Shown here: positions 1 through 64,000 of the stretch, piece after piece | Numbering within the stretch: position 1 is the first letter of the stretch | How the letters are laid out: the number at the start of each line of letters is the position of its first letter | DNA from: Octadecabacter algicola | Lineage (GTDB): Bacteria; Pseudomonadota; Alphaproteobacteria; Rhodobacterales; Rhodobacteraceae | NCBI RefSeq assembly: GCF_021532625.1 | Contig: NZ_JAKGAR010000001.1 | Location: forward strand, 744,001 to 808,000 | Length of the DNA stretch: 64,000 nt | Direction: 5' to 3' | Notes under the pieces: generated by a model | What the model was told of the DNA's origin: nothing | The model's database searches: none | Seen by the model: only the letters and a program-made list of their open reading frames with translations | Program-made: the position numbers and the translations under genes

Positions 1-527
1 ACATTCCGGCAACGCCCCCCGATGTCAGGGCCAAAGCGGACGCGATCCCCCTACCCGATTTGATCGCGGGATTAGACGCTAATACCGCAGGCGCCCTTGA
101 CCTCAACAACCGTGCCCGCGTGCAACGCGCATGGGAAGTTCAACAAACCACAGGGCGCAGTATCCGTGACTGGCAAGCCGACACGCCGCCAGCCTTGTTG
201 CCCCTAGAAGACTGCACCGCCCTTGCCCTGATGCCAGACGTCGACTGGTTGAATGCACGGATCGAACAACGTTTTGGGATGATGATGGACGCCGGCGCCT
301 TGGCCGAAGCCAAAGCAATGCTACCAAATTGGGACCCCCTCGCCCCATCGTCCAAGGCCATTGGAGCGCAGGAGCTGATCCAGCTTTTGAACAACGAAAT
401 CACGACCGATTCGGCCCGTGAGGCAATTATCGTGGCCACGCGGCGCTATGCCAAACGTCAGCGCACTTGGTTACGGTCCCGCATGAAGCGGTGGCAAATC
501 GTGCCTCTACCAGATGTAGCCCAGTGA
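1..527 (+). CDS. miaA: tRNA dimethylallyltransferase MiaA, C-terminal part (5' truncated by window edge)
   Basis: The reading frame is open from base 3 and ends at a TGA at 525-527; the gene begins before the window. The visible 174 residues match the C-terminal half of MiaA, with the NNRARVQRAWEV stretch, a GIGAQ-like segment (SKAIGAQELIQ) and the terminal TRRYAKRQRTWLR motif that is characteristic of the family. MiaA transfers a dimethylallyl group to A37 of tRNAs that read codons starting with U. A TTG at 60 could be mistaken for a start, but the homology-like sequence (IPATPPDVRAKAD) continues upstream of it, so that is only an internal codon. The N-terminal P-loop lies outside the window. 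Confidence 0.93.
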   Translation, partial: IPATPPDVRAKADAIPLPDLIAGLDANTAGALDLNNRARVQRAWEVQQTTGRSIRDWQADTPPALLPLEDCTALALMPDVDWLNARIEQRFGMMMDAGALAEAKAMLPNWDPLAPSSKAIGAQELIQLLNNEITTDSAREAIIVATRRYAKRQRTWLRSRMKRWQIVPLPDVAQ

Positions 528-623
528 CAGATAGCCAACAAAAATAACGTTGATTTACAATTTCTTGGCGTCAAAATTGTCCTAATCGAACATCTTTTTT
601 GATTAAGACTGGACCACACGCCG

Positions 624-1442
624 ATGATGACAGACCCGCAAAACCGCCTCGCTTTGACAGCAATCGCCCAAAACGCAGGGCAAGGTCGCTGGCGAACCGA
701 AGCCATGCGGTCGCACGCATCTCCGCGTCTTATCTTCGTGGCTCGTGGTCAGGGTCGTATTACCATCGCCGGACTGACCAGCGGCTTTGGCGCGAACAAT
801 CTAATCTATATTCCAGCAGGCACCATGTACGGTTTCGAAGTTGGCCCGACCGTGTTTGGGCAGATGCTGACCATCCCATCGGCTATGGCAACCGAATGGC
901 CTCTGGAGCCGACCCACCTTCGGCTGCGCGATGTCATTGCGCAAAAAGAATTCGCTGTGCATCTGGATGCTTTGGAACGGGAACTGAAGTCCGAGCAATC
1001 CGGCCACGACCGCGCGGCCCACTATCAGCTTGGCTTGCTCGCAATCTACTTTGAGAGGCAACTTGGCCTGAGAGCCGACGACAGCAAAGACTCCCGCGCC
1101 GATACGGCCTCGGCACGTCTGGTGGCGGCTTATACGGATCTGATCGAACGCGACTATCACCTGCACAGCGGCGTTGCGGATTACGCCGCCAAGCTTGGTG
1201 TGACACCGACCCACCTTGCCCGCTGTTGCAAAGCCACAAGCGGGAAATCCGCACTCACGTTGTTGAACGATCGCATTTTATTTGAAGCACGCCTCATGCT
1301 GCGAGACAGCAAAGCGCCAGTGAACAAAATCGCGCAATCACTCGGATTTGGGTCTCCGGCGTACTTCACAAGGGCGTTTCAAACGCAGACTGGAATGACC
1401 CCATCCCAGTTCCGCAAAAAAGGGCCCTTGGCCTCCATTTAG
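624..1442 (+). CDS. AraC-family transcriptional regulator
   Basis: A protein of 272 residues with a cupin-like N-terminal half (about 20-110) and an AraC-type double helix-turn-helix at about 170-265, ending in the typical segment IAQSLGFGSPAYFTRAFQ followed by GMTPSQFRK. The sensing half has no motif that reveals its ligand. Two consecutive ATG codons (624 and 627) are possible starts and neither has a strong ribosome site. It lies about 250 bases upstream of, and in the same direction as, a peptide-type ABC transporter operon, so it may control it; that link is inferred from position only. Confidence 0.9.
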   Translation: MMTDPQNRLALTAIAQNAGQGRWRTEAMRSHASPRLIFVARGQGRITIAGLTSGFGANNLIYIPAGTMYGFEVGPTVFGQMLTIPSAMATEWPLEPTHLRLRDVIAQKEFAVHLDALERELKSEQSGHDRAAHYQLGLLAIYFERQLGLRADDSKDSRADTASARLVAAYTDLIERDYHLHSGVADYAAKLGVTPTHLARCCKATSGKSALTLLNDRILFEARLMLRDSKAPVNKIAQSLGFGSPAYFTRAFQTQTGMTPSQFRKKGPLASI

Positions 1443-1555
1443 TGGAACAATTTGTGGTGCGCGACGCTGCAATGCGGCAATCGAGTTTCCCTACAATATC
1501 TCATTTGCGACCCGAAAAATGTCGCTAATGGGAAGCGAATTGCCGATTGCAGCCG

Positions 1556-1585
1556 TTGACCTTTCGGCCAAAACACTGACCTAAT
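1556..1585 (+). promoter_or_regulatory. Candidate sigma-70 promoter for the ABC transporter operon
   Basis: TTGACC at 1556-1561 and CCTAAT at 1580-1585, separated by 18 bases, lie 110 bases upstream of the binding-protein start. The -35 is a 5/6 match. The remainder of the 1443-1695 gap shows no gene. Confidence 0.4.
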
Positions 1586-1695
1586 GAGATTTCTTGTGGG
1601 GGCATGGTTATTGAGCGAACGCGATAAGACGTTTTCCTGACCTGTTAAGACCCCGACCAAACGAGAAATAAATAGTGTCTTCAGGGAGATCACGA

Positions 1696-3363
1696 ATGAC
1701 CAACAAAACACTTACCGGGGCGCCTATGCATCCGGCCATCGACGTTTATGTCAAAGATGAGAAAGCCGGAAAACTAAGCCGCCGTGAATTCATGGCGCGC
1801 ACAACCGCACTTGGCGTTACATCCGCTGCGGCCTACGGCATGCTTGGCCTCACTCAGCCAGCGCAGGCTGCAGGCCACGCCCAACAAGGCGGCACCATGC
1901 GTATGCAAATGGAAGTCCGCGCCCTTAAAGACATCCGCGCGACTGACTGGACACAGATGGCATTCGTCTATGCAGGTTGGCTGGAATACCTCGTTGAGTA
2001 TAACTCCGACGGTTCTTTCAACCCGATGCTCTTGTCTAGCTGGGAAGTGAACGACGACGCGACCGAATACACATTGAACGTCCGTCAGGGCGTCAAATGG
2101 AACAACGGTGATGATTTCACAGCCGAAGACGTCGCCCGTGTTTTCACTGAATGGTGTGACAAGTCCGCCGAAGGTAACTCTATGGCTGGCCGTATGGCTA
2201 TTCTGGTTGATCCCGAGACCGATGCCGCAATCGAAGGCGCGATCGAAGTCGTTGACAGCCACACCGTCAAACTGAACCTGCCTGGTTCTGATATCACTTT
2301 GATTGCGGGCATGGCCGACTACCCTGCAGCCATCTATCACAGCACGGTTGATCGCGAAAATCCTGTTAACGCGCCCGTTGGCACAGGTCCTTACCTTCCA
2401 GAAAGCCACGAAGTCGGCGTCAAATCCGTGCTCGTGCGCAACGAAGGCCACGACTGGTGGGGTTATGCAGAAGGCAAAGGCGCCTACCTCGATCGTATTG
2501 AATACATCGATTACGGCACTGACCCATCTGCATGGGTTGCAGCAGCAGCCGCAGACGAAGTCGACATGACATATGAAACGGTTGGCGACTTTGTCGACGT
2601 ATTCGAATCCATTGGTTACGAGCGTTCCGAAATCGCATCTGCTGCGACAATCGTTATCCGCCCGAACCAAGCGGCCGAAGTTGATGGTATGACGCCATAC
2701 GCTGATGTCCGTGTTCGCAAGGCGATTGCAATGGCGGTTGATCCTGCTGTGTGTCTTGAGCTTGGCTACGCGAACCAAGGTCTGACAGCGCGCAACCAGC
2801 ACGTTGGCCCAATGCACCCTGAATGGGCTGACGTTCCCGCAGTGGAATATGACCCAGAAGGCGCACTTGCCCTGCTGACCGAGGCGGGCATGGCAGACTT
2901 TGAGATGGAAATCTCTTCCATTGATGATGATTGGCGTAAGAACACAACTGATGCAGTAGCTGCACAGTTGCGCGACGCCGGGTTCAACGTAAAACGGACA
3001 ATCATTCCGGGCTCTACGTTCTGGAACGACTGGACGAAGTACCCGTTCTCCTCCACCAACTGGAACCACCGCCCACTGGGTACACAGGTTCTGGGTTTGG
3101 CATATCGCTCAGGTGAAGCATGGAACGAGTTTGCATTTGCCAACGCTGAATTTGATGCGCTTCTGGATGAAGCCAACGCAATCGCGGATGCAGATGCACG
3201 TCGCGAAGTGATGACGAAAATCCAGCAGATCCTCACGGACGAAGCGGTGACGCTCCAGCCATACTGGCGCTCTCTCTATCGTCACGCCAAGCCTGGCTTT
3301 GTCGGTTGGGACATGCACATCGGTTACCTGCCGCAGATCTATAAGATCGGCCTAGCAGCCTAA
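1696..3363 (+). CDS. ABC transporter substrate-binding protein, family 5 (peptide/nickel type), Tat-type signal
   Basis: Periplasmic solute-binding protein of 555 residues. The ATG at 1696 is preferred over the in-frame GTG at 1675 because AGGGAG at 1683-1688 sits at normal spacing before it. The N-terminus has a twin-arginine signal ([15 protein letters not shown], then a hydrophobic stretch ending PAQAAGHA), so export folded through Tat is likely. The body has SBP_bac_5 features: [30 protein letters not shown] and GTGPY. The ligand could be an oligopeptide or another compound imported by this family; the sequence does not decide. It is the first gene of an operon with two permeases and a fused ATPase, and a hairpin just downstream may make its mRNA more abundant. 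Confidence 0.93.
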
Positions 3364-3377
3364 CTTACCCAATATCC

Positions 3378-3407
3378 AAGGCCGTCCGTTCACGCGGGCG
3401 GCCTTTT
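3378..3407 (+). terminator. Intercistronic hairpin/attenuator after the binding-protein gene
   Basis: An 11-bp stem (AAGGCCGTCCG against CGGGCGGCCTT, one G-U pair) with a 6-base loop is followed by a short T run. It lies between the binding protein and the first permease, where such hairpins typically keep the binding protein in excess over the membrane subunits. Confidence 0.75.
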
Positions 3408-3472
3408 CAAATGACAAAAGATCGCGCAGGCATCGTTTCGGCGCGGCACAGCCAACCAACAGGGGCTACTTG

Positions 3473-4519
3473 ATGGGACTGTTTATTCTGCGACGCCTTG
3501 GGGTGATGATCCTCACTGCGCTTTGCCTGACCTTCATTGTGTTCTGGCTGACCAACCTTTTCCCTAATTTGGAAAAGCTCGCTAAGACCCAAGGTAACTT
3601 CCGAATGAGCGACGAAGCCGTTGCCACCTATTTGGGCAACCGCGGGTATACTCAGCCCCTCCCCGTTAAATACGGTCAATGGCTTGGCGTACTGCCGGGC
3701 TATGTGATTGAAGGAACAGATGGCGAAACCCGCGCCCGCTGCGCGGCCGCCTCTTCACCAACCGAAGACACACCGACATTTTGTGGCGTTCTGCAAGGCG
3801 AATGGGGACAGTCCACAGTCTTTAAGGACAGCGTTTCAAAGATTGTCGGCACCCGCCTTGCCCTAACTGGAAAGCTCATGTTCTGGGTGATGATGGTTAT
3901 GGTGCCCGGCGCGTTGATAATCGGTGTGCTGGCCGGAATGCGAGAAGGGTCGCGCACGGACCGCAGCCTGTCGACCGTTTCAATCATCTCGACCGCGACG
4001 CCGGAATACGTGTCTGGTGTTATCTTCATTGCCGTCTTTGCCACCCCCCTATTTGGGATGCAGTGGTTCAAAGGAACCGCCACATCAGCGATGGATGGTG
4101 CAAACTTTGAGAACTTCTTCCTACCCGTGATCACCATCGCACTTTACGGGATGGGCTATATCGCACGAATGACGCGGGCCTCAATGACTGAAGTGATGAC
4201 CGCCCAATACATCCGCACCGCCCGCCTTAAGGGTGTGAGCTTTCCAAACATCGTTATGAAACACGCCTTGCGCAATGCACTGATCGCACCATTCACCGTG
4301 ATCATGTTGCAGTTCCCTTGGTTGCTGAACGGCGTCGTGATCGTCGAGACCTTGTTCAACTACAAAGGTTTCGGTTGGACGTTGGTACAGGCTGCATCCA
4401 ACAACGACATCGAACTCCTGTTGGGCGTGTCGGTAGTCTCTGTCTTTGTGGTGCTGTTCACGCAGCTTATCTCGGATATCGGCTACGTCTTCCTCAACCC
4501 ACGCATTCGCATTTCTTAA
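3473..4519 (+). CDS. ABC transporter permease, DppB/OppB type
   Basis: Integral membrane permease of 348 residues. It begins FILRRLGVMILTALCLTFIVFWLTNLFP, as DppB proteins do, and has the usual six membrane spans plus the EAA-type loop (about 240-260: IRTARLKGVSFPNIVMKHALRN) that docks with the ATPase. The ATG at 3473 is preferred to the TTG at 3470. A periplasmic insert of about 100 residues follows the first span and carries three cysteines. It is 12 bases from the second permease and forms a heterodimer with it. Confidence 0.93.
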   Translation: MGLFILRRLGVMILTALCLTFIVFWLTNLFPNLEKLAKTQGNFRMSDEAVATYLGNRGYTQPLPVKYGQWLGVLPGYVIEGTDGETRARCAAASSPTEDTPTFCGVLQGEWGQSTVFKDSVSKIVGTRLALTGKLMFWVMMVMVPGALIIGVLAGMREGSRTDRSLSTVSIISTATPEYVSGVIFIAVFATPLFGMQWFKGTATSAMDGANFENFFLPVITIALYGMGYIARMTRASMTEVMTAQYIRTARLKGVSFPNIVMKHALRNALIAPFTVIMLQFPWLLNGVVIVETLFNYKGFGWTLVQAASNNDIELLLGVSVVSVFVVLFTQLISDIGYVFLNPRIRIS

Positions 4520-4531
4520 GGAGCCAGAACA

Positions 4532-5986
4532 ATGGAACCACTTTCCTGGACCGGCTCTTTCGGGAGCACTCTCATCCCAGCACTGACAATTGCCGTTTTC
4601 GTCTTCCTGGCAGGTGTCGTCGTACAAACCATCATGAGCTTTTTCGCCCCAGAGGTGAAACTGCAAGCCAACGCAGATGGCACGATTAAATCTCGTGGCG
4701 GCCTACTTGGGCGACTTGAAAAACTGAACCTTCAGATTTTCATGTTGATCGTTTTTATCATCGCCGCCATCATCGTGGTCTCTTGGTTCATGCCATACGG
4801 CAAAGCTGGAATCTTGGGCGAAGTTATCAAACGGTTTCTGCCCGTTTGGCTGTCGTTGATCGTCACATTTGCAGTATCGATCACGTTCAAACGCAAACTC
4901 GGCCTGTACGGTAAACTGTTCGATTCAATGATCGGTATGATCGGCTTTGGACTGGTGATGTTCTGGGTCTTTACGTCAATATATGTCGGTCTGTTTGACA
5001 TGATCGCGACCCATGATCCATTGCAGCAAATCTCGGGTATCAAGAATAAAACACCCGGTTTCCCTGTCCCCGAAGGTCAAGACGAAGGATTCTTCCCGCA
5101 CTATTTGTTGGGCGGAGACAACCTTGCGCGTGACATTTTTAGCCGCATGGTCCACGGGTCGGTGATCGTTATGGTCATCGCACCGCTCGCGACTGTTTTC
5201 GCCTTTATGGTCGGCATCACGCTGGGCCTGCCTGCGGGCTACTATGGCGGTAAACTGGACACGCTGTTGTCCTTCCTTGCCAACCTAATCCTCGCCTTCC
5301 CCGTGATCTTGTTGTTCTACTTGTTGGTGACACCGGAAATCGTAGCGACAGGTCTGCCAAACTATATGGCGGCATTCCTGTTCATTTTCCCGCTGGTGTT
5401 CTTTGGTGTGATGATCAACAGCCGTTTTAAGACCCAACCCAGCAAGAACACGCTTTTGCTGGCGGTGGTCCTAATCCCGCTGGGGCTCCTTTACCTGAAC
5501 GTGGTCAGCGATGCGGACAGCCCGTTGCAAATCTGGCCAGCAGCTCTTGATTTCATCAACATCCCATCCGGTATCCTTGTGGTGTTTGTGTCGGTGGTTT
5601 TTGTGAACTCACCCACTGTGTTCCGTATCGTGCGCGGCCTCGCGCTTGATATCAAAACCCGCGATTACGTGGCCGCTGCGCAAACCCGTGGTGAAGGTCC
5701 GTGGTACATCATGCTCTGGGAAATCCTACCCAATGCACGTGGCCCGCTGATCGTCGATTTCTGCCTTCGTATTGGTTACACCACCATCCTGCTTGGCACC
5801 TTGGGCTTCTTTGGCCTTGGTCTGCCGCCGGAATCCCCGGACTGGGGCAGCACCATCAACGAAGGGCGCAAACTGTTGCTAATCTTCGCACACCCTGCCC
5901 TGCCCCCTGCCATCGCATTGCTGTCTCTGGTGCTCGGCCTCAACCTTCTCGCAGATGGTCTGCGCGAAGAAAGCCTGAAGGATTAA
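4532..5986 (+). CDS. ABC transporter permease, DppC/OppC type, enlarged
   Basis: Second membrane subunit, 484 residues, whereas DppC-type permeases are usually about 280-320. The C-terminal part is ordinary: binding-protein-dependent transport fold with an EAA loop at about 375-400 (RDYVAAAQTRGEGPWYIMLWEILPN) and the end GLGLPPESPDWG...LADGLREESLKD. The extra length comes from additional N-terminal membrane segments (about residues 10-170) and an insertion in the middle of the transport domain (about 285-345). The ATG has AAGGAGCC upstream. The ATPase gene starts 5 bases after its stop. Confidence 0.92.
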   Translation: MEPLSWTGSFGSTLIPALTIAVFVFLAGVVVQTIMSFFAPEVKLQANADGTIKSRGGLLGRLEKLNLQIFMLIVFIIAAIIVVSWFMPYGKAGILGEVIKRFLPVWLSLIVTFAVSITFKRKLGLYGKLFDSMIGMIGFGLVMFWVFTSIYVGLFDMIATHDPLQQISGIKNKTPGFPVPEGQDEGFFPHYLLGGDNLARDIFSRMVHGSVIVMVIAPLATVFAFMVGITLGLPAGYYGGKLDTLLSFLANLILAFPVILLFYLLVTPEIVATGLPNYMAAFLFIFPLVFFGVMINSRFKTQPSKNTLLLAVVLIPLGLLYLNVVSDADSPLQIWPAALDFINIPSGILVVFVSVVFVNSPTVFRIVRGLALDIKTRDYVAAAQTRGEGPWYIMLWEILPNARGPLIVDFCLRIGYTTILLGTLGFFGLGLPPESPDWGSTINEGRKLLLIFAHPALPPAIALLSLVLGLNLLADGLREESLKD

Positions 5987-5990
5987 GCCC

Positions 5991-8075
5991 ATGAAACGTG
6001 AAACCTACGACGGCCCTATCCTCGAAATTGATCGCCTTTCGATTAGCTTTTTCACACGGCTTCGCGAAATCCCCGCGGTGATGAACTTCTCTGCCTCTAT
6101 CCAACCGGGTGAGGCCTTGGGCATCGTCGGCGAATCCGGCTGCGGTAAATCCACCGTCGCGCTTGGGGTCATGCAAGACCTCGGCGTGAACGGGCGCATT
6201 GTTGGCGGTTCGATCAAGTTCAAAGGCCGCGAGCTGAACGAGATGACACGCGAAGAGCTGCGAGACATTCGTGGTTCTGAAATCGCAATGATCTATCAGG
6301 AACCTATGGCGTCGTTGAACCCCGCCATGCGGATCGGCAAACAGCTGATGGAAGTGCCGATGATCCACGAAGGTGTGGGCGAACAAGAAGCCTATGCGCG
6401 GGCATTGGAAGTGGTAACTGACGTTAAGCTTCCTGATCCGGAACGCATGCTGAACAGCTTCCCGCACCAACTATCGGGCGGCCAACAACAGCGTATCGTC
6501 ATCGCGATGGCCTTGATGTCAAAGCCGTCTTTGCTGATCTTGGATGAACCGACCACCGCGCTCGATGTAACTGTCGAAGCCGCCGTTGTTGAACTGGTCA
6601 AAGACCTTGGTAAAAAATACGGCACTTCGATGCTGTTTATCTCTCACAACCTCGGGCTGGTTCTGGAAACCTGTGACCGTATCTGTGTGATGTATTCTGG
6701 CGAAGCCGTGGAACGCGGTACAATTGCAGGTGTGTTCGACAATATGCAGCACCCCTATACACAGGCGTTGTTCCGTTCGATCCCATTGCCCGGTGCTGAC
6801 AAAAACGCTCGCCCTTTGGTGGCCATTCCCGGGAATTTCCCACTGCCCCATGAACGCCCGCAAGGCTGTAACTTTGGTCCCCGCTGCGACTATTTCGAAG
6901 CCGGTCTTTGCGACGAAGGCGGCATTCCAATGTACCCCGCCGATGACGACGGATCACACGAAACACGTTGCCTACGCTTTCAGGAAATCGATTGGGACGC
7001 CCCTATCGAGGTCGGCGAACAAACCGAAAAGCCAGAACCAGGCCGAGTTGTCCTGAAGATGGATAATCTCAAGAAATACTATGAGGTTGCGGCATCTGCG
7101 CTGTTTGGCGGTAAGAACAAAAAGGTCGTCAAAGCCAACGAAACCCTATCTTTTGAAGCACGCGAAAGCGAAACGCTTGCCATTGTGGGCGAATCCGGCT
7201 GCGGGAAGTCGACCTTTGCCAAGGTGTTGATGGGCTTGGAAACCGCGACGGAGGGGCAAATCCTTCTCGATAACGAAAACATCGAATCCACGCCGATTGA
7301 ATCCCGTGACACAAAGACGGTCGCGGATGTCCAAATGGTATTCCAGAACCCGTTCGACACATTGAACCCATCTATGACGGTCGGGCGGCAGATCATTCGT
7401 GCGCTCGAGATTTTTAAGATCGGCAAAACGGATCAGGATCGTAAGGATCGCATGTTAGAATTGCTTGATCTGGTCAAACTGCCCCGTGCCTTTGCGGATC
7501 GTATGCCGCGCCAGCTGTCAGGTGGTCAAAAACAACGTGTCGGGATCGCGCGCGCCTTTGCCGGTGACGCACGGATCGTGGTGGCAGATGAACCTGTATC
7601 GGCCTTGGATGTATCAGTTCAAGCGGCTGTCACCGACCTGTTGATGGAAATCCAACGCAACGAGAAAACGACCCTGCTGTTCATCTCTCACGACTTGAGC
7701 ATCGTGCGCTATCTATCTGATCGCGTTATGGTTATGTACCTTGGACATGTTGTTGAGCTTGGCACCACCGAACAAGTCTTTAGCCCGCCGTACCACCCCT
7801 ACACAGAGGCGCTTTTGTCAGCGGTGCCAATCGCCGATACCAAGATCAAGAAAAAGCACATCGTTCTTGAGGGTGATATTCCATCCGCGATGAACCCGCC
7901 CAGTGGCTGCCCCTTCCAAACGCGCTGCAACTGGAAAGATAAGGCCGGCAGATCCCTGTGTGAAACCAAAGTGCCTACAGTACGCACCTTGGCGAATGGA
8001 CATCAGATCAAATGCCACCTGAACGACGATGACTTGGCTCAGATGGAACCCGTCATCGAAATGGCCGCAGAGTAA
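5991..8075 (+). CDS. Fused double ATPase of a peptide-type ABC transporter (DppD-DppF type)
   Basis: A single 694-residue protein carrying two complete ATP-binding cassettes, which in most systems are separate proteins. Cassette 1 (about 5-320) has Walker A GESGCGKST, signature LSGGQQQR and Walker B LLILDEPTTALD. Cassette 2 (about 345-665) has Walker A GESGCGKST, signature LSGGQKQR and Walker B IVVADEPVSALD. Each cassette ends with the oligopeptide/dipeptide ATPase C-terminal domain with conserved cysteines (GCNFGPRC and GCPFQTRC). It energises import through the two permeases encoded just upstream. It is the last gene of the operon; a strong terminator follows. Confidence 0.95.
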   Translation: MKRETYDGPILEIDRLSISFFTRLREIPAVMNFSASIQPGEALGIVGESGCGKSTVALGVMQDLGVNGRIVGGSIKFKGRELNEMTREELRDIRGSEIAMIYQEPMASLNPAMRIGKQLMEVPMIHEGVGEQEAYARALEVVTDVKLPDPERMLNSFPHQLSGGQQQRIVIAMALMSKPSLLILDEPTTALDVTVEAAVVELVKDLGKKYGTSMLFISHNLGLVLETCDRICVMYSGEAVERGTIAGVFDNMQHPYTQALFRSIPLPGADKNARPLVAIPGNFPLPHERPQGCNFGPRCDYFEAGLCDEGGIPMYPADDDGSHETRCLRFQEIDWDAPIEVGEQTEKPEPGRVVLKMDNLKKYYEVAASALFGGKNKKVVKANETLSFEARESETLAIVGESGCGKSTFAKVLMGLETATEGQILLDNENIESTPIESRDTKTVADVQMVFQNPFDTLNPSMTVGRQIIRALEIFKIGKTDQDRKDRMLELLDLVKLPRAFADRMPRQLSGGQKQRVGIARAFAGDARIVVADEPVSALDVSVQAAVTDLLMEIQRNEKTTLLFISHDLSIVRYLSDRVMVMYLGHVVELGTTEQVFSPPYHPYTEALLSAVPIADTKIKKKHIVLEGDIPSAMNPPSGCPFQTRCNWKDKAGRSLCETKVPTVRTLANGHQIKCHLNDDDLAQMEPVIEMAAE

Positions 8076-8096
8076 TCACTCAACGTTATCAATAAG

Positions 8097-8125
8097 AAAG
8101 GCGTCGCAGCTCATGCGACGCCTTT
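8097..8125. terminator. Bidirectional intrinsic terminator
   Basis: A perfect 12-bp stem (AAAGGCGTCGCA / TGCGACGCCTTT) with loop GCTCA has T-rich flanks on both strands. It separates the ABC operon from the convergent lytic transglycosylase gene. Confidence 0.85.
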
Positions 8126-8146
8126 AAATTTACGAAGCATTCGTTT

Positions 8147-8749
8147 TTAGCTACCCCAGATGACCCGCACATAATTGCGCGTCTCACGATAGGGTGGCAC
8201 GCCCCCATGTTGTTGAACTGCGCCCGGGCCCGCGTTGTAGGCCGCGAGCGCCAAACGCCAAGACCCGAATGTATCAAACTGTTCACGCAAGTACCGCGCA
8301 CCACCATCGAGGTTTTGGTAAGGATCACGCGGATTTACACGCAAATACTGTGCCGTTCCCGGCATCAACTGCGCCAATCCAATCGCCCCTGCATGAGACA
8401 GGGCATTCGGATTCCATGCGCTTTCCTGTTGGATCAGACGCAGAAACAAATCTTCTGGAACACGATTCCGCTGCGCTGCGGCCTTCGCCATATTAAGAAA
8501 TTGGCCACGATAGCTGCCATTATATTGTGGGCCCGTGTTCGTTGTCGTTGGCACTTCAATGCGGGGTGGCTGAAGACGGATCGAGTTGGCGTATTGCGAC
8601 GCGGCCCGACCATCCAACACATCAAGCTGAGAACTAAATAAAGTGGTGCGATTTCGCGTCGACAAGGTGTCTGCCAAAGCTGGCACCGAAGTGATTGAAA
8701 TCGTAGTAAAAACAGTAGCGAACGCCGCTACACTTGCCAATACGCGCAT
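8147..8749 (-). CDS. Lytic transglycosylase (SLT domain), secreted
   Basis: About 200 residues with a Sec signal peptide ([14 protein letters not shown]...PALA). The SLT domain (about 85-195) contains the catalytic glutamate in [14 protein letters not shown], then [29 protein letters not shown] and [13 protein letters not shown]. These enzymes cleave the glycan strands of peptidoglycan to form 1,6-anhydro ends. The ATG at 8749 has GGGGG 7 bases upstream; ATG 8755 is an alternative, and the longer frame to 8803 would bury the signal peptide. It stands alone on the minus strand, between a terminator and ssb. Confidence 0.92.
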
Positions 8750-8924
8750 AAACATGCCCCCACATTTTGTGAAAACATAACCCATCACCATTGGTTTGAC
8801 CATATTGCAGCATGGTTTAATCCCGTGCGGAATCCACCCTAAGGTTCCGTTAAGCCTTTCGGGCCTATCACCGGTGCTGTAACAGGGTTAAAACCCTTTA
8901 AAGATTCTACAGGAGAGGCGAATA

Positions 8925-9434
8925 ATGGCCGGTTCACTTAACAAAGTCATGCTTATCGGCAATCTGGGGCGCGACCCAGAGGTGCGCAGTTTTCAGAACG
9001 GCGGCAAGGTTTGTAACCTTCGCATCGCCACGTCTGAAACTTGGAAAGATAAGAACACTGGCGAACGCCGCGAGAAAACGGAATGGCATTCTGTCGCGAT
9101 CTTCCAAGAAGGTTTGGTGCGTGTGGCCGAACAATACCTCAAGAAGGGCTCGACGGTTTATATCGAAGGTAAACTGCAGACGCGCAAATGGCAGGACCAG
9201 TCCGGCAATGACCGTTATACTACAGAAGTGGTTTTGCAGGGCTTTGACGGCGTCATGACCATGATCGGCGGCCGCGGTGACAGCAGCGGCGGTGGAGGCT
9301 ACGGCGGCGGTGATCAAGGTGGCGGTTATGGTAGCGGTGGCTACGGTGGTGGCGATCAAGGCCGTGATTATGGCGGCGGCGACAAAGGTGGCAGCGGCGG
9401 CGGTAGTGACATGGACGACGAGATCCCGTTCTAA
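8925..9434 (+). CDS. ssb: Single-stranded DNA-binding protein
   Basis: SSB of 169 residues. The OB-fold is at 1-112 ([30 protein letters not shown]). A glycine-rich linker of about 45 residues follows (repeats of GGG-Y/D-GGGDQG), and the acidic C-terminal tip MDDEIPF recruits DNA repair and replication partners. AGGAGAGG precedes the ATG. It binds single-stranded DNA as a tetramer. No clear SOS box is seen in the 121 bases upstream. The low-complexity DNA at about 9283-9410 simply encodes the glycine linker. Confidence 0.98.
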
Positions 9435-9457
9435 GCCGACACACCAAAGACAATTCA

Positions 9458-9486
9458 TAAGGGGCCATGCAATGCTTGGCCCCTTA
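9458..9486. terminator. Bidirectional intrinsic terminator between ssb and aroB
   Basis: A 10-bp perfect stem (TAAGGGGCCA / TGGCCCCTTA) with a 9-base loop lies between the convergent ends of ssb and aroB. Confidence 0.75.
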
Positions 9487-9512
9487 TCGTTTGTGCAATG
9501 ATGACAGCAAAC

Positions 9513-10679
9513 CTACCGCGCTGCGAGACCATCGCGCAACACACCCAACACCGTGGCCGCCGGCACGTCAGATGTGATGAAGGCCTCGCCGATGCCACGC
9601 GCGAGAATAAAGCGCAGCTTGCCATCAACAACCTTTTTGTCCTGCCCCATGAGCGCCAACAGAGCATCAGCATCGGGCAGATCGCCGTCGATGTCTTTCA
9701 GATCGGTCTTCATTCCCATGTCTTTAAGGTGCGCGCGTACGCGGCTCGGCGCTTCTTGGCTGCACAGTCCCATACGAGCCGAAACTTCAAAAGCCATAGC
9801 ACACCCGATCGCAACGCCTTCGCCATGTAACAGGCGGTTTGAATACCCTGTTGCGGCCTCAAGCGCGTGACAAAACGTATGACCAAGATTCAACAAAGCG
9901 CGGTCGCCTTGTTCCGTTTCATCCCGTTCGACGATGTCGGCCTTCATCTGTACGGACCAACGCACAGCTTCGACCCGCGCGGCTATAACGTCATTAGATA
10001 CCGCATCCGAAGAGACAGTATTATCTCCGTTCAACAGCGGCTTAAGCTTTGGCCCTTGCACTTCGAGCCAGTCAAAGAAGCTTTCGTCACCCAGCAGCCC
10101 GTATTTAGCCACCTCTCCATAGCCCGACAGGAAGTCGCGGTTTGTAAGTGTCCCCAGCAAGGCCACATCGGCCAAAACCAGAGTCGGTTGGTGAAACGCG
10201 CCGATCAAGTTTTTACCCGCCACCGAGTTGATCCCAGTTTTGCCGCCCACGGAACTGTCGACCTGTGCCAACAACGATGTCGGGATCTGCACAAACCGCA
10301 CGCCACGGCGGACTGTCGCTGCGGCGAACCCAACAAGATCGCCAATGACACCACCGCCAAAAGCAATCACTATATCGCCGCGTTCAACCTTTTGTGCCAA
10401 AAGGAATTCGACTGTTTGTTCTAAGAACGGCCAGCTCTTGGTACCTTCCCCAGCGGGCAAAACCAGACTTTCTGATGAGATGCCTTCCGCTTCCAGTCCT
10501 GCGCGTAAAGCGTCCAGATGCAAAGGGGCAACGTTGTCTTCGGTCACGATCACAACGCGTGGACGACGCAAGAACGGAGCGACCCGCGCGCCTGCTTCCG
10601 CCAGAAGACCAGGCCCGATCACCACGTCATACGAACGCCCAGGCAGGTTAACGTGAACGGTTTCAATCAAATCGCTCAT
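9513..10679 (-). CDS. aroB: 3-dehydroquinate synthase
   Basis: AroB of 388 residues, the second enzyme of the shikimate pathway; it cyclises DAHP to 3-dehydroquinate using NAD and a divalent metal. Visible family signatures include ERGDIVIAFGGGVIGDLVGFAA (NAD site), RFVQIPTSLLAQVDSSVGGKTGIN, the metal-ligand region GYGEVAKYGLL, and LNLGHTFCHALE plus LLHGEGVAIGCAM. Its start overlaps the stop of aroK by 4 bases (ATGA), so the two are co-translated, an arrangement common in proteobacteria. Confidence 0.97.
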   Translation of the reverse strand: MSDLIETVHVNLPGRSYDVVIGPGLLAEAGARVAPFLRRPRVVIVTEDNVAPLHLDALRAGLEAEGISSESLVLPAGEGTKSWPFLEQTVEFLLAQKVERGDIVIAFGGGVIGDLVGFAAATVRRGVRFVQIPTSLLAQVDSSVGGKTGINSVAGKNLIGAFHQPTLVLADVALLGTLTNRDFLSGYGEVAKYGLLGDESFFDWLEVQGPKLKPLLNGDNTVSSDAVSNDVIAARVEAVRWSVQMKADIVERDETEQGDRALLNLGHTFCHALEAATGYSNRLLHGEGVAIGCAMAFEVSARMGLCSQEAPSRVRAHLKDMGMKTDLKDIDGDLPDADALLALMGQDKKVVDGKLRFILARGIGEAFITSDVPAATVLGVLRDGLAAR

Positions 10680-11293
10680 GTGGCGGGCTCCAGTATGTCA
10701 GGGCGTGAGGCAAGTATGTCCATCACGACGTCGGTAGTTTGTTCGATTGAGTACTCGGGCTTGGTTTGGACGCTCAGCTCTGCTTTCGCATAGATCGGAG
10801 CGCGCTCCTTATAGATTTCACCCAAGGTTTTTCGAGGGTTAGGCGTGCGCAGCAACGGGCGTGTATCCTTATAGCGCACCCGTTCCCAAAGCAGGTCAAG
10901 GTCCGCATCCAAAAGCACCGCAACACCGTGCTGCGAAATCTCGGAGCGATTGCGTTCTGCCAAATAGGCACCGCCCCCCGTCGATAAAATACATGGGTCT
11001 GACGCCAGAAGACGAGAGATGACTTCGGCTTCCCGATCCCTGAAGAACGGCTCACCGGAGCGTTCAAAGATTTCCGAAATCGTAGCATTGGCGGCGGATT
11101 CTATTTCAGCATCAGAATCGATGTAAGGCACATTCAAACGCTGCGCGAGCGCGCGACCGATGGCCGTCTTGCCTGATCCCATCATCCCGACCAGCACGAC
11201 TGTACGGTGTAAGACGAAGTCCGGCTTCGGGTCCACTGTAATTTCTGGTCCTTCTGTCACCTGTATATCCCCCAGTTTGGGCCTTGTTTTCAT
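10676..11293 (-). CDS. aroK: Shikimate kinase
   Basis: Shikimate kinase of about 205 residues. The P-loop is GMMGSGKTAIGRALA, followed by the shikimate-binding SDAEIE segment, FRDREAEVI and ILSTGGGAYL, and the lid arginine in RPLLRTPNPRKTL. It phosphorylates shikimate at the 3-OH. The ATG at 11293 is chosen over the TTG at 11320. It has an N-terminal extension of about 30 residues ahead of the kinase fold compared with E. coli AroK. It is coupled to aroB by an ATGA overlap. The divergent gene starts about 160 bases away. Confidence 0.95.
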   Translation of the reverse strand: MKTRPKLGDIQVTEGPEITVDPKPDFVLHRTVVLVGMMGSGKTAIGRALAQRLNVPYIDSDAEIESAANATISEIFERSGEPFFRDREAEVISRLLASDPCILSTGGGAYLAERNRSEISQHGVAVLLDADLDLLWERVRYKDTRPLLRTPNPRKTLGEIYKERAPIYAKAELSVQTKPEYSIEQTTDVVMDILASRPDILEPAT

Positions 11294-11455
11294 AGCCCAC
11301 CGCCAAATCGTATCGGCCAAGCCCCGCTTGTTTGAAAAAATATGCTAAGCGGTGGCGTGATCTTGCTGCAAAGGACATATATAACCTCAAGACAAGCGGC
11401 AACTAAGGCCGCGCATTTGGGGCAAAGAAACGGGCAAAAGGGTGGACCGAGCAGC

Positions 11456-11608
11456 ATGTGGCGATTGATAAAACTTCTATTGGTGTTGTGCATTCTAGCG
11501 GCAATCGCTTTCATCGGCTTTGCCTATCTCGGGCCGATCTTTATGCCCGACGACTTCGCAGCCCCGATCCAACAGGTGGTTATACCGGTGACATTAGGGA
11601 GTGAGTGA
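11456..11608 (+). CDS. Small single-span membrane protein, unknown function
   Basis: A 50-residue protein starting MWRLIKLLLVLCILAAIAF, with one hydrophobic span (about 3-26) and a short C-terminal tail outside it. The frame is open further upstream (to 11342), but that part is hydrophilic and unlike a membrane leader, so the ATG at 11456 is taken. Its TGA overlaps the ATG of the next gene (TGATG), which indicates translational coupling. The function is unknown; conserved context (next to a secreted hypothetical and xerD) supports it as a real gene. Confidence 0.7.
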   Translation: MWRLIKLLLVLCILAAIAFIGFAYLGPIFMPDDFAAPIQQVVIPVTLGSE

Positions 11609-13170
11609 TGCGTGGGTTCGGAGTTTTTACGAGTGTTTTGATTATCTGTTCTGCTCCGATGCTGGCGCAAACTGACGATAATGCGCCTTTGTCGGCCATT
11701 GATTGGCTGTCCGAAACCGTTGAACAACCCGAAGTCGCAGTTGCGGCCCCCGTTTTGGGAACGCAAGCGACACGTATCCCCGATGCCGATGAAGATCCGG
11801 TCGCTCAATCTGCCACCACACCGAACGTTTCGGTTCAGACGTTGGGCGGCCCTGCCCCTCGTGCTTTGGGCATTTTGGCCCCCGAGATCACGGGCCTACC
11901 CGTAGACCTTTGGGAAAACAGCGCACCAGACACCATCGCCGCCCTAATGATGGCACAGCAGGTTGATACGCTCCCTGCTGTGCAAGAATTGATCATGACC
12001 CTGTCTATGAGCCAAGCAAACCCGCCGCGCATGGACGCCGGCGATGACGCATTCTTTTTGGCACGCGTAGATAAATTGCTGGATTTCGGTGCGTTAGAAC
12101 GTGCGCAAGCGATGCTTGAGGCGGCAAGCCCTGATACGCCGGCTTTGTTTCGCCGCTGGTTTGATGTGTCGTTACTGACGGGCACGGAAGACGCTGCCTG
12201 CCGTGATTTACAGTCGCGCCCAGATGTGGCCCCCACACCATCGGCCCGCGTTTTCTGTCTGGCGCGATCTGGCGATTGGTCCGCTGCGGCGTTGACGTTG
12301 AACACTGGATTGGCGCTTGACGATATTGATGCGGACACTGGCGCTTTGTTGTCGCGGTTCCTTGATCCCGAACTTTTTGAAGACGAACCAGACCTTACCC
12401 CGCCTGATCACGCGACTCCGCTTACCTTTAGAATGTTCGAAGCCATTGGAACCCCGCTGACCACGCAAGGCCTTCCGCGTGCTTTTTCTCATGCCGACTT
12501 ACGGGCCAATGTCGGTTGGAAAGCCCAGCTCGAGGCCGCCGAGAGATTGGCACGCTCTGGCGCGATCGCAAACAACGCGTTGATGGGGCTTTATACGGCC
12601 CGTGTACCCGCAGCGTCAGGTGGCGTCTGGGAACGCGCCCGCGCCGTTGATCAATTGACAACTGCGCTGACCAGCGAAGACGAAGGTGCAATAGATGACG
12701 CCCTGACGCGCCTGTGGAACGAGGCCCAGTCCGTTGGCGTGACCGTTCAGATGGCCCAGTATTTCGCCCCTTTGATGCTGGATACTGGGGCGGTTCCCGC
12801 TGACCCGTTGGTGTTCAAGTTTCTATTGTTGTCCGATCGCTACGAAGAAGCAGCCCTGAACGAAGACCTCGCCATCACCGATCCATCTTTGGCCGCGATT
12901 GCACGTGGTGGTGATTTTTCAAACGTCGGCGTTGAGCGCAAACAATATCCGTTGGTGCGCGCCGCCTTTGAAGCAGAACCAGATGCGACACTTGTCGAAA
13001 TGGCAAGCCAAGGCCGCACCGGCGAAGCAATCTTGCGCAACATTGCGACCCTTCAACAAGGGATCGACGGCGATGCACAGGCCTTTCAAGATGGGATCGC
13101 AACCTTGCGCGCGCTTGGTTTGGAAGACGCAGCGCGACGCATCTCTTTGCAATATCTGTTGCTTCCATGA
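11608..13170 (+). CDS. Secreted hypothetical protein, alpha-helical
   Basis: A protein of 520 residues with a signal peptide (MRGFGVFTSVLIICSAPMLAQ) and then an acidic, alanine/leucine-rich body that looks like helical repeats (for example ALERAQAMLEAASPDTPALFRRW). No catalytic motif is recognised. GGGAGTG lies before the ATG at 11608. It is coupled on both sides: TGATG with the small membrane protein and ATGA with xerD. It is probably periplasmic. The role is unknown, and the tight link to xerD may be only historical. Confidence 0.85.
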   Translation: MRGFGVFTSVLIICSAPMLAQTDDNAPLSAIDWLSETVEQPEVAVAAPVLGTQATRIPDADEDPVAQSATTPNVSVQTLGGPAPRALGILAPEITGLPVDLWENSAPDTIAALMMAQQVDTLPAVQELIMTLSMSQANPPRMDAGDDAFFLARVDKLLDFGALERAQAMLEAASPDTPALFRRWFDVSLLTGTEDAACRDLQSRPDVAPTPSARVFCLARSGDWSAAALTLNTGLALDDIDADTGALLSRFLDPELFEDEPDLTPPDHATPLTFRMFEAIGTPLTTQGLPRAFSHADLRANVGWKAQLEAAERLARSGAIANNALMGLYTARVPAASGGVWERARAVDQLTTALTSEDEGAIDDALTRLWNEAQSVGVTVQMAQYFAPLMLDTGAVPADPLVFKFLLLSDRYEEAALNEDLAITDPSLAAIARGGDFSNVGVERKQYPLVRAAFEAEPDATLVEMASQGRTGEAILRNIATLQQGIDGDAQAFQDGIATLRALGLEDAARRISLQYLLLP

Positions 13171-14093
13171 GCGCGTCTGAACGCCCGAACGCCAACTGGA
13201 TTCAAGCCTTCCTTGAGGCGCAGGCCGCAGAGTTGGACGCTGCTACAAATACCCAATTGGCTTATGCCCGTGACCTGACCGCGTTTTCTGACTGGTTGGA
13301 CGGACATTTTAGCACCGTCACGCAAAGTGATGTTGAGCGTTATTTGATCTGGTGCGATGACCAAGGGCTTGCAAAATCCACGCGGGCGCGACGCCTGTCG
13401 GCGATCAAGCAAATCTATCGGTTCGCCTTTGAAGAAGGCTGGCGCGATGACAACCCTGCAATCCAGATCAGTGGCCCAGGGCGCGACAAACGTCTTCCCA
13501 AGACCCTAAGCCATGAAGAAGTCGATGCCTTGCTAGGGGCCGCACGCGCCGCACCCAAAGACACATTGCGCACCACCTGCCTGATGGAACTGCTGTACGC
13601 GACGGGCATGCGCGTGACCGAATTGGTGTCCCTCCCTGTTGCCGCCGCACGGGGTGATCCGCGCATGTTGTTGGTACGCGGCAAAGGCGACAAGGAACGC
13701 ATGGTGCCCCTTTCCCCACCTGCCCGCACGGCCACCGCCACGTGGCTCGCCGCACGCGATGAGGCCGAAGAGGCCGCCGTGAAAGACGGCGCACCACGAT
13801 CAAAGTTCCTGTTCCCATCCCGCGGTAAGCTGGGGCATCTCACGCGACAAAGCTTTTTCAATCTCATCAAGGACCTTGCCGTTGCGGGTAGCGTATCCCC
13901 TGCAAAGGTTACCCCGCACACGCTACGCCACGCCTTTGCAACCCATCTCTTGGCGGGCGGTGCTGATTTGCGATCCATCCAGACGTTGCTGGGCCACGCT
14001 GATGTGGCGACGACAGAAATCTACACTCATGTGCTGGATGAACGCCTGAAAGAACTGGTGCTGGATCACCATCCTTTGGCGCAAGACGACTAG
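13167..14093 (+). CDS. xerD: Site-specific tyrosine recombinase XerD
   Basis: A protein of 308 residues with an N-terminal SAM-like core-binding domain (about 5-95) and a C-terminal catalytic domain. Catalytic residues are visible: Arg in LLYATGMRVTELVSL, Lys in VRGKGDKER, HTLRHAFATHLLAGG (H-x2-R), His in LLGHADVATTEIYTHV and the nucleophile Tyr in that same segment. With XerC it resolves chromosome dimers at dif. Assignment to XerD rather than XerC rests on overall resemblance and the neighbouring aroK-aroB genes; a XerC call is possible. Confidence 0.9.
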   Translation: MSASERPNANWIQAFLEAQAAELDAATNTQLAYARDLTAFSDWLDGHFSTVTQSDVERYLIWCDDQGLAKSTRARRLSAIKQIYRFAFEEGWRDDNPAIQISGPGRDKRLPKTLSHEEVDALLGAARAAPKDTLRTTCLMELLYATGMRVTELVSLPVAAARGDPRMLLVRGKGDKERMVPLSPPARTATATWLAARDEAEEAAVKDGAPRSKFLFPSRGKLGHLTRQSFFNLIKDLAVAGSVSPAKVTPHTLRHAFATHLLAGGADLRSIQTLLGHADVATTEIYTHVLDERLKELVLDHHPLAQDD

Positions 14094-14153
14094 CCCCCCT
14101 TGAACGTGCCCTCATGCGCCACCATAACACTCCAATGATAAAGATTTACTGCC

Positions 14154-15443
14154 ATGCTTGACGCTGCATTCTGGATCACCGCTGGTGCGATCCTGTTTCT
14201 TCTTGTGCTTTCGGGCTTCTTTTCGGGATCCGAAACCGCGCTGACTGCCGCCTCGCGCGGGAAACTGCGAGCAAACGCCGACAAAGGCGACAAGGGCGCT
14301 GAGAAAGCATTCGATGTCACCGAAGATCGTGAACGGTTGATCGGATCGGTTTTGCTAGGCAACAATCTGGTTAACATTCTTGCCACGTCACTGGCGACAA
14401 CCATGTTCTTGCGCCTGTTCGGGGAAAACGGCGTGGCCTTGGCAACAATCATCATGACGTTGTTGGTGCTGATCTTTGCCGAAGTCCTGCCTAAGACCTA
14501 TGCCATTACAAACCCCGAACGCGCAGCATCGCTGGCCGCACGGCCGATTTCTTTGATTGTTACCATCTTTGCCCCTGTGGTTACGGCGGTACGCACATTG
14601 GTGCGTGGTGTTTTGCAGGTGTTCGGCGTTCAGACCGACCCAGACAGCAACATCCTTGCAGTCCGCGAAGAGATCGCAGGCGCTTTGCAACTGGGCCATT
14701 CCGAAGGTGTTGTAGAAAAAGAAGACCGCGACCGCATTTTGGGTGCGCTTGATCTGGGTGATCGCACGGTTGAGGAAATCATGCTTCACCGCACGGATAT
14801 CGAAATGATCGACGCCGCCCTGCCTGTGGCCGAAATCCTGTCGCTTTGTCTGGACAGCAACCACACTCGCCTGCCGCTGTATCGCGATGAGCCGGAAAAC
14901 ATCGTTGGTGTCTTGCACGCCAAAGACTTGCTGCGCGCCATGCACAAGATGCTGGCCGATGGCCGGATCGAGCCACAGGAAATGGCAGAGTTTGATATTC
15001 TAACAGTTGCAATGAAACCTTACTTCGTGCCGGAAACCACGACGCTCGATGACCAAATGCATCAGTTCTTGGCGCGACGTCGCCATTTTGCATTGGTCGT
15101 CGATGAATACGGCACCCTGCAAGGGTTGATCACACTAGAAGACATCCTTGAAGAAATCGTCGGTGAAATCACCGATGAGTTTGACACCGATGAGGAAAAC
15201 GACCTCATCGCGGCAGAGGATGGCAGCTATACCGTGGACGGCACCATGACGATCCGCGATGTGAACCGTGCAACCGACTGGAACTTGCCGGATGACGAAG
15301 CCAATACCGTTGCCGGACTGGTCATCCACGAGGCTCAAATGATCCCGATGGTCGGCCAAGTGTTCAGCTTTCACGGTTTCCGCTTTGAAGTTATCGCCAA
15401 AGATGAAAACCGCGTTTCCGAGCTGAAGATTTCCGAGCTATAG
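14154..15443 (+). CDS. HlyC/CorC (CNNM) family transporter: DUF21, CBS pair and CorC domain
   Basis: Membrane protein of 429 residues. The DUF21 transmembrane domain spans about 1-185 (FFSGSETALTAASRGKL, ITNPERAASLAA). A CBS pair follows at about 200-335 (LDSNHTRLPLYRDEPENIVGVLHAKDLL, FALVVDEYGTLQGLITLEDILEEIVGEI), then a CorC_HlyC domain to the end (EDGSYTVDGTMTIRDVN). The family includes Mg2+/Co2+ transporters; the substrate of this member is not shown by sequence. It stands alone, 60 bases after xerD. Confidence 0.92.
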   Translation: MLDAAFWITAGAILFLLVLSGFFSGSETALTAASRGKLRANADKGDKGAEKAFDVTEDRERLIGSVLLGNNLVNILATSLATTMFLRLFGENGVALATIIMTLLVLIFAEVLPKTYAITNPERAASLAARPISLIVTIFAPVVTAVRTLVRGVLQVFGVQTDPDSNILAVREEIAGALQLGHSEGVVEKEDRDRILGALDLGDRTVEEIMLHRTDIEMIDAALPVAEILSLCLDSNHTRLPLYRDEPENIVGVLHAKDLLRAMHKMLADGRIEPQEMAEFDILTVAMKPYFVPETTTLDDQMHQFLARRRHFALVVDEYGTLQGLITLEDILEEIVGEITDEFDTDEENDLIAAEDGSYTVDGTMTIRDVNRATDWNLPDDEANTVAGLVIHEAQMIPMVGQVFSFHGFRFEVIAKDENRVSELKISEL

Positions 15444-15480
15444 CAACGTAACGCACCAAGACCGCACAGGACAAATTGAC

Positions 15481-15750
15481 ATGACCTCTGAGACAATCCT
15501 TGCTGACCGTCTGAAATCTGTACGCAAGGCGCGAAAGATTGGACGCCCGAAATTGGCGAAACTGTCGGGTCTGACAGAACGTCAGCTTGCAAAGTTGGAA
15601 ACAAAGGGCGCCGCGGTGCCCGAACCGGTTTTGTCCAACTTAGCCGAGGCGCTGCACATCACGCCTTTGGCTTTGACAGGTGCCCTGCCCTTGATCGACG
15701 AAGATTTACAGCCAGCGGCTAGTACCTGTACCAGCGGCTGCTGTGGCTGA
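15481..15750 (+). CDS. Small XRE-like helix-turn-helix protein with a cysteine-rich tail
   Basis: An 89-residue protein. Residues 5-65 look like a lambda-repressor-type helix-turn-helix (LKSVRKARKIGRPKLAKLSGLTERQLAKLE). The tail ends STCTSGCCG with three cysteines in six residues, which might bind a metal or act as a thiol switch; that is inference. The start lies directly after the CorC-like gene, 37 bases away. The target genes are unknown. Confidence 0.8.
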   Translation: MTSETILADRLKSVRKARKIGRPKLAKLSGLTERQLAKLETKGAAVPEPVLSNLAEALHITPLALTGALPLIDEDLQPAASTCTSGCCG

Positions 15751-16035
15751 TCACTGACAGGTCGCAGCCTCAGGATGATCTGAACCCCATATACGACTGA
15801 CGTCCTTGGCGACTTGCTTCCGTTGCAAGCGATCTAGCTCCGCCAATGCGCGGTCTTGATCGCCACTGCGAGCCAGCGCCCTGTCATAGGCACGCCTAAC
15901 AGTTGCTGCGCGCCATGGCAGCAATGCCCCCGAAACCCAAACGCGTAATTCGGGCGGCAGCCGATCATAGTCTTGCATCGGATTTCGTGCACGACGCTTT
16001 GTTTTCAGCGTCGTCGCGCCACGGTTACTGCGCAT
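15751..16035 (-). CDS. DUF6525-type hypothetical protein
   Basis: A basic 94-residue protein beginning MRSNRGATTLKTKRRARNPM and continuing YDRLPPELRVWVSGALLPW, a pattern I associate with a conserved Rhodobacterales family (DUF6525). The ATG at 16035 has AGGGG 9 bases upstream and fits this family start; the frame runs on to 16092 without support. The function is unknown. Its stop abuts the end of the convergent HTH gene. Confidence 0.75.
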   Translation of the reverse strand: MRSNRGATTLKTKRRARNPMQDYDRLPPELRVWVSGALLPWRAATVRRAYDRALARSGDQDRALAELDRLQRKQVAKDVSRIWGSDHPEAATCQ

Positions 16036-16101
16036 CAAAAAATCCCCTAGCTGTGCTAGGGAATATTTAGGTAACAGTATAACATAACGCAACTGGAAAA
16101 A

Positions 16102-17640
16102 TTAGCGCCCTTTGAACAAACCACCCAAAATGCCGCGCACAATGCGTCGGCCTGTGGTGCCCTTAAGTTCTTTGGCGACGGCGGTTGCAATTGCACCGCC
16201 CCAGCCATCTTTGGAAGACGAACGACGGCTGGTCGAGCGTTCCCCGTCACTGCCCGTATAGCGACGGCCTTGTTTGTGCTCGCGCTCTTCGGCTTCCAAT
16301 TTTTCTTCTTGGGCCTCGGCTTCTTCGGCTGCTTTGGCCGCGTCACCTGCCCGTTTTGCCAGCATTTCGGCGGCTGAATTGCGATCTAAACGTTCATCGT
16401 ATTTGCCCGACATAGGAGATACGGCCATGACCTCGGCGCGTTCGGCTTTGGTGATCGGGCCAAGCTGTGAAGATGGCGGACGGATCAAGGTGCGTTCCAC
16501 AATGCCGGGCACACCTTTGTCCATCAACATTGACGTGACGGCTTCGCCAGTTCCGACTTCGCGGATGGCTTCAGCGGTGTCGAACAATGGGTTCGGGCGA
16601 TACGTGTCGGCCGCCTGTTTCAGTTCCTTTTGGTCCTTGGCGGTGAATGCCCGCAGTGCGTGCTGGACGCGGTTTCCGAGCTGGCCCAGAACGTCCTCGG
16701 GAACGTCCGCGGGGTTCTGCGTAATGAAATAAACACCAACACCTTTGGAACGGATCAGGCGAGCGACCTGTTCGACCTTGTCCACCAATGCCTTGGGGGC
16801 GTCATCAAACAACAAGTGGGCTTCGTCAAAGAAGAAGACCAGTTTGGGTTTGTCTGGGTTGCCGACCTCTGGCAGTTCCTCAAACAGTTCGGACAGCAGC
16901 CACAACAGGAACGTCGCATATAGTTTGGGCGACGCCATCAGTTTATCAGAGGCAAGAATGTTGATCCGTCCGCGCCCGTCAGCTTCGGTGTGCATCATGT
17001 CGTGCAAGTCCAACGCCGGTTCGCCGAACAATTCTGCCCCACCTTGGTTTTCCAGGACCAACAATTGCCGTTGGATCGCGCCAACGGATGACGACGCCAC
17101 ATTACCGTAGCGCAAAGAAAGGTCTTTGGAGTTCTGACCAACCCAAACGAGCAAGGCTTGAAGGTCTTCCAGATCAAGCAGAGGCAGGCCGTCTTCGTCC
17201 GCCACACGGAAAGCGACGTTCAAGACGCCCTCCTGTGCTTCGGTAAGCCCCATAAGGCTAGACAACAACAATGGGCCCATTTCGGCAACTGTGGTGCGGA
17301 TTGGATGACCCTGCTCGCCCAGCAAGTCCCAGAACGTTACGGGAAAGGAATCGTATTGCAGATCAAGGCCGATCGTCTCGGCGCGCTTCATAAACGGTTC
17401 GTGCAGTTTAAAGTCAGCGGTGCCGGATTTCGCCAATCCGGACAGATCGCCTTTTACATCGGACAGAAACACAGGAACGCCCGCAGCCGAAAACCCTTCG
17501 GCAAGGATTTGCAACGTCACTGTTTTGCCGGTGCCTGTGGCCCCTGCGATCAATCCGTGGCGGTTCGCGTATTGATACTGCAATTCCTGTGCTGTGCCGT
17601 ATCCATCGCCGCCGCCACCTACGAAAATTCCGTTGCTCAT
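16102..17640 (-). CDS. HerA-like helicase/ATPase, DUF853 (YjgR) family
   Basis: A protein of 512 residues. A Walker A motif near the N-terminus ([16 protein letters not shown]) and Walker B ([13 protein letters not shown]) identify a HerA/FtsK-type RecA-fold ATPase; the sensor-like region [31 protein letters not shown] also matches DUF853. An alanine/glutamate-rich segment at about 425-460 is probably a coiled coil. The ATG at 17640 has AGGGA 7 bases upstream and is preferred to the frame start at 17664. E. coli YjgR belongs to this family. The cellular role is not established. Confidence 0.9.
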
Positions 17641-17712
17641 TTTTTGTTCCCTGCCTCGGTCCATGTCGGACTATCGTTTCATTTCATGGGCTAAAATACA
17701 TTCTTAACCTTT

Positions 17713-17763
17713 ATGAGCCAGTATATTCGTACGGGCCGCATGAGTCCTCGTGTTGGTCCGTGA
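17713..17763 (+). CDS. Possible 16-residue leader peptide upstream of a terminator
   Basis: A short frame MSQYIRTGRMSPRVGP ends 20 bases before the terminator at 17784. It has no clear ribosome site, and no residue run typical of attenuator peptides. On the opposite strand an equally short frame (ATG 17740-17742, 16 residues) has GAGG upstream, so neither can be asserted. It is listed because a + strand transcript must cross this point. Confidence 0.2.
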   Translation: MSQYIRTGRMSPRVGP

Positions 17764-17783
17764 CTTCCTCCCTGTTAGACCTG

Positions 17784-17818
17784 CCGCGCCCAGATAAACT
17801 CTGAGGCGCGGTTTTTTT
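17784..17818 (+). terminator. Intrinsic terminator of an unassigned + strand transcript
   Basis: A 7-bp perfect GC stem (CCGCGCC / GGCGCGG) with a 14-base loop is followed by seven T. No annotated gene precedes it on this strand. The sequence just upstream contains CTTCCTCCC, complementary to a ribosome-binding consensus. Confidence 0.75.
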
Positions 17819-17928
17819 ACGGATCGATCACCGCAATGACGGTCACGTTAAACCTTCTGGCCGAGGGCTGAATGTCATTATTAAGAATATCAAATGACAT
17901 TTTTATCAAAAACGTGAAGATCATGCTG

Positions 17929-17957
17929 TTGACGGGTGCCAAATGGTTTCGTAGCGT
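17929..17957 (+). promoter_or_regulatory. Candidate promoter of the second small RNA
   Basis: TTGACG (17929-17934) and TAGCGT (17952-17957) are separated by exactly 17 bases. A start near 17964 would give a transcript of about 60 nt ending at the terminator at 18023. Confidence 0.4.
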
Positions 17958-17963
17958 CTGCGC

Positions 17964-18023
17964 AATAAGTCGGCCAAGTCCGATAGGGAGAAGACGAAGA
18001 AGGGCCTTTTGGGGCCCTTTTTC
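17964..18023 (+). ncRNA. Candidate small RNA (about 60 nt) ending in an intrinsic terminator
   Basis: The segment has a small hairpin (TCGG / CCGA around CCAAGT), then a purine-rich single-stranded stretch (AGGGAGAAGACGAAG), then a terminator with a 7-bp stem (AAGGGCC / GGCCCTT) at 18000-18019 and a T5 tail. A plausible promoter lies at the right distance upstream. There is no start codon inside. No known RNA family is recognised. It could alternatively be a leader of the downstream ialB-like gene, read through the hairpin. Confidence 0.45.
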
Positions 18024-18170
18024 TATTTGGGAACAATATGTTCACAGGTTGGGCGGTTCCCGTAAGCGCTGCTTTGCCGAACGTGTCTTTTGCGCTGACA
18101 CCCCATTCATCCCATGCTAAACCTCGCCAAAGCACCTATACCCTTGCACTTACTTGTATCGGAACGATCT

Positions 18171-18827
18171 ATGACACTATTGAACACGTCCCTTTCTAAA
18201 GCCCTGTCTGCTGCAGCTCTTGCCTGCCTCTTGGCTCAGCCAGCTCTGGCACAAGAAGCGACAGAAGACGCCACGACCGAAGACGCCGCAACTGACGAAC
18301 AGGCAGACAGCGTTTTCAATATGGGCGAAGAAGTGGACGAGAATGGCGATCCAATCGCGCCCGAACCACAAGAACCACAGGTCGGCCAGCAATACCTCAA
18401 AGAGGTTCACGGCGACTGGGCTCTGCGGTGTTTGAAAGTCGAAGAAGGCGAAGACCCGTGCCAGATGTATCAATTGCTGAACGACGCTGACGATAACTCC
18501 GTTGCTGAGATCGCAATCGTATCCTTGCCAAACAGTGGCCAGGCTGTTGCTGGCGCAACAATCGTTGTGCCACTGGAAACCTTGTTGACCGAACAGTTGA
18601 CCATGCGCGTCGACGGCGGCACTGCGCGCCGTTTCCCGTTTAACTTCTGTAACGTGGGTGGCTGTGTCACGCGTCTTGGCCTGACAGAACAAGACATCGC
18701 TCTGTTCCGCCGCGGCGCGTCTGCGACTCTGTCCATGGCGCCTGCTGCTGCACCCGATCAAACCGTAACAGTGACAATGTCTTTGTCTGGGTTCACGGCT
18801 GCATATAACGCAGTATCCGCCCAGTAA
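18171..18827 (+). CDS. IalB-family protein (invasion-associated locus B), secreted
   Basis: A protein of 218 residues with a signal peptide (MTLLNTSLSKALSAAALACLLAQPALAQ), an acidic low-complexity stretch rich in E, A, D and T (about 28-75), and an IalB-type beta domain (HGDWALRCLKVEEGEDPCQMYQLL...FNFCNVGGCVTRLGL) with four cysteines that likely form two disulfides. The ATG at 18171 gives a proper signal peptide; the frame upstream to 18114 does not. In Bartonella the founding member is linked to erythrocyte invasion, but the family is widespread in free-living alphaproteobacteria, so no virulence role is implied. Confidence 0.88.
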   Translation: MTLLNTSLSKALSAAALACLLAQPALAQEATEDATTEDAATDEQADSVFNMGEEVDENGDPIAPEPQEPQVGQQYLKEVHGDWALRCLKVEEGEDPCQMYQLLNDADDNSVAEIAIVSLPNSGQAVAGATIVVPLETLLTEQLTMRVDGGTARRFPFNFCNVGGCVTRLGLTEQDIALFRRGASATLSMAPAAAPDQTVTVTMSLSGFTAAYNAVSAQ

Positions 18828-18845
18828 CACGGAACACACTTATTG

Positions 18846-18875
18846 AAACGCCGCTCCTGAATGGGGCGGCGTTTT
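18846..18875. terminator. Bidirectional intrinsic terminator
   Basis: A 12-bp stem (AAACGCCGCTCC / GGGGCGGCGTTT, one G-U pair) with loop TGAAT lies between the convergent ialB-like and ketosynthase genes. Confidence 0.8.
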
Positions 18876-18881
18876 GCGTTC

Positions 18882-20090
18882 TTAGGCTGATTTCAATGCG
18901 ATCACAGCGTTTAGGCCACCAAAGGCGAACGCATTGGACAGCACTGCATCAACTTTGACGTTTCGGGCTTCATTTGGAACTACATCCATCGCGCATTCGG
19001 GATCTGGTTCTTCAAAACCGATGGTTGGCGCAATGACCCCGTCCCGCACTGCCATGATACATGCCAGAAGTTCGACGGCACCTGTGCCCCCGATCAAGTG
19101 CCCATGCATCGATTTGGTCGATGACATCATTAGGTTGTCGGCATGCGTCCCAAAGACATCAGCGACTGCGGCGCATTCAGTCTTATCGTTGGCCGCAGTC
19201 CCCGTGCCATGGGCGTTGATATAACCAACGTCGCTTGCGTTAAGTTGCGCATCCTTAAGCGCCCCAGCAATTGCGCGCGCCGCCCCCTGTTTGCTTGGGG
19301 TGACGATATCAGACGCGTCCGATGACATGGCAAAGCCTGCAACCTCAGCGATGATTGTGGCGCCCCGTTTGATGGCGTGGTCACGTTCTTCAAACACAAA
19401 CACGCCTGCGCCTTCGCCCTGCACCATCCCGTTGCGGGTGGCGGAAAACGGACGACAGGCATCTTTTGACATCACGCGCAGGCCCTCCCAAGCCTTAACG
19501 CCGCCAAAACAAAGCATGCTCTCGGAACCGCCTGTCACCATCACATCCGCCATCCCGCTGCGGATCATCGCAAAGGCCTGCCCCATGGCATGGTTCGACG
19601 ACGCGCAGGCGGTGGCCACCGTAAACGACGGGCCGCGCAGATTGTACTGCATCGAAACATGCGACGCGGCCGCATTGTTCATCAACTTCGGTACGATAAA
19701 CGGATGAACCCGATTTTTGCCTTCTTCATAAACGGCGCGATAATTTTCATCCTGTGTGTTCAGCCCACCGCCCGACGTGCCCAAAACGACACCCGAACGG
19801 TCGGCCAAAACACCCGAAAACGTCAAGCCCGCTTCAAGGATGGCTTGTTCGGCGGCTAATAAAGTGAACTGCGTAAACCGATCATAAAGGCTGATCTGCT
19901 GGCGATTGAAATGGCTGTGTTCATCATAACCGGTGACCTGCCCGCCGATCTTGACTGCAAGACGGTCCACATCACGGATATCCAGCGGGCCAATCCCACA
20001 ATGCCCCTCGGCCATTGCCTTCAGAGTTGTTGGCACATCATGGCCGAGAGCATTGATAGTGCCCGACCCCGTAATGACAACGCGTTTCAC
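18882..20090 (-). CDS. Beta-ketoacyl-ACP synthase (FabF-like)
   Basis: A ketosynthase of 402 residues. The Cys-His-His triad is visible: Cys162 in TVATACASSNHAMG, His in INAHGTGTAANDKTE and His in SMHGHLIGGTGAVE. It extends an acyl chain on an acyl carrier protein. The start codon is GTG (20088-20090), overlapping the acp stop as GTGA. It follows lpxD and a dedicated acp on the same strand, so it probably helps make an unusual acyl chain for lipid A rather than serving bulk fatty acid synthesis, as in the acpXL clusters of rhizobia. That assignment is inferred from context. Confidence 0.9.
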   Translation of the reverse strand: MKRVVITGSGTINALGHDVPTTLKAMAEGHCGIGPLDIRDVDRLAVKIGGQVTGYDEHSHFNRQQISLYDRFTQFTLLAAEQAILEAGLTFSGVLADRSGVVLGTSGGGLNTQDENYRAVYEEGKNRVHPFIVPKLMNNAAASHVSMQYNLRGPSFTVATACASSNHAMGQAFAMIRSGMADVMVTGGSESMLCFGGVKAWEGLRVMSKDACRPFSATRNGMVQGEGAGVFVFEERDHAIKRGATIIAEVAGFAMSSDASDIVTPSKQGAARAIAGALKDAQLNASDVGYINAHGTGTAANDKTECAAVADVFGTHADNLMMSSTKSMHGHLIGGTGAVELLACIMAVRDGVIAPTIGFEEPDPECAMDVVPNEARNVKVDAVLSNAFAFGGLNAVIALKSA

Positions 20091-20344
20091 GATTGATCCT
20101 TCACCAGCGTTTCGATGGCCCTGATAATCGTACCGACGTTCGTGATATCGAATTCACTCTCGTTGGGGTCGTTGGCGTTGAAGGGGATCGTGATGTCAAA
20201 AGCTTCTTCGATTGCAAAAATGCTTTCAACCAAGCCAAGACTATCAATGCCCAGATCCTCGAGTGTCTTGTCACGTGATACATCTGACGGTTCAAGCAAA
20301 GCTTGTTCTGCAATAATCTCAACAACTTGGGATTCAATGCTCAT
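20087..20344 (-). CDS. Acyl carrier protein (specialised)
   Basis: An acidic 85-residue ACP. The phosphopantetheine attachment site is Ser35 in DLGIDSLGLVESIFAIEE. It differs from housekeeping AcpP (DSLDTVELVMALEE) and, with its IFAIEEAFDITIP segment, is closer to AcpXL-type carriers that deliver long acyl groups to lipid A. It sits between lpxD and a ketosynthase with GTGA coupling to the latter. Confidence 0.9.
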   Translation of the reverse strand: MSIESQVVEIIAEQALLEPSDVSRDKTLEDLGIDSLGLVESIFAIEEAFDITIPFNANDPNESEFDITNVGTIIRAIETLVKDQS

Positions 20345-20410
20345 GAGTCATCGTCCATTCAACTTTGGTATTGGCATCCATTTAATGTGCAACCGCCCAA
20401 TTTGGAACCG

Positions 20411-21454
20411 TTATTGCTTACTCAGCCGTCGCAAAGCTTTTTGTGCCGCGCGGTGTTCATGGGTCGGCTGAGCAGGATGGCCGGATACGAACACCCCATC
20501 CGCCACGTCGGCCAAAACAATCGCACCGCCACCGGCAACGACATCCCGGCCAATGGTTAGGTTATCTGCAACGCCAGATTTACCGCCAAGGATCACTCGA
20601 GCCCCAAGCACCGAAGACCCCGCAATCGCCGCCTGCGCACAGAGCAGACAGTCCTCACCGAGAACAACGTTGTGCCCAACCTGAACAAGGTTATCGATCT
20701 TGACCCCATTGCCCAAACGCGTTGCACGGATGGTGCCAGCGTCGATCGTGGAATTCGCCCCAACTTCTACATTGTCGCCGATTTCTACACTGCCAAGAGA
20801 ATGGATGCGGTGCCATGTGCCGTCGATCGGATCAAGCGGTGCACCACGGGCCCGAACGGCACGTTCAACGTTGCTTGGCCCGTCTGTGGTAAAGGAAAAC
20901 CCATCCCCCCCAATGGCGACGCCCATTTGCGCAATGAACCCGTCACCGATGCGCACTCGAGGGCCTATTCTTACAGCTGGGTGCAGCGATACATTTGTGC
21001 CGATCACGACTTCACGACCGATCGAAACATGTGATGCGATCCGCGCATTAGGGCCAATCTGCACCCCCGCTTCAATCGCCACGAATGGGCCGATCTGGGC
21101 ACCCTCGGCGATCTGGGCACTTGGGTCGATGACAGCGGAAGAATGAATGCCGGATAGCCCCGCAAATGCGGGATCATCATCCATGGCTCGCGTCAGACCC
21201 GCCATGGCAAGCCGCCCCCGCGGTGCTACGATTGCCCCATCAAGCCCAAGGTCGTTTAGGTCCGCCCCCGGCCAGACCACGGCGGCGCGAGCTGCTGAGC
21301 TTTTCAGGGTCTCGGCAAATTTCGGGGCCACAGCCAGTGCCAGATCCCCTGCCCGTGCTTCGAGAGGTTCGGCCAAACGGTCTACCGAAATAGATGCGTC
21401 GCCAAGGGTCTCAGCCCCAAGCGACGCAGCAAGTTCTTGTAATGTCTGTGGCAT
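20411..21454 (-). CDS. lpxD: UDP-3-O-(3-hydroxyacyl)glucosamine N-acyltransferase
   Basis: LpxD of 347 residues. It has an N-terminal uridine-binding domain (about 1-100) and a left-handed parallel beta-helix built from hexapeptide repeats (about 105-310: IDPSAQIAEGAQIGPFVAIEAGVQIGPNARI and so on). The catalytic His lies in the KIDNLVQVGHNVVLGE region, and the C-terminal helix ends in QPTHEHRAAQKALRRLSKQ. It adds the N-linked 3-hydroxyacyl chain in the third step of lipid A synthesis. It is 66 bases upstream of acp on the same strand; the bamA-lpxA neighbours usual elsewhere are absent here. Confidence 0.95.
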   Translation of the reverse strand: MPQTLQELAASLGAETLGDASISVDRLAEPLEARAGDLALAVAPKFAETLKSSAARAAVVWPGADLNDLGLDGAIVAPRGRLAMAGLTRAMDDDPAFAGLSGIHSSAVIDPSAQIAEGAQIGPFVAIEAGVQIGPNARIASHVSIGREVVIGTNVSLHPAVRIGPRVRIGDGFIAQMGVAIGGDGFSFTTDGPSNVERAVRARGAPLDPIDGTWHRIHSLGSVEIGDNVEVGANSTIDAGTIRATRLGNGVKIDNLVQVGHNVVLGEDCLLCAQAAIAGSSVLGARVILGGKSGVADNLTIGRDVVAGGGAIVLADVADGVFVSGHPAQPTHEHRAAQKALRRLSKQ

Positions 21455-21482
21455 GCTGTTCCCCTAAACCTTGGGGACAGAT

Positions 21483-23090
21483 TTACCCGCCAATCGAACG
21501 GACCGCCACCCCTTCACCAGCCAAAGCATTCCAAATGCGGCTGTCACGGTTGTACACGTCACGACGGAAGTTCAACTGACCCGTCGTGTGCGTGAACGCC
21601 GTGCGATAGACTAGGTGAACTGGCACGGGATCATCAAGGTTAACACGTGCTTCGCGACCTGTGCGCAACTGGGACTGAAAGTACTCTTCTGGATCCGTCT
21701 CTTGCACCGCAAGCAACGCATAGGCGAAATCAAACGGGTCATTCAGGCGGATACAGCCGTGGCTGAACGCACGCACTTCACGGCCAAACAAAGACTTTGC
21801 CGGCGTGTCGTGAAGGTAGATGTTGTACTGGTTCGGGAAAATGAACTTTACCAGACCTAAGGCGTTCCCACGGCTCGGAGGTTGACGCATCGAATATGGG
21901 AATGTGCGTTCATTGAACTGGCTAAAGTTCACGTTGCTGCGGTTTACCACTCGGCCACGGCTGTCTGTAATCTCGATATGGCTAACTGCGTTGCGGTTGC
22001 GCTGCAGTGCCGGAAGATATTCGTTCACGATGATGGAACGTGGAACATACCAGCTAGGGTTAATGACCATATATTCCATAACATCAGAGAACTCTGGTGA
22101 CTGTCGGTCGCTATCTGTGGCACCAATAACGGAGCGTGTCTGATAGGTGACACTGTCATTGTCCATGATTGCTGCGGTGAAGTCCGTCAGGTTGACCCAA
22201 ACGTGACGCTGGCCGCGAGGGCGGTTCATCCAGCGTTCGCGCTCCATTGCGACGATCACTTGCTGCAAACGGTTTGCGACAGGAACATTCACTTCACGCA
22301 GTGTTCCCGCACCTGCTACGCCATCAGCCGAAAGGCCATGGGCCGTCTGGAAACGCTGCACGGCGGCCTGCAGTGTGGCGTCATAGGTCTGCGTTGCAGA
22401 ACGTTCCATGTAGCCCATAGCGACCAAACGATCCCGAAGCGCTATGACGTTGGAACCGGATGCACCTGGTTCAAGCCCACCACCGGAAACAGAAGGTCCC
22501 CAGCCGCCAACCGCCAACAGACGTTCAAGACGCAGTTTTTCACGCAATAACCGCGCGTATTCTGGGGAGCTAGGAGCCAAGGAAGACAAATAAGCTGCGG
22601 GGCTGGATTGCTCTAGACCTTGCAAATAGCCAAGGCGCGAACGCAGTGGAACCTCTCGACGGATCTCGGCGACGACGTTTCTTGGTGTCAGGATACCCGT
22701 CTGAAGGGAGCGCGCGTAGGACAAAAACAGGCGCGACATCTCGACTTCCATGGCGCCTTTTTCGGCTGGGGTGTTTGCCGCTTGCAAGCGCGCCATCAAC
22801 GATTCAGGATCATATTGCGTGGCTGGCAAACCGTGGTCGCCAGCATTCGCAAAGGCAGCCAGAAGAGCATTGCGACGGGCGCGGTCGCGACTTGAAATAC
22901 CGGTCCAAATGCCGTCAAAATCCCGCGCGCGGTAAAATTCAGCAAGAGCTTCGTCGCGAGCAGCACCCTCAGCGACAGCTTGGCGGAACGCCGTTGTCTG
23001 CGCGTCAGCCGTTTGTGGCGGCATCAACATGACGAACACAGCCGTCAACAGCGCCAAAGCGCGGAAAATTGGGTAGTTTAGCGTAGTCAT
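21483..23090 (-). CDS. L,D-transpeptidase, YcbB-like, with peptidoglycan-binding domain
   Basis: A protein of 535 residues with a signal peptide (MTTLNYPIFRALALLTAVFVMLMPPQTADAQ). A peptidoglycan-binding domain is visible at about 210-280 (LRDRLVAMGYM...YDATLQAAVQRFQTAHGL). The YkuD catalytic domain lies at about 310-490, with the active-site cysteine in FSHGCIRLNDPFDFA and an upstream conserved His in YLHDTPAKSLFG. It forms 3-3 crosslinks in peptidoglycan. The ATG at 23090 has GGGGGA at good spacing; the longer frame to 23138 would spoil the signal. It is divergent from a DUF882 peptidase. Confidence 0.93.
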   Translation of the reverse strand: MTTLNYPIFRALALLTAVFVMLMPPQTADAQTTAFRQAVAEGAARDEALAEFYRARDFDGIWTGISSRDRARRNALLAAFANAGDHGLPATQYDPESLMARLQAANTPAEKGAMEVEMSRLFLSYARSLQTGILTPRNVVAEIRREVPLRSRLGYLQGLEQSSPAAYLSSLAPSSPEYARLLREKLRLERLLAVGGWGPSVSGGGLEPGASGSNVIALRDRLVAMGYMERSATQTYDATLQAAVQRFQTAHGLSADGVAGAGTLREVNVPVANRLQQVIVAMERERWMNRPRGQRHVWVNLTDFTAAIMDNDSVTYQTRSVIGATDSDRQSPEFSDVMEYMVINPSWYVPRSIIVNEYLPALQRNRNAVSHIEITDSRGRVVNRSNVNFSQFNERTFPYSMRQPPSRGNALGLVKFIFPNQYNIYLHDTPAKSLFGREVRAFSHGCIRLNDPFDFAYALLAVQETDPEEYFQSQLRTGREARVNLDDPVPVHLVYRTAFTHTTGQLNFRRDVYNRDSRIWNALAGEGVAVRSIGG

Positions 23091-23446
23091 TTGGTCCCCC
23101 CCGGAACATTTTAGCGCGAACACACAGCGCCAACGCATCGTAAATATCAGTAGTGTAGTGAATCAGGCAGCGATCCAAATAAGTCTATTCACATTTGCGC
23201 TAGCAATTGAAAGGGTTTTAACCTTGTTACTTCGGCGCAACCTGCATTTTGGCACAAATACAACAAATGGCTAAATGCACACAATCTGCGCAAATAATCG
23301 CCTATTTCCCCCTTGATCGGGAAAGAACCCTCAAAGGGGCTTGGTCGACGAATCATTTTGTGGCATAAATCCGGCACACTTGGGACAAATGGCAAAAAAA
23401 TTCGTGAAATCACGGACTTACAGGTAAGCGACGGGACAGCGCTGAT
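23091..23446. other. Divergent intergenic region between L,D-transpeptidase and DUF882 genes
   Basis: This gap of 356 bases must hold both promoters. I see no convincing coding frame or terminator. A near-palindrome AAGGGTTTTAACCTT at 23211-23225 is the only clear symmetric element; no regulator can be named for it. Confidence 0.4.
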
Positions 23447-24013
23447 ATGACACTGAAGACATCGAGCATCTCTCGGCGTGGTTTGCTAGGCGCATTCGCT
23501 GCGACAGCAATCACAGCCGCCCCAACATATTCCAATGCCGCAGGCTTCCTGCGCGGTGGTGGCGATATTCGCCGCCTCAAGATGTACTCTGGCCGCACAG
23601 GCGAGAGCATCGATACGATTTATTGGATTGAAGGCCAGTACATTGGCGAATCCATGACCGAAGTGAACCGCTTCTTCCGCGATTGGCGCAATGGCCAGAC
23701 GCACCAGATCGATACCCGTACGATCGACATCATCGCGGCCACTCAAAACCTTTTGGACAACGACCAGCCTTACACGCTGATTTCCGGCTACCGCTCCCCT
23801 CAGACAAACGCAATGTTGCGCGCGAACTCATCCGGTGTTGCACGTAACTCCCTGCACCTTCAGGGCAAAGCGTCTGATTTGCGCATGCAAGGTCGTTCTG
23901 TTCAGCAGATGGCGCGTGCCGCAGCAGCCTGCCAGGCTGGTGGCGTTGGCCGCTACTCTGGGTCCAACTTTGTGCACGTAGATTGTGGCCCAGTTCGCGC
24001 TTGGGGCAGCTAA
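23447..24013 (+). CDS. DUF882 (MepK/YcbK-like) peptidase, Tat-type signal
   Basis: A protein of 188 residues. The twin-arginine leader is SSISRRGLLGAFAATAITAAPTYSNA. The DUF882 domain (M15 peptidase fold) shows zinc-ligand motifs: SGYRSPQTN, SLHLQGKASDLRM (H and D) and FVHVDCGPVR (H). E. coli MepK of this family cleaves the 3-3 crosslinks that L,D-transpeptidases make, and its gene adjoins ycbB. Here the partner transpeptidase gene is divergent, which preserves the pairing. No strong ribosome site is seen. Confidence 0.9.
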   Translation: MTLKTSSISRRGLLGAFAATAITAAPTYSNAAGFLRGGGDIRRLKMYSGRTGESIDTIYWIEGQYIGESMTEVNRFFRDWRNGQTHQIDTRTIDIIAATQNLLDNDQPYTLISGYRSPQTNAMLRANSSGVARNSLHLQGKASDLRMQGRSVQQMARAAAACQAGGVGRYSGSNFVHVDCGPVRAWGS

Positions 24014-24055
24014 GACTGCCACCCCGTACTGTTCGAAAATAGAAGACAATCCATT

Positions 24056-24081
24056 AGCCCGAACAGAAATGTTCGGGCTTT
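24056..24081 (+). terminator. Intrinsic terminator after the DUF882 gene
   Basis: A perfect 10-bp stem (AGCCCGAACA / TGTTCGGGCT) with a GAAA tetraloop is followed by TT. Confidence 0.75.
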
Positions 24082-24168
24082 GTGCATAACACCCCAGACG
24101 TAACTGGAAATAATTGCCTTTCCCGCACACCCCTCCTAAAACCTTAGGCGGGGTAAGTTGAAGGTGAC

Positions 24169-26874
24169 GTGGTGGCAAGTAGCTGTCCTTTTTTGGCAAA
24201 TATAGAAGCACAAGAACGCCTCGTTGAGGCACGCTATGAAGATGGTGTTTCAGAACTGTTCGAGGATGCAGCAGATCCTGTCACGGTCTCCATGGTCGTA
24301 TTTGACCAAGACGGCGACATGCCGAATTCTGCGGGGCTAAGCACGTTATTCACGACGTTCGGCCAGTTTTTGGACCATGACCTTGTCTTGACACCCGAAG
24401 ATCACAACGCGGGCAGCATCGAACTTATTGGTATGCCCCATGACATTGATCGATCTCAGGTCGCCGAGGAAATTGGCGACGGTGAAACCATCGCCCCGAC
24501 CAATGTTGTGACGTGGCAAATTGATGGCTCACAGATTTACGGATCAACAGAGGCACGCGCAGAAGACTTGCGCAGCTATGAAGGCGGTCAGCTGCGCATG
24601 CAGGAAGACACCACTTCCGCCTCAGAGATGCTGCCAGATGCTGACCCGGATAGCTTCATGGCAGGTGACATCGAAGGCGATGACCCTGTTTATCTGGCCG
24701 GTGACATCCGCGCCAATGAGAACCCCAACCTGCTATCGATGCACACGATGTTTGTGCGCGAACACAATTACTGGGCGGATCGTCTGGCCGAAGAAAACCC
24801 TGATTGGGACGATGACCAGCTATATGATGCGGCACGCTCCATTGTCGAATACGAACTGCAACAGATCACCTACAACGAATGGCTACCCCATCTGATCGGC
24901 ACTGAGGTCGGTGAAGACATGACCGACTACGCGGGCTATGACGCTGATGTCGTTGGTGAAATGTCAGTGGAGTTTTCAACCGCAGCATTCCGGTTCGGGC
25001 ATACTCTCGTGTCATCCCAAATTGATATTCTTGGCGAGGACGGCACGGATGAAGGGTCGTTGGCCCTTATGGAGGCGTTCTTTAACCACACTCCCGTTGA
25101 GGAAAGCGGCATCGATGCGCTGATCCGTGGGCAGCTGGATGCCACGGCACAAGAGCTCGACGCACAGATCGTGGATGACTTGAATTTCTTCCTGTTCACC
25201 GAGGACGGCATCACAGGTTTCTCGCTGGCAGCCTTGAACCTCGCGCGGAGTTTGGATCACGGGCTAGAAAGCTATATCGAAGTCCGCGCCGCCCTCATTG
25301 GGGACGTCGATCCTGATACGCTGGACCCGCAGGACTTTTCGATCATCACCAGCGACGCGAACCTTCAGGCGCGATTTGCGCAAGCCTATGACGATGTGTT
25401 TCAGGTTGAATTGTGGACCGGCGGATTGGCCGAAGACGCGATTGATGGCACGCAAATGGGTCCGTTGTTCACTCATATCATTGCCGATCAATTCACTCGT
25501 ACCCGTGCTGCGGATGAGACCTTTGGGACGCTCGACTCGGCATTGGGCGCTGAAATACTTGAAGAAATTCAAAGCAGCACCTTCGCGACGATCATTGAAC
25601 GCACAACCGACGTGGACATGATCCAAGACGATGTCTTCCTTGCCCAAGACCGCAGCTTAAGCGCATCCGGGGATATTGAAACCACGTGGCACGCGGATAT
25701 CATCGAGCTCGCGGCCAAGACATTGAACGGCACTCTTTACACAGATTCTGGCAATGACACCGTTATCTTGACGGGCGGCACGACCATCGACGGTAATGTC
25801 GAAATGGGTCAAGGGGCCGACACGCTGACTGCGTCAAGCGGCGCGATTCTTGGTGATGTTGACACAGACCGTGACGATGATGCAGTCGCTCTGACCGGCA
25901 CGGCGGATATCGAAGGTGATGTCGACCTTGGCAGCGGTGACGACGTTCTTGCGATGGAAGACATAGCACGTGTGCATGGTAACGTTCAGGCGGGCCACAA
26001 CGATGACACTGTAGTGCTAGAAGACCGTGCCGAAATCAGCGGCGATCTGGACACTGGATATGGTAGCGATGATGTAACGATTGGCGCACGCACCACAGTC
26101 GGTGGAGCCATTGTTTTGGGGTCCGGCAATGACAGTATCCGCGTTTCCACAGGGGCGAACATTTCAGATGTGAACGGTGGCAGTGGCTTTGACACGCTCG
26201 AACTGGATGGCCCAGCACGTGTTGAATACGACGCGGACCCAAAGAATGGCAGGGTCTTCTTTAAGGATGAGGATGGAAACGAAACCGGCGAAAGCTTTGA
26301 TTTCAAATCAATTGAACGGATCACCTGTTTCACCCTTGGCACGCTGATCATCACTGAACGCGGCAAACTGCCGATCGAGAACCTTCAAGTTGGGGATCGG
26401 GTTTGGACAATGGACAACGGATTGCAACCGATCGCTTGGGTTGGCCGCGCAACGGTCCCTGCAAAGGGCGCATTGGCTCCGATCATGATCCGCAAGGGCG
26501 CGATGGACAACGCGCGTGACTTGCTCGTCTCCCCCCAACATCGAATGATGCTTGATGGCTGGCGGGTGCAAATGCATTGCGGTGAGGATGAGGTTTTGGC
26601 CCCAGCCAAGGCCCTGACAAACGACGGATCCATCCGGCGGGTCGAAGGCGGCACCGTGACCTATGTGCATATCGCGTTCGAAGCCCACGAAATCGTCGTG
26701 GCCGAAGGCATCCCTTCCGAGAGCTTCTTCCCCGGTGCCGAAGCCCTAAGCGCGCTGGACCACGCTGCACGGGATGAAATTCTGGCGTTGTTCCCCGAAT
26801 GGCGCTGCCCGCATTTGCGGCCAGCCTCTGCGCGCAAGGTTCTCACCCTGCGCGAAGCGAAAGCATTTATCTAG
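24169..26874 (+). CDS. Animal-type haem peroxidase with RTX-like repeats and C-terminal Hint domain
   Basis: A 901-residue protein without a Sec signal; GTG start with AAGGTGAC upstream. Residues 1 to about 510 form a peroxidase-cyclooxygenase domain: distal His70 in FGQFLDHDL, proximal His278 in FRFGHTLVSS, and NPNLLSMHTMFVREHNYWA. Residues about 525-680 hold roughly six 21-residue acidic repeats with GxGxD cores, similar to RTX nonapeptides, which suggests calcium-dependent folding after type I secretion. Residues 720-870 form a Hint domain starting at Cys720 (CFTLGTLI), then LLVSPQHRMML. Related marine alphaproteobacterial peroxidases oxidise Mn(II) or halides; the substrate here is unknown. 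No transporter genes adjoin. Its stop shares a CTAG with the convergent gene. Confidence 0.92.
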   Translation: MVASSCPFLANIEAQERLVEARYEDGVSELFEDAADPVTVSMVVFDQDGDMPNSAGLSTLFTTFGQFLDHDLVLTPEDHNAGSIELIGMPHDIDRSQVAEEIGDGETIAPTNVVTWQIDGSQIYGSTEARAEDLRSYEGGQLRMQEDTTSASEMLPDADPDSFMAGDIEGDDPVYLAGDIRANENPNLLSMHTMFVREHNYWADRLAEENPDWDDDQLYDAARSIVEYELQQITYNEWLPHLIGTEVGEDMTDYAGYDADVVGEMSVEFSTAAFRFGHTLVSSQIDILGEDGTDEGSLALMEAFFNHTPVEESGIDALIRGQLDATAQELDAQIVDDLNFFLFTEDGITGFSLAALNLARSLDHGLESYIEVRAALIGDVDPDTLDPQDFSIITSDANLQARFAQAYDDVFQVELWTGGLAEDAIDGTQMGPLFTHIIADQFTRTRAADETFGTLDSALGAEILEEIQSSTFATIIERTTDVDMIQDDVFLAQDRSLSASGDIETTWHADIIELAAKTLNGTLYTDSGNDTVILTGGTTIDGNVEMGQGADTLTASSGAILGDVDTDRDDDAVALTGTADIEGDVDLGSGDDVLAMEDIARVHGNVQAGHNDDTVVLEDRAEISGDLDTGYGSDDVTIGARTTVGGAIVLGSGNDSIRVSTGANISDVNGGSGFDTLELDGPARVEYDADPKNGRVFFKDEDGNETGESFDFKSIERITCFTLGTLIITERGKLPIENLQVGDRVWTMDNGLQPIAWVGRATVPAKGALAPIMIRKGAMDNARDLLVSPQHRMMLDGWRVQMHCGEDEVLAPAKALTNDGSIRRVEGGTVTYVHIAFEAHEIVVAEGIPSESFFPGAEALSALDHAARDEILALFPEWRCPHLRPASARKVLTLREAKAFI

Positions 26875-29114
26875 ACGAAATCGATATGTTTGTTGAACGG
26901 CATTTCGCGAATGCGTTGCCCCGTGGCGGCAAAGATCGCGTTCGCAAGAGCTGGTGCAGCAGGCGGGACAGGTGGTTCGCCAATACCACGCACGTGATCG
27001 CCCAATTCCAGACCTTTTACAGTGATCTCCGGTGCTTGATACAGCCGCATGGCTTCGAACCCGTCATAATTTAGCTGATCCGTCATACCATCTGAATGGG
27101 TAATCTCACCCGAAATTGCATGCCCAAGCGCCCAGATGATGCCGCCACTCATCAGACGCGAAAGATTTTGAGGATCAACAACTCGGCCAACGTTGGCGAC
27201 GGCAAAGACCTTATCAATCTGGATTCCACGGTCGGTGTTCGTGACCTCGACCACCTCCGCGCAAGGAACACCAAAGGACATACAGAACGCAACGCCCCTG
27301 CCCCTGTTCGCCCCTATCGACGGACCATCCCAACCTGACAGCTGCGCGACCTCGTCCAGCACGGCGCGGCTGTTGTCGTCCCATGCAAGGCGAATGCGTT
27401 CGTCCATCGGATCAGCGCCCGCTGCATGGATCAGCTCATCCAAGGCGCTGTCATGGAAAAATCCATTGGTGGACGCCCCGACGGAGCGCCACGAACTAAT
27501 CGGCGCCAGGTCGGCGCTGCGATATCCGGTCACGCGGTAGTTGGGAATGCCAAAGGGTTGGTCCCACGCCCCCGCCGTGATCATCGCATCCGGTCCAGGC
27601 ACAGAAAGCCCCAAGCGTCCCATCTGACTTGAGATGACTGACGGCATAGCAATGCCAAGGTCCAATGCCTCAACCTGACCGTCTTTTACGGTGCCCTGCA
27701 TCCGCGCCATCGCGATCTGACGTGTATAGTCGTGCGCCATGTCTTCTTCGCGTGAATAGGTCAGTTTGACCGGCGTGTTCTTCATCGCCAGCCCAAGGTG
27801 CGCCGCTTGTGTAATAACATCAATCTCAAGGCGATGCCCAAACGAGCCGCCCATCATCAGCACGTGAATATGAACATCGTCTTTGTCTAATCCCGTGATA
27901 TCCGCCACAGCGTCCTGCGCAAAGCGCGGCACCTGTGTTCCTGTCCAAACGTCTGCACGGTTATCGGTGATCAACACGGTCGCGTTGAGCGGTTCAAGCG
28001 GCGCATGAGCAAGATACGGCGCGCGGTATTCGGCCGTGACCACGTCGCCCTTGGACAATGCGGAGTCCGCATCGCCATCATCACGATACTGACTGTCTTG
28101 GTGGTCCTTTTTGAAACTTTCGGCCAGCACAGCCCAATGGTCGTCTTGCTCTGCCGGATACTCCGCAGGACCCCACTCAAATGTAATCGCCTGCGCTGCT
28201 TGAAACGCACGCCATGTGTTATCCGCGATGACGCCCATACCATTCGGGACCTCAACAACCTTCAAAACGCCGCGCATGCCTTCGGCGTCGGCGGTGTTAG
28301 CAGACAGCATGGCCCCGCCTTTGCGCGGGTTGGTGATGACCGTGGCATGGACCATGCCATCAAGTTCCATGTCGATGCCATAGGTCTGGGTGCCTGTGGA
28401 TTTTGGCACAATATCAATGCGCTGCATGTCTTTGCCAATGTAGCGCCATTTGGATGGATCTTTGAGGGTCACGTTGTCCACGGGATCAAGGCCCGCAGCA
28501 GTCGCCGCCAAATCCGTATAGGCCAACTGGCGACCGTCCGGCAAAATTACAGCACCGCGTTCGGTCTGCATGTTGGCCACCGCCACGCCCGTTTCTTGAG
28601 CCGCGGCGGCCTTAAGCGTTTCGCGTGCCACGGCACCAGCCACCCGCAGCTTGTCCCAGCTGTCAGCGACAGTGGTTGACCCACCTGTGATCTGCACGCC
28701 CATGATTTTCATCGCTGCGTCCATCACAGTGCGGGTCGCGTTGGCCGCAAACCTATCATCCGTCGGCATGAACCCCGGCGCTTCTTCGCTAAGGGCGGTA
28801 TTGTAATAAGCGGGCGATGGAGGGCCCGGGTCAACAGTGACCTGATCCAGATCGATATCAAGTTCCTCGGCGATTAGTGCGGCCTGAACATGGTAAACAC
28901 CCTGCCCTTTGTCCGCCCGTGGCGTGATCAGCGTCACCCCGTCTGCGGTGATACGAACGTATTCTGTAAGTGCCGCGTCACCATCGGCCAGATCATCCAC
29001 CAGCGGGTTGGCGACAGGTTTCTTATAAAGGTATGCGCCAAAGGCGACCCCACCCAACACAGCTGCTGATCCGATTAGGAATGTACGACGCGCAATTGTT
29101 TTGATCCGACCCAT
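26871..29114 (-). CDS. Molybdopterin-binding hydroxylase large subunit, IorB type
   Basis: A 747-residue subunit of the xanthine oxidase family, closest in layout to isoquinoline 1-oxidoreductase beta (two MoCo-binding domains). Motifs include MMGGSFGHRLEIDVITQAA, SWRSVGASTNGFFHDSALDEL and RGIGEPPVPPAAPALANAIF with the catalytic Glu. The N-terminal leader IARRTFLIGSAAVLGGVAFGAYL is twin-arginine-like and hydrophobic, so export and membrane attachment are likely. It lies 3 bases downstream of the 2Fe-2S subunit. The substrate (an aldehyde or N-heterocycle) is not determined. Its TAG stop and that of the convergent peroxidase share the same CTAG. Confidence 0.92.
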   Translation of the reverse strand: MGRIKTIARRTFLIGSAAVLGGVAFGAYLYKKPVANPLVDDLADGDAALTEYVRITADGVTLITPRADKGQGVYHVQAALIAEELDIDLDQVTVDPGPPSPAYYNTALSEEAPGFMPTDDRFAANATRTVMDAAMKIMGVQITGGSTTVADSWDKLRVAGAVARETLKAAAAQETGVAVANMQTERGAVILPDGRQLAYTDLAATAAGLDPVDNVTLKDPSKWRYIGKDMQRIDIVPKSTGTQTYGIDMELDGMVHATVITNPRKGGAMLSANTADAEGMRGVLKVVEVPNGMGVIADNTWRAFQAAQAITFEWGPAEYPAEQDDHWAVLAESFKKDHQDSQYRDDGDADSALSKGDVVTAEYRAPYLAHAPLEPLNATVLITDNRADVWTGTQVPRFAQDAVADITGLDKDDVHIHVLMMGGSFGHRLEIDVITQAAHLGLAMKNTPVKLTYSREEDMAHDYTRQIAMARMQGTVKDGQVEALDLGIAMPSVISSQMGRLGLSVPGPDAMITAGAWDQPFGIPNYRVTGYRSADLAPISSWRSVGASTNGFFHDSALDELIHAAGADPMDERIRLAWDDNSRAVLDEVAQLSGWDGPSIGANRGRGVAFCMSFGVPCAEVVEVTNTDRGIQIDKVFAVANVGRVVDPQNLSRLMSGGIIWALGHAISGEITHSDGMTDQLNYDGFEAMRLYQAPEITVKGLELGDHVRGIGEPPVPPAAPALANAIFAATGQRIREMPFNKHIDFV

Positions 29115-29117
29115 GGC

Positions 29118-29579
29118 TTAACCCTCCCGCAGTTTGGCGGCGGCGGTGACAATCGCGGCCCGAATTTGAGGATACGTCCCGCAGCGGCACAGGTTGCCGG
29201 ACATCTCAGCATCTATGTCTTCGTCTGCTGGTTCAGGGATCGCAGCCAGCATACTTGCGGCTTGCATGATTTGACCTGACTGGCAGTAACCACATTGTGC
29301 GACCTGATGTTCGGCCCATGCCTCTTGGACGGCATGCATTGCGTTTGGCGTGCCTAGACCGTTGATTGTCGTGACTTCCGCGCCAACCGCATCGACTGCC
29401 CACGTTTGGCAAGACCGAACAGCGACCCCGTCCAGATGCACCGTGCAGGCGCCACACTGGGCAATACCGCAACCGTATTTCACGCCTTTGACGCCGATTT
29501 CATCGCGTAAGACCCAAAGCAATGGCATGTCGTCTTCGACATCGACCTCATGGGTGGTTCCGTCTACATTCAATTGCAT
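29118..29579 (-). CDS. 2Fe-2S subunit of the IorAB-type hydroxylase
   Basis: A 153-residue protein with two 2Fe-2S clusters. The plant-type ferredoxin cluster is in [17 protein letters not shown] and the second is in the helical domain ([16 protein letters not shown]...[12 protein letters not shown]). It passes electrons from the Mo centre of the partner subunit. The ATG at 29579 has AGGAGG at ideal spacing; the frame start at 29606 is not needed. It heads the iorAB-like operon and is divergent from a TetR gene with a shared operator. Confidence 0.94.
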
Positions 29580-29605
29580 GGCTCGCCTCCTACTGGATTC
29601 CCACA

Positions 29606-29634
29606 ACTTGACATTTCGTCAAGTTTTGTCAAGT
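29606..29634. promoter_or_regulatory. Operator in the iorA-tetR divergent promoter
   Basis: A perfect 7-bp inverted repeat ACTTGAC-ATTTC-GTCAAGT occupies 29606-29624, and a third copy of the half-site (GTCAAGT, 29628-29634) follows exactly 10 bases after the second, on the same face of the helix. It lies 8 bases before the TetR start and 27 before the iorA-like start, so binding would block both. Confidence 0.75.
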
Positions 29635-29641
29635 TGATTTA

Positions 29642-30205
29642 ATGAACGCAGAACACACAACAATTCTAGATGCCGCCCTTGAGGTCTTTCTACGGTACGG
29701 CTTTCGGCGAACCACGATGGGTGACATCGCCAAAGCTGCCGGCCTATCGCGCCAATCGCTATATTCTCGTTTCGCCAATAAGGACGAGGTCTATGCCGCA
29801 GGCCTGGACCTGCACACCCAACGCATCGTCGCGGACCTAAAATCAGCCTTCTTAGAAGCAGCCACGATTGAAGATGCCATGGATGGGTTTGCAGCGATTA
29901 GCATCGTTTCCACGTTCGAAATGCTAAACCAAAGCCCCGACGCCTCTGACTTAATCGAGGCGGCGAAAAGCCCAGAAGGCCAAGCAGCTATGGCCCGCTC
30001 TTCGCTACTTAAACGACAGCTTTTGGCGGATCTTTTTGAACCCTATACAACTGCCCTCAAGACCCATGGACTTTCGCCATTACAACTTGCTGAGTTTGTA
30101 GAGACCAATAAGCTCGCGATCAGTAAATCTGCGCAAACACGCGCACAGCTCGACGCCCAAATAGCGACCCTAAAGGCGTCTGTCGTAGCACTTACAAAGG
30201 GGTAA
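29642..30205 (+). CDS. TetR-family repressor
   Basis: A 187-residue regulator. The N-terminal HTH is typical (YGFRRTTMGDIAKAAGLSRQSLYSRFANKDEVY); the C-terminal ligand-binding domain is not informative. The start at 29642 lies only 8 bases after the operator, so the mRNA leader is very short and no strong ribosome site is visible. It probably represses itself and the divergent iorAB-like genes. Its stop abuts the CCA end of the opposing tRNA gene. Confidence 0.9.
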   Translation: MNAEHTTILDAALEVFLRYGFRRTTMGDIAKAAGLSRQSLYSRFANKDEVYAAGLDLHTQRIVADLKSAFLEAATIEDAMDGFAAISIVSTFEMLNQSPDASDLIEAAKSPEGQAAMARSSLLKRQLLADLFEPYTTALKTHGLSPLQLAEFVETNKLAISKSAQTRAQLDAQIATLKASVVALTKG

Positions 30206-30282
<77 letters not shown>

Positions 30283-30311
30283 ATGTCGTCGCTATAGCCT
30301 TGGGCTGAGCG

Positions 30312-31535
30312 TCATGCAAACAACTTGTGGCACAATTCGAGCGCATCAACCAAAGCATCGACATCATCGGTTGTATTATACATTGCAAAAGACGCGCGGC
30401 AGGTCGCAGTCAGTCCGAGATGATCCATCAATGGCCCCGTGCAATGTTGCCCTGCCCGAACCGCGACACCCTTTTTATCAAGGACGGTCGAGATGTCATG
30501 GGCATGGGCCGCCCCATCCAACGTAAAGCTAAAGATCGCAGCCTTGTTAGCCGACGTTCCTTGCACGTTTAGCCAGTTCAAACCGTCTAATTTGCTGCGG
30601 GCGTAGTCGCGCAACGTGCGTTCGTGGGCTGCGATGTTGCCCATCCCAAGGCTCGTCACATAATCGAGCGCGACACCAAAACCGATGGTTTGCACGATAC
30701 CGGGGGTTCCGGCCTCAAATTTCATCGGCGCGTCGTTATAGATCACGTGATCCTTGTGGACCTCGCGGATCATGTCACCGCCACCCATAAAGGGGCGCAT
30801 CTCGGCCATGCGTTCGGCGCGAATGTAGATCGCGCCGGACCCAGACGGCCCGTAAAGCTTATGGCCGGTGATCGGGTAGAAATCACAGCCCAAATCTTCG
30901 ACGTTGACAGGCATATGCACAGCAGCTTGGCTACCATCAACGAGCGTCGCGATGCCCTTTTCACGGGCTGCGTGGCAGATGGTTTTGACGTCAACAACCG
31001 TGCCCAAAACGTTTGAAAGCTGCGTTACAGCAATGAGTTTGGTCCGCTCTGTCACAGCATCCAGAACGCGTGCCGGATCAAGATCGCCATTGCTGTCGAT
31101 ATCCACCCAAACCAGTTTCACCCCCATACGTTCACGCAGGAAATGCCATGGCACTATGTTGGCGTGATGTTCCATAACGGACAAGATGATCTCGTCGCCC
31201 GCTTTCAGGTTTTCCATGGCCCATGCGTAGGCAACCGTGTTGATGCCTTCGGTCGTACCAGAATTTAGAACGATGGTGTTTTCATCTGTCGCACCTAGGA
31301 ACTTGGCAATCTTGGCGCGCACGCTTTCGTATTTCTCGGTGGCGAGATTGCTGAGGTAATGTAGGCCACGGTGCACGTTAGAATACTCTTCCGCATATGC
31401 GGTCGTGATGGCGTCAATCACCACCTGCGGTTTCTGCGCGGATGCGCCGCTGTCGAGGTAAACCAGCGGCTTGCCGTTCACTTCACGGCTGAGAATCGGG
31501 AAATCGGCGCGAACCGAGGCGACGTCAAAAGTCAT
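30312..31535 (-). CDS. sufS: Cysteine desulfurase SufS
   Basis: A 407-residue PLP enzyme of group II. The PLP lysine is in YPITGHKLYGPSGSGAIY, and the active-site cysteine is in VRAGQHCTGPLMDHLG. It takes sulfur from cysteine for Fe-S assembly on SufBCD. It is the last gene of the suf operon; its ATG overlaps the upstream stop (ATGA). No SufE gene is in the window. A second, NifS-like desulfurase gene lies near the start of the same operon. Confidence 0.95.
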   Translation of the reverse strand: MTFDVASVRADFPILSREVNGKPLVYLDSGASAQKPQVVIDAITTAYAEEYSNVHRGLHYLSNLATEKYESVRAKIAKFLGATDENTIVLNSGTTEGINTVAYAWAMENLKAGDEIILSVMEHHANIVPWHFLRERMGVKLVWVDIDSNGDLDPARVLDAVTERTKLIAVTQLSNVLGTVVDVKTICHAAREKGIATLVDGSQAAVHMPVNVEDLGCDFYPITGHKLYGPSGSGAIYIRAERMAEMRPFMGGGDMIREVHKDHVIYNDAPMKFEAGTPGIVQTIGFGVALDYVTSLGMGNIAAHERTLRDYARSKLDGLNWLNVQGTSANKAAIFSFTLDGAAHAHDISTVLDKKGVAVRAGQHCTGPLMDHLGLTATCRASFAMYNTTDDVDALVDALELCHKLFA

Positions 31536-32158
31536 AGTGTTTCCCCCGCGACGACTGCGTCGGGACCAAGTCCAAACACAGCGCTCAAGACAGTGATAAA
31601 GATGTAAACAGCAAGGAACGACAGAACGATCACAGCAACGGTTTTACCCATGTTATTGAAATCGTGCCCAACATTCACAGCATTTCCAAGCCCGCGCAAA
31701 AACACAAACCCGCCGAACAAGGCCAAAAGCCCACCTAGGATCGGTTCAATGAAGAATACGACGATCACTACCAAGAAGATCAAAGCCGCGACCAGCTGAA
31801 TAACCGCCGTCACCGCCATAATATCATTTAAGCCGCCCTGCCCGCCCATAGCTGCACCAATGCGGTGCACCGCAAAGGCAAGTGCGATGCCTTGCAGCGA
31901 CGATAGTACGCCCTCAGTTAAGGGATTTTGGCTAAGCGGCGTGATCTGCGGCTCAGCGAGTTCTATGTTGGCGAGCATCGCTTCAAACGCATATGAAAAA
32001 ATGCCGAAAGTGATGCCGGACACAACGCCAGCCAAGACGATCAAGATGATCGAAACCTCAAGCGGCAGGCGCGCCTCTTTCACAAGAGATGATGCCATTC
32101 TTGGGTTACGGATCGTTAGCTTGACCCACTCCAACATGCTTTTGAACGTTAAATCCAT
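31532..32158 (-). CDS. YIP1-family membrane protein
   Basis: A 208-residue protein with about five membrane spans (for example ILIVLAGVVSGITFGIFSYAF and AALIFLVVIVVFFIEPILGGLL), consistent with the YIP1 family. The ATG at 32158 overlaps the preceding stop (TAATG) and has AGGCGG upstream; the frame start at 32320 lies inside the previous gene. Its stop overlaps the start of sufS. The function is unknown. Placement inside the suf operon suggests co-expression, not necessarily a role in Fe-S assembly. Confidence 0.85.
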   Translation of the reverse strand: MDLTFKSMLEWVKLTIRNPRMASSLVKEARLPLEVSIILIVLAGVVSGITFGIFSYAFEAMLANIELAEPQITPLSQNPLTEGVLSSLQGIALAFAVHRIGAAMGGQGGLNDIMAVTAVIQLVAALIFLVVIVVFFIEPILGGLLALFGGFVFLRGLGNAVNVGHDFNNMGKTVAVIVLSFLAVYIFITVLSAVFGLGPDAVVAGETL

Positions 32159-32643
32159 TAGTCCGCCTTTGAAATTTCGGCCAAGCCGCTGATCCAGAAC
32201 CACAACAACACAGCCAGCCATATCCCACCGACCAGTGTGGTTCCCGGATGTTCCAAGCCGTTCAACCCGACCAGAAGCCCATAAAACAGGGCAATCGGCG
32301 TCGCCGCCAGCCAGCCCCAAAACACCGCGATCCGCGCGCCATACCCTGTCGCATTTCGACGGATCAGCTTGGTCACGGCATACAAAATTCCTGCAATCAA
32401 GTAGAACACCAGTGGCAAGAGCATCAGCAACGTAAAGAAGGCATAAATGGTGTCTTGTTGAAAATCACTGCCTGTCTGCACGGCCTGACGCTGCAAACCA
32501 GGCAGACGAGAGATGAACATTAAGAAACAGGCAATCATCAACCACAGGATGCCACGATCTTCACGTGGCCCCATGCCGTAAAGCCGCCGCACCACTTGGC
32601 GCGGACGGCGATACGTTTCCACTATGTCCTGCGTGACAGGCAT
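32158..32643 (-). CDS. Hypothetical four-span membrane protein
   Basis: A 161-residue protein with about four hydrophobic spans (ILWLMIACFLMFI, FFTLLMLLPLVFYLIAGILY, AVFWGWLAATPIALFYGLL and a final span) and an N-terminal cytoplasmic segment rich in arginine. It may be related to the adjacent YIP1-like protein. Both ends are coupled: TGATG with sufD and TAATG with the YIP1 gene. Confidence 0.82.
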   Translation of the reverse strand: MPVTQDIVETYRRPRQVVRRLYGMGPREDRGILWLMIACFLMFISRLPGLQRQAVQTGSDFQQDTIYAFFTLLMLLPLVFYLIAGILYAVTKLIRRNATGYGARIAVFWGWLAATPIALFYGLLVGLNGLEHPGTTLVGGIWLAVLLWFWISGLAEISKAD

Positions 32644-33944
32644 CAGCTTGCGCGCCGCGCAAGCCAGCCCTCAAGGCGGTCTAGCATGGCTTCGGCCAAG
32701 GCTTCGTCTTCGATCTCTTCCAAGGCTTCAGCCAAGAACGCCAAAACCAATAGGTCAGTTGCTTCGGCTTCCGGAACCCCACGCGAACGCAGATAGAACA
32801 ATGCCTCTTCGTCAATCGCACCCGTGGTTGACCCGTGCGAACAGATGACATCATCCGCGTAAATTTCGAGTTCAGGCTTGGCGAGGAACTGGCTGTCACC
32901 ATCCAGCAGCAATGACTGACTGATTTGGTAACCGTCTGTTTTCTGAGCGTCTGCTTTAACAAGGATTTTGCCTTGAAACACACCTGTCGCGCCATTGCGC
33001 AGCACTTTTTTGAACACCTGACGGCTTTCACAGTTCACTGCGTCATGTGTGATAAAGACCGTGTCGTCATGATGGAAATCAGCACCATCCCCAACGCAAG
33101 CCCCCGCCACAGTGGCTTTTGCATCGTCGCCAGTCAGTTCGATCACGCATTCATTGCGCGTCAGCACGCCATTCATTGTCAATGTGAACGACTTGAACGT
33201 GGATTCCGTGCCAAGTCGGGTGAAAATGCCTGTAACCGCGCGGCGTTCATGGTCACGTCCTTGGACGCGCACATGGTGGAACCCCGCATGATCAGCGATC
33301 TCGACTTCCATGGATTTGTTTAGCCGAGCCGCAGCCGGGCCTGTTTCCAGAAGTGTCAGATCAGCGCCTTCATCCAGTTTGATGCAGTGATGAAGCATCA
33401 CATCTGAACTGTCTGATTTATGGAGGTACATGATGTTAATCGGCTTACTTACCTTGCCGGTCGCATGCACGACGATACCGTCAGTCGCAAAGGCCGTGTT
33501 CAGAGCAGCAAGTGGGCGTTCAACGACCTCTTGGCCGCGCTGTTCAAGCACGCCGTATTGCTCTTTGGCCCAGTGGATGTCTTTTTGCATGACATCAGAC
33601 AGGCGTTCAATCGTGACCCCTTCCAATGACAAATCATCGGACGCGTCTGCATCAAACACACCATCCACGAACACGATCTTAAGACGATCAATGTGGTCCC
33701 ACAGCGGCGCTTCGCCACCGTCAAACGTTGCCGCTTTGGGCGCTGCGGCTTGAACGAGCGTGTCCGGCTTGGTGAATTTCCAATATTCATCACGCCCGTG
33801 TGGCAGGCCCATGATTTCAACGCGGGCCAAAGCAGCCTTACGGGCGTCCTGCGCCCACGTCGCACCATCTGGCAAAGTCATCGAGGACAGGCGCGCTTGC
33901 GTAGTGTCCTGTTTGATTTGCAACATTTTCTTTGGAGCAGCCAT
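32643..33944 (-). CDS. sufD: Fe-S assembly scaffold subunit SufD
   Basis: A 433-residue SufD. The SufBD core appears in the second half (CVIELTGDDAKATVAGACVGDGADFHHDDTVFITHD and the C-terminal SHGSTTGAIDEEALFYLRSRGV). With SufB and SufC it forms the SufBC2D scaffold complex on which Fe-S clusters are assembled. Its ATG overlaps the sufC stop (TAATG). Confidence 0.95.
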   Translation of the reverse strand: MAAPKKMLQIKQDTTQARLSSMTLPDGATWAQDARKAALARVEIMGLPHGRDEYWKFTKPDTLVQAAAPKAATFDGGEAPLWDHIDRLKIVFVDGVFDADASDDLSLEGVTIERLSDVMQKDIHWAKEQYGVLEQRGQEVVERPLAALNTAFATDGIVVHATGKVSKPINIMYLHKSDSSDVMLHHCIKLDEGADLTLLETGPAAARLNKSMEVEIADHAGFHHVRVQGRDHERRAVTGIFTRLGTESTFKSFTLTMNGVLTRNECVIELTGDDAKATVAGACVGDGADFHHDDTVFITHDAVNCESRQVFKKVLRNGATGVFQGKILVKADAQKTDGYQISQSLLLDGDSQFLAKPELEIYADDVICSHGSTTGAIDEEALFYLRSRGVPEAEATDLLVLAFLAEALEEIEDEALAEAMLDRLEGWLARRAS

Positions 33945-34699
33945 TAAGCCACCTCCGCCAGAATGTCGGCATAACCGTTGTTTTCAACTTCAAGCGCCAG
34001 TTCTGGACCGCCCGTTTTGATGATACGGCCATCCGCCATGATGTGAACGACGTCTGGTTTGATGTGGTCCAGAAGACGCTGGTAGTGCGTGATAACAAGG
34101 AAACCACGGCCTTCGTCGCGCAAAGCGTTTACGCCTTCGGAGACCAATTTCATCGCATCAACGTCCAGACCGGAGTCTGTTTCGTCCAAGATGCACATCT
34201 TTGGCTCAAGCATGGCCATCTGAAGGATCTCGTTACGCTTTTTCTCACCACCGGAGAAACCAACGTTCACAGGGCGCTTCAGCATGTCCGCGTCGATCTT
34301 AAGTGTCTTCGCCTTCGCGCGGATTACTTTCAGAAACTCGCCAGCAGACATTTCGTCTTCGCCACGCGCTTTGCGCTGTGCGTTTACCGCTGTGCGCAGG
34401 AACGTCATGTTGCCGACGCCCGGGATTTCAACAGGATATTGGAACGCTAGGAACAGGCCGGCAGCGGCGCGTTCTTCGGCTTCCATGTCGAGCAGTTCTT
34501 CACCACCCAGGGACGCGGAACCCTCAGTAACCTCATAACCTTCTTTGCCGGACAAAACGTAAGACAATGTGGATTTACCAGACCCGTTCGGCCCCATGAT
34601 CGCGTGCACCTTGCCGGGTTCAACGGTCAAGTTGACACCTTTCAGGATCTGCTTGTCTTCTTCTTCAAGTTTGACGTGTAGGTTTTTGATTTCTAGCAT
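33944..34699 (-). CDS. sufC: Fe-S assembly ATPase SufC
   Basis: A 251-residue soluble ABC-type ATPase. Walker A is GPNGSGKST, the signature is VGFSGGEKKRNEIL and Walker B is MCILDETDSGLDVDA. ATP binding drives the conformational change in SufBC2D. In most suf operons it directly follows sufB; here about 2.1 kb with four other genes separates them. Confidence 0.97.
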   Translation of the reverse strand: MLEIKNLHVKLEEEDKQILKGVNLTVEPGKVHAIMGPNGSGKSTLSYVLSGKEGYEVTEGSASLGGEELLDMEAEERAAAGLFLAFQYPVEIPGVGNMTFLRTAVNAQRKARGEDEMSAGEFLKVIRAKAKTLKIDADMLKRPVNVGFSGGEKKRNEILQMAMLEPKMCILDETDSGLDVDAMKLVSEGVNALRDEGRGFLVITHYQRLLDHIKPDVVHIMADGRIIKTGGPELALEVENNGYADILAEVA

Positions 34700-34783
34700 C
34701 TTTTTCTCTTTCCAAATACGGCTAGAGGGCGCGCACGGATGCGGCCCTCATCGTTGTTTTCATCATGTAAGTTGGTGTTAGGT

Positions 34784-35311
34784 TTAGGTGAGCAGCGTCG
34801 CGCTGGCCATCATTTCTGTAACCCACGCGTCCGGATAGAACCGCGCGTAGACCTCGGGTGCGAGTTTCACAAGATCGGCTTCGAACATCGTTGCGCCGAC
34901 GAAGCCTGCCAATTGCAGTGGCACGGTCCGCTTGGACGTTAGGCCCAAAACGAACATCGTCACGAGGCTGATCAGAACTGCCAATGACAGTGCGATTGGC
35001 AAGCTGGACAATACCGAAGCGGCATCCACGCCCTTTTCGGCGGCAAATGCCATTGCTTTGTCGAAGTACGTAAAGTCGATCCACCGAGCGGCGATCACGC
35101 TGCCTGCTCCAGCAACCAATGCGGCTACATACATCAGCGGATTGCGTTTCTTCTGGGTGGATTTCTTCATCATTTTGACAGGCGTTTTCTTCAGAAAGCT
35201 GCGCTCGTCGCTCGTCGTTGCGAGACCTTGACCGGGAACAGTCCAAGACGTCGTATTGCCGGAGTTGATTTTGCTCATCCGTTCCGCAAATGTTGTGGTG
35301 CTGACAGCCAT
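34784..35311 (-). CDS. Hypothetical membrane protein
   Basis: A 175-residue protein. A cytoplasmic N-terminal part of about 60 residues rich in S, T and K is followed by about three spans (MYVAALVAGAGSVIAARW, LPIALSLAVLISLVTMFVLGL and a third short one). ATG 35311 is preferred over the upstream TTG at 35341. It has no recognised family. It lies between the pyruvyl-transferase gene and sufC with ordinary gaps (147 and 84 bases), so it may have its own promoter. Confidence 0.75.
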   Translation of the reverse strand: MAVSTTTFAERMSKINSGNTTSWTVPGQGLATTSDERSFLKKTPVKMMKKSTQKKRNPLMYVAALVAGAGSVIAARWIDFTYFDKAMAFAAEKGVDAASVLSSLPIALSLAVLISLVTMFVLGLTSKRTVPLQLAGFVGATMFEADLVKLAPEVYARFYPDAWVTEMMASATLLT

Positions 35312-35458
35312 GACCGAAGTTCCCTCTAATTCCTGTCTCAACTTTTAGGAGGGAGTTGAGGCCGAAATGGGGCACACCACGGGCAGCATGGGGGCGATGT
35401 AGGATCAGACCTGCCTCATTAGGCATTGTGACGCTACGTCTCTTTCCGATGCGTGCCA

Positions 35459-36286
35459 TTATGCAGCCTCCCTTTGCTTAAGCCCGGCTGGAAAGCTTTC
35501 AAAAAGCGCTTCTTTGGCGATGGCGATTCCGTCCGCGTATGGCAACGCTCCGTTTGGAGCGCCAATCGCGACATCCACGATCTCATGCGGTTCGATCGGT
35601 GTGCCCAGCGCGCGGCCAATGCCAGCGGCGTAATCATGGAACTTCAGCATGGCGCCCCCATGAATGCCGAGCGGGTCAAGCCAAGTGTTAGGGATACCGT
35701 AAGCATCCGCCGTGATCAGCCCGTGCAAGGACTGGCTGATCACATGAGAACAGCTTGCGATCTCGCGCACCACGGCATGAGGGTCAGGATTGCGCACGTC
35801 AATCAATTTGATGTGGGGGTTATCAGCCGCGATCTTGGCAAAGCGTTCATCGTCCGCGAAATGCATGTGTGGCACGAGGCCGACAATGTCTTGCCGCTCA
35901 GGCGTATCGCCATCTAGCGCGGTCAGCGCCTCTGCAATCAGCATGCCCGTATCACCAAACAGACGATCATCGCGCTGCAGCAACGCCGCTGTAATCGGCC
36001 CGCGCAGCAAAGCCACGCGCACATTCTTCAGGAAACTCAGATCCGCAATGCCCGACATTGCCCCGGTGCCCCAAATGAACGGTTTGCCACCCTTCTCGCG
36101 CGGTTCGTTCTGGTTGTTCTTGACCATCTTCATCAAGCTGCCCAGCGCATACATCTCGCAGTTCTTATGCCCAGCCCACACAACATCCCGCCCCGCCACA
36201 TGGGCGACGATGGTAGCGCTGATCGCGTCACCAAAGTTCTGTTCTTTGTTGTAGTAGAACAGTTTGAGGGGGGAGTTGTAGGTCAT
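35459..36286 (-). CDS. Polysaccharide pyruvyl transferase family protein
   Basis: A 275-residue protein resembling the PF04230 family: N-terminal YYNKEQNFGDAISATIV, central LLRGPITAALLQRDDRLFGDTGMLI and C-terminal SHVISQSLHGLITADAYGIPNTWL. Members transfer pyruvyl groups to exopolysaccharide sugars. ATG 36286 is used (the frame begins at a TTG at 36295). Its presence inside a suf operon is unusual, since no other sugar-modifying gene is near. Confidence 0.85.
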   Translation of the reverse strand: MTYNSPLKLFYYNKEQNFGDAISATIVAHVAGRDVVWAGHKNCEMYALGSLMKMVKNNQNEPREKGGKPFIWGTGAMSGIADLSFLKNVRVALLRGPITAALLQRDDRLFGDTGMLIAEALTALDGDTPERQDIVGLVPHMHFADDERFAKIAADNPHIKLIDVRNPDPHAVVREIASCSHVISQSLHGLITADAYGIPNTWLDPLGIHGGAMLKFHDYAAGIGRALGTPIEPHEIVDVAIGAPNGALPYADGIAIAKEALFESFPAGLKQREAA

Positions 36287-36295
36287 GACGCCCAA

Positions 36296-36613
36296 TCAGT
36301 CCCGCGTGACCGTCACGGCCGTACCTGACGCACTGACCATCAGCATGTTGTTGATAACCTCATAATCAAGATCAACACCAACAACCGCGTTTGCGCCCAA
36401 GGACACCGCACGTTCTTCCATCTCATGAAGAGCCGTGACCCGCGCCTTGCCGAGTTCTTGCTCATATGCAGCAGAGCGGCCACCGACGATATCGCGGATC
36501 CCTGCAAAAACATCGCGAAAGATGTTGGCCCCAAGAATAGCCTCGCCAGTAACGATGCCTTTGTAATCCTTGATACGTTGTCCTTCGACCGAAGGTGTTG
36601 TTGTAACGATCAT
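36296..36613 (-). CDS. YbjQ-family (UPF0145/DUF74) protein
   Basis: A 105-residue protein with the family hallmarks [34 protein letters not shown] and [14 protein letters not shown]. The family forms a small pentameric fold once called heavy-metal-binding, but its function is not known. Its ATG overlaps the TGA of the 59-residue membrane protein upstream (TGATG). Confidence 0.92.
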
Positions 36614-36789
36614 TGCTTGCCCTTTCTATAAAGGTAGAAGCCGATTTTAACCGCGCCGTAGATCGCAGCAAAAACTAACGCATCCAAAACAGCGTCGCCG
36701 ATCTCTCTCGACCCGATCATGACGATAAAGCCGAAGTAGACGCAGGATGCGATCAAGATATTCGCAAACAAGGGCAACGCAGTCTGCAT
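36610..36789 (-). CDS. 59-residue membrane protein between sufB and ybjQ
   Basis: A frame of 59 codons from ATG (36787-36789) to TGA (36610-36612) encodes [19 protein letters not shown]... with two hydrophobic segments (about 5-26 and 33-54) and a basic end (RKGKQ). GTGGGG lies upstream as a ribosome site. It starts 3 bases after the sufB stop and its TGA overlaps the ybjQ ATG. The tight fit between two genes and the membrane-like composition argue that it is real. The function is unknown. Confidence 0.8.
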
Positions 36790-36792
36790 GAT

Positions 36793-38316
36793 TTACCCCA
36801 CAGAGCCTTCAAGGCTGATCGCGACCAGTGCCTGTGCTTCCATAGCGAATTCCATCGGCAGCGCTTGCAGCACTTCCTTTGCAAACCCGTTGACGATCAG
36901 CGCGACGGCCTCTTCTTCGTCCATGCCACGGCTGCGGCAGTAGAACATTTGATCATCGTCGATCTTTGATGTCGTCGCTTCGTGCTCTACGCGGGATGAG
37001 TTATTCTTCACCTCGATATACGGCACTGTATGTGCACCACACTTGTCACCGATCAACAGGCTGTCGCATTGTGTGTAGTTGCGGCTGTCTTTGGCCTTCG
37101 GGTGCATGGACACGAGGCCACGGTAGGTGTTCTGCGCCTTACCCGCAGAGATGCCTTTGGACACGATGCGCGACTTGGTGTTCTTCCCAAGGTGCACCAT
37201 CTTTGTGCCTGTGTCGGCCTGCTGCATGTTGTTGGCAATCGCGATGGAGTAAAACTCGCCTTGGCTGTCGTCCCCACGCAGGATGCAAGACGGGTACTTC
37301 CATGTGACAGCAGAGCCTGTTTCAACTTGGGTCCACATCACCTTAGAGCGATCCCCACGACAATCGGCGCGTTTGGTTACAAAGTTATAGATACCGCCTT
37401 TGCCGTCTTCATCACCAGGGTACCAGTTCTGAACGGTGGAGTATTTCACCTCAGCGTCGTCCATGATCACAATCTCGACCACCGCGGCGTGCAACTGTGC
37501 CACGTCCCGCTTAGGGGCAGTACAGCCCTCAAGGTAGGACACATAGGCGCCCTCATCACAGATGATCAGCGTACGTTCGAACTGACCTGTGTTTTCGGCG
37601 TTAATGCGGAAATATGTGGACAGTTCCATCGGGCATTTGGTGCCCTTTGGAATGTAAACGAACGATCCGTCCGAGAACACGGCGCTATTGAGCGTCGCGT
37701 AGAAGTTGTCTTGTACCGGCACTACGGAGCCAAGGTACTGTTTAACCAGTTCAGGATGCTCGCGGATCGCTTCTGAGATGGAACAGAAGATCACGCCAGC
37801 CTTTTTCAGCTCGTCTTGGAACGTGGTCCCAACGGATACGGAATCAAACACCGCATCAACAGCAACTTTGCGCGGGGCGTCTGACATCTCTTCTGCGCCT
37901 TCAACACCAGCGAGGATCGCTTGCTCTTTCAACGGGATGCCCAGCTTGGCGTATGTTGCCAAGAGTTTGGGGTCTACCTCGTCCAAGGACTTTGGCTTTA
38001 CTTCCATGCTTTTGGGGCGTGCATAGTAATACTGGTCTTGGAAATCGATCTTTGGGTAATCGACCATTGCCCACTCAGGCTCTTCCATTTTGAGCCAACG
38101 GGCGTAGGCCGCCAGACGCCATTCAAGCATCCACTCAGGTTCTTCGTTCTTTTCCGAAATCAGGCGCACGATGTCTTCGGACAGACCAAGCGGCGCATAG
38201 TCGGTTTCGATATCCGTGTCCCAGCCATACTTATAGGTGCCAGACAGCGCGACAACCGCATCTACAGTTTCCTGATCGACGCCGTCTTTCACGTCTACTT
38301 TATCTTTCACATCCAT
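36793..38316 (-). CDS. sufB: Fe-S assembly scaffold subunit SufB
   Basis: A 507-residue SufB, the largest scaffold subunit, with family motifs [43 protein letters not shown] and [25 protein letters not shown]. The cysteine in EGCTAP accepts sulfur from the desulfurase. The ATG at 38316 has GAAGGAAG 8 bases upstream; the frame begins at a GTG at 38325. Confidence 0.96.
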
Positions 38317-38379
38317 CTGCTTCACTTCCTTCTATGCGCCACTCTTTCGCGTGTGGCGGGCATCGTTGCGACCAATCCG

Positions 38380-39426
38380 TTACCCGTGGCGGGCGCGGTG
38401 CTTGGCCAATCTGTCTGTCCAGACGTCAACAAATCGAGTGACGTCGTCTAATGTGTTTTCAGGGCCCAAAGACACCCTTATCGCGCTTGCAGCGTCAGTC
38501 TCACTATACCCCATGGCTTGCAAGACCCCGCTTGCCTTGACCTTACCGCTGGAACAGGCCGAACCCGCAGAAACGGCAATCCCCGCAAGATCCAAGCCCA
38601 TGACCTGACGTTCCCCCGTCCATCCCGGCGTGAGAAGGCAAGACGTGTTGGGCAAACGCTTCTGGTTATTTCCGACCAAAATAGTCTCCTTTGACGCAGC
38701 CTCAACCCCGTTTTCTAGAATAATTCTAAGTTTTTCGATACGGTCCCAAACTCCGTTCTCCAGATCCCGCATTGCAGCCACGATCGCAGCACCCATTCCC
38801 GCAATACCGATGATGTTTTCCGTGCCGGACCTGCGCCCCATCTCTTGGCCGCCACCGGTGATTTGTGCAGCGACATCCGTCCCTTGCGGGAAAACCAAGG
38901 CGCCAACACCTTTGGGACCTCCAAACTTATGGGCCGATAAGAACACCATACCTATGCCAGACCAAGAGAATGCAAACGGTAAGCGCCCTACCCCTTGCGT
39001 AATATCAGACACAGCCAGTCCTTTGGGCAGGTCTTGAACCACACCCGTCTCCGAATTGGCCCATTGCAGGACACTGGATTCGGGATTCGCAACCGTCACA
39101 CGGCCTGAACTATCAACGGGCAAGTCCGTTTCAATCCACCCCTTAAGCGCGTCATGCTCGACCTCTGCCCCATGCAGCCCACGCCCCTTACAGGCCAGCG
39201 CCGCAGCTTCGGTAGAACCGGACACAAAAACCACGTCCGCACCCGACGCACCGATTGCGTCAGCAACTTGCCCCCGAGCACGTTCCACTAGCGCCTTGGC
39301 CGCGCGCCCTTCGGCATGCACGGAACTCGGGTTACCAACCAAATCCATGGCGGCAATCATCGCGTCGCGCGCTTCACTGCGCACTGGCGTGGTCGCATTG
39401 TGGTCCAGATAAATACGGCCCATCAT
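38380..39426 (-). CDS. Cysteine desulfurase, NifS/IscS type
   Basis: A 348-residue group I aminotransferase-class desulfurase. It begins MGRIYLDHNATTPVRSEARDAM; the PLP lysine is in FLSAHKFGGPKGVGAL and the active cysteine is in SAGSACSSGKVKASGVL. Together with SufS it makes two desulfurases in one operon, as seen in other alphaproteobacterial suf clusters. Two tandem ATGs (39426 and 39423) follow AGGGAG; the first overlaps the upstream stop. Confidence 0.93.
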   Translation of the reverse strand: MMGRIYLDHNATTPVRSEARDAMIAAMDLVGNPSSVHAEGRAAKALVERARGQVADAIGASGADVVFVSGSTEAAALACKGRGLHGAEVEHDALKGWIETDLPVDSSGRVTVANPESSVLQWANSETGVVQDLPKGLAVSDITQGVGRLPFAFSWSGIGMVFLSAHKFGGPKGVGALVFPQGTDVAAQITGGGQEMGRRSGTENIIGIAGMGAAIVAAMRDLENGVWDRIEKLRIILENGVEAASKETILVGNNQKRLPNTSCLLTPGWTGERQVMGLDLAGIAVSAGSACSSGKVKASGVLQAMGYSETDAASAIRVSLGPENTLDDVTRFVDVWTDRLAKHRARHG

Positions 39427-39857
39427 GCCGTCTCCCTGAGATCGGCAATTTGATCTCGCAGATCAGCAGCCACATCGGCCCGCAACAAATAATACGACGC
39501 CGGAACGATCACGTGTTTCATTTCTTCACCCACGGCCCGCATCACCTGAAGCAGAATGCGACCGGGAACCTGTGCATACCCCGGAAAACGAATGGTCATC
39601 CTGTTGCGAATCCGACCAAGCCACGATTGCTCTGCATTCCAGCCACCGACCGCTTCATGTGATGCACGGGCCAAAAACACATGCAGTTCACCAAGGTTCA
39701 TTCCAGCAAGGGCCACACCCTCTATCCTGGCGCGCCGATGGGCGACACGCTCACTGGTCGAGCTCCATGTTGATAAGTCCTTAACCGGCGCATTCCCATC
39801 TGGGGCAATCACCGCATCGAGTTCTTGCAACCGAATAAGGGCTTTGATCTCGGTCAT
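39423..39857 (-). CDS. Hypothetical protein in the suf operon
   Basis: A 144-residue, mostly helical hydrophilic protein (MTEIKALIRLQELDAVI..., ending ADLRDQIADLRETA). I recognise no family. It is coupled on both sides: its ATG overlaps the iscR stop (ATGA) and its TGA overlaps the desulfurase start, which supports it as a genuine gene. Confidence 0.65.
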   Translation of the reverse strand: MTEIKALIRLQELDAVIAPDGNAPVKDLSTWSSTSERVAHRRARIEGVALAGMNLGELHVFLARASHEAVGGWNAEQSWLGRIRNRMTIRFPGYAQVPGRILLQVMRAVGEEMKHVIVPASYYLLRADVAADLRDQIADLRETA

Positions 39858-40312
39858 TCATCGACCACTTCGAACAAGTTGGGAACCGCGGGACAAGGCG
39901 CCAATCCGTTCTCAACAACATCGCTAAGCCGTGTCTGATGCAGGAACACGTAGACATGGGCGCTTAGTCCCTCCCACAAACGGTTGGTCATACTTTGCGC
40001 GCGTGATCCTGATGCTCCACCAGAGGCACCCGCCCCTTGATGCATAGCACTCACGGTCTCATCAACTGCCCCGAGAATATCAACCGCACGGATTTCCGAT
40101 GCAGGCTTGGCCAAACGGTACCCACCACCCGGCCCACGCACACTTTCGACCAGCCCCGCACGACGCAGCTTCACGAACAACTGCTCAAGATAGGGCAAAG
40201 ACACATCTTGCCGTTTCGACAATTCCCCAAGACTGACCAGCGTGTCAGCGGGCTGAAGCGCGATATCTGTCAAAGCGACCATCGCGTAGCGGCCTTTTGT
40301 ACTTAATTTCAT
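39854..40312 (-). CDS. iscR: Rrf2-family regulator IscR, single-cysteine form
   Basis: A 152-residue winged-helix regulator (MKLSTKGRYAMVALTDIALQ; VRGPGGGYRLAKP). E. coli IscR binds a 2Fe-2S cluster through three cysteines near residues 92-104; here that segment (MHQGAGASGGASGSRAQS) has none, and the only cysteine is Cys140. Rhodobacter sphaeroides IscR is known to bind a cluster with an atypical ligand set, so loss of function is not implied. It is the first gene of the suf operon. ATG 40312 is chosen over the frame start at 40327. Confidence 0.92.
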   Translation of the reverse strand: MKLSTKGRYAMVALTDIALQPADTLVSLGELSKRQDVSLPYLEQLFVKLRRAGLVESVRGPGGGYRLAKPASEIRAVDILGAVDETVSAMHQGAGASGGASGSRAQSMTNRLWEGLSAHVYVFLHQTRLSDVVENGLAPCPAVPNLFEVVDE

Positions 40313-40404
40313 AGCTTTCGCCCCCACTTCGGGTCGCGCAGGCGTTGACGTAGCCCCAGCACCCTATTAACTCAGTCAGACAACGCAGCCTCTAGGGCGT
40401 GCGA

Positions 40405-40421
40405 TTTAGAATCTTTCTAAG
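40405..40421. promoter_or_regulatory. Irr-type iron control box upstream of the suf operon
   Basis: TTTAGAA-TCT-TTCTAAG matches the Irr/ICE consensus TTTAGAA-N3-TTCTAAA at all but the last position. It lies 92 bases before the iscR ATG (minus strand) and 69 before the divergent hydrolase ATG (plus strand), so either or both may respond to Irr, the haem-sensing iron regulator of alphaproteobacteria. Confidence 0.75.
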
Positions 40422-40490
40422 GTGGTCGAGGGTTTTCGTCAAGAATGCCAATGACTCCAACGAAACCGAATTAGTAATGAACGGACTCCT

Positions 40491-41144
40491 ATGCCCGAAG
40501 TCATCTTCCCTGGCCCAGAAGGCCGCCTCGAAGGCCGCTACCACCCACAAAAAGAACGCGACGCACCGATCGCCATCGTGCTTCACCCGCATCCGCAGTT
40601 CGGCGGAACGATGAACAACAAGGTCGTCTACAACCTGCACTACGCGTTTTACAACATGGGCTTTACCGTTTTGCGGTTTAACTTCCGTGGTGTTGGTCGC
40701 TCGCAAGGTGAATATGATCAAGGCGTTGGTGAATTGTCTGATGCGGCATCCGCATTGGATTACCTCCAGTCCATGAACAACAATTCCAAGCACTGCTGGG
40801 TCGCTGGGTTCAGTTTTGGTGCGTGGATCGGGATGCAGTTGTTGATGCGTCGCCCAGAGATCACAGGTTTCATCTCTGTGTCTCCGCCTGCGAACATGTA
40901 TGACTTCAGCTTCCTTGCTCCTTGCCCATCTTCTGGTCTGATCATCAACGGCGCGGCGGACCGTGTGGCACCTCCTGCGGATACTGTGAACCTCGTGAAT
41001 AAACTGCACGAACAAAAGGGTATCACCATTACGCACGACGAAGTCCCCGGTGCAGGCCATTTCTTTGAAGATCCGCACATGGATCCGATGATTGAAACGG
41101 TCCAAGGTTACGTGAAACAACGCCTGACAGAGAATACCCGCTGA
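40491..41144 (+). CDS. Alpha/beta hydrolase
   Basis: A 217-residue serine hydrolase fold. Nucleophile Ser is in VAGFSFGAWIG, the Asp in INGAADRVAPP and the His in PGAGHFFEDPH; the N-terminal HPHPQFGGTMNNKVV is typical of this soluble family. The substrate is unknown. It is divergent from iscR across the Irr-type box and is coupled (ATG overlap) to the next small gene. Confidence 0.9.
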   Translation: MPEVIFPGPEGRLEGRYHPQKERDAPIAIVLHPHPQFGGTMNNKVVYNLHYAFYNMGFTVLRFNFRGVGRSQGEYDQGVGELSDAASALDYLQSMNNNSKHCWVAGFSFGAWIGMQLLMRRPEITGFISVSPPANMYDFSFLAPCPSSGLIINGAADRVAPPADTVNLVNKLHEQKGITITHDEVPGAGHFFEDPHMDPMIETVQGYVKQRLTENTR

Positions 41145-41383
41145 TGTCTGACACCGTAACCAAACTGGCGGCCAAGCTTGCCGAAGATGTTGTCGAAGTC
41201 CAAGATGCGACAGGCGAGAGCCGTTTGTTCATCGAACTTGGCGCAGTCATCGGTTCAGCGTCGCAAACCCTTGAAGAAGCGTTCATGACCGAAGTGCGTA
41301 TCCGCTTGGCCGAGCGCGTGGCTCGCAAGTATCTAGACAACAAAATTGCCGAGCTTTCGGCAAAAGCGACGAGCCAGACCTAG
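41144..41383 (+). CDS. Small hypothetical helical protein
   Basis: A 79-residue, charged, probably all-helical protein (MSDTVTKLAAKLAEDVVEVQ... IRLAERVARKYLDNKIAEL). No family recognised. Its ATG starts at the last base of the hydrolase stop (TGATG), so it is read as part of the same operon. Confidence 0.75.
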   Translation: MSDTVTKLAAKLAEDVVEVQDATGESRLFIELGAVIGSASQTLEEAFMTEVRIRLAERVARKYLDNKIAELSAKATSQT

Positions 41384-41393
41384 CACCCGAGAC

Positions 41394-41834
41394 ATGCAAA
41401 CAGCTGACCTTGTTCTTATCCCGCTTCTTGATAGCCAACATGCATTGGCCCAGATTGCGCGGGTAGAGAACGGGTTGGCGTTGCTGTTCTTTACGGATCA
41501 GGTTGCCACGCCCCGCAGCAAACCCCATGCGATTGCGGGTGAGGACGTGATTGCGGCGCTTTGCATTCCGGTCGCCGATTTGCCCTCCGACATCTGGCCC
41601 ATTATCGGATATGAGGCCGTGCCGCGTATTGCGCCCTATCACGACACAGCTCTCGACCGATTGGACATCGTTGACGCAACGCACATCGAAGCCTTTGTGA
41701 ACGCCGTACAGGGGCTTTACCCGTGGGACGGTTTTCCTGATCCTGACTACTTCACGCTGATGCTGCGTGATGAAAACACGCTCCCGGTTCGTGCCCGCAT
41801 GACGGCTGATTTCCCAAAACCCGAAAGCCCCTAA
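41394..41834 (+). CDS. Hypothetical protein
   Basis: A 146-residue soluble protein starting MQTADLVLIPLLDSQHALAQI. The frame is open from 41346 but that part overlaps the previous gene, so ATG 41394 is used. The sequence (GLALLFFTDQVATPRSK..., YPWDGFPDPDYFTLMLRDE) belongs to no family I can name. Its stop is directly followed by the ATG of the tandem-HD gene. Confidence 0.75.
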   Translation: MQTADLVLIPLLDSQHALAQIARVENGLALLFFTDQVATPRSKPHAIAGEDVIAALCIPVADLPSDIWPIIGYEAVPRIAPYHDTALDRLDIVDATHIEAFVNAVQGLYPWDGFPDPDYFTLMLRDENTLPVRARMTADFPKPESP

Positions 41835-42986
41835 ATGCAGGATCGCATCGCAGCGCAACTCGACTTCTTGATTGAGGCCGACAAGCTAAAATCCGTAACC
41901 CGTGCTAACGTGCTAGCCGACGGTTCGCGCATGGAAAACACCGCTGAACACTCATGGCATGTTTGCCTCTGGGCGCTGATCTTTGCGGATCAATCAGGCG
42001 GCGCAAACATTCCACGCGTTATCCAGATGTTGCTGCTGCATGACCTGATCGAGATTGATGCTGGCGATCATCCGATCCACTTACCCCATAATGCCGATGA
42101 CGTCCGCAAAGCCGAAACCGCTGCCGCTGATCGGCTCTATGCCCTGCTGCCAGATGATCAGGCCATCGCCTACCGTTTGCTTTGGGATGAATTTGAAGCT
42201 GGTAAGACTACAGATGCACATTACGCGCGGATGATCGACAAAGCCGCGCCCATGTTTCTTGAGCTTTCAAACCCCGGCCTTGGCCCGACGGAACGCGATA
42301 TTTTACACGCCATCCAAGACACGGGGCGTTTTGCTGATCTGAAAAACGACTGGCCAGACGCGTACCACCACGCCTCTAACCTTCTGAACAAACGAAGCCT
42401 TATGCCGCTTGAGCCCTTTGCATCGCGGCTGCGGTTTGTGATGGAAGCGGATCAGCTTAAGTCGGTACTGCGTGGAACAACACTTTGCGATGGCTCACGG
42501 CACGAAAACTCTGGCGAGCATAGCTGGCACATCATGCTTTGGGCGATGACGCTCGACGAACACAGCCACGCCCCCGTCCAATTGGATGTAGTATTGATGA
42601 TGTTGCTGTTGCATGACCTCGTTGAGATCGACGCAGGCGACAACCCGATCCACGGAGACTATGATGTCGCCGCTGTCGAGGCACAGGAACAATTGGCTGC
42701 AGACAGGCTGTTCGGCATGTTGCCACCCACGCAGCGGGATCAGTGCCGCGCTGTTTGGGAAGAATTCGAAGCCGCAAACAGCACAGATGCCATTTTCGCC
42801 AAGTCTTTGGACCGCGCTCAACCGCTTGTGTGTAACTTGGAATCCGGCGGCGGGTCTTGGCGGGACTACAACGTCACGCGCGAGCAATTGGAAACCCGCG
42901 TTGCAGTTAAAGTGAAGCGTGGCGCCCCCGCGGTTTGGGACGCCATTGCCCCCCGTATTGATGCTTGGTTTTCCGCCAACACCTAA
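41835..42986 (+). CDS. Tandem HD-domain phosphohydrolase (YfbR/HDDC2-like, duplicated)
   Basis: A 383-residue protein made of two copies of an HD domain (about 1-190 and 195-383). Both retain the metal-binding residues: copy 1 has ENTAEHSWH and MLLLHDLIEIDAGDHPIH; copy 2 has ENSGEHSWH and MLLLHDLVEIDAGDNPIH. Single-domain relatives such as YfbR are 5'-deoxynucleotidases of about 190 residues that act as dimers, so this looks like a covalent dimer formed by internal duplication. Nucleotide turnover is a likely role but is not proved by sequence. Confidence 0.88.
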   Translation: MQDRIAAQLDFLIEADKLKSVTRANVLADGSRMENTAEHSWHVCLWALIFADQSGGANIPRVIQMLLLHDLIEIDAGDHPIHLPHNADDVRKAETAAADRLYALLPDDQAIAYRLLWDEFEAGKTTDAHYARMIDKAAPMFLELSNPGLGPTERDILHAIQDTGRFADLKNDWPDAYHHASNLLNKRSLMPLEPFASRLRFVMEADQLKSVLRGTTLCDGSRHENSGEHSWHIMLWAMTLDEHSHAPVQLDVVLMMLLLHDLVEIDAGDNPIHGDYDVAAVEAQEQLAADRLFGMLPPTQRDQCRAVWEEFEAANSTDAIFAKSLDRAQPLVCNLESGGGSWRDYNVTREQLETRVAVKVKRGAPAVWDAIAPRIDAWFSANT

Positions 42987-43110
42987 GAAAGGCATGGGAT
43001 TGGGTGACAGTTTCCAGTAATTCCCCTTGCCAAATTGGGCCACCGGCAAGACTGTATTAACAAAGGTCGCATAGCCGCGGTCTTAGCGTCATGCTCCACA
43101 TCGTTATTTA

Positions 43111-43128
43111 TGTATACAATTGCATACA
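43111..43128. promoter_or_regulatory. 18-bp near-palindrome upstream of icd
   Basis: TGTATACAATTGCATACA is symmetric except for one mismatched pair and lies 69 bases before the icd start. Such TGTATAC-type sites are common for GntR-family regulators. The regulator here is unknown. Confidence 0.5.
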
Positions 43129-43196
43129 GGCCTTTTCACCAGCGCTAACACGCGCTATCCAGTTACCAAATTCGCACCAGTATTAGGATATCCCCC

Positions 43197-44411
43197 ATGG
43201 ATAAGATCAAAGTAGCCAATCCAATCGTTGAGATGGACGGCGACGAAATGACTCGCATCATCTGGAAGTTCATCAAAGATAAGCTGATCCTGCCCTATCT
43301 CGATCTTGATCTGCTGTATTACGATCTTGGAATGGAAAGCCGCGATGCAACGGATGACCAGATCACCATCGATGCTGCAGAAAAAACAAAAGAAGTCGGC
43401 GTCGCTGTCAAATGTGCCACGATCACGCCTGACGAAGGCCGCGTCGAAGAGTTTGGCCTTAAGAAGATGTGGAAATCACCGAACGGGACGATCCGCAACA
43501 TTCTTGGCGGCACGATCTTCCGCGAACCTATCATCTGTTCCAACGTACCACGCCTTGTTCCCGGTTGGACCCAGCCGATTGTGATTGGCCGTCACGCTTA
43601 TGGCGATCAGTACAAGGCCACGGACATGAAATTCCCTGGACCAGGTAAGCTGACCATGAAATTCGTCGGTGAAGACGGCACCGTCGTTGAAGAAGACGTC
43701 TTTGATGCACCGTCCTCAGGTGTCTACATGGCGATGTACAACCTTGATAAGTCTATCGAAGATTTCGCCCGTGCGTCGTTTGAATATGGCCTTAAACGCA
43801 ATTTCCCAGTCTATCTGTCGACCAAAAATACGATCCTGAAACAGTATGACGGCCAGTTCATGCTCACGTTCCAGCGCATCTATGACGAAGAATACAAAAC
43901 CCAGTTCGAAGACGCTGGTCTTTGGTACGAACACCGCTTGATTGACGACATGGTTGCATCCGCCATGAAATGGTCCGGTGGCTATGTTTGGGCCTGTAAA
44001 AACTATGATGGTGACGTTCAGTCTGACACCGTTGCGCAGGGTTTTGGTTCACTTGGTTTGATGACATCCCAGTTGATGACACCAGACGGCAAGATCGTTG
44101 AATCCGAAGCGGCACACGGTACCGTAACTCGCCACTACCGCCAGCACCAAAAGGGCGAAGCAACCTCAACCAACTCAATCGCGTCTATCTTTGCGTGGAC
44201 AGGTGGCCTGCGTCACCGTGCGAAACTCGACGGTAATGACGCGTTGATGAACTTTGCAGAAACGCTGGAAAAGGTCATCGTGGATACAGTCGAATCTGGC
44301 TCCATGACCAAAGACTTGGCGCTGCTGGTTGGTCCAAACCAATCTTGGCTGACCACTGAAGGGTTCCTTGAAAAAATTGATGAGAACCTGCAGGCCGCCC
44401 TCGCGGCATAA
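43197..44411 (+). CDS. icd: NADP-dependent isocitrate dehydrogenase
   Basis: A 404-residue IDH of the eukaryote-like subfamily (type II NADP-IDH), starting [23 protein letters not shown]. The substrate-binding segment is [19 protein letters not shown], with [24 protein letters not shown], the metal aspartates in the DDMVA region, and [12 protein letters not shown]. It converts isocitrate to 2-oxoglutarate in the TCA cycle. AGGATAT precedes the ATG. It is monocistronic, with a terminator after it and an upstream palindrome. Confidence 0.97.
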
Positions 44412-44434
44412 GGCGACACAGATTGATGAAATTT

Positions 44435-44465
44435 TGGGCTACCCGCTTGGGTAGCCCATTTTTTA
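44435..44465 (+). terminator. Intrinsic terminator of icd
   Basis: A perfect 10-bp stem (TGGGCTACCC / GGGTAGCCCA) with loop GCTT is followed by seven T. Confidence 0.9.
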
Positions 44466-44522
44466 TGGCCAACCGCATTCAAGAAACTTGAAAGGTCAGC
44501 ATTACTGCCATAACATTCCTGT

Positions 44523-45134
44523 ATGGCAACCCAAACAGCAGTTCCTCACCACACGACACTCGACGATGCACAGGGCCTCGCGCTTGGAGTGTTCCTGTCC
44601 AGCCTTGGCGTGCATGTTCTGGCGCATCTTGGGCTGGTCACGGGCCAAACTGCGGGTCTCGCTGTGTTGTTCGCCTACGCGACGGGTCTGTCGTTTGGTG
44701 CTGCTTTCTTTTTGGTCAACTTGCCCTTTTACGTGATTGCGTACCGAAGGCTAGGCGCTTCTTTTACAATAAAATCAATTACCTGCGTTACGTCTCTTTC
44801 GATTATTGTGGAAATGCTGCCGCAGATTTTTCCGTTGGGACCCATTCATCCCGCTATGGGCGCCGTGACCTTTGGCGCTCTCACGGGGCTCGGGCTTTTG
44901 GCAGTGTTTCGCCACAACGGCAGCTTGGGCGGCGTTGGGGTTTTGGCGCTTCTCGCGCAGGATCACTGGGGGCTCAAAGCGGGATATGTACAACTGGCAA
45001 CAGACGCCGCGATCTTTGCTATCGCATGGTTAATCTTCCCCACATCGATCATTGTCTGGTCTCTTTTGGGCGCAGTCGTCCTTAACCTCGTTATCCTTCT
45101 CAACCATCGCCGCGATCGCTACATCGCGATCTAA
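44523..45134 (+). CDS. YitT-family membrane protein (copy 1)
   Basis: A 203-residue protein with about five or six spans and family motifs LGLVTGQTAGLAVLFAYATG, FFLVNLPFYVIAY and the C-terminal NHRRDRYI. It lacks the cytoplasmic DUF2179 domain of the larger Bacillus members. The function is unknown. It is followed at 58 bases by a paralogue. Confidence 0.88.
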   Translation: MATQTAVPHHTTLDDAQGLALGVFLSSLGVHVLAHLGLVTGQTAGLAVLFAYATGLSFGAAFFLVNLPFYVIAYRRLGASFTIKSITCVTSLSIIVEMLPQIFPLGPIHPAMGAVTFGALTGLGLLAVFRHNGSLGGVGVLALLAQDHWGLKAGYVQLATDAAIFAIAWLIFPTSIIVWSLLGAVVLNLVILLNHRRDRYIAI

Positions 45135-45192
45135 CTCACTATCGGCCTTCTTTTTGATAGACAGCCCGAAATCGGACCGATACCCAATTTTC

Positions 45193-45822
45193 ATGGCAAA
45201 CACTCAAAACATCCCACCAAAGAATCGCCCGCGTAGGCACACCCTTCTTGAAGACGTTCAAGGCTTGGTAACCGGTACGGGCATGGCCGCGACGGGCCTT
45301 GTGATCCTGACCCATCTAGGGTTAGTGACAGGACAGACTGCTGGACTTGCAATGCTTCTGTCTTATGTGACGGGCTATTCGTTTGCGCTGACGTTCTTTC
45401 TGGTGAACCTTCCGTTTTATTGGCTTGGTTACAAAAGAATTGGGCCGCGATTTGTTGTCAAAACACTGATCTCTGTGATTCTTGTTTCTGTCTTTTCCAT
45501 ATATTTTCCTATGCTTATGACATTCGAGACGCTCAATCCGTTCTATGGCGTGGCCCTATTCGGCGTGCTGACGGGGGCTGGGTTGCTTGCGATTTTCCGT
45601 CATGGCGCCTCATTAGGCGGCGTCGGCATTCTGGCGCTGTATATTCAAGAAAGCACAGGCTTTCGCGCGGGGTATACGCAACTGCTGTTTGATGCCTGCA
45701 TCTTTGGCGCAGCCTTCTTTATCCTAGAACCAAACGCCGTCCTGCTATCGATGCTTGGCGCGTTTATCGTCAATATGATCATTACGTTTAACCACCGCAA
45801 AGACTGGTATGTCGCCACTTAA
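45193..45822 (+). CDS. YitT-family membrane protein (copy 2)
   Basis: A 209-residue paralogue of the preceding gene, sharing HLGLVTGQTAGLAMLLSYVTG, FFLVNLPFYWLGYKR, LLAIFRHGASLGGVGILAL and the end FNHRKDWYVAT. The tandem arrangement indicates a local duplication that has diverged. ATG 45193 is used; the frame extends to 45052 inside copy 1. The function is unknown. Confidence 0.88.
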   Translation: MANTQNIPPKNRPRRHTLLEDVQGLVTGTGMAATGLVILTHLGLVTGQTAGLAMLLSYVTGYSFALTFFLVNLPFYWLGYKRIGPRFVVKTLISVILVSVFSIYFPMLMTFETLNPFYGVALFGVLTGAGLLAIFRHGASLGGVGILALYIQESTGFRAGYTQLLFDACIFGAAFFILEPNAVLLSMLGAFIVNMIITFNHRKDWYVAT

Positions 45823-45833
45823 AGGATGCTCCA

Positions 45834-46169
45834 ATGCCTACGCATTTCATCACGCTCTTCGTCGCAGTCATCTTTGAAACCATCGGCACAACCGCCTTAC
45901 AAGCCAGCCAACAGTTCACAAAATTCGGCCCCTCCGTGGTCGTGGTCATATCCTATGCACTGGCGTTTTACCTTTTGGCCCTCACGCTCAAGCATATGCC
46001 TGTCGGCATCATGTACGCGATCTGGTCCGGATCGGGCATTGTGCTTATTGCCCTGATTGGTTGGGTGGTATTCCGCCAAACACTGGACCTGCCCGCCATC
46101 CTCGGAATGGGGATGATCCTGTGCGGCATCCTTGTCATTCAGCTGTTCTCAAAAACGGCAGTTCACTAA
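45834..46169 (+). CDS. Small multidrug resistance (SMR) family transporter
   Basis: A 111-residue, four-span protein. The essential membrane glutamate is in VAVIFETIGTTALQAS, and the SMR pattern continues with LKHMPVGIMYAIWSGSGIVLIALIGW. These pumps export cationic compounds or guanidinium in exchange for protons as dimers. AAGGA precedes the ATG, 11 bases after the second YitT gene, so they are probably co-transcribed. Confidence 0.92.
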   Translation: MPTHFITLFVAVIFETIGTTALQASQQFTKFGPSVVVVISYALAFYLLALTLKHMPVGIMYAIWSGSGIVLIALIGWVVFRQTLDLPAILGMGMILCGILVIQLFSKTAVH

Positions 46170-46186
46170 CAGCGCACATTACCCCT

Positions 46187-46215
46187 TTGCCTTTTGGTGC
46201 AAGGCACGGTATGGC
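46187..46215 (+). promoter_or_regulatory. Candidate promoter of typA
   Basis: TTGCCT (46187-46192) and TATGGC (46210-46215) are spaced by 17 bases, about 90 bases before the typA start. The match is moderate. Confidence 0.3.
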
Positions 46216-46300
46216 CCGCGCAACCACGAATTATGTCTTATCGCTTCGCTACTTGAGGTCGTGTTCAACGTCCCAGAGCGCCTTTACTTAAGGACTACCA

Positions 46301-48118
<1,818 letters not shown>

Positions 48119-48137
48119 TAAGTCTATGGTTTAAAAC

Positions 48138-48168
48138 AAAAGGCCCCGCTAAATCAGCGGGGCCTTTT
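48138..48168. terminator. Bidirectional intrinsic terminator between typA and alaS
   Basis: A perfect 13-bp stem (AAAAGGCCCCGCT / AGCGGGGCCTTTT) with loop AAATC serves both convergent genes. Confidence 0.9.
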
Positions 48169-48189
48169 GCGTTTCTAGTATGGGTTGGC

Positions 48190-50841
48190 TTAGCCTAGAA
48201 CGGCCTCTGCCGCAGCAATCGCAGCATCTGCATTCGCTGCATCCTTACCGCCACCTTGTGCCATGTCAGGGCGACCACCGCCGCCTTTTCCGCCAAGTTC
48301 CGCAACAGCGGCCCGCACAAGATCAACCGCGCTGACTTTATCAGTCAGATCCGCAGTGACACCTGCTGCAACTGCAGCTTTGCCATCTGCGTCTGCGATC
48401 AACAGCACGATGCCGCTTTCCATCGCCGTTTTCATCTCGTCAATCATTGCTGGCAGGTCCTTACCAGTGACGCCCTGAACAACCTGAGCTTTGAACGACA
48501 TACCATTGATATCTTTCGGCTTTGCGCCTTCTTCTTTGGCCCCGCCACCCATAGCGACCTCGCGGCGCAGTTGCGCCACTTCGTTGGCCAAGGCTTTGCG
48601 TTCATCCATCAATGCTTTCACCCGATCTGGCACATCGCCAGCGGGAGATTTCAACAGGCTCGCCGTAGCGGCCAAACGTTGGTCCTGTTCTTGCAGGTAA
48701 TCCAATGCCGCCTGTCCTGTCAGTGCTTCGATCCGGCGCACACCAGCAGACGACGCGCTGTCGCCAAGCGTCACGAACGCACCAATGTCACCTGTTTGGC
48801 GTACATGTGTACCGCCACACAATTCAAGCGACCAAGTTTTGCCATCAGTCCCTTTGCCGGTATCGGCACGGCCCATGGACACAACGCGCACTTCATCGCC
48901 GTATTTCTCACCGAATAACGCCTGAGCGCCAATCGCGCGGGCGTCGTCTGGCGTCATGATGCGGGTATCGACCGGTGAATTCTGGCGGATCATCGCGTTG
49001 ACCTGATGTTCGACTGTTCGTAGGTCTTCCAGTGACAGACCATCGTTGTGGCTGAAATCAAACCGCAAACGGTCCGGTGCGTTCAACGAGCCCTTCTGCG
49101 CCACGTGATCGCCCAATCGTTCGCGCAATGCCTCATGAAGCAAGTGCGTGGCAGAGTGATTGGCGCGGATCGCAGAACGACGCGTATGATCGACCACCAA
49201 TTCAGTGCCTTGGCCTTGCGTTAGTGTGCCTTCGGTTACTTTAGCCATATGAAGGAACAAGCCAGCAACTTTCTTGGTATCGGTGATCTTGGCCGTACCT
49301 GTATCTGTCTTCGCGATGCCTTCATCACCCACCTGACCGCCGCTTTCAGCGTAGAATGGGGATTGGTTGAAAATCAATGTGACGCTATCGCCTTTGCTGG
49401 CGCTACCCACAGCATCAGACCCAGCAACGATTGCCAAAAGCTGCCCTTCGGCTGCTTCTGTTTCATAGCCAAGGAATTCGGTTGGGCCGTTCTTGTCGGC
49501 AAGGTCAAACCAGATCGCGGCATCGGCAGCTGCGCCTGTTCCAGACCACGCTGCACGGGCTTTGTCCTTTTGGGCCTGCATCGCGGCATCAAAGCCATCC
49601 GTATCCACGCCGTGACCCTTTTCGCGCAAGGCATCTTGGGTCAGATCAAGCGGGAAGCCATACGTGTCGTAGAGCTTGAAAGCCGTTTCACCTGGAAGAT
49701 CAGCGCCCTCCGGCACGTCAACCAAAGCGGTATCGAGCAGCTTTAAGCCACGATCCAGCGTTGTTTTGAAACGGATTTCCTCGTTCAAGAGCGTGTCTTC
49801 GATCAGCGTTTGACCTTGACCAAGTTCCGGATACGCGGCGCCCATTTGTTGGACCAAAGCCGACACCAACTTATGCATTACGGGGTCTTGTGCGCCCAAC
49901 AGGTGCGCATGACGCATGGCGCGACGCATGATGCGACGCAGCACGTAACCACGGCCCTCATTGGATGGCAAAACGCCTTCTGCAATCAGGAAGGACGTTG
50001 AGCGCAGATGGTCTGCGATAACACGGTGGTGCACATTCTGATCCCCGAACGGGTCGGTGCTGGTCGCATGTGCGGATGCTTCGATCAGCGCCTTGAACAG
50101 GTCGGTTTCGTAGTTGTCGTGACCGCCTTGCAGCAAGGCCGCGATCCGTTCCAGCCCCATTCCTGTGTCGATGGACTGCATGTCCAGCGGCTTCATTGTG
50201 CCGTCTTCGAACTGTTCGTTCTGCATGAAAACGACATTCCAGATTTCGATAAAGCGATCGCCATCTTCGTCAGCCGATCCCGGAGGGCCGCCCCAGATAT
50301 GATCACCGTGATCATAGAAAATCTCAGTACAGGGACCGCACGGTCCAGTTGGGCCCATGCGCCAGAAATTATCATCCGTGGCGATGCGAATGATCCGGTC
50401 CTCTGGCACGCCGATTTTCTTCCACATATCAAATGCTTCGTCATCGGTGTGATAAACGGTCGTCAGCAGCTTCGACTTATCGATGCCGAAGTCCTTGGTC
50501 AGCAGGTCCCATGCGAACGGGATCGCCTCGGTTTTGAAGTAATCGCCAAAACTGAAGTTTCCGAGCATCTCAAAGAACGTATGGTGACGTGCTGTATAGC
50601 CAACATTGTCGAGGTCATTGTGCTTCCCACCGGCACGCACACATTTTTGGCTGGTGGTCGCGCGCTGATAGTCGCCGGATTCCATGCCAGTAAAGCGGTT
50701 CTTGAACTGAACCATTCCCGAATTGGTAAACATCAAAGTCGGGTCATTGCGCGGCACAAGCGGGCTTGAGGCCACGACCTCGTGTCCCTGACGTTTGAAG
50801 TAATCAAGGAAGGTCGAACGGATGTCTGACAAGCTGGTCAT
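48190..50841 (-). CDS. alaS: Alanyl-tRNA synthetase
   Basis: An 883-residue AlaRS. It starts [23 protein letters not shown] (class II catalytic core). The editing domain zinc motif is [11 protein letters not shown] with CGGTHV, and the C-Ala domain has a glycine-rich end ([17 protein letters not shown]). It charges tRNA-Ala and clears mischarged Ser and Gly. ATG 50841 fits the family start; the frame opens at a TTG at 50856. It is downstream of recA on the same strand, separated by a terminator. Confidence 0.97.
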
Positions 50842-50931
50842 GGCGCGGGCTTTCAAGCGAAGTTAATGGTTCGGCCAGAGATAGCCCTCCCTATGGCGCA
50901 AGTCCACAGGGCCCGCGAGGCAGCATCAAAG

Positions 50932-50961
50932 AAAAGGGGCGCAAGGTTTCCCATGCGCCCC
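50932..50961 (-). terminator. Intrinsic terminator of recA
   Basis: On the minus strand an 8-bp GC stem (GGGGCGCA / TGCGCCCC) with a 10-base loop is followed by TTTTCTTT, 22 bases after the recA stop. Confidence 0.85.
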
Positions 50962-50983
50962 ATCAGAACCGGTGTCGGTCTAC

Positions 50984-52063
50984 TTAATCTTCTAAAAGCG
51001 CGTCTTCGTCGCCATTTGGCATGTCTTCGGATCCGTCGAAATCCAACCCGTGTGCCGCGCGGATTTTATCTTCGATTTCGATCGCGAAATGTTCGTTCTC
51101 TCTTAGGAAGTTCTTGGCGTTCTCGCGGCCCTGCCCGATACGTTCATCCCCGTAGGAGAACCATGAGCCTGACTTCTCAACGATACCTGCCTTAACACCC
51201 ATATCGATAAGCTCACCCATCTTCGAGATGCCTTCGCCATACATGATGTCAAATTCAACCTGCTTGAACGGCGGCGCGACCTTGTTCTTAACGATTTTGA
51301 CTTTGGTTGCGTTGCCAACGACCTCATCGCGATCCTTGATGGCGCCTGTCCGGCGAATATCCAAGCGGACGGATGAATAGAATTTCAGCGCATTGCCGCC
51401 AGTTGTAGTTTCTGGAGACCCAAACATCACGCCGATCTTCATGCGGATTTGGTTGATGAAAATAACCGTACACTTGGTGCGGCTGATAGACCCCGTAAGC
51501 TTACGCATCGCTTGGGACATCAGACGAGCATGAACACCAACGGAGTGGTCGCCCATGTCGCCTTCGAGTTCCGATTTCGGTGTAAGAGCCGCCACGGAGT
51601 CGACGATAACCATGGAAACAGCGCCAGACCGCACAAGCGTGTCCACGATCTCAAGCGCCTGTTCGCCTGTGTCAGGCTGGGAAATCAACAACTCGTCGAG
51701 GTTCACGCCAAGTTTCTTTGCGTATTGAGGGTCCAGCGCGTGTTCCGCGTCAACAAAGGCGCAAACGCCGCCTTTTTTCTGTTCTTCAGCGACGCAGTGC
51801 AGCGTCAGCGTAGTCTTACCAGAGCTTTCAGGACCGTAGATTTCTACGATACGGCCTTTGGGAATACCGCCGATGCCAAGCGCAATATCAAGACCCAAAG
51901 ACCCTGTCGAAGTTGATTCAATCTCTTGCACAGCATTGCCGCCCAACGTCATGATGGAGCCCTTACCGAACTGACGTTCGATTTGTGCCAATGCGGAATC
52001 AAGCGCCTTTTGCTTGTCTGCGGATTTCTTATCGGTCATTTTTAAAAGCTCTGCCGTTGCCAT
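50984..52063 (-). CDS. recA: Recombinase RecA
   Basis: A 359-residue RecA. Walker A is [10 protein letters not shown], loop L1/L2 motifs are MSQAMRKL and [27 protein letters not shown], and the C-terminus is acidic ([15 protein letters not shown]). It forms filaments on single-stranded DNA for recombination and induces the SOS response. ATG 52063 has AAGGA upstream; the frame continues to 52162 over the promoter and must not be used. A consensus SOS box and promoter lie just upstream. Confidence 0.98.
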
Positions 52064-52113
52064 GATTTTGATCCTTATCCCACGCCCACCTGAGGGCCGC
52101 AATTGATTGCTTC

Positions 52114-52128
52114 GTTCACCTCTTGTTC
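52114..52128. promoter_or_regulatory. LexA-binding SOS box of recA
   Basis: GTTC-ACCTCTT-GTTC (GAAC-N7-GAAC on the coding strand) is an exact match to the alphaproteobacterial SOS box, 50 bases before the recA start and just downstream of the -10. Confidence 0.92.
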
Positions 52129-52133
52129 TCACC

Positions 52134-52162
52134 CGTATGAGACCAAAAGTAGAACATTTCAA
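52134..52162 (-). promoter_or_regulatory. recA promoter
   Basis: On the minus strand TTGAAA (52157-52162) and CATACG (52134-52139) are spaced by exactly 17 bases. The predicted start lies next to the SOS box, as expected for LexA repression. Confidence 0.55.
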
Positions 52163-52245
52163 CTAAAATCGTACCTATCTTAGCTTTCGCGTGAAGAAGT
52201 TAAGGAGTAGTTTACAGGTAACGACCCCTTCGGAGTTTCACTTAG

Positions 52246-52842
52246 ATGCTTGTATTTGCAAAAGAAAAGCTGGTTTTTCTGGCCTTACCCAAGACAGGAA
52301 CGACCGCTTTGGAAAGTGTTCTAGAACCACAAGCCGCGATGGTGATGCGCAAGGCTCCGAATCTAAAACACACTCCAGGGTATCGATATGACAAATATCT
52401 AAAGACCTATCTTGAGAAATGCGGGCTAAAGAATCTGCAAACCGTTTGCGTCGTGCGCCACCCCGTTGACTGGCTTGGCAGTTGGTATCGGTACCGCGCA
52501 CGCCCCGCGAAAGACGGCAGTTCCAACAGTACCAAAGACATAAGCTTTGAGGCGTTTGTCGCTGAATTTGCGGCCGATGATCCTGCTGAGTGGGCACGCG
52601 TCGGGCATCCACCACGTTTCATTCGCGACAACAACGGGCGCGTTGTGGTTGATCATTTGTTTCAGTACGAACAGATGGATCTGCTGGTGGATTTCCTTGA
52701 GGGCCGACTAAAGACAACGATCACCCTGCCCCAGCGCAATGTCTCTCCGCCCAACGACATGACGTTGAGTGCTGCTACAACCGCGCGGCTTGAGGCCAAG
52801 CACGCGCAGATGTTTGAAGATTGGGAAAACGCGCGCCGTTAG
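52246..52842 (+). CDS. Sulfotransferase-family protein
   Basis: A 198-residue protein. The PAPS-binding 5' loop is LALPKTGTTALESVL, and the 3'-phosphate site is VCVVRHPVDWLGSWYRYR. It is shorter than typical sulfotransferases (about 250-300). The acceptor is unknown. It stands alone; its stop overlaps the convergent ABC ATPase stop by 3 bases. Confidence 0.85.
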   Translation: MLVFAKEKLVFLALPKTGTTALESVLEPQAAMVMRKAPNLKHTPGYRYDKYLKTYLEKCGLKNLQTVCVVRHPVDWLGSWYRYRARPAKDGSSNSTKDISFEAFVAEFAADDPAEWARVGHPPRFIRDNNGRVVVDHLFQYEQMDLLVDFLEGRLKTTITLPQRNVSPPNDMTLSAATTARLEAKHAQMFEDWENARR

Positions 52843-53897
52843 TAGTTGCGCGTACCGTCATCTGACGACACGCGCGGCACGAGGGCACGCACAAGGGCCG
52901 TCATGTCCAGCGTTCCGACCGTTTCGTCACCATCTTTGACGACATAAGCGTGGGATGTATCCCCGCCGGACCGCGCAATCATACTTTCCAGCGTGTCATC
53001 GACATCCACGTCACCGTGGGCGTCATCTGGCACTGCCCCATCGCTGAGAGGCGTCATGACAGATCGCACCCTCAACACCCGCGCGCGGTTAATGTCGCTA
53101 ACGAAGTCTTCGATGTAGGGATCGTTGGGGTTCAGCAGGATGTGTTGTGGTTCACCCTGCTGAACAACATAACCGTCCTTCAGGATCACAAGGTGGTCCG
53201 CCAGCTTTAGCGCCTCGTCCAGATCGTGGGTGATAAAGATGATCGTCTTGTGCAGTTCCTTTTGCAATTCAAGCAACAAGTCCTGCATGTCGGTGCGGAT
53301 CAGCGGATCAAGGGCTGAGAACGCTTCGTCCATCAACATAATATCCGTGTTGGCAGTTAGCGCACGGGCAATTCCGACACGTTGTTGCATGCCGCCTGAC
53401 AACTGAGCCGGATAATGGTTTTCAAACCCCGCAAGGCCCACACGGTCCAGCCACTTGGTGGCTTCACGGTTGCACACCTCGGCATCTTCGCCGCGCACAG
53501 ACAAAGGCATCCCTGCGTTTTGCAGCACGGTTTTATGCGGCAAGAGTGCGAACTTCTGAAACACCATCGACATCTTTTGCTGGCGTACCTCACGCAGGCC
53601 TGTTTCAGATAGCTGCATGACGTCTTCGCCTTGGACGATAATCTCACCAGCTGTAGGTTCGATCAATCGGTTCAAGTGACGAATGAGTGTCGATTTGCCG
53701 GACCCTGACAGACCCATCACGACGGTGATTTCACCCGCCTGCATATCAACATTGATGTCATTCAAGCCCAGTACATGTTTGTGCTCAGCAAGAAGTTCTT
53801 CTTTACCCATGCCGTTTTTCACATGATCCATGACGGACGCGCCGTCTTGACCGAAGATTTTGTAAACCCCTCGAAGGCTGACCATTGGTTCTGTCAT
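52839..53897 (-). CDS. Glycine betaine/choline-type ABC transporter ATPase
   Basis: A 352-residue ATPase of the ProV/OpuAA class. Walker A is GLSGSGKST, signature LSGGMQQRVGIARAL and Walker B IMLMDEAFSALDPL; the N-terminal segment YKIFGQDGASVMDHVKNGMGKEELL is class-specific. A C-terminal CBS-like regulatory region (about 270-345) probably senses ionic strength. It lies last in the operon, after the permease. Confidence 0.92.
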   Translation of the reverse strand: MTEPMVSLRGVYKIFGQDGASVMDHVKNGMGKEELLAEHKHVLGLNDINVDMQAGEITVVMGLSGSGKSTLIRHLNRLIEPTAGEIIVQGEDVMQLSETGLREVRQQKMSMVFQKFALLPHKTVLQNAGMPLSVRGEDAEVCNREATKWLDRVGLAGFENHYPAQLSGGMQQRVGIARALTANTDIMLMDEAFSALDPLIRTDMQDLLLELQKELHKTIIFITHDLDEALKLADHLVILKDGYVVQQGEPQHILLNPNDPYIEDFVSDINRARVLRVRSVMTPLSDGAVPDDAHGDVDVDDTLESMIARSGGDTSHAYVVKDGDETVGTLDMTALVRALVPRVSSDDGTRNY

Positions 53898-53909
53898 GAC
53901 GTCAGCTCC

Positions 53910-54938
53910 TTAGTGTTTGACGTGAGTCATATCGACCCGCGAGAGTGCAGCTTTGGACACACGATCAAGGATCACAGCCAAAAGAACGATGCCAATACCG
54001 GCAACGATCCCGACACCCAGTTCAAGGTTTCGAATACCGCGCAACACGTTGACGCCAAGTCCTGGGGCCGACACCAGCGAGGCAATAACGACCATCGCCA
54101 GGCTCATCATGATGGTTTGGTTCACCCCTGCCATGATATTGGGCAAAGCCAAGGGCAGTTGAACACGCATCAGTTTTTGTTTGGAATTCATACCGAACGC
54201 ATCCGCTGCCTCGATCACGTCTTGATCAACCAGCCGAATACCAAGGTCCGTCAGGCGGATCACTGGCACGATGGCATACAGGATAATTGCAATCCCGTAG
54301 AGCTTGGATTCCGTCACCGAGAACAAGAAGATCAGCGGGATCAGGTAAACAAAGGTCGGTAAGGTCTGCAAAAGATCGAGCACAGGGACAGTAAACTTTT
54401 GTAATCGATCGGATTTGGACATAGCGATGCCTATGGGCACCCCAAGCAGAACCGATATCGTCGTACAGACAAAGATGATGGATAGCGTCTGCATCGCAAC
54501 ATCATAGTGATCCACCAGCCCTAGCAACATGATCGCCACGAAGACAAAGATCGTCACAGGTTTGGATCGCGACGCATACCAAGAAATGCCGACCAACACT
54601 GGGATCATGATGAACCATGGGGTCGCTTCAAACAGCCACAGCGCACCGTCCAGCATCCAGCTGAGTGGTTGGGTCAGCGGGTCCAGTACAGATTTTAGAG
54701 CAGGTTTGGCGGCCAGAAAGCCGTCCTCGATACCTTTTGTGACATCGCGCGATTGAAGGATCGCGCTGCAACTTTCGTTCAGGTTATCAAGCGAGGGAAA
54801 TGGGAAGAACGGGCCAGATGCCGCGTCTCCACTGGCTTGCGCCATCAAATCCGCCATTGATAACGGCGCGCCTTCTCCGGCCACACCGCACCAATTGCTC
54901 AGACCTAAGGTCTCGAATAATTTATCGTAAAACGCCAT
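53910..54938 (-). CDS. Glycine betaine/choline-type ABC transporter permease
   Basis: A 342-residue permease of the ProW/OpuAB type. It has a long cytoplasmic N-terminal segment and about seven spans (IPVLVGISWYASRSKPVTIFVFVAIMLLGLV and onward), with an EAA-like loop (ADAFGMNSKQKLMRVQLPLALPNIMAGVNQTIMMSLAMVVIASLVSAPGLG) that contacts the ATPase. ATG 54938 with GGGGA upstream is preferred to the frame start at 54965. Confidence 0.92.
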   Translation of the reverse strand: MAFYDKLFETLGLSNWCGVAGEGAPLSMADLMAQASGDAASGPFFPFPSLDNLNESCSAILQSRDVTKGIEDGFLAAKPALKSVLDPLTQPLSWMLDGALWLFEATPWFIMIPVLVGISWYASRSKPVTIFVFVAIMLLGLVDHYDVAMQTLSIIFVCTTISVLLGVPIGIAMSKSDRLQKFTVPVLDLLQTLPTFVYLIPLIFLFSVTESKLYGIAIILYAIVPVIRLTDLGIRLVDQDVIEAADAFGMNSKQKLMRVQLPLALPNIMAGVNQTIMMSLAMVVIASLVSAPGLGVNVLRGIRNLELGVGIVAGIGIVLLAVILDRVSKAALSRVDMTHVKH

Positions 54939-54963
54939 GCTGTCCCCGTCCCCTGGATAAAGC

Positions 54964-54993
54964 AAAACCCCCCGCCGATTTTTCGACGGGGGG
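54964..54993 (-). terminator. Intercistronic hairpin after the binding-protein gene
   Basis: On the minus strand an 11-bp stem (CCCCCCGTCGA / TCGGCGGGGGG, one G-U pair) is followed by TTTT. It sits between the binding protein and permease genes and would favour expression of the binding protein. Confidence 0.75.
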
Positions 54994-55004
54994 CTCTTAG
55001 TAAT

Positions 55005-55979
55005 TTAGTCTAGCAGAGCAGACAGACGCTCTTTGGCCGCGTCGTCCAGCCAGTCAGCCCAAACATCTTTGTAGTTGGTCAGGAAGTAGACCGCAGCCTC
55101 ATCGTAGGACGCGTTATTGTCCAAGCGCCATGCGAGAACTTCACCCATCTGTTCGTTGGTGAAGGAAACGTTTGCCATCAATGCAGCCGCTTCTGGCTCA
55201 CGATCGGGGAAACCGTTCGCAACAGCTGTAACAACTTTGGATGCCGGATACGCAGAGAACACAGGGCTCGCGCAGTCTGGATCGCCGTTACATGTGTGGC
55301 CTTCTTCGTCGTAGGCAGGCACTTCGACGGCAACCATTGGGTATTTGCCCAGCACCGCTGTCGGCGCCCAGTAGTAACCGAACCATGGTGCTTCTTCGTC
55401 GAATGCAGCCGCGATGGATGTCTGCAGCGTCTCACCCGAACCGTGCTGGAAACGCTCGATGCCAGCTTCCTCTGCGCCAGCGGCGATCAGGTTGTTGTTG
55501 TTGATGATGTCGCAAGCCCAGCCCGACGGGCAATCGTGGAACTTACCACCAACGAGGTCAGGGTTAGCGATGATGCCTTCCCATGTTGTCAGCTCTGGGT
55601 TGGATTCAGCAAGGTATGCAGGGATCCACCATGCTTCGACGCCGCCGTCGGACAGAACGTCTGCCAGTTCGATCAGCTTCCCTTCTTCCAACAGGCCTTC
55701 ATAGGCTGGTGTGGAGTTCGCCCAAACTTCGGTCAGAATGTCAGGCTCGCCTGTTTCAGTGATCGATGTGATCGCTGTCACTGTAGAGGACGGGATCTTT
55801 TGAACGTCACAGCCGTAGCCTTGCTGAAGCAAGAATGCGGAAACGGCAGTTACAACAGCGGACGATGCCCAATCCATTTCTGTAATCGTGACTTCACCGC
55901 ACTCTGCATAGGCAGCAGAGCTGGACGTCATGAGGGCGGCAACGGCCGCGCCTTTGAGAAGGTTTGTCTTGAGTGTCAT
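55005..55979 (-). CDS. Glycine betaine/choline-type substrate-binding protein
   Basis: A 324-residue periplasmic protein with a Sec signal (MTLKTNLLKGAAVAALMTSSSAAYA). The OpuAC-type body (ECGEVTITEMDWASSAVV) has aromatic residues suited to a quaternary ammonium ligand (EAWWIPAYL, APWFGYYWAP) and a cysteine pair (HTCNGDPDCAS). Betaine, choline, or DMSP are possible ligands; sequence alone does not decide. AGGAGAC precedes ATG 55979. It heads the operon and is divergent from an Rrf2 regulator. Confidence 0.92.
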   Translation of the reverse strand: MTLKTNLLKGAAVAALMTSSSAAYAECGEVTITEMDWASSAVVTAVSAFLLQQGYGCDVQKIPSSTVTAITSITETGEPDILTEVWANSTPAYEGLLEEGKLIELADVLSDGGVEAWWIPAYLAESNPELTTWEGIIANPDLVGGKFHDCPSGWACDIINNNNLIAAGAEEAGIERFQHGSGETLQTSIAAAFDEEAPWFGYYWAPTAVLGKYPMVAVEVPAYDEEGHTCNGDPDCASPVFSAYPASKVVTAVANGFPDREPEAAALMANVSFTNEQMGEVLAWRLDNNASYDEAAVYFLTNYKDVWADWLDDAAKERLSALLD

Positions 55980-56138
55980 AGATCGTCTCCTAGTTGAACG
56001 TATTGTTTTTCTTGATCGTTTTTGTCTAGCAGCGTTCATAACATGGGAATTCAGCGGGCGCGACCCTTTCTTCCGAGAGCGATTGATTGCCAAAGAAACA
56101 TCCCTCATATAGCTTTATTGCCTGCAACAGGACGCACT

Positions 56139-56600
56139 ATGAAACTTACCAGTTACACCAACTACGCCCTGCGCGCGCTTCAGCTCGCGGCGATTAAATC
56201 CCCTAATCTTGTGCGTGTGGATGACGTTGCTACGATCCATTCTCTTTCTCGGCCTCATATCACAAAGATCGTCCATGAACTTGGCAAGTCTGGCTATCTT
56301 GAAACGGTCAGGGGGCGTGGCGGCGGGTTTCGGTTGGCGCGGGCGCCAACCGAAATCGTCGTCGGTGATGTTGTGCGGATCACCGAAGGCCCGCTTGACG
56401 TGGTCGAATGTTTTAATCCTGAGAAAAACACCTGTGTCTTAAGGGGTGTTTGTATTTTGTCGCGCAAATTACAAGAGGCTACCGCCGCATTCATGGCCGT
56501 CTTGGATGATCTTACGATTGCGGATATTTCCGCTAACAAGGGGCAGTTGCTTGATCGGATAGCCCCGCTTGAAACACCGGATCAAAAGGTTGCTCAATAA
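56139..56600 (+). CDS. Rrf2-family regulator, NsrR-like
   Basis: A 153-residue regulator beginning MKLTSYTNYALRALQLAAIK, with wing VRGRGGGFRLARAP and three cysteines in ECFNPEKNTCVLRGVC, the pattern that holds an Fe-S cluster in NsrR. NsrR senses nitric oxide; other Rrf2 proteins sense redox or sulfur state. ATG 56139 fits the family start. It overlaps the start of the Crp/Fnr gene (TAATG) and so heads the sulfide island. It is also divergent from the betaine transporter, which it might affect. Confidence 0.88.
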   Translation: MKLTSYTNYALRALQLAAIKSPNLVRVDDVATIHSLSRPHITKIVHELGKSGYLETVRGRGGGFRLARAPTEIVVGDVVRITEGPLDVVECFNPEKNTCVLRGVCILSRKLQEATAAFMAVLDDLTIADISANKGQLLDRIAPLETPDQKVAQ

Positions 56601-57271
56601 TGGATGCTCAAACGGATTGGGTGGAACGCTTCCCTGGCTTATCGCGGCTGGAACCGTCCGTAAAACAGCTCTTAACGAACCGCAGTGTGATCATCGACGT
56701 ACCCGAAGGCGTAACCTTGTTCGGGCCCAAGAACTCACCCGAGAACATGTTGTTTCTTTTAGATGGCACGGTTCGGGTACAACAGGTGTCCGAAACGGGG
56801 CATGAAATCGTCCTATACCGCATTCAAGCAGGTCAAAGCTGCGTTCTGACGACGGCTTGCCTTTTGGCTTATGAAGATTACGCAGCGGACGGCATTACAG
56901 AGACCCCTGTTCAAGCAGCAGCCGTTCCGCGCGATGTCTTTGATGATCTTGTGGCGCAATCAAAGTCATTTAGGGATTTTGTGTTCGCGGCCTTTTCTAA
57001 ACGCATCACCGATCTGTTCCGCATGATCGACGAGGTTGCATTTCAACGGATCGATGTTCGTCTAGCCGACAGGTTGCTTAGCCTTGCCGGAAGCGACGAC
57101 GTGGTAAAAACGACCCACCAAAAACTATCCGTCGAACTTGGCACTGCGCGTGAAGTCGTGTCGCGCCAGTTGCAAGAATTTCATCGTCGAGGCTGGATCG
57201 ATCAAGCACGCGGCAGTGTTACCCTATTGGATGTGGACCAACTAAAACGCTTGGCCAAACATAACATTTAA
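56600..57271 (+). CDS. Crp/Fnr-family regulator with paired cysteines
   Basis: A 223-residue protein with a cyclic-nucleotide-binding-type fold (about 10-120) and a C-terminal HTH (KLSVELGTAREVVSRQLQEFHRRGWI). It lacks the Fnr N-terminal cysteine cluster. Two cysteines, Cys81 and Cys87 (SCVLTTAC), sit in the sensing domain and could be a thiol or persulfide switch; that is inference. It is co-transcribed with the Rrf2 gene and precedes the sulfide genes, so it probably controls them. Confidence 0.88.
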   Translation: MDAQTDWVERFPGLSRLEPSVKQLLTNRSVIIDVPEGVTLFGPKNSPENMLFLLDGTVRVQQVSETGHEIVLYRIQAGQSCVLTTACLLAYEDYAADGITETPVQAAAVPRDVFDDLVAQSKSFRDFVFAAFSKRITDLFRMIDEVAFQRIDVRLADRLLSLAGSDDVVKTTHQKLSVELGTAREVVSRQLQEFHRRGWIDQARGSVTLLDVDQLKRLAKHNI

Positions 57272-57287
57272 AGTTTTTTGTACGCTT

Positions 57288-57302
57288 GGTGACAATATCA
57301 CC
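57288..57302. promoter_or_regulatory. Candidate Crp/Fnr-type operator before the sulfide genes
   Basis: GGTGA-CAATA-TCACC is a perfect 5-bp inverted repeat 55 bases before the DUF2892 start, in the 86-base gap after the Crp/Fnr gene. The half-site resembles those bound by this regulator family, though the spacing differs by one from classical sites. Confidence 0.5.
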
Positions 57303-57323
57303 GTTGCCAGAAGCGACTCCTGC

Positions 57324-57333
57324 TATTCAGAAT
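57324..57333. promoter_or_regulatory. TATTCAGAAT element before DUF2892
   Basis: The palindromic core ATTC-A-GAAT lies 24 bases before the DUF2892 ATG. The identical 10-mer recurs at 63979-63988 near the window end. Confidence 0.45.
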
Positions 57334-57357
57334 CAAACATCTGTAGGAGAATACAAA

Positions 57358-57570
57358 ATGACCGCAAATATTGGCACGATTGATCGTGTATTCCGCTTCG
57401 TCCTAGGCGTTGTCTTGGTCTTGGCCCCATTCGTAAGTGGGATGGCCCTTTTTGCATCCACACCCGCGACTGTCATCTCAGTGATTGTTGGCATCGTGAT
57501 GCTTGCAACGGCTTCCATGCGGTTTTGCCCGCTGTACCGCATCTTCGGCATTCGGACGTGCCAGCGATGA
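57358..57570 (+). CDS. DUF2892 (YgaP membrane-domain) protein
   Basis: A 70-residue protein with two spans and the family pattern NIGTIDRVFRFVLGVVLV... MRFCPLYRIFGIRTC. The same domain forms the membrane part of YgaP sulfurtransferases and often stands alone in sulfide clusters. GTAGGAG precedes the ATG. Its TGA overlaps the start of the next gene (ATGA). Confidence 0.9.
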   Translation: MTANIGTIDRVFRFVLGVVLVLAPFVSGMALFASTPATVISVIVGIVMLATASMRFCPLYRIFGIRTCQR

Positions 57571-58001
57571 TTGAAACTGCATTCACACCTTTTCAATCCC
57601 TTGGTGGCGGTGTCCTGATTGGCCTTGCGTCAGTTCTGCTGATGGCAACCGTCGGGCGCATCATGGGCGCAACCGGTATTCTTGCGGGATTCATGCAGCC
57701 CTCCAGTATGTCCGATTGGTCTTGGCGCGCGGCGCTTCTGGCTGGAATGGTCAGCGGCCCTCTTGCTGTGATGCTGGTTACCGGCAGCATGCCTGCGGTT
57801 CAGGTGCCCGTTTCGACGCTCATGCTTGTTGTTGGAGGCTTTCTTGTCGGCATCGGCGTGACGTTCGGGGCTGGCTGTACGTCTGGTCACGGCGTCTGCG
57901 GCATGGCGCGGCTTTCGCCCCGCTCAATCGCAGCGACCATCACCTTTATGATTACGACTGCGATCACCGTCTATGTGATCCGTCACGTCCTAGGAGCATA
58001 A
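57567..58001 (+). CDS. YeeE/YedE-family sulfur transport protein (PmpA-like)
   Basis: A 144-residue membrane protein with about four spans. The key motif FGAGCTSGHGVCGMARLSPRS carries conserved cysteines that bind thiosulfate or persulfide in TsuA/YeeE. It forms a pair with the following protein, each being about half a YeeE. Coupled to DUF2892 by ATGA; 3 bases to the next gene. Confidence 0.9.
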   Translation: MIETAFTPFQSLGGGVLIGLASVLLMATVGRIMGATGILAGFMQPSSMSDWSWRAALLAGMVSGPLAVMLVTGSMPAVQVPVSTLMLVVGGFLVGIGVTFGAGCTSGHGVCGMARLSPRSIAATITFMITTAITVYVIRHVLGA

Positions 58002-58004
58002 CCC

Positions 58005-58436
58005 ATGCGTATGATTACTGTTTATTTGATCGGTTTGGTTTTTGGCATCGGGATTTCGATTTCCGGCATGGCAAACCCTGCCAAGGTGCTGAACTTCTTT
58101 GACTTTGCAGGCACTTGGGACCCAAGCCTTGCATTCGTCATGGGGGGCGCTGTGGTTGTTGCCTTTATCGGCTACCGCTTTGTGCTCAAGCGTCCTGCAC
58201 CGATCATGTCCGAACGGTTTATGTTGCCAACACGCAGCGACCTTGATGCTAAGCTGATCGGTGGCTCGGCCTTGTTTGGGGTTGGCTGGGGAATTGCCGG
58301 GTTCTGCCCGGGTGGCGCCCTGCCCGCGATTGGCACTGGCAACAACAACGTCCTGATCTTCATGGCAGCGCTTGTCGCTGGGATATTCGCAGCCAAGGCG
58401 CTGCAATCCATGAATACAACCAAACAGGCCGCGTGA
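58005..58436 (+). CDS. YeeE/YedE-like half transporter (DUF6691, PmpB-like)
   Basis: A 143-residue membrane protein with the second conserved motif, FGVGWGIAGFCPGGALPAIG, which holds the other functional cysteine. It likely assembles with the preceding protein to conduct a sulfur anion. Its TGA overlaps the ATG of the next gene (TGATG). Confidence 0.9.
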   Translation: MRMITVYLIGLVFGIGISISGMANPAKVLNFFDFAGTWDPSLAFVMGGAVVVAFIGYRFVLKRPAPIMSERFMLPTRSDLDAKLIGGSALFGVGWGIAGFCPGGALPAIGTGNNNVLIFMAALVAGIFAAKALQSMNTTKQAA

Positions 58437-59038
58437 TGAACTGGCTCACCAACAGCCCCGTTCGCAATGGCGCTGCTTTGGTGGCCGTCGTTGGTCTAGG
58501 TCTTGGCGGGGCTCATCTTGCCTCGTCAGACCAAGCTGCAAGGCATCACGACCGCATGATGAACAATCATGTGCATGATGGCGCAGGTCATGATGAGGTC
58601 ACGATGCCAGGATTGCGCGGCGAAAACGCCAGCCCGCAGGAAAGTGCAGAACTTGAGGTGCTGTTTCGCAACTTTGACACGATCACGCGCGAAGTCGAAA
58701 ACTTGCCAAATGGCATCCGTACGGTCACGCGTTCTTCGGACCAGACCGTGATGGATCACTTGGTGAACCACGCCGTTGGCATGATTGATCGGGTCGGCCA
58801 GATGGACGACCCAAAGATCAGAATACAAAGCCCTACGCTGGATATCTTCTTTCTGCGTGGGGACCGGATCCTTTCTTATATCGAGATGACCGACGATGGT
58901 TTGATCATTACTCAGACATCAGAAGATCCAGAGATAGTGGCGGCCCTACAGACACACGCCGCCGAAGTGACCGCAATGTCCGATCACGGCATGCAAGCGG
59001 TGCACGAAATGATGATGGAACGCGGGATCAGCCACTAG
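58436..59038 (+). CDS. Membrane-anchored protein with internal duplication, unknown function
   Basis: A 200-residue protein with an N-terminal anchor or uncleaved signal (about 9-30: NGAALVAVVGLGLGGAHLA), a His/Met-rich segment (RHHDRMMNNHVHDGAGHDE) that could bind metal, and two related halves: LFRNFDTITREVENLPNGIRTVTRSSD and FFLRGDRILSYIEMTDDGLIITQTSED. It probably resides in the periplasm. I recall similar proteins near sulfur genes but cannot name a function. Confidence 0.75.
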   Translation: MNWLTNSPVRNGAALVAVVGLGLGGAHLASSDQAARHHDRMMNNHVHDGAGHDEVTMPGLRGENASPQESAELEVLFRNFDTITREVENLPNGIRTVTRSSDQTVMDHLVNHAVGMIDRVGQMDDPKIRIQSPTLDIFFLRGDRILSYIEMTDDGLIITQTSEDPEIVAALQTHAAEVTAMSDHGMQAVHEMMMERGISH

Positions 59039-59080
59039 ATAACAGTGCTGCCCGCTAGACTTAAAATGGAGAAACTGAAA

Positions 59081-59962
59081 ATGACTTATCCAATCGACCT
59101 GTCCGTCAAACCTGATGTTTCGGCACATTTTGACGAAATGACCAACACGATTACCTACATCGTGAAAGACCCAAACAGCGATCATTGCGCCATCGTCGAT
59201 AGCGTCATGGATATCGATTACGCTGCGGGCCGGATCACGTATGAAGCAGCCGACCGCCTGATCGAAGAAATCAATTCCCGCGGCCTGACTGTGGACTGGA
59301 TCATCGAAACGCACGTCCACGCTGACCACCTAAGCGCGGCCCCCTACCTGCAATCCAAACTCGGCGGCAAAATCGGCGTCGGTGAAAAAATCATGGTCGT
59401 GCAAGAAACATTCGGCAAAGTCTTCAACGAAGGCACCGAATTTGAACGCGACGGATCCCAATTTGATGCGCTGTTCAAAGACGGCGACACTTATATGATC
59501 GGATCGATGCAGGCGTTCGCAATGTATACGCCGGGTCACACACCCGCATGCATGGTGCATGTAGTTGGTGATGCGGCCTTTGCGGGTGACACATTGTTCA
59601 TGCCTGATGGCGGTTCTGCGCGTGCGGATTTCCCGGGCGGTGATGCGGCCACGCTTTATGATAGCATCATGAAGGTTCTGTCCTTACCGGATGAAACACG
59701 CCTGTTCATGTGCCACGACTATGGCCCGAACGGTCGCGCGATCGAGTGGGAAACCACTGTTGCACAGCAAAAAGCGGAAAACATCCACGTTGGTGGCGAC
59801 AAAACCCGCGAAGATTTCATCAAGTTCCGCACTGAGCGCGATGCCCAGCTGGCCATGCCAAGGCTGATCATCCCGTCCCTGCAGGTGAACATGCGTGCTG
59901 GCGAAGTTCCAACGGATGAAGACGGTAACCCGATGCTCAAAGTTCCGGTCAACGCGCTCTGA
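59081..59962 (+). CDS. MBL-fold persulfide dioxygenase-like protein (Blh)
   Basis: A 293-residue metallo-beta-lactamase-fold enzyme. Metal ligands lie in THVHADHLSAAPYL, TPGHTPACM, AFAGDTLFMPDGG and CHDYGPNGR. It resembles the Blh/ETHE1 group that oxidises glutathione persulfide to sulfite. The ATG at 59081 has GGAGA upstream; ATG 59066 is an alternative. It would act after the SQR encoded downstream. Confidence 0.92.
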   Translation: MTYPIDLSVKPDVSAHFDEMTNTITYIVKDPNSDHCAIVDSVMDIDYAAGRITYEAADRLIEEINSRGLTVDWIIETHVHADHLSAAPYLQSKLGGKIGVGEKIMVVQETFGKVFNEGTEFERDGSQFDALFKDGDTYMIGSMQAFAMYTPGHTPACMVHVVGDAAFAGDTLFMPDGGSARADFPGGDAATLYDSIMKVLSLPDETRLFMCHDYGPNGRAIEWETTVAQQKAENIHVGGDKTREDFIKFRTERDAQLAMPRLIIPSLQVNMRAGEVPTDEDGNPMLKVPVNAL

Positions 59963-59987
59963 TCCCAAGCTCTAAAGGAGACTCGAT

Positions 59988-60479
59988 ATGACAAACAGTA
60001 CAACGATCGAAAATCTCAACAAAGCACTTCAGATGGAGATGACTGCGTCTCATCAATATCAGCTCCATGCGCATGTGCTCGACGATTGGGGCCTTGATAA
60101 ACTGGCAACGAAGATGCGCGAAGAGCAAGCCGAGGAAATCGGCCACTCTGACCTGTTCATCGAACGTATCCTGTTTCTGAAGGGTGATCCGGAGATTGCC
60201 TTTTCGAACCCGCCCAAACGCGCAGGCAACTTGATTGAGATGTTTAAGGCCGATTTGGCGGACGAAACAGAAGCTGTGGAGTTCTACCTCAAGGCTGCAA
60301 GGCAGGCCTATGACGAGAATGACGTCGGCACACGCACCTTGTTTGAAACCATCGCTCTTGATGAAGAAGGCCATAAAGCGTGGCTCGAGCTTCAGCTCGA
60401 ATTGATCGAACGCTTGGGTGAAAAAGCCTACAGCGCAAAACTTGTCTCGGGCCCCATGGTTGGCAACGAAGACGTTTGA
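59988..60479 (+). CDS. Bacterioferritin-type ferritin lacking the haem methionine
   Basis: A 163-residue four-helix protein of the Bfr family (QMEMTASHQYQLHAHVLDDWGL). Ferroxidase ligands are present: Glu17, Glu50, His53 (EEIGHSD), Glu93, and Glu126/His129 (LDEEGHKAW). The methionine that binds haem in Bfr (E. coli Met52) aligns with Ile51, so a haem-free form is expected. It would store or oxidise iron. AAAGGAGA precedes the ATG. Confidence 0.9.
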   Translation: MTNSTTIENLNKALQMEMTASHQYQLHAHVLDDWGLDKLATKMREEQAEEIGHSDLFIERILFLKGDPEIAFSNPPKRAGNLIEMFKADLADETEAVEFYLKAARQAYDENDVGTRTLFETIALDEEGHKAWLELQLELIERLGEKAYSAKLVSGPMVGNEDV

Positions 60480-60501
60480 AACGAACCGGAAGGTAAACAT
60501 T

Positions 60502-62175
60502 ATGGACCTCAGAACCCTTACGGCGACCCTGTCGGTCAGCCCGCAAATCTTGCCGTCCGATCTTAAGGCGATCAAAGACGCCGGATACCGTGCAGTCATC
60601 TGCAACCGTCCCGACGGCGAAGGCGCAGACCAGCCAACCTTTGAAGAGATTTCTAAGGCCGCCAAAAAGCTGGGGCTTGAGGCTGCTTATCTTCCAATCG
60701 TTGCAGGTAAAGTGTCCGACGATGATGCTTCGGACTTTGACACCGCAATGAACACCCTGCCCGGCCCGGTGCTTGCCTATTGCCGAACTGGTACGCGATC
60801 CGCGACGTTGTGGTCCTTGTCACAAGCTGAACAACGCAGCGTTGCTGACATTCTCGCGGCAACCAAAGGTGCTGGCTATGACATGGGCGGCGTTGTGCGC
60901 CGCATCGTCAATGGCGGCAAAACGCCAACTGATACAGGCGACGCAAGTTATAGCGTCGTGATCGTTGGGGCCGGTGCTGGCGGCATTGCCGCGGCCGCCA
61001 GCCTGAAGTCCCGTAAGCCGGAGCTTGAAATCGCTATCATCGACCCTGCTGACATTCACTACTACCAGCCCGGCTGGACAATGGTAGGAGGTGGTATTTT
61101 TGACCCCGAAGATACATCCCGCACCTTGGGGTCCCTGATCCCAAAGGGCGTTCACTGGATCAAATCAGCGGTTGCCGCGTTTGAACCGGAAAACAATGCT
61201 GTAGTTTTGGATGGGTGCCGAGTGGTGAAATATGATCGCCTGATCGTCTGTCCTGGTATCAAGCTGGATTGGAACAAGATCGAGGGCCTTGTCGAAACAC
61301 TTGGTCAGAACGGCGTGACATCGAATTATCGTTACGATTTAGCACCTTACACGTGGAAGCTCGTGGAGGGCATGAAAGAAGGTCGCGCGATCTTTACGCA
61401 GCCACCGATGCCAATCAAATGCGCCGGCGCACCCCAAAAAGCGATGTATTTGTCCGGTGACGCATGGCATCGCCGCGGCGTTCTGAACAACATCGACATT
61501 CAGTTCAACAATGCGGGTGGCGTGCTGTTCGGGGTAAAGGATTATGTTCCAGCCTTGATGGAATACGTCGAAAAATATGACGCCTCGCTGAACTTCTTCC
61601 ACAACCTTGTAGCAGTTGATGGCGCCGCCAAGAAGGCATGGTTTGATGTCTCCAAGCCGGACACTCCAGTTGAGCGTGTCGAGATGGAGTTTGACATGAT
61701 GCATGTCTGCCCACCGCAGACAGCGCCTGACTTTATCCGCGTTTCGCCTTTGGCCGATGCAGGCGGCTGGGTCGATGTCGATCAAGCCACACTGCGCCAC
61801 AAGACCTATGACAACGTCTGGTCCTTGGGTGATGTGATGAACGCGCCGAATGCAAAAACCGCAGCGGCAGCGCGCATTCAGGCGCCTGTTGTGGCTGACA
61901 ATGTCATTTCGGACATCAACGGCGGCAACCCTGTTGCGCAATACAACGGCTATGGCTCCTGCCCGCTCACGGTTGAACGCGGCAAGATCGTCTTGGCTGA
62001 ATTCGGCTACGGCGGCGTTATGCTCCCGAGCTTTCCAAAGTTCATCGTAGACGGCACGAAGCCAAGCCGCGCGGCGTGGTTCCTAAAAGAAAAGATGCTG
62101 CCTCCGATCTATTGGAAAGGCATGCTGAAGGGCCGTGAATGGATGGCGAAACCCGAAAAAATCGTCGCCAAGTAA
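60502..62175 (+). CDS. DUF442-sulfide:quinone oxidoreductase fusion (type II SQR)
   Basis: A 557-residue fusion. Residues 1 to about 140 form a DUF442 (TIGR01244) domain, with loop C94-RTGT-R99 as in rhodanese-like or dual-specificity phosphatases. Residues 148-557 form an SQR: FAD motif VVIVGAGAGG, and the two catalytic cysteines of SQOR in PIKCAGAPQKAMYL (Cys307) and GYGSCPLT (Cys487). It oxidises sulfide and reduces quinone, passing sulfane sulfur to an acceptor; the fused domain may take that sulfur. GGAAGG precedes ATG 60502. Confidence 0.93.
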   Translation: MDLRTLTATLSVSPQILPSDLKAIKDAGYRAVICNRPDGEGADQPTFEEISKAAKKLGLEAAYLPIVAGKVSDDDASDFDTAMNTLPGPVLAYCRTGTRSATLWSLSQAEQRSVADILAATKGAGYDMGGVVRRIVNGGKTPTDTGDASYSVVIVGAGAGGIAAAASLKSRKPELEIAIIDPADIHYYQPGWTMVGGGIFDPEDTSRTLGSLIPKGVHWIKSAVAAFEPENNAVVLDGCRVVKYDRLIVCPGIKLDWNKIEGLVETLGQNGVTSNYRYDLAPYTWKLVEGMKEGRAIFTQPPMPIKCAGAPQKAMYLSGDAWHRRGVLNNIDIQFNNAGGVLFGVKDYVPALMEYVEKYDASLNFFHNLVAVDGAAKKAWFDVSKPDTPVERVEMEFDMMHVCPPQTAPDFIRVSPLADAGGWVDVDQATLRHKTYDNVWSLGDVMNAPNAKTAAAARIQAPVVADNVISDINGGNPVAQYNGYGSCPLTVERGKIVLAEFGYGGVMLPSFPKFIVDGTKPSRAAWFLKEKMLPPIYWKGMLKGREWMAKPEKIVAK

Positions 62176-62185
62176 AATCAAATCC

Positions 62186-62209
62186 GGCCTCCGTGCTCAT
62201 GCGGCGGCC
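62186..62209 (+). other. Weak hairpin between the SQR fusion and sulP
   Basis: GGCCTCCG pairs with CGGCGGCC except for one mismatch, with an 8-base loop and no T run, so it is more likely an mRNA processing or stability element than a terminator. Confidence 0.3.
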
Positions 62210-62229
62210 AGCAATCTACCGAGCACATC

Positions 62230-63942
62230 ATGAAACCTGATCTGACACGCTACTTCCCCATTTTAACATGGGGGCGGACCTATGATCGTTCTGCCCTGTC
62301 CAATGACCTTGTTGCGGCCTTGATCGTTACGATCATGCTGATCCCACAGTCGTTGGCCTATGCACTTTTGGCGGGTTTGCCTGCCGAAGCAGGTCTCTAC
62401 GCGTCGATCGTTCCGATCCTGCTATATGCGGTGTTTGGAACCAGCCGCGCTTTGGCTGTTGGGCCTGTTGCCGTTGTTTCGTTAATGACGGCCGCAGCGC
62501 TTAGCAACATCGTCGAGCAAGGCACCATGGGTTACGGCGTTGCTGCGCTGTCTCTGGCGGCATTGTCGGGCATCATCTTGTTGGCAATGGGGCTTTTCCG
62601 GCTCGGGTTTATTGCGAACTTCCTGTCTCACCCTGTCATTGCTGGGTTTATCACCGCCTCGGGGATCATCATCGCTGCCAGCCAGCTCAAGCATATCCTC
62701 GGGATTGATGCACATGGTCACAACCTGCTTGATATCGTGGTGTCATTGGTTGCCCACCTGCCAGAAATCAACTGGATCACCACGATTATCGGTGTCCTCG
62801 CAACGGGCTTCCTGTTTTGGGTGCGCAGCGGGCTGAAACCTCTTCTGGTTCGCATTGGCCTTTCCAGCGGATTGACTGGTGTGCTGGTCAAGACGGGACC
62901 CGTAGCCGTTGTTGTAGTTACCACCCTCGCAGTTTGGCTGTTCGGCTTGGCGAACTTTGGCGTCAAAATCGTTGGTGAAGTCCCTCAAAGCCTCCCGCCA
63001 TTGACCCTCCCCTCATTCTCACCGGCCCTGATCGGTCAGCTGCTTGTGCCTGCATTCTTGATTTCCATTATCGGCTTCGTTGAATCGATCTCTGTGGCGC
63101 AAACCCTTGCGGCCAAAAAACGTCAGCGCATTGATCCTGACCAAGAACTCATCGGGCTTGGTGCGGCCAACATCGGCGCATCCCTGACGGGCGGCTTCCC
63201 TGTAACGGGCGGGTTCTCCCGTTCTGTGGTGAACTTCGATGCCGGTGCTGAAACACCTGCCGCTGGTGCCTTTACCGCCATTGGTTTGGCAATCGCCGCT
63301 CTGGCCCTGACGCCGTTGATTTATTTCCTGCCCAAGGCAACATTGGCTGCGACAATCATTGTCGCCGTGCTCAGCCTCGTGGATTTCTCAATCTTGAAAC
63401 GCAGTTGGGACTACTCAAAGGCGGACTTCGCAGCGGTACTAGCGACGATCCTGATGACCCTCTTGGTTGGTGTAGAAGTTGGCGTTTCTGTTGGTGTTGG
63501 CCTGTCGATCCTGCTGCACCTTTATAAGACATCACGCCCCCATATTGCCGAGGTGGGCCAAGTCCCGGGCACTGAACACTACCGCAATATTCTTCGTCAT
63601 GACGTCATCACCGATCCAAGTGTTGTAACCCTACGGGTAGACGAGAGTCTTTATTTTGCGAACGCACGCTATCTTGAAAACAAGATCCACAACCGCGTTG
63701 CGGGCGACAAAGGCATCCGTCACGTGATCCTGCAATGCGCTGCGATAAATGAGATCGATTTCAGCGCGTTGGAATCCCTTGAGGCGATCAACGAAGCGCT
63801 CAATGAGATGGACGTCAAACTGCACCTTTCCGAGGTCAAAGGCCCCGTCATGGACAGGTTGGAAGGTGGGCATTTCTTATCAGAACTGACTGGTAAAGTA
63901 TTCTTGTCCCAATTCGATGCCGCCAAAGAACTCGCCACCTGA
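62230..63942 (+). CDS. SulP-family anion transporter with STAS domain
   Basis: A 570-residue transporter. The first half has the SulP signature AYALLAGLPAEAGLYASIVPILLYAVFGTSRALAVGPVAV and later GGFPVTGGFSRSVVN. Residues about 440-560 form a STAS domain (LRVDESLYFANARYLENKI). It could export sulfate or sulfite, or import sulfate. It is the last gene seen in the sulfide island. Confidence 0.93.
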   Translation: MKPDLTRYFPILTWGRTYDRSALSNDLVAALIVTIMLIPQSLAYALLAGLPAEAGLYASIVPILLYAVFGTSRALAVGPVAVVSLMTAAALSNIVEQGTMGYGVAALSLAALSGIILLAMGLFRLGFIANFLSHPVIAGFITASGIIIAASQLKHILGIDAHGHNLLDIVVSLVAHLPEINWITTIIGVLATGFLFWVRSGLKPLLVRIGLSSGLTGVLVKTGPVAVVVVTTLAVWLFGLANFGVKIVGEVPQSLPPLTLPSFSPALIGQLLVPAFLISIIGFVESISVAQTLAAKKRQRIDPDQELIGLGAANIGASLTGGFPVTGGFSRSVVNFDAGAETPAAGAFTAIGLAIAALALTPLIYFLPKATLAATIIVAVLSLVDFSILKRSWDYSKADFAAVLATILMTLLVGVEVGVSVGVGLSILLHLYKTSRPHIAEVGQVPGTEHYRNILRHDVITDPSVVTLRVDESLYFANARYLENKIHNRVAGDKGIRHVILQCAAINEIDFSALESLEAINEALNEMDVKLHLSEVKGPVMDRLEGGHFLSELTGKVFLSQFDAAKELAT

Positions 63943-63968
63943 CATTGACCTAAACCTGCATCCCCACT

Positions 63969-63992
63969 ACACATTCATTATTCAGAATGTGT
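63969..63992. promoter_or_regulatory. ATTC-N8-GAAT operator before a gene beyond the window
   Basis: ACACATTC (63969-63976) and GAATGTGT (63985-63992) form a perfect 8-bp inverted repeat with an 8-base spacer, containing ATTC-N8-GAAT, the pattern reported for the sulfide repressor SqrR. GGGAGG at 63993-63998 looks like the ribosome site of the next gene. Confidence 0.6.
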
Positions 63993-64000
63993 GGGAGGAC

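Follow-up and report, generated by a model that had tools for sequence, protein, structure and literature searches.

The gene at 56600-57271 (+) of the window, by which we mean the whole 64,000-nucleotide stretch of Octadecabacter algicola DNA analysed here, encodes a Crp/Fnr regulator that is best explained, taken as a whole, as a class II activator of sulfide and persulfide oxidation that responds to sulfane sulfur (or to thiol redox state) through Cys81 (C81), a reading to which we give a probability of about 0.6. Predicted control of the sulfide operon by this protein is well supported and highly probable, and the protein very probably switches this neighbouring detoxification operon on through a distinctive DNA site. 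The narrower proposal that C81 itself reads sulfane sulfur is favoured with modest confidence. In the alignment of relatives, it is one cysteine (C81), not a pair, that defines the family, though window-type proteins have both C81 and C87.

The 223-aa protein is encoded by a single open frame and combines a cNMP-binding domain (residues 34-120, PF00027) with a Crp-type HTH (residues 154-218, PF13545), both over the cut-offs. This cNMP-type beta-roll and HTH, together with the computed fold match to the best solved relative, 3DV8 (Crp/Fnr EUBREC_1222 of Eubacterium rectale; profile E 1.7e-43, fold Z 18.5), place it in the Crp/Fnr superfamily, and none of the NCBIfam equivalogs fits it, the best matches lying far under their cut-offs. 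FNR-type sensors have four cysteines, all but one of them in an N-terminal cluster. The original prediction had named two cysteines six positions apart, at 81 and 87, and no Fnr-type N-terminal cluster, and it was right on both counts: these are the sole cysteines of the frame, which sets the protein outside the FNR-type [4Fe-4S] sensors, and a family-wide test likewise excluded an Fnr-type cluster. The host genome holds three proteins above the cNMP-binding cut-off and one weak match, and a search of viral contigs for relatives of the protein returned none. The gene and the elements around it are as follows.

56139..56600 (+): Rrf2-family regulator, RirA/NsrR-like, with C-x7-C-x5-C of the Fe-S type (PF02082 E 9.9e-34; NCBIfam RirA 120.6 bits, under the cut-off of 193)
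56600..57271 (+): Crp/Fnr regulator with Cys81 and Cys87 (open frame, Pfam domains, cysteine count)
56840..56842 (+): Cys81 codon, invariant, within a two-residue insertion
56858..56860 (+): Cys87 codon; retained in 122 of 152 C81 proteins, with Gly in another 22
57149..57166 (+): HTH recognition helix R184-E185-V-V-S188-R189; R184, E185 and R189 invariant, S188 93%
57288..57302 (+): predicted operator GGTGACAATATCACC (GTGAC-N3-[G/A]TCAC), a conserved palindrome between crp and the sulfide operon
57324..57329 (+): predicted -10 element TATTCA, lying 21 nt past the operator and with TGC before it

The Rrf2 stop and the crp start share one base (TAATG), and the Rrf2 gene is co-transcribed with crp here and in a minority of relatives; it is an optional partner, found beside 12 of the 97 close relatives of crp (group A, defined below). 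The gene had also been expected to lead a sulfide cluster. The genes downstream do form such a cluster, but crp is the second gene and not the first, and the sulfide operon has a conserved promoter region of its own, after the crp stop. On the other side of the Rrf2 gene and pointing away from it, 52839-56108 (-) holds genes for an ABC ATPase, a permease and a substrate-binding protein, which by eye resemble a glycine betaine/proline transporter. The sulfide operon comprises eight genes:

57358..57570 (+): YgaP-like membrane protein (DUF2892/PF11127; PF11127 E 3.9e-21)
57573..58001 (+): YeeE/YedE-type sulfur transporter half (PF04143 E 2.5e-8)
58005..58436 (+): DUF6691, second YeeE-type half (PF20398 E 1.6e-45)
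58433..59038 (+): 201-aa protein of unassigned family (no Pfam or NCBIfam match), by eye with an N-terminal membrane anchor and a His-rich stretch
59081..59962 (+): metallo-beta-lactamase close to the persulfide dioxygenase part of Blh (PF00753; NF040641 368.9 bits over positions 140-423)
59988..60479 (+): bacterioferritin/ferritin-like protein (PF00210 E 2.6e-30)
60502..62175 (+): DUF442 sulfurtransferase-SQR-like flavoprotein fusion (PF04273, PF07992; TIGR01244 above cut-off; type III SQR model E 3.9e-59)
62230..63942 (+): SulP-family anion permease with STAS domain (PF00916, PF01740; TIGR00815 above cut-off)

The metallo-beta-lactamase lacks the DUF442 part and for this reason falls under the NF040641 cut-off of 625. 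The 201-aa protein was seen again at two other loci (L063, L204).

Relatives of the regulator were gathered from 198 genomes of the family, 289 of the class and 349 of the phylum, together with GTDB contigs and plasmids. Group A is the window type, with C81 and C87; group B (L152-L170, L209, L210) is a Rhodobacterales clade, fully supported, that carries Gly87 and the motif GQSC[IV]QTTLGLLG; and group C contains distant relatives, including those from Bacteroidota and Bacillota, most of which have both cysteines. Sulfide genes, counted as MBL, SQR or YeeE genes of at least 50 bits no more than 6 kb away on the crp strand, adjoin 75 of 97 group A genes, none of 21 in group B, 3 of 12 in group C and none of 18 control Crp genes, counts that are uncorrected for shared ancestry. 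The most constant neighbour over groups A, B and C and the Gammaproteobacterial loci is the DUF2892 gene. A Bacteroidota plasmid relative with 27% identity and the C81 motif lies among genes for rhodaneses, thioredoxin reductase, TauE, MBL, YeeE and DUF6691.

CRP reads GTGA half-sites through R-E-x-x-x-R, and the GTGA half-site of the predicted operator and the R184-E185-x-x-x-R189 helix would agree with CRP-type recognition. Operators were counted as GTGAC-N3-GTCAC with at most one mismatch, with dinucleotide shuffles as the control. Such a site was found at 77 of 97 group A loci, 17 of 21 group B loci and 12 of 20 further loci but at none of 18 control Crp loci, against shuffle expectations of 0.8, 0.1, 0.1 and 0.1, respectively. 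Other spacers from N0 to N8 were almost absent, except for N4 in some group B and Gammaproteobacterial loci. Within group A, GTGA-N5-TCAC occurs at 74 of 97 loci, compared to 1 of 97 for GTGA-N6-TCAC and 3 of 97 for TTGA-N6-TCAA; the usual CRP/FNR-type spacing was rejected for group A sites on the latter two counts, and the spacing of the window group is one base shorter than is usual for CRP/FNR sites. The usual CRP spacing, GTGA-N6-TCAC, occurs in 5 of the 20 further loci (L290, L292, L294, L295, L297).

Among close relatives in group A, 61 of 66 have a TA dinucleotide 21 or 22 nt past the 15-mer, and this TA, as expected of a -10 element, places the centre of the palindrome near -41 of the inferred transcription start. 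A centre near -41 is the position of a class II activator, as for CRP and FNR. Activation rather than repression is suggested by this operator position, relative to a start that was itself placed by inference. Two other roles for the palindrome were rejected: that of a crp terminator, since its location tracks the operon rather than crp and since a predicted -10 element, not a T-run, follows at a fixed distance, and that of an Rrf2 operator, since it is present in most loci without an Rrf2 gene. Outside the family, the TGA stop of crp forms part of the left half-site in L283, L284, L285, L287 and L289 (GTGACAATATCAC). Upstream of crp, where autoregulation would be expected to leave a site, none was found above chance. 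In the host genome the only intergenic exact site is the one before the sulfide operon; every other exact site is internal to a long open frame, so that the operon is probably the sole direct target there.

The computed link between operator and regulator is clearest where the operon lies apart from crp. In these cases (L071, L095, L100, L101, L108, L193, L291, L293) the site precedes the operon and does not follow crp. In L071 it is 5.6 kb upstream of crp; in L101, L108, L100 and L095 the distance is 2.2 to 6.1 kb on the downstream side; L193, L291 and L293 have it in the divergent gap. The SQR fusion is held by 49 of the 198 genomes, which provided the basis for a natural-experiment comparison: a site directly before the SQR operon was found in 14 of 15 genomes with a C81/C87 Crp but only 1 of 25 without (Fisher p = 9e-9, on by-eye counts uncorrected for shared ancestry). 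The sole site-bearing genome without such a Crp (L323) encodes a group B protein. The site is also retained at the SQR operon when crp is distant, at 8 kb (G186), 19 kb (G055), 106 kb (G187) and 600 kb (G128). A predicted operator at the SQR/SDO promoter would give this regulator the control over sulfide and persulfide genes that characterizes the reactive-sulfur sensors SqrR/BigR, CstR and FisR.

Conservation of the two cysteines was computed across the relatives. In the first alignment, C81 was present in every member of the subfamily, with a two-residue gap at this place in more distant Crp/Fnr proteins; its column was invariant among 20 sequences of 34-79% identity and was one of a small number in the subfamily that are fully invariant. 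In the larger set, C81 occurs in 152 of 170 aligned proteins; of the 18 without it, 17 have a gap and one (L180) has Thr. It is thus found in 152 of 153 relatives that retain the motif segment, at identities of ~25 to 97%. The C81/C87 pattern is far above chance. Of the 152 C81 proteins, 122 also have Cys at residue 87, 22 have Gly there and the other 8 have Ser, Ala, Tyr, Leu or Phe; a tree built without the motif columns indicates that C87 was lost at least nine times. The original prediction was to fall if the cysteines proved unconserved among homologues; C81 passed this check, and the two-cysteine form failed it. A second check, whether both cysteines are kept only in proteins next to SQR genes, turned out otherwise, with C87 absent from several proteins beside SQR/SDO genes (L094, L151, L208). 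The raw association of C87 with SQR is strong (Fisher p 9e-9, uncorrected for shared ancestry), but it rests on one clade (group B, with Gly87), and none is seen in pairs of relatives on separate branches. SqrR/BigR, CstR and FisR typically have two or more conserved thiols that form di- to tetrasulfide links; a conserved pair is not a feature of this family, since C81 alone is invariant. Because C87 is dispensable and has been lost even beside SQR, a disulfide or tetrasulfide between C81 and C87 cannot serve as a mechanism for the family at large; judged from these alignments, a sensor centred on C81 can.

Gene context and chemistry point to persulfide as the likely signal. A dimer of the regulator would bind GTGAC-N3-GTCAC near -41 and activate sigma-70 RNA polymerase in the class II manner. 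Sulfide oxidation by SQR would raise GSSH and polysulfide, from which C81 would take up sulfane sulfur to become a persulfide; in window-type proteins this persulfide would probably react on with Cys87 to give a di- or polysulfide, a step that cannot be essential given the lineages without C87. The modified C81 would shift the dimer to its DNA-binding form, and SQR, the dioxygenase and the YeeE and SulP carriers would then remove the signal.

Group B bears on how specific this signal may be. It is a single-cysteine Rhodobacterales paralogue, about as widespread by number of genomes as the window type, in which a lone DUF2892 gene lies behind the same kind of operator. A role for group B as an SQR regulator elsewhere in the genome was considered and rejected, because a uvrA gene and a valine/acyl-CoA catabolism cluster are shared by position only and DUF2892 is the sole functional link. 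As these proteins (C81, Gly87) would control a DUF2892 gene only, with SQR not nearby, persulfide need not be the sole possible signal. An unlikely but wider alternative is that C81 is a general thiol-redox or electrophile switch that senses peroxide, disulfide stress or hypochlorite through sulfenylation or S-thiolation, with the sulfide operon as one output. Invariance confined to C81 and the coupling of C81 with DUF2892 alone in group B would suit such a switch, as would a peroxiredoxin gene adjoining the Paenibacillus relative, another near the Chelativorans relative, and the sensitivity of a mutant of the Porphyromonas gingivalis relative PgRsp to peroxide and aerobic stress (PMC6955866). 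Nevertheless, the targets of group A are mostly sulfide-oxidation genes, no classical peroxide gene recurs among them, and the only intergenic exact site of the host genome precedes the sulfide operon, all of which speaks against such a switch.

The phosphate-binding cassette of cAMP-dependent CRP contains Gly-Glu and Arg-Ser/Thr. When the protein is aligned to cAMP-binding Crp proteins, the motif segment occupies the position of this cassette, with Thr84-Thr85 in place of Gly-Glu, Tyr94 in place of Arg and Ala95 in place of the next Ser/Thr, and C81 falls within a two-residue insertion immediately before it. The NCBIfam CRP model gives 36.7 bits against a cut-off of 266, and the protein does not belong to the cAMP-dependent CRPs; by this alignment, the cAMP contacts are lost, and C81 and C87 are located at CRP's cAMP-phosphate site. 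The AF2 model has a mean pLDDT of 84 but only ~55 at residues 81-90, where the motif is poorly determined; at that local confidence, C81 would be at the N-end of a short helix (83-90). A thiol at a helix start is commonly activated. R74, Y73, Y94 and E101 are conserved around the motif and could make a binding site, and ligand binding at this place is usual for Crp proteins. The protein might accordingly be gated by a non-covalent small molecule (e.g., sulfite, thiosulfate, a GSH derivative or a nucleotide) in a remodelled pocket, with C81 structural or in contact with the ligand. We consider such gating improbable: the cAMP contacts are missing, and a reactive thiol, as in the C81-centred reading, is the simpler account of an invariant Cys in a cytosolic ligand pocket beside persulfide enzymes.

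CooA-type sensors have Cys/His heme ligands and an N-terminal Pro/Ala ligand, and CooA Cys75 and His77 presumably fall in the same stretch of the fold as C81. It is conceivable, if very unlikely, that C81 ligates heme or another metal as a thiolate, as Cys75 does in CooA, with CO, NO, O2 or H2S on the metal as the signal. The CooA ligands Cys75/His77 (PMC6955866), heme binding by the distant relative PgRsp, and co-transcription of an NsrR/RirA-type Rrf2 gene here all lend this some weight. Compared to CooA-type sensors, a Cys is present nearby but, in a view limited to sequence, no His or Met is conserved in the sensor domain across the 152 relatives; moreover, the Cys76Ala change in PgRsp left heme binding unchanged, and the Rrf2 partner accompanies only 12 of the 97 group A genes.

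Among characterized proteins, 3DV8 has a C-x5-C (CLLSASC) at the same place as C81/C87. It differs in having ~24% identity and in coming from Bacillota, and no function or target of this protein is reported in the literature found; since its structure exists, the sensing site is open to inspection at once. PgRsp, a Crp/Fnr protein outside the named families with a redox phenotype, was modelled on 3DV8 (PMC6955866) and may be the nearest studied protein. Its Cys76-x-Met78 matches the CxM seen in Bacteroidota relatives, L147 among them, a likeness of spacing and not a sequence alignment, from which we infer that Cys76 is the equivalent of C81. PgRsp is reported to bind heme in a manner for which Cys76 is not needed, and no link to sulfide genes is reported (PMC6955866). 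Thiol regulation within the same fold is also represented by CprK of halorespiration, which is described as disulfide-regulated in vitro (PMC2610375). CprK resembles the window protein in combining the Crp/Fnr fold with thiol regulation, although its primary signal is a chlorophenol ligand. The cysteines of CprK are at positions other than those of C81 and C87. CrpK of R. sphaeroides has no Fe-S cysteines and is described as overlapping the FnrL regulon (PMC4344238).

So far, sensing of sulfide and persulfide in bacteria has been attributed chiefly to repressors of the ArsR and CsoR types, to the sigma-54 activator FisR, and to several regulators of MarR and other types. The ArsR proteins SqrR/BigR control SQR and persulfide-dioxygenase genes through a dithiol that reads sulfide or polysulfide (PMC5823870, PMC9774590), and BigR loses DNA binding upon formation of the Cys42-Cys108 disulfide. 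They are functional counterparts of the window protein with another fold, being repressors released by a Cys-Cys disulfide or tetrasulfide, whereas the Crp has an activator-type predicted site and an optional second Cys. CstR (CsoR) is a repressor, while FisR is a sigma-54 activator that turns on sulfide-oxidation genes in response to reactive sulfur species (PMC9774590); as a sigma-54 enhancer-binding protein with three sensing cysteines, FisR differs from the Crp in both fold and promoter type. The open-access literature yielded no description of a Crp/Fnr protein as a persulfide or sulfide sensor, an absence that is weak evidence of novelty. If persulfide sensing is borne out, this would be the first Crp/Fnr member shown to sense persulfides, and a new ligand chemistry (a thiol instead of cAMP) would be added to a well-studied gene-regulation fold. 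It would also explain how SQR/SDO operons are switched on in many marine Rhodobacterales and sulfur-oxidising Gammaproteobacteria without a neighbouring BigR or SqrR, and the predicted operator can be used for regulon mapping. By sequence likeness, the branch belongs to Alpha- and Gammaproteobacteria, and relatives of it occur in Bacteroidota and Bacillota; C81 proteins are present in all four. That this widespread, unnamed Crp/Fnr branch as a whole senses reactive sulfur through one invariant cysteine of the former cAMP pocket, activating sulfide and persulfide genes from an operator one base shorter, is a more tentative proposition, which we place slightly below even odds.

The host genome also encodes, ~14 kb past the end of the window (C7:822229-822564; L298:16229-16564), an ArsR protein with C42 and C108 as in SqrR/BigR/SoxR. 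Its gene is divergent from sox-like genes and adjoins a YeeE-type transporter gene, so that sulfur regulation in the Octadecabacter algicola genome seems to be divided between two proteins of different folds.
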